From a virus: a DNA stretch of 21,634 bases. The translations under genes and the position numbers were made by a program. The stretch spans positions 1 to 21,634 of the IMG/VR virus record IMGVR_UViG_3300031857_001602; one strand, written 5' to 3'. Below the pieces are notes generated by a model that saw nothing but the letters and a program-made list of their open reading frames with translations, had not been told where the DNA came from and searched no databases. Shown in pieces: positions 1 through 21,634 of the stretch (positions are counted from its first letter, which is position 1; every line of letters starts with the position of its first letter).

Positions 1-1111
1 CGAGCTTCGTGAAAGCAGTGCCCGTGGCGTAGTAAGTCAGGTCACCTGCAGTGTAAGAAGCCAGGCCTGTACCGCCGTTGCCCGTTGTCAAGGCGTTGGT
101 GAGGTTTACTGTGCCGCCCACATACAAGCCCTTGGCAATGCCCACACCACCGTCCGTTTGGATGGAGCCGGTGGTCGCGCTGCTGGTGTCAGTCGTGCTA
201 TCAACAGTCAGGGTACCAGTCAGGGTCTGATTGCCCCCAGCGGTGATGTTGCCGGCCAGGAACAAGTTGCGTGGGCGCGTGGCACCCGATGCACCGATGT
301 CGTAGGTGTTGTCAGTAAACAGTAGGTTCGAGGTGATCGTGCTGTTGATGGTCAGCGTGTCAGCAGAGCTGTCGCCGATCGTCACGTTGCCGTTCAAGTT
401 CACGCCACCTGCCAAGGTCAAAGTGCCGCCAACCGTCAGGTTGCGGGACAAGTACATGTCGCGGGGGCGTGTGGCTCCTGACGCACCGATGTCGTATGTT
501 GCGTCGGTGAACAGCAAGTTGCTGTTGATCGTGCCAGGCACAGTGATCAAGTCGCCAGAAGCATTGCCCAGGGCAACCGTGCCATCAAGGGTCGTGGCCC
601 CTGATGCGTTGAGCGTGCTGAACGCGCCGGTGGATGCTGAAGAAGCGCCAATGGGCGTGCCGTCAATTGCGCCACCATTGATGTCGACAAAGTCAAACAT
701 CTGGATGACGTTCGTGCCGTCCACATACAAATGCGCTTTGCGGCCATTGGGAACGGTGATGCCCGTGCCGGCCGATGTCTTCACGGTAATGCTTTGGCCA
801 CCGGTGGTGTTGTTCTGAACAATGTACTGCTTCTGGATGGTAGGAACTACCAGCTCGCGAGTAGCTGTCAAACTACCAAACGTCGAAGTCACGTTCAGCA
901 CCAGCGCACGTGCAGGTTGCGCAGCGTTGGTGTTGGTGATGCTGATGGTCAGGTTGGCATCGGACACGTAGTCAACAGTGCCGTAGCCAATGACAGCCTG
1001 CTCCAGGGCCGTGCCCAGGTTGGTGTTGGTGATGTCGCCCCATGTGCCGGAGTTTTCCCCGGTGGTCATCAGCTCAATCTTGAGGTTACTGGAGTAGGTA
1101 CTTCCTGGCAT
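1..1111 (-). CDS. Tail fibre protein, 3' end cut by window edge
   Basis: The frame is open from ATG at 1111 to base 1 (370 complete codons), so the stop lies outside the window. An AAAGGA ribosome site sits about 8 bases upstream of the start. The N-terminus (MPGSTYSSNLKIELM...GENSGTWGDITN) is of a type I know from phage tail-fibre proteins; it probably anchors the fibre to the tail. The rest is rich in Gly, Thr, Asn and Ser with alternating hydrophobic residues, as in trimeric beta-fibres. A block of about 64 residues occurs twice: DIGASGATRPR begins at residue 207 and again at 271, each preceded by NLLFTD and followed by a short GG-containing linker. It is the last gene of the visible operon, after another fibre-like gene. 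The expected role is host recognition on the virion. The missing C-terminus would carry the receptor-binding tip. The fibre class is clear, the receptor unknown. Confidence 0.85.
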   Translation of the reverse strand, partial: MPGSTYSSNLKIELMTTGENSGTWGDITNTNLGTALEQAVIGYGTVDYVSDANLTISITNTNAAQPARALVLNVTSTFGSLTATRELVVPTIQKQYIVQNNTTGGQSITVKTSAGTGITVPNGRKAHLYVDGTNVIQMFDFVDINGGAIDGTPIGASSASTGAFSTLNASGATTLDGTVALGNASGDLITVPGTINSNLLFTDATYDIGASGATRPRDMYLSRNLTVGGTLTLAGGVNLNGNVTIGDSSADTLTINSTITSNLLFTDNTYDIGASGATRPRNLFLAGNITAGGNQTLTGTLTVDSTTDTSSATTGSIQTDGGVGIAKGLYVGGTVNLTNALTTGNGGTGLASYTAGDLTYYATGTAFTKL

Positions 1112-1121
1112 TTTTTTTCCT

Positions 1122-2024
1122 TTACGTTAGGACCTGGGTCCAAGTCACTGTATTTCCATCATTGACAATGACCCAATTTCCTGACTGTGAATCATCCACA
1201 TTTTGCCAGTTAGGCGTCTGATTGTCATCTATTACACTCCAAACGAGCACGGTTCCGACCTGCCCTTGTGCAGAAACGCCAGTGACGAAAGCGCTTGCGT
1301 TGGCAGCAACTGCGACAGTGCCAACCGATCCAATGGCCACGAGCCCTGTGACGGGCACATTACCGGCTGCTTCAATGCTCACATTTCCGATAGCGCCCAG
1401 GGCCTGGACACCAGTGACAAAGACGTCAACGTCGGCCTGGTGATCGACACTGCCGACCTCGCCAACACCTTGAACACCAACGACAAAGACATCAGCGTTC
1501 GCGGCTACCGTGACGTTACCCAAGGCCGTCGTGCCAACAACACCCGTCACCAGGACATTGGCGTCGCCGGTCATGTCTACCTGGCCAACCTGGCCCGTAG
1601 CGCTTACGCCCGTGACATCAACATCTGCATTGGCTGTAACGGTGACACTGCCGACCGAGGCGGTGGCAGAAAGACCGGTGACAGGGACATCGGCACCTGC
1701 CTCAATGGATACGCTGCCGACGTCCGCTGTGGCGCTTACGCCCGTGACATCGACATTGGCATCGGCTGCAATGGCCACACTGCCGACGGCACCCGTGGCA
1801 CTGACCCCTACAAGGTCGACATTTGCCGTGCCAGTGGCCGTGGCCTGGCCAATAAACCCCGTGGCTGAGACGCCCGTCAGGACGACATCAGCATTGGCTG
1901 TAACGGTGACAGAACCGACCGCGCCTGTCCCCAGGGGAAGCTCTGGTTGAGCATTTCCCCAGGTGGACTGGCCCCAGCCTACCGAGGCATTCCAGCCCGT
2001 AAAAGCAACGGTCGCATCTGCCAC
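1122..2024 (-). CDS. Fibre-like virion protein made of 22-residue repeats
   Basis: This 300-residue protein starts with GTG at 2024; no ATG lies nearby and AGGCGG precedes the start. Residues 1-42 carry a Trp-rich segment (WNASVGWGQSTWG) and a proline-leucine turn. Residues 43-262 are ten back-to-back copies of a 22-residue unit with consensus near ANADVxVTGVSATGxVGSVxV. Each has two short beta-strand patterns separated by Gly turns, which suggests a regular beta-solenoid or fibrous shaft. Residues 263-300 change to three Trp-centred repeats (IDDNQTPNW, VDDSQSGNW, VNDGNTVTW), a C-terminal arrangement I associate with marine and freshwater phage fibres. It lies between a small beta-rich tail protein and the long tail fibre, so an adhesin or fibre shaft is the best guess. 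It has almost no cysteine, lysine or arginine. The exact role and receptor are unknown. Confidence 0.8.
   Translation of the reverse strand: MADATVAFTGWNASVGWGQSTWGNAQPELPLGTGAVGSVTVTANADVVLTGVSATGFIGQATATGTANVDLVGVSATGAVGSVAIAADANVDVTGVSATADVGSVSIEAGADVPVTGLSATASVGSVTVTANADVDVTGVSATGQVGQVDMTGDANVLVTGVVGTTALGNVTVAANADVFVVGVQGVGEVGSVDHQADVDVFVTGVQALGAIGNVSIEAAGNVPVTGLVAIGSVGTVAVAANASAFVTGVSAQGQVGTVLVWSVIDDNQTPNWQNVDDSQSGNWVIVNDGNTVTWTQVLT
1239..1898 (-). repeat. Ten tandem 66-bp coding repeats
   Basis: The DNA for residues 43-262 of the fibre-like gene consists of ten in-frame 66-base units without insertions or deletions between them. The units differ at many bases while keeping the protein pattern (TGVSAT, VGSV, ANADV), so the array is old or under protein-level selection rather than a recent expansion. 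The copies in the 3' half of the gene are the most diverged (for example TGVQALGAIGNV). Confidence 0.85.
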
Positions 2025-2035
2025 GTCACCGCCTA

Positions 2036-2473
2036 TTAGGCGATTCGGATGATGGCGCTTGTAGCGTCAGCAGTCGGGAAGATGATGGTGAACGTGCCAC
2101 TGGTGGACGTCTTTGCACCGCCAAAATCCAAAATACAGACGGAAGGGTCGCCCGCAGCCGTGTTGTTGTAGATCATCGCGCCGTAGGCTGTAATCGTTGC
2201 ACTGGTGAACGACAGGTCAGCGAAGTCCGTGAACGCAGTCGTGCCACTGGATGTGGGCGTGACGTTGGTCAACGCGCCGCCGCCAGCAGCATAAGAACCA
2301 GAGTTGGCCACCTCATTGGTGTTGGTGTACGCAGTCGTTGCGGCCGTGAAGGACGCACTGTTGTCGTACAAAGCCAGCTTGAACTCGTTGCCGGTTCCAG
2401 TGGTGAAGTTGTGTACACCTTTCATCAGCTCCACTTTGAAGCTGGTGCACATGTAATTGCCTGAAAATGCCAT
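2036..2473 (-). CDS. Small beta-rich phage structural protein
   Basis: This is a 145-residue protein with ATG at 2473 and a strong AGGAGAT ribosome site that overlaps the end of the upstream gene. The N-terminus MAFSGNYMCTSFKVELMKG, the FKLALYDNSASF segment, the internal YGAMIYNN and the terminal FPTADATSAIIRIA match a family I recall in many marine and freshwater phages near tail genes. The composition is Thr/Ser/Ala/Gly-rich with alternating hydrophobic residues, as in an immunoglobulin-like or jelly-roll beta-sandwich. There is no signal peptide or membrane segment. It lies between the connector block and the fibres, so it is probably a virion surface or tail component. The precise position in the particle is not known; a head-decoration role is an alternative. 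Confidence 0.7.
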   Translation of the reverse strand: MAFSGNYMCTSFKVELMKGVHNFTTGTGNEFKLALYDNSASFTAATTAYTNTNEVANSGSYAAGGGALTNVTPTSSGTTAFTDFADLSFTSATITAYGAMIYNNTAAGDPSVCILDFGGAKTSTSGTFTIIFPTADATSAIIRIA

Positions 2474-2475
2474 TT

Positions 2476-2763
2476 TTAATCTCCTAACAAATGAACCAAG
2501 TCGGGGTGACCTGCCTCGCGCAGGCGCAAGGCGATAGTTGCTCGGTCCTGTTCAACCGCCTCTCTCAGGTAAAACGCCACGACTTGCTTGACGCTATCTT
2601 TGAAAGCTCTTGCCTGGGCCTGCACGGCCGGATGCGACTGATCTCCGACATAGATGATCTTGTCGGCAGCGCGCGCGGCCAGCTCTTCGGGAGTCCATCC
2701 ACGCGATTGCGTGGTCTCGACAAAGACGCTGCCTACATGTACGGGGGCTGGTGCTGTGATCAT
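2476..2763 (-). CDS. Conserved small phage protein beside connector genes
   Basis: This 95-residue protein starts at ATG 2763, which overlaps the upstream stop as ATGA, so translation is probably coupled. After a short Pro/Val-rich N-terminus come RGWTPEELAARAADKIIYV and then amphipathic helices (AFKDSVKQVVAFYLREAVEQDR, then IALRLREAGHPDLVHLL). The pattern 'R-G-x-TPEE-ϕ-A-x-R-A-x-DKI ... QA-x-AFK ... DR-T ... L-x-x-AGHP-x-L' recalls a small family found next to connector genes in pelagic phages. It is largely helical and soluble, with no enzymatic motif. A minor virion or assembly role near the head-tail joint is inferred only from position. Function unknown. Confidence 0.7.
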   Translation of the reverse strand: MITAPAPVHVGSVFVETTQSRGWTPEELAARAADKIIYVGDQSHPAVQAQARAFKDSVKQVVAFYLREAVEQDRATIALRLREAGHPDLVHLLGD

Positions 2764-3419
2764 GGTCCAGGTGAATCCGATTTAAGTGGAATACGAAGCA
2801 TACCGTCACGATATTCGTCACGGCGGCGACGGCCCTGCTGTTCTGTGCCAAGACCTTGAATGGCCTCTTTGTAAGCCTGTCGGAAATACATCATCATTTC
2901 AGACGGGCCCTTCGTGTAGCTGTAGGCTTGAATCAAGCAAGCGTACAACAGCGCCTCTGGAGCATTATTGCTGATCCAGGTCGTTGGATTGGTTGAAGAC
3001 AGCTGTGTTGGACGATAAATGTAGCCCAGCTCCACACTGTAGTTCTGGTTCGGCGTAGGCGCAATGTAGAACGTGTTCTGGTCCCACACCGAATAGTATT
3101 TTGGAGTGCCCTGAGTGCTGCCATTGGCCCAGTACTCTTTCATGAAAGAGGTGTCCCGGAAGTCCAGGAATAACTGATCGCCACTGGCGGGCGTCAGGAT
3201 CATGTAGCGGTGCGTCAAGAGGTCAGCAGGCGCGGCCAGGAACTTGTTGCCCTGGGTCATGCTGCCGGTGACTTCCAGCTTAAACACGTCCAAATCAATT
3301 TCGCGAAGAATCTGGTTCTCCGCCATCGTGATGAAGACGTTGATCACCGGCTCGGTGAAGACATTGCTGCCCACCTCGGTGTAGTTTCGAATGTTGGTGA
3401 CAAGTTCGTTGTAGGTCAT
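2760..3419 (-). CDS. Head-tail connector (adaptor)-like protein
   Basis: This is a 219-residue protein; ATG 3419 overlaps the upstream stop by four bases (ATGA). The N-terminal part (MTYNELVTNIRNYTEV, then FITMAENQILREIDLDVFK) is helical. The middle has the beta-rich signature PKYYSVWDQNTFYIAPTP followed by YSVELGYIYRP, typical in my experience of phage head-completion, adaptor or tail-tubular-A-type proteins. A helical region with WISNNAPEALLYACLIQAY and MMMYFRQAYKEAI follows, and the C-terminal tail is Arg-rich (GRRRRDEYRDGM). Proteins of this kind form a ring below the portal and join head to tail. It follows a second adaptor-like gene and a CxxC protein. The assignment rests on recalled family patterns rather than an alignment; the exact equivalent in P22 or T7 is uncertain. 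Confidence 0.68.
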   Translation of the reverse strand: MTYNELVTNIRNYTEVGSNVFTEPVINVFITMAENQILREIDLDVFKLEVTGSMTQGNKFLAAPADLLTHRYMILTPASGDQLFLDFRDTSFMKEYWANGSTQGTPKYYSVWDQNTFYIAPTPNQNYSVELGYIYRPTQLSSTNPTTWISNNAPEALLYACLIQAYSYTKGPSEMMMYFRQAYKEAIQGLGTEQQGRRRRDEYRDGMLRIPLKSDSPGP

Positions 3420-3766
3420 GTGATACTCACTGTCACTGAACCGACAACGCCCTGCGCAATGAGCGCCTGGTCCTGCACATACGGTTGCATGTTAGTGCCG
3501 CCTCGGACGCTGCCGTAGCTTTGGAAAGCCGTAAAGCCTGGCGCGCCAACAAAGACGGACACAGGCTCAATACGATCGGGTCTTGGGTCACGCAATGCGA
3601 TTGCGTCACCTCGGTAGCGCAGCGGTTCAAGCTGCGGTTCTTTTGGCTCGTAATCATCGGGGCAGACCATGAAACCGCGCCAGTTCTTACGCAGCGTGTT
3701 GTAGTGGTAGCGTTGGCCACAGTAGTCGCACAAGCCGTAAGAATACTTGCCGGTTGCAAAGGCCAT
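3416..3766 (-). CDS. Small CxxC (zinc-ribbon-like) phage protein
   Basis: This 116-residue protein has ATG at 3766, one base after the upstream stop, and ends inside the next start (ATGA). Residues 13-16 are CDYC and a third cysteine lies at about residue 35 in MVCPDDYE. The aromatic/His segment GQRYHYNTL lies between, so a half zinc-ribbon (C-x2-C-x18-C, possibly with a His or Asp ligand) is likely. The motif is followed by EPKEPQLEP, a proline-rich linker. The C-terminal half is Gly/Val/Thr-rich and contains no obvious domain. Similar 'CDxCG...CP' proteins occur between connector genes in aquatic phages. The position suggests a minor structural part or assembly factor; metal binding is inferred and the function is unknown. 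Confidence 0.72.
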   Translation of the reverse strand: MAFATGKYSYGLCDYCGQRYHYNTLRKNWRGFMVCPDDYEPKEPQLEPLRYRGDAIALRDPRPDRIEPVSVFVGAPGFTAFQSYGSVRGGTNMQPYVQDQALIAQGVVGSVTVSIT

Positions 3767-3767
3767 C

Positions 3768-4433
3768 TCACACCCCCAAATCCGGTACGAACTGCACGCT
3801 GGCAGTGTCGCGGTCCTCCATCGCAGCGCGGAGGAAGTCCTCCTCGTAGATCGCCTTGAGCGCCGAAGCGCGTTCAGCAGCGAACTTGAGCGACAGGTAG
3901 TAAGCCAGGCCTGATGTCAGGCATGGCAGGAACCGGAAGTTGACATCCGCATCGTTTGTGTACGCGCCAGCATCTTGGATGCGGCGGATGCGGTAATAGA
4001 CAAAGGTGTAGTCCTGGTCCGCTGCGGGATAGAAAAATACCTTTGGAATGTTTGTGCGCTGAACGTAAAACTGCGCAGGGCGAGCCTGCGTGGTTTTATC
4101 GGGCACATTGAGCCAGTCTTCTCGGCTGATTCGCTCAATGTAAACGTCGGTGTTGATACCTTGGTTGTTTTGGCGAATGACGGCCTCAAGCACGTTGACA
4201 ACAGATGCGTCCAATGAAATTTCATTGATGCCCGCTGTCAACGGGTAAGTGGCTTGCTCAATGGTCCACAGGTTTAACCCGCGATTGGCCCAATCAAGGA
4301 ACAGCAAGTTGAGCGAGCGACGTGCCGACGTGAGCTGATAGCCACTCGTCGGCCGCATGCCGCAGCGCTCAAATGCCTCTTCGATTAAGTCATCAATCGA
4401 CAGGTTAAATGTGGTTGTGCCCGAGGTGGCCAT
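3768..4433 (-). CDS. Head-tail adaptor-like (P22 gp4-type) protein
   Basis: This is a 221-residue protein whose ATG at 4433 follows the upstream TAA with no gap. The N-terminus LSIDDLIEEAFERCGMRP, then LTSARRSLNLLFLDWANRGLNLW, gives two helices. A beta-rich middle follows (YPLTAGINEISL, VYIERISREDWLNV, PAQFYVQR, VFFYPAADQDYTFVYYRIRR), then a helical C-terminus with FLPCLTSGLAYYLSLKFA. This order of elements is what I know from tail-accessory or head-completion proteins of podoviruses, which bind beneath the portal after packaging. It is paired with a second adaptor-like gene 350 bases downstream, and such pairs are common. No lysozyme-like catalytic site is visible. Confidence in connector identity is moderate; the exact homologue is not established. 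Confidence 0.65.
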   Translation of the reverse strand: MATSGTTTFNLSIDDLIEEAFERCGMRPTSGYQLTSARRSLNLLFLDWANRGLNLWTIEQATYPLTAGINEISLDASVVNVLEAVIRQNNQGINTDVYIERISREDWLNVPDKTTQARPAQFYVQRTNIPKVFFYPAADQDYTFVYYRIRRIQDAGAYTNDADVNFRFLPCLTSGLAYYLSLKFAAERASALKAIYEEDFLRAAMEDRDTASVQFVPDLGV

Positions 4434-4670
4434 TTAGCACATGCCGCCTTTTTTGTAGCCCTTGGCCATCATGCCACCGCCCATTTTGCCGATGGGCTTG
4501 CCCATGGCCATGCGCTTGTGCTCATTGATGTTGCCTTTGTTGGCCATACCGCCTTTTTTCATCATCACGGGACCAGTAGTTTTACTGGGCGCGGACATCA
4601 TTTTGTTTTTTGGACCGCTCTCAACGGCTCCACCGCCACGAGTGGCGCAACCCATACCTTTTCCAGCCAT
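4434..4670 (-). CDS. Tiny Met/Gly/Lys-rich KKGG protein
   Basis: The chosen ATG at 4670 gives 78 residues and sits about 8 bases after AAGGAG. An in-frame TTG at 4676 is less well placed. The protein is extremely rich in Met, Gly and Lys and contains MMKKGGMANKG and a terminal MAKGYKKGGMC, with a single cysteine at the very end and another in GMGCATRGGG. There is no recognised fold, and it is probably disordered. Its neighbour upstream has the same KKGG motif, and the two look like diverged relatives. Such peptides recur in freshwater phage genomes as I recall, but no function is known. A DNA- or capsid-interior-binding role is possible from the basic charge. The tight spacing (two bases from the previous stop, zero to the next start) supports real translation. 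Confidence 0.65.
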   Translation of the reverse strand: MAGKGMGCATRGGGAVESGPKNKMMSAPSKTTGPVMMKKGGMANKGNINEHKRMAMGKPIGKMGGGMMAKGYKKGGMC

Positions 4671-4672
4671 GA

Positions 4673-4855
4673 TCAAGCTCCTTTTTTCATTGCACGGCCC
4701 TTGACGTCGGCCGTTTTACGAGAAACAGCACGACCCATCTTGTCCGATGCGGACTTCTTGGCCATACCACCTTTTTTCATCTTGCCAACGCCATCAGCGG
4801 CAAAAGATGGCACTGATTTGCCATCTTTTTTAACCATTTTCATTGCTGCTTTCAT
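4673..4855 (-). CDS. Tiny basic KKGG protein
   Basis: This is a 60-residue protein with ATG at 4855 and AGGA eight bases upstream. About one residue in four is Lys or Arg. The central KMKKGGMAKKS repeats the motif of the next gene, and the terminal RAMKKGA is related. The N-terminus MKAAMKMVKKDGK may form a short amphipathic helix. It has no aromatic core and is probably disordered or folds only on binding. It starts four bases after the stop of the XhlA-like gene. Function unknown; the charge suggests contact with nucleic acid, membrane or the capsid inner surface. Confidence 0.65.
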   Translation of the reverse strand: MKAAMKMVKKDGKSVPSFAADGVGKMKKGGMAKKSASDKMGRAVSRKTADVKGRAMKKGA

Positions 4856-4859
4856 GTCA

Positions 4860-5102
4860 TCATCCTTTTCTCATGTCATCGAGCTTTTGCTCAATTCGAT
4901 TGAACCTCTGATCCATGTGAATGACAAGTTTTTCAACCCGATCATCCACCTCTTTTCGGGTGATATGGTCCCTGGCAACTTCTTCGCGGGTGCGGTTCAG
5001 CAAAATGCTGATACGACCAAGCTCATCGAACTTGCTTTTAAGCAAGAATCCCATGAGACCCACGATGGCTGTTAAAACCACGTTCCATACCATCATTTCC
5101 AC
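4860..5102 (-). CDS. XhlA/holin-like small membrane protein
   Basis: This 80-residue protein begins with GTG at 5102 directly after the upstream TAA. GGAGG lies six bases before the GTG, which favours it over the two ATGs at 5096 and 5093. Residues about 5-21 (VWNVVLTAIVGLMGFLL) form one membrane segment. The remainder is a charged helix with heptad-like spacing (FDELGRISILLNRTREEV, then VDDRVEKLVIHMDQRFNRIEQKLDDM), suggesting a cytoplasmic coiled coil. The layout of one terminal membrane helix plus a coiled coil recalls XhlA-type haemolysin/holin accessory proteins and similar small proteins in aquatic phages. No endolysin gene is present nearby, so a lysis role is not proven. A structural membrane-contact role is an alternative. 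Confidence 0.65.
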   Translation of the reverse strand: MEMMVWNVVLTAIVGLMGFLLKSKFDELGRISILLNRTREEVARDHITRKEVDDRVEKLVIHMDQRFNRIEQKLDDMRKG

Positions 5103-5387
5103 TTAGCACCTCCAGCGCTTGCGCGCTTGGCGAAGCCTGCTGTTTGGGTCCTTGGCAGCTTCAGGAAAATCCTTCATCTGGCCCTCGGACCGCGCGCAAT
5201 ACGATGCCCTGCGCTTTGCCTCTGCAGCCGACGGTGTCTTGGTAGTCACCGCCGTCTTCAGTTTGCTTCCAGGGTTGGCCTTGCGAAACGCTGCCACGCC
5301 TTTTTTGGTCATGCCGGCACCTTCCTTGGTCGGGCGGAAGTTACCGCTCTTGACCGAGGTTTTGATGCCCATGCCTTTGGAAGCCAT
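5103..5387 (-). CDS. DUF6321-like small basic phage protein
   Basis: This 94-residue protein has ATG at 5387 sharing one base with the upstream TAA (TAATG), which implies coupled translation. The stretch KTSVKSGNFRPTKEGAG, the segment GVAAFRKANPGSKLKTAVT and the end RRASYCARSEGQMKD...ARKRWRC fit a family widespread in aquatic phages that I recall as DUF6321. The C-terminal part contains two cysteines (SYCAR and the terminal WRC) and many Arg and Lys. It probably is a small nucleic-acid-facing or virion-internal protein; nothing enzymatic can be seen. It lies in the middle of the structural operon. The family label is from memory and should be confirmed; function unknown. Confidence 0.75.
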   Translation of the reverse strand: MASKGMGIKTSVKSGNFRPTKEGAGMTKKGVAAFRKANPGSKLKTAVTTKTPSAAEAKRRASYCARSEGQMKDFPEAAKDPNSRLRQARKRWRC

Positions 5388-5686
5388 TACGCAGGTGCTC
5401 CGCCTTCGTACAGTAAAGTGACGCTTGTCACTTCAGCCGAACCGAAGGTAATGTAGATGCCGTCTTCAAACAAGATGCCCATGTCTGGGATCATCAAGTC
5501 CTGTGAACCCGCTGAGGCAGGGGTAATCAGCGACAAACGGGCTGTGCCGCTGCTACCGCCGTCCTTGAGGACAACGGAAGAGGCGGTAGCGGTGTTTGTG
5601 AAGTAGACCCCCAGCAGACGCGCGCGGCCAGCGACAGCCGCCGCAGACGACGTCTTCTGTACCGACTTGATATTGCTGGCGCTCAT
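5387..5686 (-). CDS. Small beta-rich phage structural protein
   Basis: This is a 99-residue protein with ATG at 5686 and a strong GGAGG ribosome site seven bases upstream. After a short Ser/Ala-rich N-terminus comes ARLLGVYFTNTATASSVVLKDGG, then TARLSLITPASAGSQDLMIPDMGILFEDGIYITFG. This is a strand-rich pattern seen in small virion surface or decoration proteins of marine and freshwater phages. It contains no cysteine, membrane segment or catalytic motif. It follows another beta-rich virion protein by 12 bases and overlaps the DUF6321-like gene by one base. A minor capsid or tail decoration role is inferred. The exact family name is not known to me. Confidence 0.65.
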   Translation of the reverse strand: MSASNIKSVQKTSSAAAVAGRARLLGVYFTNTATASSVVLKDGGSSGTARLSLITPASAGSQDLMIPDMGILFEDGIYITFGSAEVTSVTLLYEGGAPA

Positions 5687-5698
5687 GTCGGCCTCCTA

Positions 5699-6163
5699 TT
5701 ACGAGGCTTGAGTGAAGGTGATGCCAGCAGCAACCGCGCAGAAACCCTTGGCGAACCAGGAAGTACCATCACTGATCACGGTGACCGTGTCGCCTGCGAC
5801 CGCTTGAGCGTCCACAAAACTGATGGTGTCGTCCGCAGTGCCAGTATCGCCAGCAGCACCAGAGGCAGGGTATGCCTGGCCCTTGATGATGTTTGCGCTG
5901 GAGCCAGTCACCACGGTGTAGCTTGCGCCAGAAGGAGCAGTCTTCACAATGAAGGTGTAGGTCAAGCCTGCCACAGGAGCGGGGAGAGTGGTTGCGAATT
6001 CAGTTGCAGAATTCAAAAAGAAAACGGTGCCAGATTGTGCAGCAGTCAGTGTGGAGGCTGCCGTCAATTCAGTATAGGCGACAGTGCCAGTGACGCTGCC
6101 AATGACGTTGCCAATGAAGCCATTGGTGGACGTAACTGGACCGGAGAAGGTGGTAGATGCCAT
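5699..6163 (-). CDS. Beta-rich virion protein, possible head fibre or decoration
   Basis: This is a 154-residue protein with ATG at 6163 and AAGGAA about eight bases upstream. The N-terminus MASTTFSGPVTSTNGFIGNVIG, followed by GSVTGTV, resembles the N-terminal anchor of head-fibre and decoration proteins that carry FxGPVxSxxGF...G repeats. The rest (FFLNSATEFATTLPAPVAGLTYTFIVKTAP, later NIIKGQ and DTVTVISDGTSWFAKG) is a Thr/Ser/Ala-rich beta domain often found at the end of such proteins. It is the first gene after the capsid terminator and starts a second transcription block with its own leader. It is likely displayed on the capsid surface. A tail-associated role cannot be excluded. Confidence 0.7.
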   Translation of the reverse strand: MASTTFSGPVTSTNGFIGNVIGSVTGTVAYTELTAASTLTAAQSGTVFFLNSATEFATTLPAPVAGLTYTFIVKTAPSGASYTVVTGSSANIIKGQAYPASGAAGDTGTADDTISFVDAQAVAGDTVTVISDGTSWFAKGFCAVAAGITFTQAS

Positions 6164-6188
6164 GATTGGTTCCTTACATGCAAGTGGA

Positions 6189-6231
6189 GTACATCTGTCT
6201 GCATGTCGTCAGCCGGGACTGTCAGATGTAC
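6189..6231 (-). promoter_or_regulatory. 9-bp inverted repeat in the leader of the second block
   Basis: GTACATCTG (6189-6197) and CAGATGTAC (6223-6231) are perfect inverted arms separated by 25 bases. They lie between the capsid terminator and the start at 6163. There is no T-run after the arms, so it is not an intrinsic terminator. It could be an operator for a dimeric protein or a leader hairpin that protects or controls the message. A TATATT box at 6253-6258 (minus strand) lies upstream, but no convincing -35 box goes with it. Confidence 0.45.
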
Positions 6232-6275
6232 CGGAAACCCCGGAATGCGTCCAATATAACCTATTTCTAAAAAAA

Positions 6276-6301
6276 GAAAAAGGGGCCGAAGCCCCTTTTT
6301 T
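6276..6301 (-). terminator. Intrinsic terminator after the major capsid gene
   Basis: On the minus strand GGGGC pairs with GCCCC around a TTCG tetraloop (6287-6290). The stem is extended by flanking A:T pairs and followed by a T-rich run. UUCG is an unusually stable loop. The hairpin starts 30 bases after the capsid stop codon, so it separates very high capsid expression from the downstream block. Flanking A and T tracts make it potentially bidirectional. Confidence 0.9.
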
Positions 6302-6330
6302 CTCGGCCGGGAACCCCCAACCCTTTTCGC

Positions 6331-7239
6331 TTAGGCTGCGCCAGGCGAACCGAACAAACCGCGTGGGTCGCTGAAGCCGAAGCTGTAGCGTTCACGTGCT
6401 TTGTAGCGGACGTTGCCGGTGTCGAAGTCGCCTTCGAAACCAGTCTTGAGCGACACACGCTCAAACATCTTCATGCCGTTAGGCGCGTCGGTACGGATGA
6501 ACCATGCGTCAGGGTCGGTCAAGAAGTGGTTGACGGTGTAGCCTTGTGGCACCATGCCCATGTTGCGAACAGCGTTGATGTCGTTGTCTGCAGTGCCAGT
6601 GCGCAAGGTGGACTTCAAGATGCGGTCGCCCGTAAATTGGAGTTCCTTAGGCAGGATCAACTTCAGACCTTGGACAGCGATCTTCAAGCCGCGTTCATCA
6701 GTGAACGCTGCGATGTCGATCAAGGCTTGTTCCAAAGAAGTCTCGGACAAGTCGGCAGCTGTTGCCAGGGTGTTGGACAGGTTAGGACCTGACAAAGTGG
6801 GGTGGTTTGTTGCGCACAGAGCAACGCCGTCGCCACCGATAGAGGTGGTGAAAGCGCCGTTCAACACAGCAGCCGCCTTGATTTGTTTGGTCTGAGCCAT
6901 CGAACGGGCCAATGCCTTGGTGTAGCGGGCAGACAAGCGGTCGTAGAGGTTATCTTCAACAGCTTCTTCTGTCAGCGAGAACGCCAAAGCGATGGTCTCG
7001 TGGGTGTAGCGAGCAGTGTAGACCTCTTGCGCTTGGTCGTATGCAACGCCCGCGCCTTCAGTCTTCACAGGAGCTTCGCCAAAGCCAGATTCCATCACCT
7101 CTTCTTCAAACGCACGGTCAGAAGATTCGACGGTATAGATTTGGGTGTGCTCATTCTCGTAGTTTTTGTACTCGAGGCCGAACAGAGCATTGAGACCAGG
7201 CTCAAGCTCTTTCACCAGTTGTGCACGTGAAATTGCCAT
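6331..7239 (-). CDS. Major capsid protein (HK97-fold, Mu gpT-like type)
   Basis: This is a 302-residue protein with ATG at 7239 and a strong AAGGAG site eight bases upstream. It lacks a long cleaved delta-domain: the mature-like N-terminus MAISRAQLVKELEPGLNALFGLEY begins at once. Diagnostic stretches are FGEAPVKTEGAGVAYDQ, ETIALAFSLTEEAVEDNLYD, ALCATNHPTLSG, LKLILPKELQFTGDRIL and the end YKARERYSFGFSDPRGLFGS. These agree with the gpT-like major head protein group. The long helix with TKALARSMAQTKQIKAAAVLNGAF fits the spine helix of the fold. It is the shell-forming protein, placed after scaffold and decoration genes and insulated by a strong terminator. The assignment is from recalled family signatures. 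Confidence 0.88.
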   Translation of the reverse strand: MAISRAQLVKELEPGLNALFGLEYKNYENEHTQIYTVESSDRAFEEEVMESGFGEAPVKTEGAGVAYDQAQEVYTARYTHETIALAFSLTEEAVEDNLYDRLSARYTKALARSMAQTKQIKAAAVLNGAFTTSIGGDGVALCATNHPTLSGPNLSNTLATAADLSETSLEQALIDIAAFTDERGLKIAVQGLKLILPKELQFTGDRILKSTLRTGTADNDINAVRNMGMVPQGYTVNHFLTDPDAWFIRTDAPNGMKMFERVSLKTGFEGDFDTGNVRYKARERYSFGFSDPRGLFGSPGAA

Positions 7240-7250
7240 GATTGATCTCC

Positions 7251-7832
7251 TTAGGTGCTAAAGCCCGGCGTGCCAGTGCTGCCGTACATGTGCTCGTTAA
7301 TCTTCACAACGAGGATGGCGTATTGGCCCATCTCATTGCCCGGTACGTTCCACAAGCCCACTGCCTTCAAGTTGGTAGCAGCGGTTTCGGTGAAGGTGCC
7401 ACTCATGCTCATATTGGACACACCAGTGGTGGTGCTACCAGTAGTAGATGCAGTGATTTCAGCGTTCAAGCCGATGCTTGCTTGGGTAGGAGTGCCTGCG
7501 TTCTGGATGAGGAACAACTGGCTTGGATCGTCGATCACGTCAGCCACGATCTGGCCGGCAGTGATGTTGACAGAACCAGGATAGTAGTTCTTCCAGGTAG
7601 GTTTACCTGTGGTGGGGTCGATGTACTGACACCCGTTGAACACACCAACCGCACAAGTGTGGTCAGTATTGTTGAATTTAACCAGGTAGCCATTGTCGAT
7701 GGTCACTAGGTCGCCTTGAAAGATTGCCCCGGACTGGTTATCAGCAATCAAGTAGCCGTACTGTTTCTGTGAACCAGTAGCAGACAAGTTGCCGAGAGGA
7801 CGCAGACCAAAGGGCTTATTTACGTTTGCCAT
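7251..7832 (-). CDS. Capsid decoration-like virion protein
   Basis: This is a 193-residue protein with ATG at 7832 and AAGGA about nine bases upstream. The N-terminus MANVNKPFGLRPLGNLSATG, followed by KQYGYLIADNQSGAIFQGDLV, is typical of a protein found directly beside capsid genes in many aquatic phages. It has repeated Gly/Asn turns and strands (GYLVKFNNT, CAVGVFNGCQYIDPTTGKP, AGQIVADVIDDPSQLFLIQ), with a Thr/Ser-rich C-terminal domain ending in KINEHMYG. The beta-barrel-like pattern and the place 11 bases before the capsid gene suggest a head decoration or stabilising protein made in comparable amount. It has no catalytic motif. A minor capsid function is the alternative. Confidence 0.72.
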   Translation of the reverse strand: MANVNKPFGLRPLGNLSATGSQKQYGYLIADNQSGAIFQGDLVTIDNGYLVKFNNTDHTCAVGVFNGCQYIDPTTGKPTWKNYYPGSVNITAGQIVADVIDDPSQLFLIQNAGTPTQASIGLNAEITASTTGSTTTGVSNMSMSGTFTETAATNLKAVGLWNVPGNEMGQYAILVVKINEHMYGSTGTPGFST

Positions 7833-7861
7833 TTGATGTTTCCTTCAAAAAGTGGAATTTG

Positions 7862-8341
7862 TCAGCCCTTGTTAGAGCCGCCAAAGGATACGCGGGACTG
7901 ACGTGTGGGTCGTTGAATGGTCATGCTGTTGTGAGCATTCGCTTTCATCAACTCATTGTCGGCAGCCTGCAATTGGTCGTTCGCTCGATCTCGGTAATAC
8001 GCATTGCGCTCTGCAACAGTTTCCTCAGGGATACGTGCTAGGAGCAGACCTCCCACGCTGATAACACCAGCATGTCGGCCGTCTTCTACTGTTGGGACGT
8101 GATAGTCGGGGTACTCGTCCCCACGAACCAGCTCATACCCCTCGCGGAGCTTTCCAGAGATGTTCGTGCGGTCGTCCATACCACCAGCTTCAGCCCGAAT
8201 CCAACGGTGCTTGTATCCAGGAGGCGCGGGAGGCGCATCCAGTCGTGAAGGGGGAGCCCAAGGCTTACGTCGCGCATCTTTCTCCCGGGATTCGGCCCCG
8301 CGAGAACTGCGATTGAGTGTAGGTACTTTAACGTCTGACAT
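7862..8341 (-). CDS. Conserved capsid-module protein of unknown function
   Basis: This 159-residue protein starts at ATG 8341 with GGAG eight bases upstream, four bases after the scaffold stop. The N-terminal third is basic and disordered (SSRGAESREKDARRKPW). The conserved-looking core is PPSRLDAPPAPPGYKHRWIRAE, then GKLREGYELVRGDEYPDYHVP and GVISVGGLLLARIPEETV. A helical C-terminus follows (ERNAYYRDRANDQLQAADNELMK). I recall similar proteins between scaffold and capsid genes in pelagic phages, never with a known role. The conserved 'HRWIR' and 'REGYE' suggest a defined fold. It may be a capsid assembly factor or a minor head protein. There are no membrane or enzymatic signals. Confidence 0.68.
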   Translation of the reverse strand: MSDVKVPTLNRSSRGAESREKDARRKPWAPPSRLDAPPAPPGYKHRWIRAEAGGMDDRTNISGKLREGYELVRGDEYPDYHVPTVEDGRHAGVISVGGLLLARIPEETVAERNAYYRDRANDQLQAADNELMKANAHNSMTIQRPTRQSRVSFGGSNKG

Positions 8342-8345
8342 GGTC

Positions 8346-9287
8346 TTACTCCTTTACGTACTTGGCGTATTCCTCAAGAGGAACACCCAGCTTTTTGGCA
8401 ATTGCAACTTGACTTGGTGTCAACTTGACAGTGCGGCGTGCGTTGTTAAAACCCGATGATCGGGATGCAGGTGCCACCGTTTGCACGGGTCTGGTGTTCC
8501 TGTTAGTTTGCGCTTGCTGCTGGCCTCCACCCAACTTCTGGGGGAAGGTCTGCTTTAGGCGGTTGTCTAGCTCATCATAATACTCATTGCTGCTTGGGTC
8601 AAATCCCTCAACTTGAATCAACTGTCGATGGATTCCCCATGCTGCATGAGTCATGGCAGTGTCTCGGCCATACCAGGGGTTGCGCTCGGCCCAATCCTCA
8701 ACGCGAGGATCGACTTCCTGCTGCACTTGTACCTGGGGCTGCTGGGCGGCTTGCTGGGCAGCGACTTGCTGCTGGTAAGCCCACTCCTGAGCCTGCTGCT
8801 CGCGCTGCTGGGTAGCGGCAGCAATCTGGTTTTGCTCCATGGTCAGCGCTGTGAGACGCTGCTGGGCTTCCGTTTCGGTGTCAATGTCACCTTCTTCACG
8901 GGCCTTGCGGATGATTTGTTTGAGTGCGACTGCTTGCGTCTGAACGCGGCCAGTGGCCTCGCCCAGGCGCTCCGTGTCAGCGGCCATGTACTGCTGCTCA
9001 AGCTGTGTGGCACGGGCTTGCACGCTCTTGGCATATTCCAAGGCTGCTTGCTCGCGGCGCTGGGTCTCGCGCAGGCGCGCGGTCAGCTTGTCAATGCGTT
9101 TCTTCACGCCCTCGCTGTACTGGTCAAGCTCACCACTGGCAGCCTGGCCATCACTGGCTTGCTGGGTGGGTGTCTCGACTGCAGGAGGCTGCTGCTTGTC
9201 CATTATCTCGGCTTGGCCGTCTTCCCCAATGGAGACGGTAGCGGGCTTTTCGTCCTCGCCGATTTTGAACTCTAGTTCGTCATTCAT
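8346..9287 (-). CDS. Scaffold-like capsid assembly protein
   Basis: This is a 313-residue protein with ATG at 9287 and AAGGAG upstream. The acidic N-terminus (MNDELEFKIGEDEKPATVSIGEDG) precedes a very long Gln/Glu/Ala-rich coiled coil, about residues 57-205, including KKRIDKLTARLRETQRREQAA and a Q-rich linker. Then comes a compact segment DPRVEDWAERNPWYGRDTAM...EYYDELDNRLKQTFP, followed by a disordered linker. It ends in a basic helical tail LTPSQVAIAKKLGVPLEEYAKYV. An acidic coiled coil with a basic helix-loop-helix C-terminus, placed upstream of the capsid gene, is the classic layout of podoviral scaffolds, whose C-terminus binds the coat protein. The role is inferred from architecture and place; no protease is seen nearby. 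Confidence 0.78.
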   Translation of the reverse strand: MNDELEFKIGEDEKPATVSIGEDGQAEIMDKQQPPAVETPTQQASDGQAASGELDQYSEGVKKRIDKLTARLRETQRREQAALEYAKSVQARATQLEQQYMAADTERLGEATGRVQTQAVALKQIIRKAREEGDIDTETEAQQRLTALTMEQNQIAAATQQREQQAQEWAYQQQVAAQQAAQQPQVQVQQEVDPRVEDWAERNPWYGRDTAMTHAAWGIHRQLIQVEGFDPSSNEYYDELDNRLKQTFPQKLGGGQQQAQTNRNTRPVQTVAPASRSSGFNNARRTVKLTPSQVAIAKKLGVPLEEYAKYVKE

Positions 9288-9299
9288 GTCATTGCTCCT

Positions 9300-9776
9300 T
9301 TACATGTGCAGAATGTCTTCAGGACTGTTTACGACAGCCAACACTTCATCGTCGTTTAACAGACGAATCTCACCACCGTCGATCGGAATGCGTGCACCTG
9401 CATAGCGACCAAAGATGATCCAGTCACCCTCCTTGCACCAAGGACCGCCAGGGAATTTACTCTGGTCGGCATAGGCAAGGTCGCCTACTTTCAAGACGTA
9501 GCCGCACGTAGTGCCAAGCTGTGTCTTGCGCTGCGTTTCTTCGGCCAGGACGATACCGCCCTTGGTCTTTTCCGCGCCGCGATAGGGCAGGATGGCAATG
9601 CGCCACCCGGTGGGTTTTGGGATAGTGTCGACAACTGCTTGGTCGAGCTTCTCGGGGTCAAACCCAAGCTCCGTGTAGGCGTCCTCTAGGGCAGGCGGCT
9701 TGTTGGCCGCTTCTTCTGCCCATTTACGCTCCAAGGCTGTCATGTTGATTTCAGGGATTACTGCTTCGGCTTCCAT
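9300..9776 (-). CDS. GroES-like co-chaperonin (Cpn10)
   Basis: The ATG at 9776 (158 residues) follows AAAGGAAG by about six bases and is preferred to an upstream in-frame start near 9809 that would overlap the previous gene. Residues about 57-158 align by eye with GroES: PTGWRIAILPYRG corresponds to the first strand. EKTKGGIVLAEET contains the mobile-loop tripeptide IVL (75-77) that contacts GroEL. CGYVLKVGD, KEGDWIIFGRYAGARIPI and a final DDEVLAVV complete the barrel. An N-terminal extension of about 55 residues, helical and acidic, is not part of bacterial GroES. Phage Cpn10 proteins such as T4 gp31 cap host GroEL so that it can fold the capsid protein; the site between portal and scaffold genes supports that job here. 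No GroEL gene is present. Confidence 0.9.
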   Translation of the reverse strand: MEAEAVIPEINMTALERKWAEEAANKPPALEDAYTELGFDPEKLDQAVVDTIPKPTGWRIAILPYRGAEKTKGGIVLAEETQRKTQLGTTCGYVLKVGDLAYADQSKFPGGPWCKEGDWIIFGRYAGARIPIDGGEIRLLNDDEVLAVVNSPEDILHM

Positions 9777-9786
9777 GGTCTTCCTT

Positions 9787-9990
9787 TCACTTGAGAAAAT
9801 CGTCGACATCGTCAGTTACTTTTTTGAGCAACTCTTTCACGGAGTCTTCGACCATTCTCAAACCCTCAAGGCGACCCATCATGAAGCGATAACGCTCCAT
9901 GTCTGTGATGGTTCCGTTCAAGACAATCTGTTTAGATTGATCCTGGAGTTTCCTGATTTCTTTCAGAACTGCTTCTGCAAATTCGAGCAT
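9787..9990 (-). CDS. Small helical phage protein of unknown function
   Basis: The ATG at 9990 gives 67 residues and has GGAAA six bases upstream. In-frame alternatives are ATG 10002 and GTG 10038, neither with a ribosome site. The product is wholly helical and amphipathic (EFAEAVLKEIRKLQDQSKQI, then MERYRFMMGRLEGLRMVEDSV, then an acidic DDVDDFL end), so a dimeric helical bundle is plausible. It is placed after the small basic gene and 10 bases before the co-chaperonin gene. I recall similar short proteins downstream of portal genes in freshwater phages, without a function. Confidence 0.65.
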   Translation of the reverse strand: MLEFAEAVLKEIRKLQDQSKQIVLNGTITDMERYRFMMGRLEGLRMVEDSVKELLKKVTDDVDDFLK

Positions 9991-10049
9991 GGTGGTTTCC
10001 ATGAAAAGCAGATGGTACAAGGCTCCATCTGTTAGCACTCACTGACGAA

Positions 10050-10322
10050 TCAGTATATCTTAACTGGACGGTTACCGTCCTTCTTTTTTACAATCATTGA
10101 AGGCCCTTGAGTACCAGGGGGCGACTTGATCGCATCACCGCCCTTGGACATCTTCTTGGTTTTACCTGCCTTGCTGTATGCAACGGCGACGGCTTGCTTC
10201 ACGGCAGCAGCTTTGCTCTTTGGCTTGCTGGTGCCGATCATTCCGTCCTTCTTGTAGTCGCGAACGATCTCTCCAATGTTGGAGCTGATCGTCTTCTTGC
10301 TAGAACCCTTTTTAAGCGGCAT
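10050..10322 (-). CDS. Small basic protein overlapping portal 3' end (DUF6496-like)
   Basis: The ATG at 10322 gives 90 residues. It lies 11 bases inside the portal gene and is preceded by AGGAGG at good spacing, which decides the start over a longer Arg/Ser-rich frame that is only a shadow of the portal gene. The sequence MPLKKGSSKKTISSNIGEIVRDYK, then AAAVKQAVAVAYSKAGK, resembles DUF6496-type small basic proteins (pattern KKxSxNI...KQAVAIA...AGK) that often follow phage portal genes. KMSKGGDAIKSPPG contains the KGG motif shared with other proteins here. It ends with a basic tail KKKDGNRPVKIY. It is probably a nucleic-acid or virion-interior binding protein; function unknown. Confidence 0.72.
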   Translation of the reverse strand: MPLKKGSSKKTISSNIGEIVRDYKKDGMIGTSKPKSKAAAVKQAVAVAYSKAGKTKKMSKGGDAIKSPPGTQGPSMIVKKKDGNRPVKIY

Positions 10323-12648
10323 ATTGGCCTCCTGGTTGGTTTGCTTTTTCCTGCTGCAATTGCAGCTTTTGCTGGTTGATCTGGTTGGTTTGCTGCGCCT
10401 TCTGCTCGTCCAGCGCCAAGCGCTTCTGGTCGATGCCAATGCGGGCCTGGTCTGCCTGGGCGCGCTGCTGGATTTCGGTTTCCTTGAGCTTGATGAGTGG
10501 GTCGGGACCTTCGCCACCGGCCATCTCTTCTTGCATCGTGCGAACCTCCTGCATGTACATCGCAATCTTGATGGCGACCATGCCTTCCTTCTGGATGGCA
10601 GACACCAGGCGATCGGGATCGGTGCCGTAGGCCTTGAACAAGTCGGCTTCGACGTCCTCTTCGGCCTTCAAGCGCACGTGATCCAAGATGTGCTTTTGCA
10701 ATTCGGCTGCAGACATTGGGTTGGCTTGCAAAATAGGCGACAAGCCCATCATCAAGTGCGTTGCAATATGTGCATCGTGCTGTTGGCCAGCAAAGGCCTT
10801 GAGCTTCATGCCGTTCAACACGTCGCTGTTCTCGGACGCAGGGTCGCGAGGCGTGTTTGTGTTCTGCGGCAGCAGCACACCGTCGATGTCGCGGATATTG
10901 AGCGCTGCATACATGCGGTAGTAGGCCTCGTACATGTTGTGCATGTTCGGAGCGCTCTGTGCAAGCTGCAACTGCATCTGTGCGAGCTGGATACGCTGTG
11001 CAGAGCTGAAGATGTTGGGGTCAGCCACTGGCTGCACGCCCACCATGCTGTTGAAGTCCGATTTCTTGACCTTGCGGCTGGCTCCTGGGACGTCGTAGGG
11101 GTACTCGTCTTCCAGATATTCGCCAAAGCCCTCGAACAGCAAGCGGAACTCAAGCGTCTGCGCATAGTGCAGGCGTTTGTGGATGCTGGACATGACCATG
11201 GAGCCACGCTCGAGCAGTGCCAGGGTCGTTCCGACCTGTGCGTACTGGTTGCCGTCGCCAACTTGCATGTCGGCGGTGCTGGAGAGACGCTTGCCGGCGT
11301 CCACAAGGAAGCCCAGGAGCGCAAACAGCACCTGGCTGGGCTCTTTGTATGGCAAAGGCAGCAAAGAGGCTGAAAGCTCCGCTCCGCCCGCGTCAATGTC
11401 ACGCCATTCACCTGGTTGGATGGGGTCTGAGTCGTCCGCGATGCGCGCGCCCTTGGCTTTGAAGCCTGCAGGCAAGTTTGCAAGCGTGCCGGCGTCGATC
11501 AGCTGGCGCAATGCGCTTGTTGCTGACTTGCCAAGGCCACCAATGAGGTGAACAAAGCCCAAACCGTAGGCACCAGGGCCTTCGACGAGCACATAGTGCA
11601 CGTAGTAGTTGCGGCGGCTGCGTTTTTCGTCGTTCTCACGCCAGTTTCTGCGGATGCCAACGACTTTTAGGGTGTCTTCAACCAGGGTAACTACGTATGG
11701 CAGCTTCACACCGGTCAATTCGCCGTCTTCGTCCTTGTCTTCAAAGCCTGGAAGGTCCAAATCGACCAATTGCTCAAGCAAAAACACCTCGCCAATGTCG
11801 TCGGTGGGCTGAATGCCAGTGATTTTGTCGACTGCTTCCTGGATTTGGCTTGCATCAGCAGGAGATGCGTAGGTTTCTGGCATCACATCCAGGTATTCGC
11901 CAGCCAAAGCACGCTTTTTGTACTCGTTGGAGTCCATTGCAATGCGGTTTGTTAGGCGTGGGCACTGGGAAACGACGCTTGAGCCGTTGTACGGGATGTA
12001 AACATCGTCTGCCAAGCACAGTTTTGACACCATGCGGCCCAATTGGTAGTCGTAGTAGACCTTTTTGAAGGTCGAACCACCGTAGCCAGTGTAGAAAAGC
12101 TGCTGATCAAACTCCGGTGTGTACTCTTCCATCACCGTGGTGATCTGGTAGTTCATGAAGTCCTGCACACGGCCGGCTTGTTGGAACTTTTCCACCGTCT
12201 CTTTGCCCATGATCTGCGTGCGAACAGGGCCGCCAGCAGGCATCAGCTCCTTAAAGGCCTGTGCCTGGAACTGAATGATGGCCTCGGTCAGCATTGGATG
12301 GGTCGCGCCTGACGCGCCACGGAAGGGCTTGGTGCGCTCTTCCATGCGGAAGCCCAACAAGTCCAGGCCCTTGGCATACATCTGCTCCCAATCGGAGCGT
12401 GAGCCTTTGTCTGCCTCAAACATGGCCGACACATCCAGGCCAATCTTGGCCAAGACGTCTGGCTCAATGACCGCTGCCAGGTTGCTGTAGAAGTCGACTT
12501 CTTCGGCATCCTTCTCGCCCATCTCAACGGTTGCGCCACCATCAGCTTCGATGATGATTTCAATGTCAGACTGAGGCTCTGGGATGCCACCACCGCCCAC
12601 TATCACTTCAAGTGAGGGCAGCTGGTTCATTGCTTTTTCTATTGCCAT
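10312..12648 (-). CDS. Portal protein (P22-like, long form)
   Basis: This is a 778-residue protein with ATG at 12648 and AGGA upstream, 15 bases after the preceding stop. Length and features match long podoviral portals. There is an N-terminal acidic segment, then EADKGSRSDWEQMYAKGLDLLG and MEERTKPFRGASGATHPMLTEA with the downstream FQAQAFKELMP wing region. The core includes EYTPEFDQQLFYTGYGGSTFKKVYYD and DVYIPYNGSS. The later helical stem and barrel region has VDAGKRLSSTADMQVGDGNQ and YAQTLEFRLLF. The C-terminal 60 residues (KLKETEIQQRAQADQARIGID, then Gln-rich) form a coiled coil like the barrel of P22 portals. Twelve copies would form the packaging vertex and bind TerL. It is preceded by the 1703-residue gene rather than directly by terL. 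Confidence 0.93.
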   Translation of the reverse strand: MAIEKAMNQLPSLEVIVGGGGIPEPQSDIEIIIEADGGATVEMGEKDAEEVDFYSNLAAVIEPDVLAKIGLDVSAMFEADKGSRSDWEQMYAKGLDLLGFRMEERTKPFRGASGATHPMLTEAIIQFQAQAFKELMPAGGPVRTQIMGKETVEKFQQAGRVQDFMNYQITTVMEEYTPEFDQQLFYTGYGGSTFKKVYYDYQLGRMVSKLCLADDVYIPYNGSSVVSQCPRLTNRIAMDSNEYKKRALAGEYLDVMPETYASPADASQIQEAVDKITGIQPTDDIGEVFLLEQLVDLDLPGFEDKDEDGELTGVKLPYVVTLVEDTLKVVGIRRNWRENDEKRSRRNYYVHYVLVEGPGAYGLGFVHLIGGLGKSATSALRQLIDAGTLANLPAGFKAKGARIADDSDPIQPGEWRDIDAGGAELSASLLPLPYKEPSQVLFALLGFLVDAGKRLSSTADMQVGDGNQYAQVGTTLALLERGSMVMSSIHKRLHYAQTLEFRLLFEGFGEYLEDEYPYDVPGASRKVKKSDFNSMVGVQPVADPNIFSSAQRIQLAQMQLQLAQSAPNMHNMYEAYYRMYAALNIRDIDGVLLPQNTNTPRDPASENSDVLNGMKLKAFAGQQHDAHIATHLMMGLSPILQANPMSAAELQKHILDHVRLKAEEDVEADLFKAYGTDPDRLVSAIQKEGMVAIKIAMYMQEVRTMQEEMAGGEGPDPLIKLKETEIQQRAQADQARIGIDQKRLALDEQKAQQTNQINQQKLQLQQEKANQPGGQYAA

Positions 12649-12663
12649 GTTTTTGTCCTGTCG

Positions 12664-15600
12664 TTAAGGCATTTTGAAACTGGCGTTTATGCCGTTTTTG
12701 TATTCTTGCAGCAGGGGAGTGAGATATTCGTCGCTCTCCTTGATTGCCGCAGGCCTGAGGTAATCCTGGAAGAACTGAAGCACGGCACCGTCGTATTTCT
12801 CAGGTGCGGTATTGCCCGTGGCGCGTCCGTTGCCTTTAATTTGCATCACGACAGGGGTCATTTCATCCAGCATCGTCACCTCAATTGTGTTGACAGGTCT
12901 ATTACGGTTGTCACGTAGAGTATATACCTGCCACTTGCCGGTGTTGAAGCCTTCGCGCTTTTCTTGCGTATAAGTTGCGCCACCGGTTTCGTAGCCGCCC
13001 ACCGAGTGGCCAACATACGCGCCTTCCGGCACGGTGGCTTCACGCTTCTCAATCCGCTTCCAAGCATAGCCCTCAAGCGGGCCTTTGTCGATCTGCACCA
13101 AAGGTGCGCTCACGCCCTTGGAGAAAACAGTATCAGCAACTGGCTTGCCGGATTTGATGCGGCTGACCACGTTTTCCAGCTCTGCCGCCTTTTCCTTCAT
13201 CTTCAAAGCACCCTTGACGGCGTCTTCAAAACGAATGTTGGCAGCCTCTCGGGGAGGAATGCTGGCCAGATACTTGTTGATGGAGGTTGGATTGAACAAC
13301 TCGGTCAATGGCGCGCGCATGAAGTCCACATCGTAGACGGGCTCGCCTTTGTCGATCGCTGTCTTGATGTTCTCAGGCAGCAAATTCTTGCCGACCTCTG
13401 CCTCGTTCTTGCCAAGGATGCGACGGCCTTCACCAAAAATCTGGTTGATCCAGCTTGTTTTCTGTGTGTCGTCCATCTTGCCAAACTGCTTTGACTCCTC
13501 ATAGGCATTGAGCAGTGCTTTGGCAGAGTCAGGACCGTCGCCGATGACCTTGCTCTTGTCCATTGAGGACCTGGCCACAGTGCCAACATCCGTGTTGATC
13601 AGCTCGGGGCGTACACCCTGGGCAAGCAGTTTGTCTTGCTCACGCTGTTCTGCCACCAGGCCTTGCAATCTGCCTTCGTCTGACAAGAGGTTGGAATACT
13701 TGGGGTTGGCCGCTTCCGGGTCCAAAGTAATCAAGCCGCCTTTGATACCTGTGGCCTTGTCATAGCGAGACGTGAAGTCCTCCATGGCCCGTGGGTACTT
13801 GGGGAAGAATCGCTCTTGGCCTTCTGCGTTCACGCGAGTTTTGCCCACACCAATCTGGTCAATGAGGTACTCAGGGAACATCTCGTCCAGGGCGGTGCCT
13901 TTGATTTGCTTCTTGGAGATGGCCGTTGCGATTGGATCGTCAGGCGTGCCAAACTGGCGTGTGAAGTAGTTGCGTGCCTTCTTGTCCCAGAAGTCATTGA
14001 GGATCATCGCCTGGCCTTCGTTCTGACCTGCGGCTGTCTTAGCATTCATCATGCCGCTCTTGAGCACCTGGTCGAGCTTGCTGACGTCTTCTTGCAGACC
14101 TATTGGCCCAGACATCATCGTGCTGCCTGTTGGGCGCACGGCGTACAAAGGTTTGGCCGACTGGGGCACAAACTTGGCCAAGGGCCCTGCTTCGTCCATG
14201 ATGGCGCGGTCCAGCTGACGACCAACTTCCTTGGCTCCAGCCTTGACGCCTTTCTCAACAACAGGGCCCACCTTGCGAGACACAGCTGCAGGATTGGTCA
14301 GGTTGGACAAAAGTTCGCCAGCTGTGTAGAAGCCCTTGGCAGTTGGATCAGCAGGGGGCTCTGGGCGCACACCCAACTTGGTCATCTTTTCCTTGATGAA
14401 GTCGCTGCCCATCACAGGTTTTTCTGTGCTGTAGCCAAACGGACGCATCAGCATCGTGGCCAAGTCCACAGGCGCGCCTGCGATGTCATAGGGCAACTCT
14501 GTCACGCCCTTGGCCATGTTCACATACGCTTCACCCGACTTCAGCTGCTTGCTGATCGGGCCTTCCTTGCGGTTCAGACCAGTGCTTGGGCGCGCCTTTG
14601 GGGCGTAGTACTTGTCCAAAGATTCTTCGCCTTCAACAGGGCTGCCGTCGGCGCGGTACTCGGGCGGAGGTGTCATGACCTGACCCTTGCGGTTGGCCAT
14701 CTGCTCTTTGCTCATGGTCCAAGGTTTGCCCGCAGTCTGCTTGTTCTGCGACTGTGCTGCCATGGAGGCGACGAGCTTTTCCAGCTCTGCCTGGCTCTTG
14801 GTCCGCGCTGCAAGCTCCGCGCCCAACTTGTTGTTGTGCACGTCCATCTCGTAGTCGTCACGTGGCTTGCCGATGCCAAACATGCTGAAGAAGGACTCAG
14901 GGTTGCTTGTGCGCTCATGCACTTTGCCCAGGAACTCTGCTGCGCCTGGCCCGAACTTCTTTGCCATCGTCGCTGCTGCCAACATGTGGCGAGCCGCGTC
15001 GCGTTGATCGTCTTGGCCCATCTGTCCAGGGAACATCCGCTCGGCGGCGTCCGTGGAATAGCTTGTCACGCGCAAGATGCTGGGCTCTTCAACCTCTTGC
15101 GCGCTTGTCTTTTTTGCTTCACCACCTTTTTCAAAGCGCTTGGCTGTCAAGCGGCCTTTGGTCAAAGTAGGCTGCTCCAGTGTCGGTGCACCCAAGGTGT
15201 TGCGCATCAAACCACGAGACTTGTCCGTGGCCTGCTGTGCGCGCAGCTTGTAGGCCAGTGCCAGTGCTTCCATCTGTGAGCGAGCTGATCCGTCGTCCTT
15301 GAGCTGTGGCACAAGGTCCTTGGCAGATGTCAAGGCTTCGTACTCCATGCTCATGCCCTTGGCTGTGCCGCCAGCGCCGCCTGAAGTTTTCTTGCTCACA
15401 CGCTTGATGCTCTTGGCGTTGGGCGACTCGGTGATCTCGGTCACGCTCTTTGTCGGGCCTGTGAGGTCCGCCAACATCTTCTGCGCCGAGCCAGCTGGAT
15501 CGGTGTTGATTGGCTCGTCTTCGGCGTCAGCCATGTTGAACTCGTTCACGTCGGCCAAGCCGCCTTTGGCAAAGCCTGGTGGCCCAAACAAAGGTCCCAT

Positions 15601-17775
15601 GCCGGGCGCGTAGATGCGGTTACCCAAGCGGTCGGTCATGATGCCGGCGTTTTGCGCACCGCCCAGCATCGTGGGTGACAGGTTCTTGTTCTGGCCGATG
15701 GCATTCATCGTGTTCATCGCGCCGTACATGGGCATGTCGGGGGACCCGATGGCCATGGTCCCTGGGCTGATGCCCTGCTGTCCAGGTTGGCTGATGCCAA
15801 AGTAGTTGTTTGGGTTTGTGGCCGCATTGCCGCCGCGCATGGGCGACGAGCCAAAGACCATGGGCGCTGCTGGCCCAGTGATGTTGATGCCGCCGATGTC
15901 ACCCACTTGGCCAACCTGGCCCACACCTTGGTTTTGGTACAGGGTAGGCTGCGTTACAGGGACCTGGCTTGCATTGATGTCTGTGCGCTCACCGTTTTGG
16001 CCAAAGACAGAACCTGTAGGCATCTTGCCCTGGCGCTCTTCGTCACGCGTCTTGTCCAAGTAGCGTGACCAGCCCACGTCCAAAGGTCCGCCCAGGTCAA
16101 TCTGGCCAATGGTTCCTGCGGAGCCTATGGTGGACAGGTTGGAGGGGATTGTGTATGCGTTGGTCTTGCTGGCAGTCAGGCCGTTGAAAGGGTTGACCGT
16201 AATCTGCGACTTGGGCAGGGGCACATAGCCGCCGCCAGGTGTCACGCCGTCCCAGCTGCCTGCGTCAGGGTTGTTGTACCCCGCGCCGCCAGGGCTGAAG
16301 AACGCCTTGTTGCGTTTGGTGTATTCGCTCTCAGGCATCTTCATGGATTTCTCATACGAGTCAATCCACTTGGGCGTCGCGTTAAAGCCTGCAGCGCCAG
16401 CGGCCTTGGCCACTGCTTCGTAGCCGCCGTATTTTTGCAGCTCTGATGTGGGCACGCCGCCCATGGTGCTGCGGTACATCAAGTCCAGTGCCGTGCCAGC
16501 AGTCAGGCCGCCAGTCGTGGCATTGGAGCCAGTGATCGCATTGGACATCGGCAGTGCTGCCTTGGCCCGTGCGTCGGCGTCCGCCTTCAACGCGTTTTGC
16601 ACAGCCAGCTGTTGTGCGGCTGTGGCCTCTTCCTGTTGCTTCTTCAAAGCAGCTGCTTGCTGCTCTTTCAGTGTCGAGAGCTGCAAAGCGTTTTGTGAGG
16701 TCAACGCTTCACGTGCTTTGTTCGCATCGTCCAATTGCTTTTGCAAATCAGCTGCGCTTAGAGCTGTTGATGCTGGCGCTGCGGCCGGCTCTGCAACCGC
16801 TGCCACTGCTGCGGGGGCCGCGCTGCGTGGGTTGAACACACGCTTGATGGCTCCAACAATCTTGCCAATCACGCCGCCCTTGAACTCATGCAAACCTGTT
16901 GCAGGGTTGATGGAGCCCGAGCCGCCCATCTTCTTCAAGATTTCAACAGAGGCTGGTGACAGATAGGCCAACAGCTCATCGCCGCCACGGCCGGCTGCGG
17001 CCACACGGTCCACTGCTTCCATGATCTGTGCATGCGTGAGCTTGCCCTTGGAGCTGATCTCCTGGGCCATCTTCAGGATTGCTGCGTCGTCTGGCTCATA
17101 GCCCCCGTCCATCTCGCCCAGCATTTCCTTGGCAGACTTCTCTTTGGATTTGACTTCACCGCCCTTGGCCATGAAGCGGTTGCTCACGGACATCGAGCCG
17201 AAGTTAAAGCGGTCTGGATCACTGACCACGTCAATCGCCACAGAGCGGTTGCCGGCGTCGTCACGCGCACGCTCGGCCGCTTGCTGCTGATACGCCTGCA
17301 CGTCCTCAACCTTGAACGGCACTTCAGGCGCTTTCATCGTGAACGCGTCCGGGTCCTTGGGCGCTGTCATGTCAAAGGTACTGCCCAGTGTCGGCGCTTC
17401 AGGGCCCGCATAGTCCGTGGTGCGGTCGCCAGCGTTCCAGTCGCTGATTGCTTTTTCGTAGGCCTCGTACTTTGTTTTGTACGGGTTGTAGATTTCGTCG
17501 TTGTACTTTTGAGCTGCTGCGTTGTACGCGTCAGTCTGCGCCTTGTACGGGTTGTAGACCTCGTTTTGGTACTTGGTCAGCGCATCGTTGTACGAGAGGC
17601 GCTGTGCCTCGAATGCGTCCAGTTCTTTTTGACGAGCGCCCAGGTACTCTTTGTCCGAGCCACGGAGCATGGCCCGCTGCACAGGGTTGGCAATACCGCC
17701 AAAAGCAAAGTTTTGTACGGGTGTTGAGAAGGCGTCAATGTCCTGCTCATCTGGTGGTAGATTTTGATTTTCCAT
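12664..17775 (-). CDS. 1703-residue multidomain phage protein of unknown function
   Basis: ATG 17775 has GGGG six bases upstream. The layout is mosaic. Residues 55-115 hold two copies of KYxNE(I/V)YNPYK. An NPATGLHEFKGG motif near 290-301 precedes KIVGAIKRVF. A Gln/Ala coiled coil spans about 330-400, and a Gly/Asn/Pro-rich disordered half follows. KGG motifs lie at 203-206, 298-301, 735-739 and 881-885. At residues 905-990 a conserved-looking domain has RH (929-930), HE (953-954) and MDVHNN (977-982), a pattern I associate with DUF6973. The C-terminus (1615-1650) has WQVYTLRDNRNRP, NTIEV and QIKGNG, like the motif in PcfJ-type and large polyvalent phage proteins. No helicase, polymerase or transglycosylase motif is seen. 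Its place between terL and portal suggests an internal virion (ejected) or packaging-associated protein. It has no signal peptide or clear membrane segment. The reading frame is unbroken; function unknown. Confidence 0.85.
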   Translation of the reverse strand: MENQNLPPDEQDIDAFSTPVQNFAFGGIANPVQRAMLRGSDKEYLGARQKELDAFEAQRLSYNDALTKYQNEVYNPYKAQTDAYNAAAQKYNDEIYNPYKTKYEAYEKAISDWNAGDRTTDYAGPEAPTLGSTFDMTAPKDPDAFTMKAPEVPFKVEDVQAYQQQAAERARDDAGNRSVAIDVVSDPDRFNFGSMSVSNRFMAKGGEVKSKEKSAKEMLGEMDGGYEPDDAAILKMAQEISSKGKLTHAQIMEAVDRVAAAGRGGDELLAYLSPASVEILKKMGGSGSINPATGLHEFKGGVIGKIVGAIKRVFNPRSAAPAAVAAVAEPAAAPASTALSAADLQKQLDDANKAREALTSQNALQLSTLKEQQAAALKKQQEEATAAQQLAVQNALKADADARAKAALPMSNAITGSNATTGGLTAGTALDLMYRSTMGGVPTSELQKYGGYEAVAKAAGAAGFNATPKWIDSYEKSMKMPESEYTKRNKAFFSPGGAGYNNPDAGSWDGVTPGGGYVPLPKSQITVNPFNGLTASKTNAYTIPSNLSTIGSAGTIGQIDLGGPLDVGWSRYLDKTRDEERQGKMPTGSVFGQNGERTDINASQVPVTQPTLYQNQGVGQVGQVGDIGGINITGPAAPMVFGSSPMRGGNAATNPNNYFGISQPGQQGISPGTMAIGSPDMPMYGAMNTMNAIGQNKNLSPTMLGGAQNAGIMTDRLGNRIYAPGMGPLFGPPGFAKGGLADVNEFNMADAEDEPINTDPAGSAQKMLADLTGPTKSVTEITESPNAKSIKRVSKKTSGGAGGTAKGMSMEYEALTSAKDLVPQLKDDGSARSQMEALALAYKLRAQQATDKSRGLMRNTLGAPTLEQPTLTKGRLTAKRFEKGGEAKKTSAQEVEEPSILRVTSYSTDAAERMFPGQMGQDDQRDAARHMLAAATMAKKFGPGAAEFLGKVHERTSNPESFFSMFGIGKPRDDYEMDVHNNKLGAELAARTKSQAELEKLVASMAAQSQNKQTAGKPWTMSKEQMANRKGQVMTPPPEYRADGSPVEGEESLDKYYAPKARPSTGLNRKEGPISKQLKSGEAYVNMAKGVTELPYDIAGAPVDLATMLMRPFGYSTEKPVMGSDFIKEKMTKLGVRPEPPADPTAKGFYTAGELLSNLTNPAAVSRKVGPVVEKGVKAGAKEVGRQLDRAIMDEAGPLAKFVPQSAKPLYAVRPTGSTMMSGPIGLQEDVSKLDQVLKSGMMNAKTAAGQNEGQAMILNDFWDKKARNYFTRQFGTPDDPIATAISKKQIKGTALDEMFPEYLIDQIGVGKTRVNAEGQERFFPKYPRAMEDFTSRYDKATGIKGGLITLDPEAANPKYSNLLSDEGRLQGLVAEQREQDKLLAQGVRPELINTDVGTVARSSMDKSKVIGDGPDSAKALLNAYEESKQFGKMDDTQKTSWINQIFGEGRRILGKNEAEVGKNLLPENIKTAIDKGEPVYDVDFMRAPLTELFNPTSINKYLASIPPREAANIRFEDAVKGALKMKEKAAELENVVSRIKSGKPVADTVFSKGVSAPLVQIDKGPLEGYAWKRIEKREATVPEGAYVGHSVGGYETGGATYTQEKREGFNTGKWQVYTLRDNRNRPVNTIEVTMLDEMTPVVMQIKGNGRATGNTAPEKYDGAVLQFFQDYLRPAAIKESDEYLTPLLQEYKNGINASFKMP

Positions 17776-17814
17776 ATTGCCCCGGCCGAGGAATTAGTTG
17801 TGTCATTTTAAGCG

Positions 17815-19272
17815 TCAATAGTACTCCGGCACAAGCTCTGCTTTTTCACCTTCATCATTGTCATCTGTTGCCAGGCTGATGAAGTTGCCGCGCCTGAAGC
17901 GATCCATGGCCATTGTCGTGCTGTCGACCATGTCGTCGTTGTCCCCGTTTGGAAACGCCGCGCATTCCTCCACCAACAATTCCGCCCATTCCGTATCCGG
18001 GGCCCAGACCATGCCGGCCTCGAAGATCGGAGCCACTGCGTTGGCCCGCGCCACTTTGTCCGTGCCCGTCCTGCGACCGCCCGGTGAGTACATCGTCACA
18101 GGAATGCTCATCCTGCGCAGCTCCTGCTGCAAAGGTGTACCCGTGGCCTTGGCCTCAATCAAGACGTTGTCTGGCTGCCAGTGGTCGTACTGCTCCTTCG
18201 CAATCCGTTTTAGCTCTGGGAAGTCCCAACGGCCACGTTTGACATCGAGCAAGATGATTGATGCCCCCGAGTCTTCGTTCAGGTAGAACACGCCCCAGGT
18301 CGTGATGACAGAAAAGTCAGCCGTCTCCTTCTTGGAATACGCCGTGTCCATGGACTGGATGATGTAGTTCACCACCGGCGGCTCGTCATGCGGCCACACC
18401 TTCCACCACTCCCGTTTCAGGATCGCACCCTCGTCGTTCGTGGGCTGCTGCTGGTACATCGCGTTCCACTTTTGCACAGACAAAGTGGCCCTCACGCCTT
18501 CCAGTTCCTCGATCTTCCAGAAACCTGGCCATAGGGGTTTACCACTAGGCAGGATGGCTGGGAACTCAATCACCTCCCACTGGTCCGCGTTGCGTGATTT
18601 CTGCGCCTTGAGTAAGCGTGCCGTCAGGTCCTTCGTCCCCCAGCGCGTCATCACAATCACAATCGCACCGCCTGGCTGCAAACGCGTACGAGGGCCAGAG
18701 ATGTACCACTCCCAGGCATTGTCCAAAGCAAGCTCACTCATCGCGTCCTGCTCCGAGTGCGGGTCGTCAATGATCAAAACGTCCGCACCACGACCGGTCA
18801 TCGCGCCGCCCACACCAACAGCAAAGTATTCCCCGCCCTTGTTCGTGTCCCAGCGGCCAGCGGCCTTTGAGTCCTGCTTCAAAGTCACATCCGGGAAGAC
18901 CTCCTTGTAGGTGTCCATGTCCATCAGGTCACGCACCTTTCGGCCAAAGCGCACGGCAAGCTCGCTGTTGTGCGTTGCTTCAATGGCCTTGGTGCGCGGA
19001 TCGCGGCCCATGAGGTAGGCAGGAAGCAGATAGCTTGCGAATTCAGACTTCGTGTGCCGTGGGGGCATGTTGATGATCAAACGCTTCAAGGACCCAGCGG
19101 CAATTCGGTCGAATGCGTTGGCCATCTTCTCGTGGTGTGCACCAAGGATCGCGTTTGGCCAGACGTACTTGACGAAGCCGAGGAATGTTGAACGGGCATT
19201 GTCTTGCGTTTCAAGCTGCGCGAGCCGGTACTCGAGCTTGAGTCGTTCCGCGTCGATTTCTTCAGGGATCAT
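17815..19272 (-). CDS. terL: Terminase large subunit (ATPase and nuclease)
   Basis: This is a 485-residue protein with ATG at 19272 and a weak GGAA site. The N-terminal ATPase carries a deviant Walker A, MPPRHTKSE (69-77), a Walker B plus catalytic acid, VLIIDD (165-170), and the coupling motif MTRW (208-211). The C-terminal RNase-H-like nuclease shows the three acidic sites: D309 in SMDTAYS, E373 in LIEAK and the DNDD-MVD cluster at 444-450. Length and motif order are typical of the large terminase that docks on the portal, cuts concatemers and pumps DNA. It is the first gene of the late operon. No small terminase (TerS) can be recognised in this window. The packaging strategy (cos or pac) cannot be told from the sequence alone. 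Confidence 0.97.
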   Translation of the reverse strand: MIPEEIDAERLKLEYRLAQLETQDNARSTFLGFVKYVWPNAILGAHHEKMANAFDRIAAGSLKRLIINMPPRHTKSEFASYLLPAYLMGRDPRTKAIEATHNSELAVRFGRKVRDLMDMDTYKEVFPDVTLKQDSKAAGRWDTNKGGEYFAVGVGGAMTGRGADVLIIDDPHSEQDAMSELALDNAWEWYISGPRTRLQPGGAIVIVMTRWGTKDLTARLLKAQKSRNADQWEVIEFPAILPSGKPLWPGFWKIEELEGVRATLSVQKWNAMYQQQPTNDEGAILKREWWKVWPHDEPPVVNYIIQSMDTAYSKKETADFSVITTWGVFYLNEDSGASIILLDVKRGRWDFPELKRIAKEQYDHWQPDNVLIEAKATGTPLQQELRRMSIPVTMYSPGGRRTGTDKVARANAVAPIFEAGMVWAPDTEWAELLVEECAAFPNGDNDDMVDSTTMAMDRFRRGNFISLATDDNDEGEKAELVPEYY

Positions 19273-19282
19273 GGGATTCCGT

Positions 19283-19330
19283 TTCGTTTTAAATTTTTAA
19301 ATATTTTGACACGAGTTGACTTTGTTGACA
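19283..19330. promoter_or_regulatory. A+T-rich tract with three phased TTGAC repeats
   Basis: An A/T run (about 19287-19307) lies 15 bases upstream of the terL start and stands out against very G+C-rich flanks. It is followed by TTGACA (19306-19311), TTGACT (19316-19321) and TTGACA (19325-19330), spaced 10 and 9 bases, about one helical turn. This spacing is that of binding sites on one DNA face (iteron-like or operator-like). On the minus strand no good -35/-10 pair could be fitted, so a late promoter here is possible but unproven. Confidence 0.5.
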
Positions 19331-19361
19331 AAGGGGGCCCTTTATTGCTGGGCCCAAAAAG

Positions 19362-19377
19362 TGTTTCACGTGAAACC
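19362..19377. promoter_or_regulatory. parS-like ParB binding site
   Basis: TGTTTCACGTGAAACC matches the chromosomal parS consensus TGTTNCACGTGAAACA at 15 of 16 positions. It contains the perfect 14-base palindrome GTTTCACGTGAAAC. It lies in the gene-free region 90 bases upstream of the terL start, beside phased repeats and GGGCCC palindromes. Host ParB (Spo0J) recognises this sequence across most bacterial phyla. No parA or parB gene is in the window. Alternative: a phage repressor operator that happens to share the palindrome. Confidence 0.8.
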
Positions 19378-19414
19378 TACCGTGTAAAACAGGGCCAAGG
19401 CCTCAGCCTGCGGG

Positions 19415-19441
19415 ACCCGGGGCCGTTTTTTGGGGCCCGGG
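19415..19441. other. GC-rich hairpin with a T6 loop
   Basis: CCCGGG (19416-19421) pairs with CCCGGG (19436-19441). After a small internal mismatch, CC (19423-19424) pairs with GG (19432-19433). The loop is GTTTTTT. There is no T-run after the stem on either strand, so it is not a standard terminator. It sits at the border between the parS region and the CCAGG-rich field. Confidence 0.5.
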
Positions 19442-19935
19442 GGTAGTGGGTACTCACTTACGCGCCAGGGCTCATGCCGCCGTCGACCGGCCACCAGGTC
19501 CAGGGGCCACGGACCAGGGATCGCGGACCAGGGCGCGCGGGCCTAACCTGGGCGACCAGGCACCAGGCAGCGCAGCAGCTGCGCACCAGGCGACGCGGTC
19601 CTGGGTGTTTGTAACCCGGGATCACAAACACGGGCGACCAGGCGACACAAACACAAACACGGCCACCGGCACCAGCTGCGCGGACCAGGCAGCGCGCACC
19701 AGGGCGCGCGGATCGCGGCCACCAGGCAGCGCTCGGCAGCCACCGGCACCAGGTCCAGGCAGCGCGGACCACGGCCCAGGCGACCAGGACCGGCAGCAGC
19801 TGCGCACGATACGCGGACCACGCGCCAGGGGTTGATCGGCCGGGGCCGCTGGCCAGGCTCAGGCAGCCACCAGGTGGCCCAGGTTAGCAGCCACAAACAC
19901 CGGGCCCCATGGGCGGCCGGTGCGATACCAGGCGC
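19441..19935. repeat. Low-complexity field of CCAGG-centred short repeats, no credible gene
   Basis: This stretch of about 495 bases has no believable gene. Open frames exist on both strands only because of the very high G+C content (one 60-base line, 19681-19740, is 80% G+C by hand count); their products are Trp/Arg/Pro/Gly-rich or simple-sequence-like. By eye about 20 CCAGG but only about 2 CCTGG occur on the plus strand. Longer units recur: ACCAGGCAGCGC (19563, 19684, 19721), GCCACCGGCACCAG (two), ACCAGGGCGCGCGG (two), CAGCTGCGC (three). They are dispersed rather than strictly tandem. Function unknown; a cis-acting protein or packaging region or decayed coding sequence are the options. Confidence 0.6.
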
Positions 19936-19961
19936 AAAAAAACCCGGCACGCGGCCGGGTT
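19936..19961 (-). terminator. Intrinsic terminator of the right-end gene cluster
   Basis: On the minus strand an 8-base stem, AACCCGGC with GCCGGGTT, closes a 5-base loop (19949-19953). It is followed by a run of seven T residues (19936-19942 on the plus strand as A). It lies 25 bases after the stop of the 74-residue gene and ends leftward transcription from 21.1 kb before the gene-free region. Confidence 0.92.
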
Positions 19962-19985
19962 TGTGTATTACGAAAACGGCGCAGC

Positions 19986-20210
19986 TCAGGCAGGCAGGCC
20001 AGCAGCTGCGGCCAGCTCGGCCAGCATGTGGTCGGCCGTGCCCAGGGCGTCGGCCTTGTCGTCGGTGAAATACTCGGCGACCAGGCGGCCACCGGGGCCG
20101 GTGGCGCGCACCTGGTACTCGGACCAGGTGGCGGACCAGGCGACGCGGACCAGGCCAGCGTCGGCCAGGTGCACCAGCTGCACCAGGCGCAGGCGGTCGC
20201 GCGCGCTCAT
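19986..20210 (-). CDS. Small hypothetical protein, translationally coupled
   Basis: ATG 20210 gives 74 residues and overlaps the upstream stop as ATGA; an in-frame GTG at 20219 is possible but less likely. The sequence reads as a compact domain: helix RDRLRLVQLVHLADAGL, strands VRVAWSATWSEYQVRATG, then RLVAEYFTDDKADALGTADHML. The last part pairs an acidic loop (FTDDKADALGTADHM) with a terminal helix of Ala and Leu. This TDD-KADA-xxTAxxM pattern recalls small phage and plasmid proteins with a strand-helix fold, but I cannot name the family. It is the last gene before a terminator, with coding-like codon use. Function unknown; an early regulatory or anti-host role is only a guess from location. 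Confidence 0.65.
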   Translation of the reverse strand: MSARDRLRLVQLVHLADAGLVRVAWSATWSEYQVRATGPGGRLVAEYFTDDKADALGTADHMLAELAAAAGLPA

Positions 20211-20764
20211 GCTGCGCACCTAGCGGCCAGGGCGGACCGGATCACGGCCAGCTCGCGCTCGGACATGTTCGCCAGGGCGGCGGCCAGGCGGTCGACCACC
20301 GGATCGACCGGGGCGGGCTCGGGTTCGTCCAGGCACCAGGCGGCCGCGTCATAACCTGGCAGCGCTCGGCCGCTCGGGTCGGGGGTGTATTTGTATTTTT
20401 TGGGCGCGGCCTGGTAGGCGGCCAGGTGCGCAGCTGCGACCGCAGCGCGGCGGATCGTCACCAGGTAGCCGAACGCGTCGGAATCATTCCAGGTCGACCA
20501 GTCGCTGGCCTGATAGTCGAGACAATCGCAGGCTTTCACAATGGCCACCGGTGCCAGGTCGACACCGGCCGAGCGGTCCAGGCCACCGAACGGGGCCAGC
20601 TCGGAATCGTACCGGCCCGCGTAGCGCTCGGAATACGCGCGGCGGTTTGCACTGGCCAGCATGTGGGCGACCGCGTCAGGCGACGCGTCCAGGTCGACAC
20701 CATGGCGGACCGCCCAGGCCACCAGGGCCGAGATATGAAAATCAGGGACAACAAAGCAGCTCAT
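20207..20764 (-). CDS. Hypothetical phage/plasmid-type protein with CDCLDYQ motif
   Basis: ATG 20764 gives 185 residues, starting two bases after the upstream TAA. A longer in-frame extension to 21076 is rejected because it overlaps the upstream gene and is Arg/Gly/Pro-rich noise. Visible features: MSCFVVPDFHISALVAWAVRHGV at the start, ASANRRAYSERY near 38-49, VAIVKACDCLDYQASDW (73-89) and LPGYDAAAW (135-143), followed by a Glu/Pro linker and a C-terminal helix ERELAVIRSAL. I recall the combination MSCFxV...KxCDCxDYQ...LPGYDxAxW from uncharacterised accessory proteins on phages and plasmids of Proteobacteria. The two cysteines of CDC and the aromatic residues look conserved. The biochemical role is unknown. 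Confidence 0.72.
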   Translation of the reverse strand: MSCFVVPDFHISALVAWAVRHGVDLDASPDAVAHMLASANRRAYSERYAGRYDSELAPFGGLDRSAGVDLAPVAIVKACDCLDYQASDWSTWNDSDAFGYLVTIRRAAVAAAHLAAYQAAPKKYKYTPDPSGRALPGYDAAAWCLDEPEPAPVDPVVDRLAAALANMSERELAVIRSALAARCAA

Positions 20765-20766
20765 GA

Positions 20767-21138
20767 TTAAACCCCCACGCGAGCGTCGGCGAGCGCGGCC
20801 TGCAGGGCCAGCTCGGCCAGGTCGGCCAGGTCGGAATAAGTAACGGCAGCTGCCACCAGGTCGGCGAGCGGGCGCTGGGCGACGGCGACACCGGCCAGCA
20901 GCTGCTCGGCCATGCCAGGGCGCGGGCAGTCCTGGGCGAAGCGCTCCCAGGTCACGCCGTCGGCCACGCGGTGGAATACATCCGACGCACCGGCCACCAT
21001 AACGGGCCACGCCTCGCACATGATCGCCACGCCGTCGGCCACCAGCATCAGGTCGCCATGGCGGACCGCCTCGCATTGTGACCAGTCATAAGCGCTGGCC
21101 ATGTCCAGGTCGCGCAGGTCAAAAATTTTCGTTTGCAT
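20767..21138 (-). CDS. Hypothetical acidic helical protein
   Basis: This 123-residue protein with ATG 21138 is the first gene of a three-gene unit. AAGAAAGCGAGAAAGAC upstream gives only a weak ribosome site. The N-terminus MQTKIFDLRDLDMASAYDWSQCEA precedes a strand-like DLMLVADGVAIMCEAWPVMVAG and TWERFAQDCPRPGMAEQLLAGV. The C-terminal half is almost wholly Ala/Leu/Asp helices (LADLVAAAVTYSDLADLAELAL). It has three cysteines and no membrane segment. I do not recognise a family. It is co-transcribed with the next two genes (spacing two bases, then a four-base overlap), so the three products may act together. Confidence 0.65.
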   Translation of the reverse strand: MQTKIFDLRDLDMASAYDWSQCEAVRHGDLMLVADGVAIMCEAWPVMVAGASDVFHRVADGVTWERFAQDCPRPGMAEQLLAGVAVAQRPLADLVAAAVTYSDLADLAELALQAALADARVGV

Positions 21139-21163
21139 GTCTTTCTCGCTTTCTTAAGTTTCC

Positions 21164-21180
21164 CCCGGCCCCATGCCGGG
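21164..21180. other. Short hairpin in the leader of the three-gene unit
   Basis: CCCGGC (21164-21169) and GCCGGG (21175-21180) are perfect arms with a 5-base loop. They lie between the candidate promoter and the start at 21138. There is no T-run on the coding strand, so termination is unlikely; a message-stabilising or translation-tuning hairpin is possible. Confidence 0.4.
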
Positions 21181-21196
21181 AGATTAAATTTTACAC

Positions 21197-21225
21197 TAAA
21201 AAATAAACTGTGCGCAACATGTCAA
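21197..21225 (-). promoter_or_regulatory. Candidate sigma70 promoter for the three-gene unit
   Basis: On the minus strand a perfect TTGACA (21225-21220) is followed by a 17-base spacer and TTTTTA (21202-21197), a weak -10. A nearby TAAAAT (21193-21188) is better but wrongly spaced. The region is A+T-rich and lies just after the terminator of the upstream gene, where a new promoter is expected. Confidence 0.45.
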
Positions 21226-21236
21226 CAAACACAAAC

Positions 21237-21261
21237 AAAAAGCCCGCCACCAGGGCGGGCT
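21237..21261 (-). terminator. Intrinsic terminator after the rightmost gene
   Basis: On the minus strand AGCCCGCC and GGCGGGCT form an 8-base stem with a 5-base loop (21249-21253), followed by TTTTTGTTTG. It begins 21 bases after the stop of the 116-residue gene and separates that gene from the next unit. Confidence 0.88.
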
Positions 21262-21281
21262 CGGTGGCCGGGTCGGCCGGA

Positions 21282-21632
21282 TCAGGCAGCCACGGCGTGG
21301 CCAGGTGCGGGCTTTGCCTGGGCGACCTGGCGGGCCTGCATGCGGTAGCCCTGGCCGAGCGCGTCGACCACATGCCACCCACGGCGCGGACCGGCCGGGC
21401 GCTGCAGCTGGTACACCCGGCCACCATAAGACACCCAGGCACCGGCCACCGGCGCGGGCTTTGCCTGGCGGGCGGCGTGATATGCCCGGACCCGCTCGCG
21501 CCACTGCGCGGCGAACCCGTCGCGCTCGGCATGCGGCGCGGCCAGGTAAGCCAGGGGGCAGTCGATCGCGCAGGGCCCGGCCGATTCGTCCAGGTCCTTA
21601 TACCCCCAGCCGTCGGCGCGGCCGGATTGCAT
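21282..21632 (-). CDS. Hypothetical phage/plasmid protein with GWGYKDLDES motif
   Basis: The frame starts with ATG at 21632, two bases from the window edge, so the ribosome site is outside and a longer N-terminus cannot be excluded. The product has 116 residues. Residues 8-20 are GWGYKDLDESAGP, followed by C21 and CPL at 25-27. Then comes a helix with QWRERVRAYHAARQA and a small beta domain (GAWVSYGGRVYQL, then GWHVVDALGQGYRM). The motif W-G-Y-K-D-(L/M)-D-E-S-x-G-P plus CP recurs, as I recall, in uncharacterised accessory proteins of phages and plasmids. Two Cys could bind a metal or pair. It has its own terminator, so it belongs to a separate transcript from the next three genes. Function unknown. 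Confidence 0.68.
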   Translation of the reverse strand: MQSGRADGWGYKDLDESAGPCAIDCPLAYLAAPHAERDGFAAQWRERVRAYHAARQAKPAPVAGAWVSYGGRVYQLQRPAGPRRGWHVVDALGQGYRMQARQVAQAKPAPGHAVAA

Positions 21633-21634
21633 CA

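Follow-up and report, generated by a model that had tools for sequence, protein, structure and literature searches.

A very large modular protein encoded between terL and portal in a widespread freshwater phage group differs in one module even between sister phages

Introduction

Why should a phage place a gene of more than 5 kb between terL and portal, and what could the product of such a gene do? The question is raised by an IMG/VR virus record of 21,634 bases (hereafter the window, meaning the whole stretch of DNA that was analysed), which belongs to a widespread freshwater phage group. Large multidomain proteins are known from the late regions of phages and from conjugative elements as polyvalent proteins, for which injection is predicted, and their modules include ART-PolyVal, LPD23, zincin, GNAT, and RelA/SpoT domains (Iyer et al., 2017, PMC5512222). 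Temperate phages encode MuF polymorphic toxins with an N-terminal MuF domain, the muf gene lying directly downstream of portal (Jamet et al., 2017, PMC5576092). Here, we describe the gene in the terL-portal slot of the window, its relatives in other phages, and the reading of its function that we favor, namely that of a toolkit-like protein delivered into the host.

The Slot Gene and Its Flanks

The gene and its neighbors are as follows.
17815..19272, minus strand: terL, conserved upstream flank of the slot (phrog_38, E 4.5e-111)
12664..17775, minus strand: slot gene, encoding a 1703-aa modular protein between terL and portal (ORF, with orthologues in L002 and L005)
10312..12648, minus strand: portal, conserved downstream flank of the slot (phrog_1216, E 8e-37)

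The 5.1-kb ORF that a first-pass annotation of this DNA had reported between terL and portal is present on the minus strand, between flanks that match phrog_38 and phrog_1216. The gene order, read from Pfam and PHROGs matches, is terL, slot gene, portal, GroES, scaffold-like protein, MCP, and SU10-type adaptor, which is podovirus-like; the slot gene thus has its place in the late or virion gene region of a terminase-portal phage, and transcription runs in the order terL-slot-portal. Two independent contigs carry the same gene, one (L002) with a product of 1967 residues that is 97% identical to that of the window, the other (L005) with 72% identity to residues 634-1703, and the ORF is therefore no assembly artefact. 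The dN/dS ratio between the window and L002 lies at 0.01-0.24, depending on the segment, and is low in the DUF6973 cassette and the C-terminus. Judged from these comparisons, the slot ORF is real and under purifying selection. Searches with tblastn using the whole protein and two parts of it found no homologues among annotated phages, NCBIfam gave no matches, and a sequence search of solved structures returned nothing useful and no solved relative.

A Hypervariable Slot at a Fixed Place

A portal search of IMG/VR yielded at least 600 relatives, of which 80 were fetched. Every fetched relative with both terL and portal has one or two ORFs in between, which in complete form total ~260 to ~2000 residues. 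The expectation that terL and portal are usually adjacent holds for the distant cyanophages MinM2 and Pag-Yong1, but in the phage group of the window a gap between the two genes is the rule. The two-gene plan with an occupied slot is also found in DSL-LC04, where the slot holds an 825-residue 'PcfJ-like protein', in pelagiphage HTVC027P (gp41 and gp42), in 023Pt_psg01, and in HTVC023P.

The flanks are well conserved, terL being fully covered at 71-93% identity in most relatives, and portal identity ranging from 67 to 90%. The slot covers a median of 15% of the window protein in tblastn across 26 loci; for terL, portal, GroES, the scaffold-like protein, and MCP of the same loci, coverage is 88-100%. 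In L011, with flanking genes that mostly have 85-96% identity to those of the window, the slot is 5% covered. By this measure of sequence coverage the terL-portal slot is hypervariable, and in the literature searched we found no description of such a slot between terminase and portal.

Slots of farther relatives encode, among others, a zeta toxin (L072, L074, and L079) or ART-like domains with matches below the Pfam cut-off (L045, L059, and L079), and in L079 both occur in one polypeptide, again with the ART match below the cut-off. This last protein (L079:1-3396) combines the ART-like domain and the zeta toxin with a domain like gp82 of mycobacteriophage L5.

Such variety could mean that the slot is a hot spot at which unrelated cargo genes with no function in common are inserted. 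Many slot proteins show no BLAST similarity to that of the window, and in L026, L028, and L029 the slot consists of two ORFs, both of which would suit this explanation. We nevertheless regard it as highly improbable, since the slot proteins share a linker motif much more often than chance would give, many of them have the same anchors before and after the cassette, and 25 of them share a C-terminal domain. In L026, L028, and L029 the C-terminal part of the slot protein is encoded by an ORF of its own, which speaks for an autonomous unit.

In a set of 72 slot proteins, many of which lack BLAST similarity to each other, the linker motif F.[KE]GG was counted 58 times, vs. 1.9 occurrences expected from shuffled sequences. 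The motif was also considered as a mark of virion proteins in general: in DSL-LC04 the late genes hold eight occurrences vs. none, but with p 0.065, and the bias toward late genes has no effect left once glycine pairs are corrected for, so that this role is conjectural. Two small basic proteins of the window (4434-4855 and 10050-10565) carry KKGG or SKGG motifs that resemble the slot linker.

The Exchange Site and Its Cassettes

Within the slot protein, the variable part is framed by constant sequence.
15097..15291, minus strand: residues 829-893, constant anchor upstream of the exchange site, containing RFEKGGEAKK (profile matches in 30 of 78 slot proteins)
14641..14670, minus strand: residues 1036-1045, junction of the extra residues of L002 (comparison with L002)
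14122..14658, minus strand: residues 1040-1218, constant anchor downstream of the exchange site (profile matches in 23 of 78 slot proteins)

The upstream anchor ends around RFxxGGEAKK, and the exchange site follows directly after this conserved linker. Cassettes sit between the two anchors or, after the first anchor, take up the whole remainder of the protein. DUF6973 cassettes, which fall into three sequence classes, are present in the window and in L002, L003, L006, L010, L017, L022, L023, L024, L028, L030, L035, and L037. Other occupants are a zincin cassette with the motif HEMAHAxDRQFEE (L007 and L012; weak M91 match, E 0.025), an LPD23 cassette with a HELQH motif (L016; E 3.4e-10, above the Pfam cut-off), an ART-PolyVal-like cassette (L036; ART matches below the Pfam cut-off), and a cassette with a conserved DTYDF motif, the YDF domain (L011, L021, L026, L027, L029, and L034). 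The conserved motif of this last cassette reads LGxFxY...VVxDTYDF in full, and neither L011 nor L034 gave a Pfam match for it. The exchange site is empty in L009, L020, and L032. Compared to the window, L002 has ~264 extra residues just after DUF6973, including an ART-PolyVal-like domain (E 3.2e-5, below the Pfam cut-off). The slot protein of the window has no zincin that could cut it into units.

Mapped onto a tree of portal from 26 phages, cassette type changes 13 times, and shuffled labels give a mean of 13.1 changes; the cassette thus tracks phage descent no better than chance. Sister pairs with differing cassettes are L037/L036, L029/L030, L023/L021, and L022/L009. The slot protein is modular, with an effector cassette between constant linkers that differs among related phages regardless of their descent, and the earlier description of a mosaic with effector-type domains agrees with DUF6973 and a GNAT-modeled C-terminus in the window and with ART-like, zeta-toxin, and zincin modules in the slots of relatives. 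Comparison of sister phages that differ mainly in the cassette would allow the host functions that these phages attack or counter to be read off at the exchange site.

The DUF6973 Cassette

The cassette of the window is of the DUF6973 type.
14740..15087, minus strand: residues 897-1012, DUF6973 (PF22322) cassette (Pfam E 1.2e-11, 44.7 bits vs. a cut-off of 27)

A domain with RH, HE, and MDxHNN motifs had been noticed here from the sequence, and it can now be given a family: the motifs lie at residues 929-930 (RH), 953-954 (HE), and 978-982 (DVHNN), and the DUF6973 profile scores above the Pfam cut-off. An alignment of 15 cassettes shows invariant D-A-x-R-H, E, D, N, and G. The AlphaFold2 model is all-helical with a pLDDT of 72. 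Compared with solved structures by Foldseek and VIA, this model had no match better than those usual for helical arrangements, the best being serum amyloid A at Z 6.4; we therefore claim no fold for DUF6973, and the fold match that had been envisaged for this first candidate domain of the protein did not appear.

The DUF6973 family occurs in 7 of 398 sampled genomes of one phylum and in 28 of 395 of another. In L127, DUF6973 (E 3e-17) follows an Rhs/YD core, for which the TEN_YD-shell match is weak (E 0.0097), though the usual end of the Rhs core and DPTGL are visible in the sequence, and in L102 and L107 a DPxGL boundary directly precedes DUF6973. Going by this domain order, DUF6973 is shown to be used elsewhere as the C-terminal tip of Rhs polymorphic toxins, which links the family to the toxin tips of bacterial proteins. 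Further members appear, as read from their sequences, to be secreted or lipoprotein-like. Together these proteins characterize DUF6973 as a domain of exported proteins, with the Rhs tip among its uses. Two proteins of Pseudomonadota (L101 and L103) seem to combine SH3- and LysM-like parts with a DUF6973 near the C-terminus. By analogy with the Rhs tips, DUF6973 in the slot protein may be a toxin.

The slot product might alternatively be a structural or morphogenetic protein, such as an inner core, a portal accessory, or a scaffold, with weakly constrained length and sequence, whose domains are remnants or structural. Its fixed place beside portal, its long low-complexity stretches, and the segments in common with ejection-block proteins would fit such a role. 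However, modules are swapped as whole recognizable enzyme or toxin families, even divergent DUF6973 members keep the same motif residues without exception, and dN/dS is low in both the cassette and the C-terminus, all of which makes a structural role quite unlikely.

The PcfJ-Like C-Terminal Region

Downstream of the second anchor, the protein ends in two conserved parts.
13120..14082, minus strand: residues 1232-1552, conserved alpha/beta region (20-member alignment; model pLDDT 88)
12667..13119, minus strand: residues 1553-1703, PcfJ-like C-terminal domain with a predicted GNAT fold, QIKGNG at 1645-1650 (alignment, profile comparison, and model)

Residues 1232-1703 were modeled with 20 relatives (pLDDT 88, pTM 0.73). 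The PcfJ-like motif that had been proposed for the C-terminus is only indirectly visible: the window protein has no direct Pfam match to PF14284 at E up to 0.1, but WJZ48068 of DSL-LC04 passes the PF14284 cut-off (36.5 vs. 25 bits), and profile-profile comparison of the window C-terminus with the WJZ48068 group indicates homology with a probability of 95.9 (E 5e-9). Viral model matches of the C-terminal domain are PcfJ-like proteins as well (E 2e-8 to 1e-3).

The fold search was more productive for this second candidate domain than for DUF6973. All 50 of the 50 VIA matches listed for residues 1553-1703 are GNAT-type folds, with Z values of 6.1-7.6 that stay below the safe level of 8, and the best Foldseek match is GNPNAT1 (E 0.01). 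The secondary structure of the model, assigned by DSSP, is b1-a1-a2-b2-b3-b4-a3-b5-a4, and a putative acetyl-CoA motif Q/RxxGxG/A, QIKGNG, stands just after the fourth strand, where it is expected in GNATs; its Q and first G are invariant in the family, and the second G is not found in all members. The Z values alone are not decisive, but the order of strands and helices in the model and the position of QIKGNG are those expected of GNATs. We infer that the C-terminal ~150 residues, which model as a GNAT acyltransferase with a QxxGxG motif, may be such an enzyme, and the model suggests that this PcfJ-like clade, at the least, has a GNAT fold. PcfJ-like domains would hereby gain a first testable biochemical prediction, the binding of acyl-CoA. 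A literature search found nothing that links a PcfJ protein to acetyltransferases, and the joint matches listed were almost all names of C. elegans plasmids.

The N-Terminal Half and the Question of Delivery

The first half of the protein contains the following features.
17653..17724, minus strand: residues 18-41, STPVQNFAFGGIANPVQ..., like the DSL-LC04 ejection-block protein WJZ48115 (BLASTP E 6e-4, same pair as the stronger match)
17446..17598, minus strand: residues 60-110, two YNPYK repeats (YNPYK at residues 74 and 96)
16882..16992, minus strand: residues 262-298, GGDELLAYLSP..GGSGSINPATGLHEF segment, common to ejection-block proteins (BLASTP E 3e-9 to WJZ48115)
15571..16764, minus strand: residues 338-735, heptad-like and Ala/Gln-rich, then low-complexity and probably disordered (read from the sequence)

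The YNPYK repeats of the first-pass annotation are found as two copies, and the other motifs that it named are in the sequence as well. Two separate places of WJZ48115 match the slot protein, one at residues 18-41 and the other at residues 262-298; WJZ48115 is annotated as a tail tape measure protein and adjoins a phrog_4287 DNA ejection protein in DSL-LC04. The segment at residues 262-298, in which NPATGLHEF stands at residue 290, recurs in the N-terminal part of gp46 of phage Venkman (residues 20-56), a DNA ejection protein of phrog_4287, and is found in MW202825 near the start of a similar ORF. Although the common segments are short (24 and 37 residues), the occurrence of the segment 262-298 in ejection-gene products of several phages indirectly supports packaging and ejection, in line with the injected internal virion protein that the first-pass annotation had considered, and the slot protein is on this ground predicted to be packaged and ejected with the DNA. 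Only 7 of 78 slot proteins carry the NPxTGL form of the leader segment, so that it cannot serve the whole set as packaging signal; the other slot proteins, if packaged, must use another signal, for which the GG-linker is a candidate.

It seems to us reasonably probable that the gene encodes a phage polyvalent protein in a fixed but hypervariable cargo slot, and that this protein is packaged at the portal vertex, leaves the virion together with the DNA, and acts on the host. Because it joins a toxin- or enzyme-like exchangeable mid-section to a front end with parts that resemble proteins ejected with DNA, it would probably be an injected multi-purpose weapon. The protein would be made late and would enter the procapsid close to the portal vertex; the N-terminal segments that it has in common with ejection-gene products would direct it there, and its long flexible stretches would help. 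After ejection with the DNA, DUF6973 would act in the host as a toxin-like, probably hydrolytic domain, and the GNAT-like domain would transfer an acyl group to a host protein or to a small molecule. By recombination in the constant linkers the phage could change this weapon as host targets or defenses change.

Alternatively, the protein could be a late cytoplasmic effector that stays unpackaged and acts in the producing cell, for example against superinfecting phages or in host remodeling before lysis. Effector-type domains and rapid exchange suit conflict between phages equally well, and the location of the slot in the late region suggests late expression and nothing beyond it (the main text of the HTVC027P paper does not state the transcription timing of gp41/gp42). 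However, the N-terminal segments match ejection-block proteins, and the gene lies beside portal like those of polyvalent and MuF proteins that are thought to be packaged (PMC5512222, PMC5576092), so that we hold an unpackaged effector to be unlikely.

A more far-reaching form of the injection reading is possible, if doubtful: the slot could be a dedicated, recombination-driven exchange system of injected effectors in an abundant aquatic phage lineage, with an ejection-type leader, the linker RFA[KED]GGE[VA] as packaging or cleavage tag, interchangeable toxin tips derived from bacterial polymorphic toxins, and a PcfJ-like C-terminus that represents an unrecognized family of GNAT acyltransferases. 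If the protein is injected, very common freshwater phages have in it a natural and rapidly changing means to deliver bacterial effector domains, and a simpler form of it exists in cultured pelagiphages such as HTVC027P.

Comparison With Known Systems

By architecture and context, the slot protein is of the polyvalent-protein kind (PMC5512222). Like these proteins, that of the window combines two disparate domains, DUF6973 and a C-terminus modeled with a GNAT fold, and its gene lies in the late region, between terL and portal. Among the catalogued polyvalent domains, slot relatives have LPD23 above the cut-off (L016), ART-PolyVal below the cut-off, and HExxH motifs, and the window protein has only the predicted GNAT-like fold. 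What sets the slot protein apart from these is its fixed place between terL and portal, an exchange site inside the protein with constant linkers on either side, and the DUF6973 and PcfJ-like domains, and the copy of the window is devoid of a zincin; the terms PcfJ and zeta toxin are absent from the text of PMC5512222. We found no earlier description of a slot fixed between terL and portal, of constant linkers framing an internal exchange site, of DUF6973 cassettes of the Rhs type, or of a PcfJ-related domain that resembles GNATs.

Like MuF toxins, the slot protein is encoded next to portal and carries variable domains of toxin type, but its gene is upstream of portal, and its exchange site is found inside the protein and not only at the end. 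As Pfam and PHROGs reveal no MuF domain in the window protein at E up to 0.1 and the gene is on the other side of portal, it is no MuF polymorphic toxin, though it would work like one. Rhs toxins with DUF6973 tips (L127, L102, and L107) likewise use DUF6973 as a variable effector part; the slot protein, however, is a phage protein with another means of delivery and without an Rhs core or DPxGL boundary, and Pfam found no Rhs/YD-repeat family in the window protein.

WJZ48068 of DSL-LC04 (OR003939, proposed Dishuiviridae, PMC10611076), the 'PcfJ-like protein', occupies the same slot and has a homologous C-terminal domain, but comprises 825 aa and is without DUF6973; the text of the DSL-LC04 paper makes no mention of PcfJ (PMC10611076). 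A0A6J5NDA6 of an uncultured Caudovirales phage is 63% identical over the C-terminal region (TM 0.95), and its name, 'DUF6973 domain-containing protein', is an automatic one only.

Other Features of the Window

The gene at 9300-9809 encodes a phage GroES co-chaperonin (Cpn10, E 4.9e-10), which is conserved in the group and in pelagiphages. A second variable gene at 5699-6163, for a 154-aa protein, lies just after MCP; it is unmatched in most relatives, its neighbors are conserved, and DSL-LC04 has a 'cement protein' at this position. At 1122-2024, a 300-aa protein of repeated VTGVSATGxVGxV-like units is encoded, with a 66-bp tandem repeat at 1594-1799. Upstream of terL, the GC content climbs to 0.70 (19300-21634). 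A chimeric origin of this right end was considered and ruled out, since homologous DNA is present upstream of terL in L022 and L010, and the GC-rich end is genuine.
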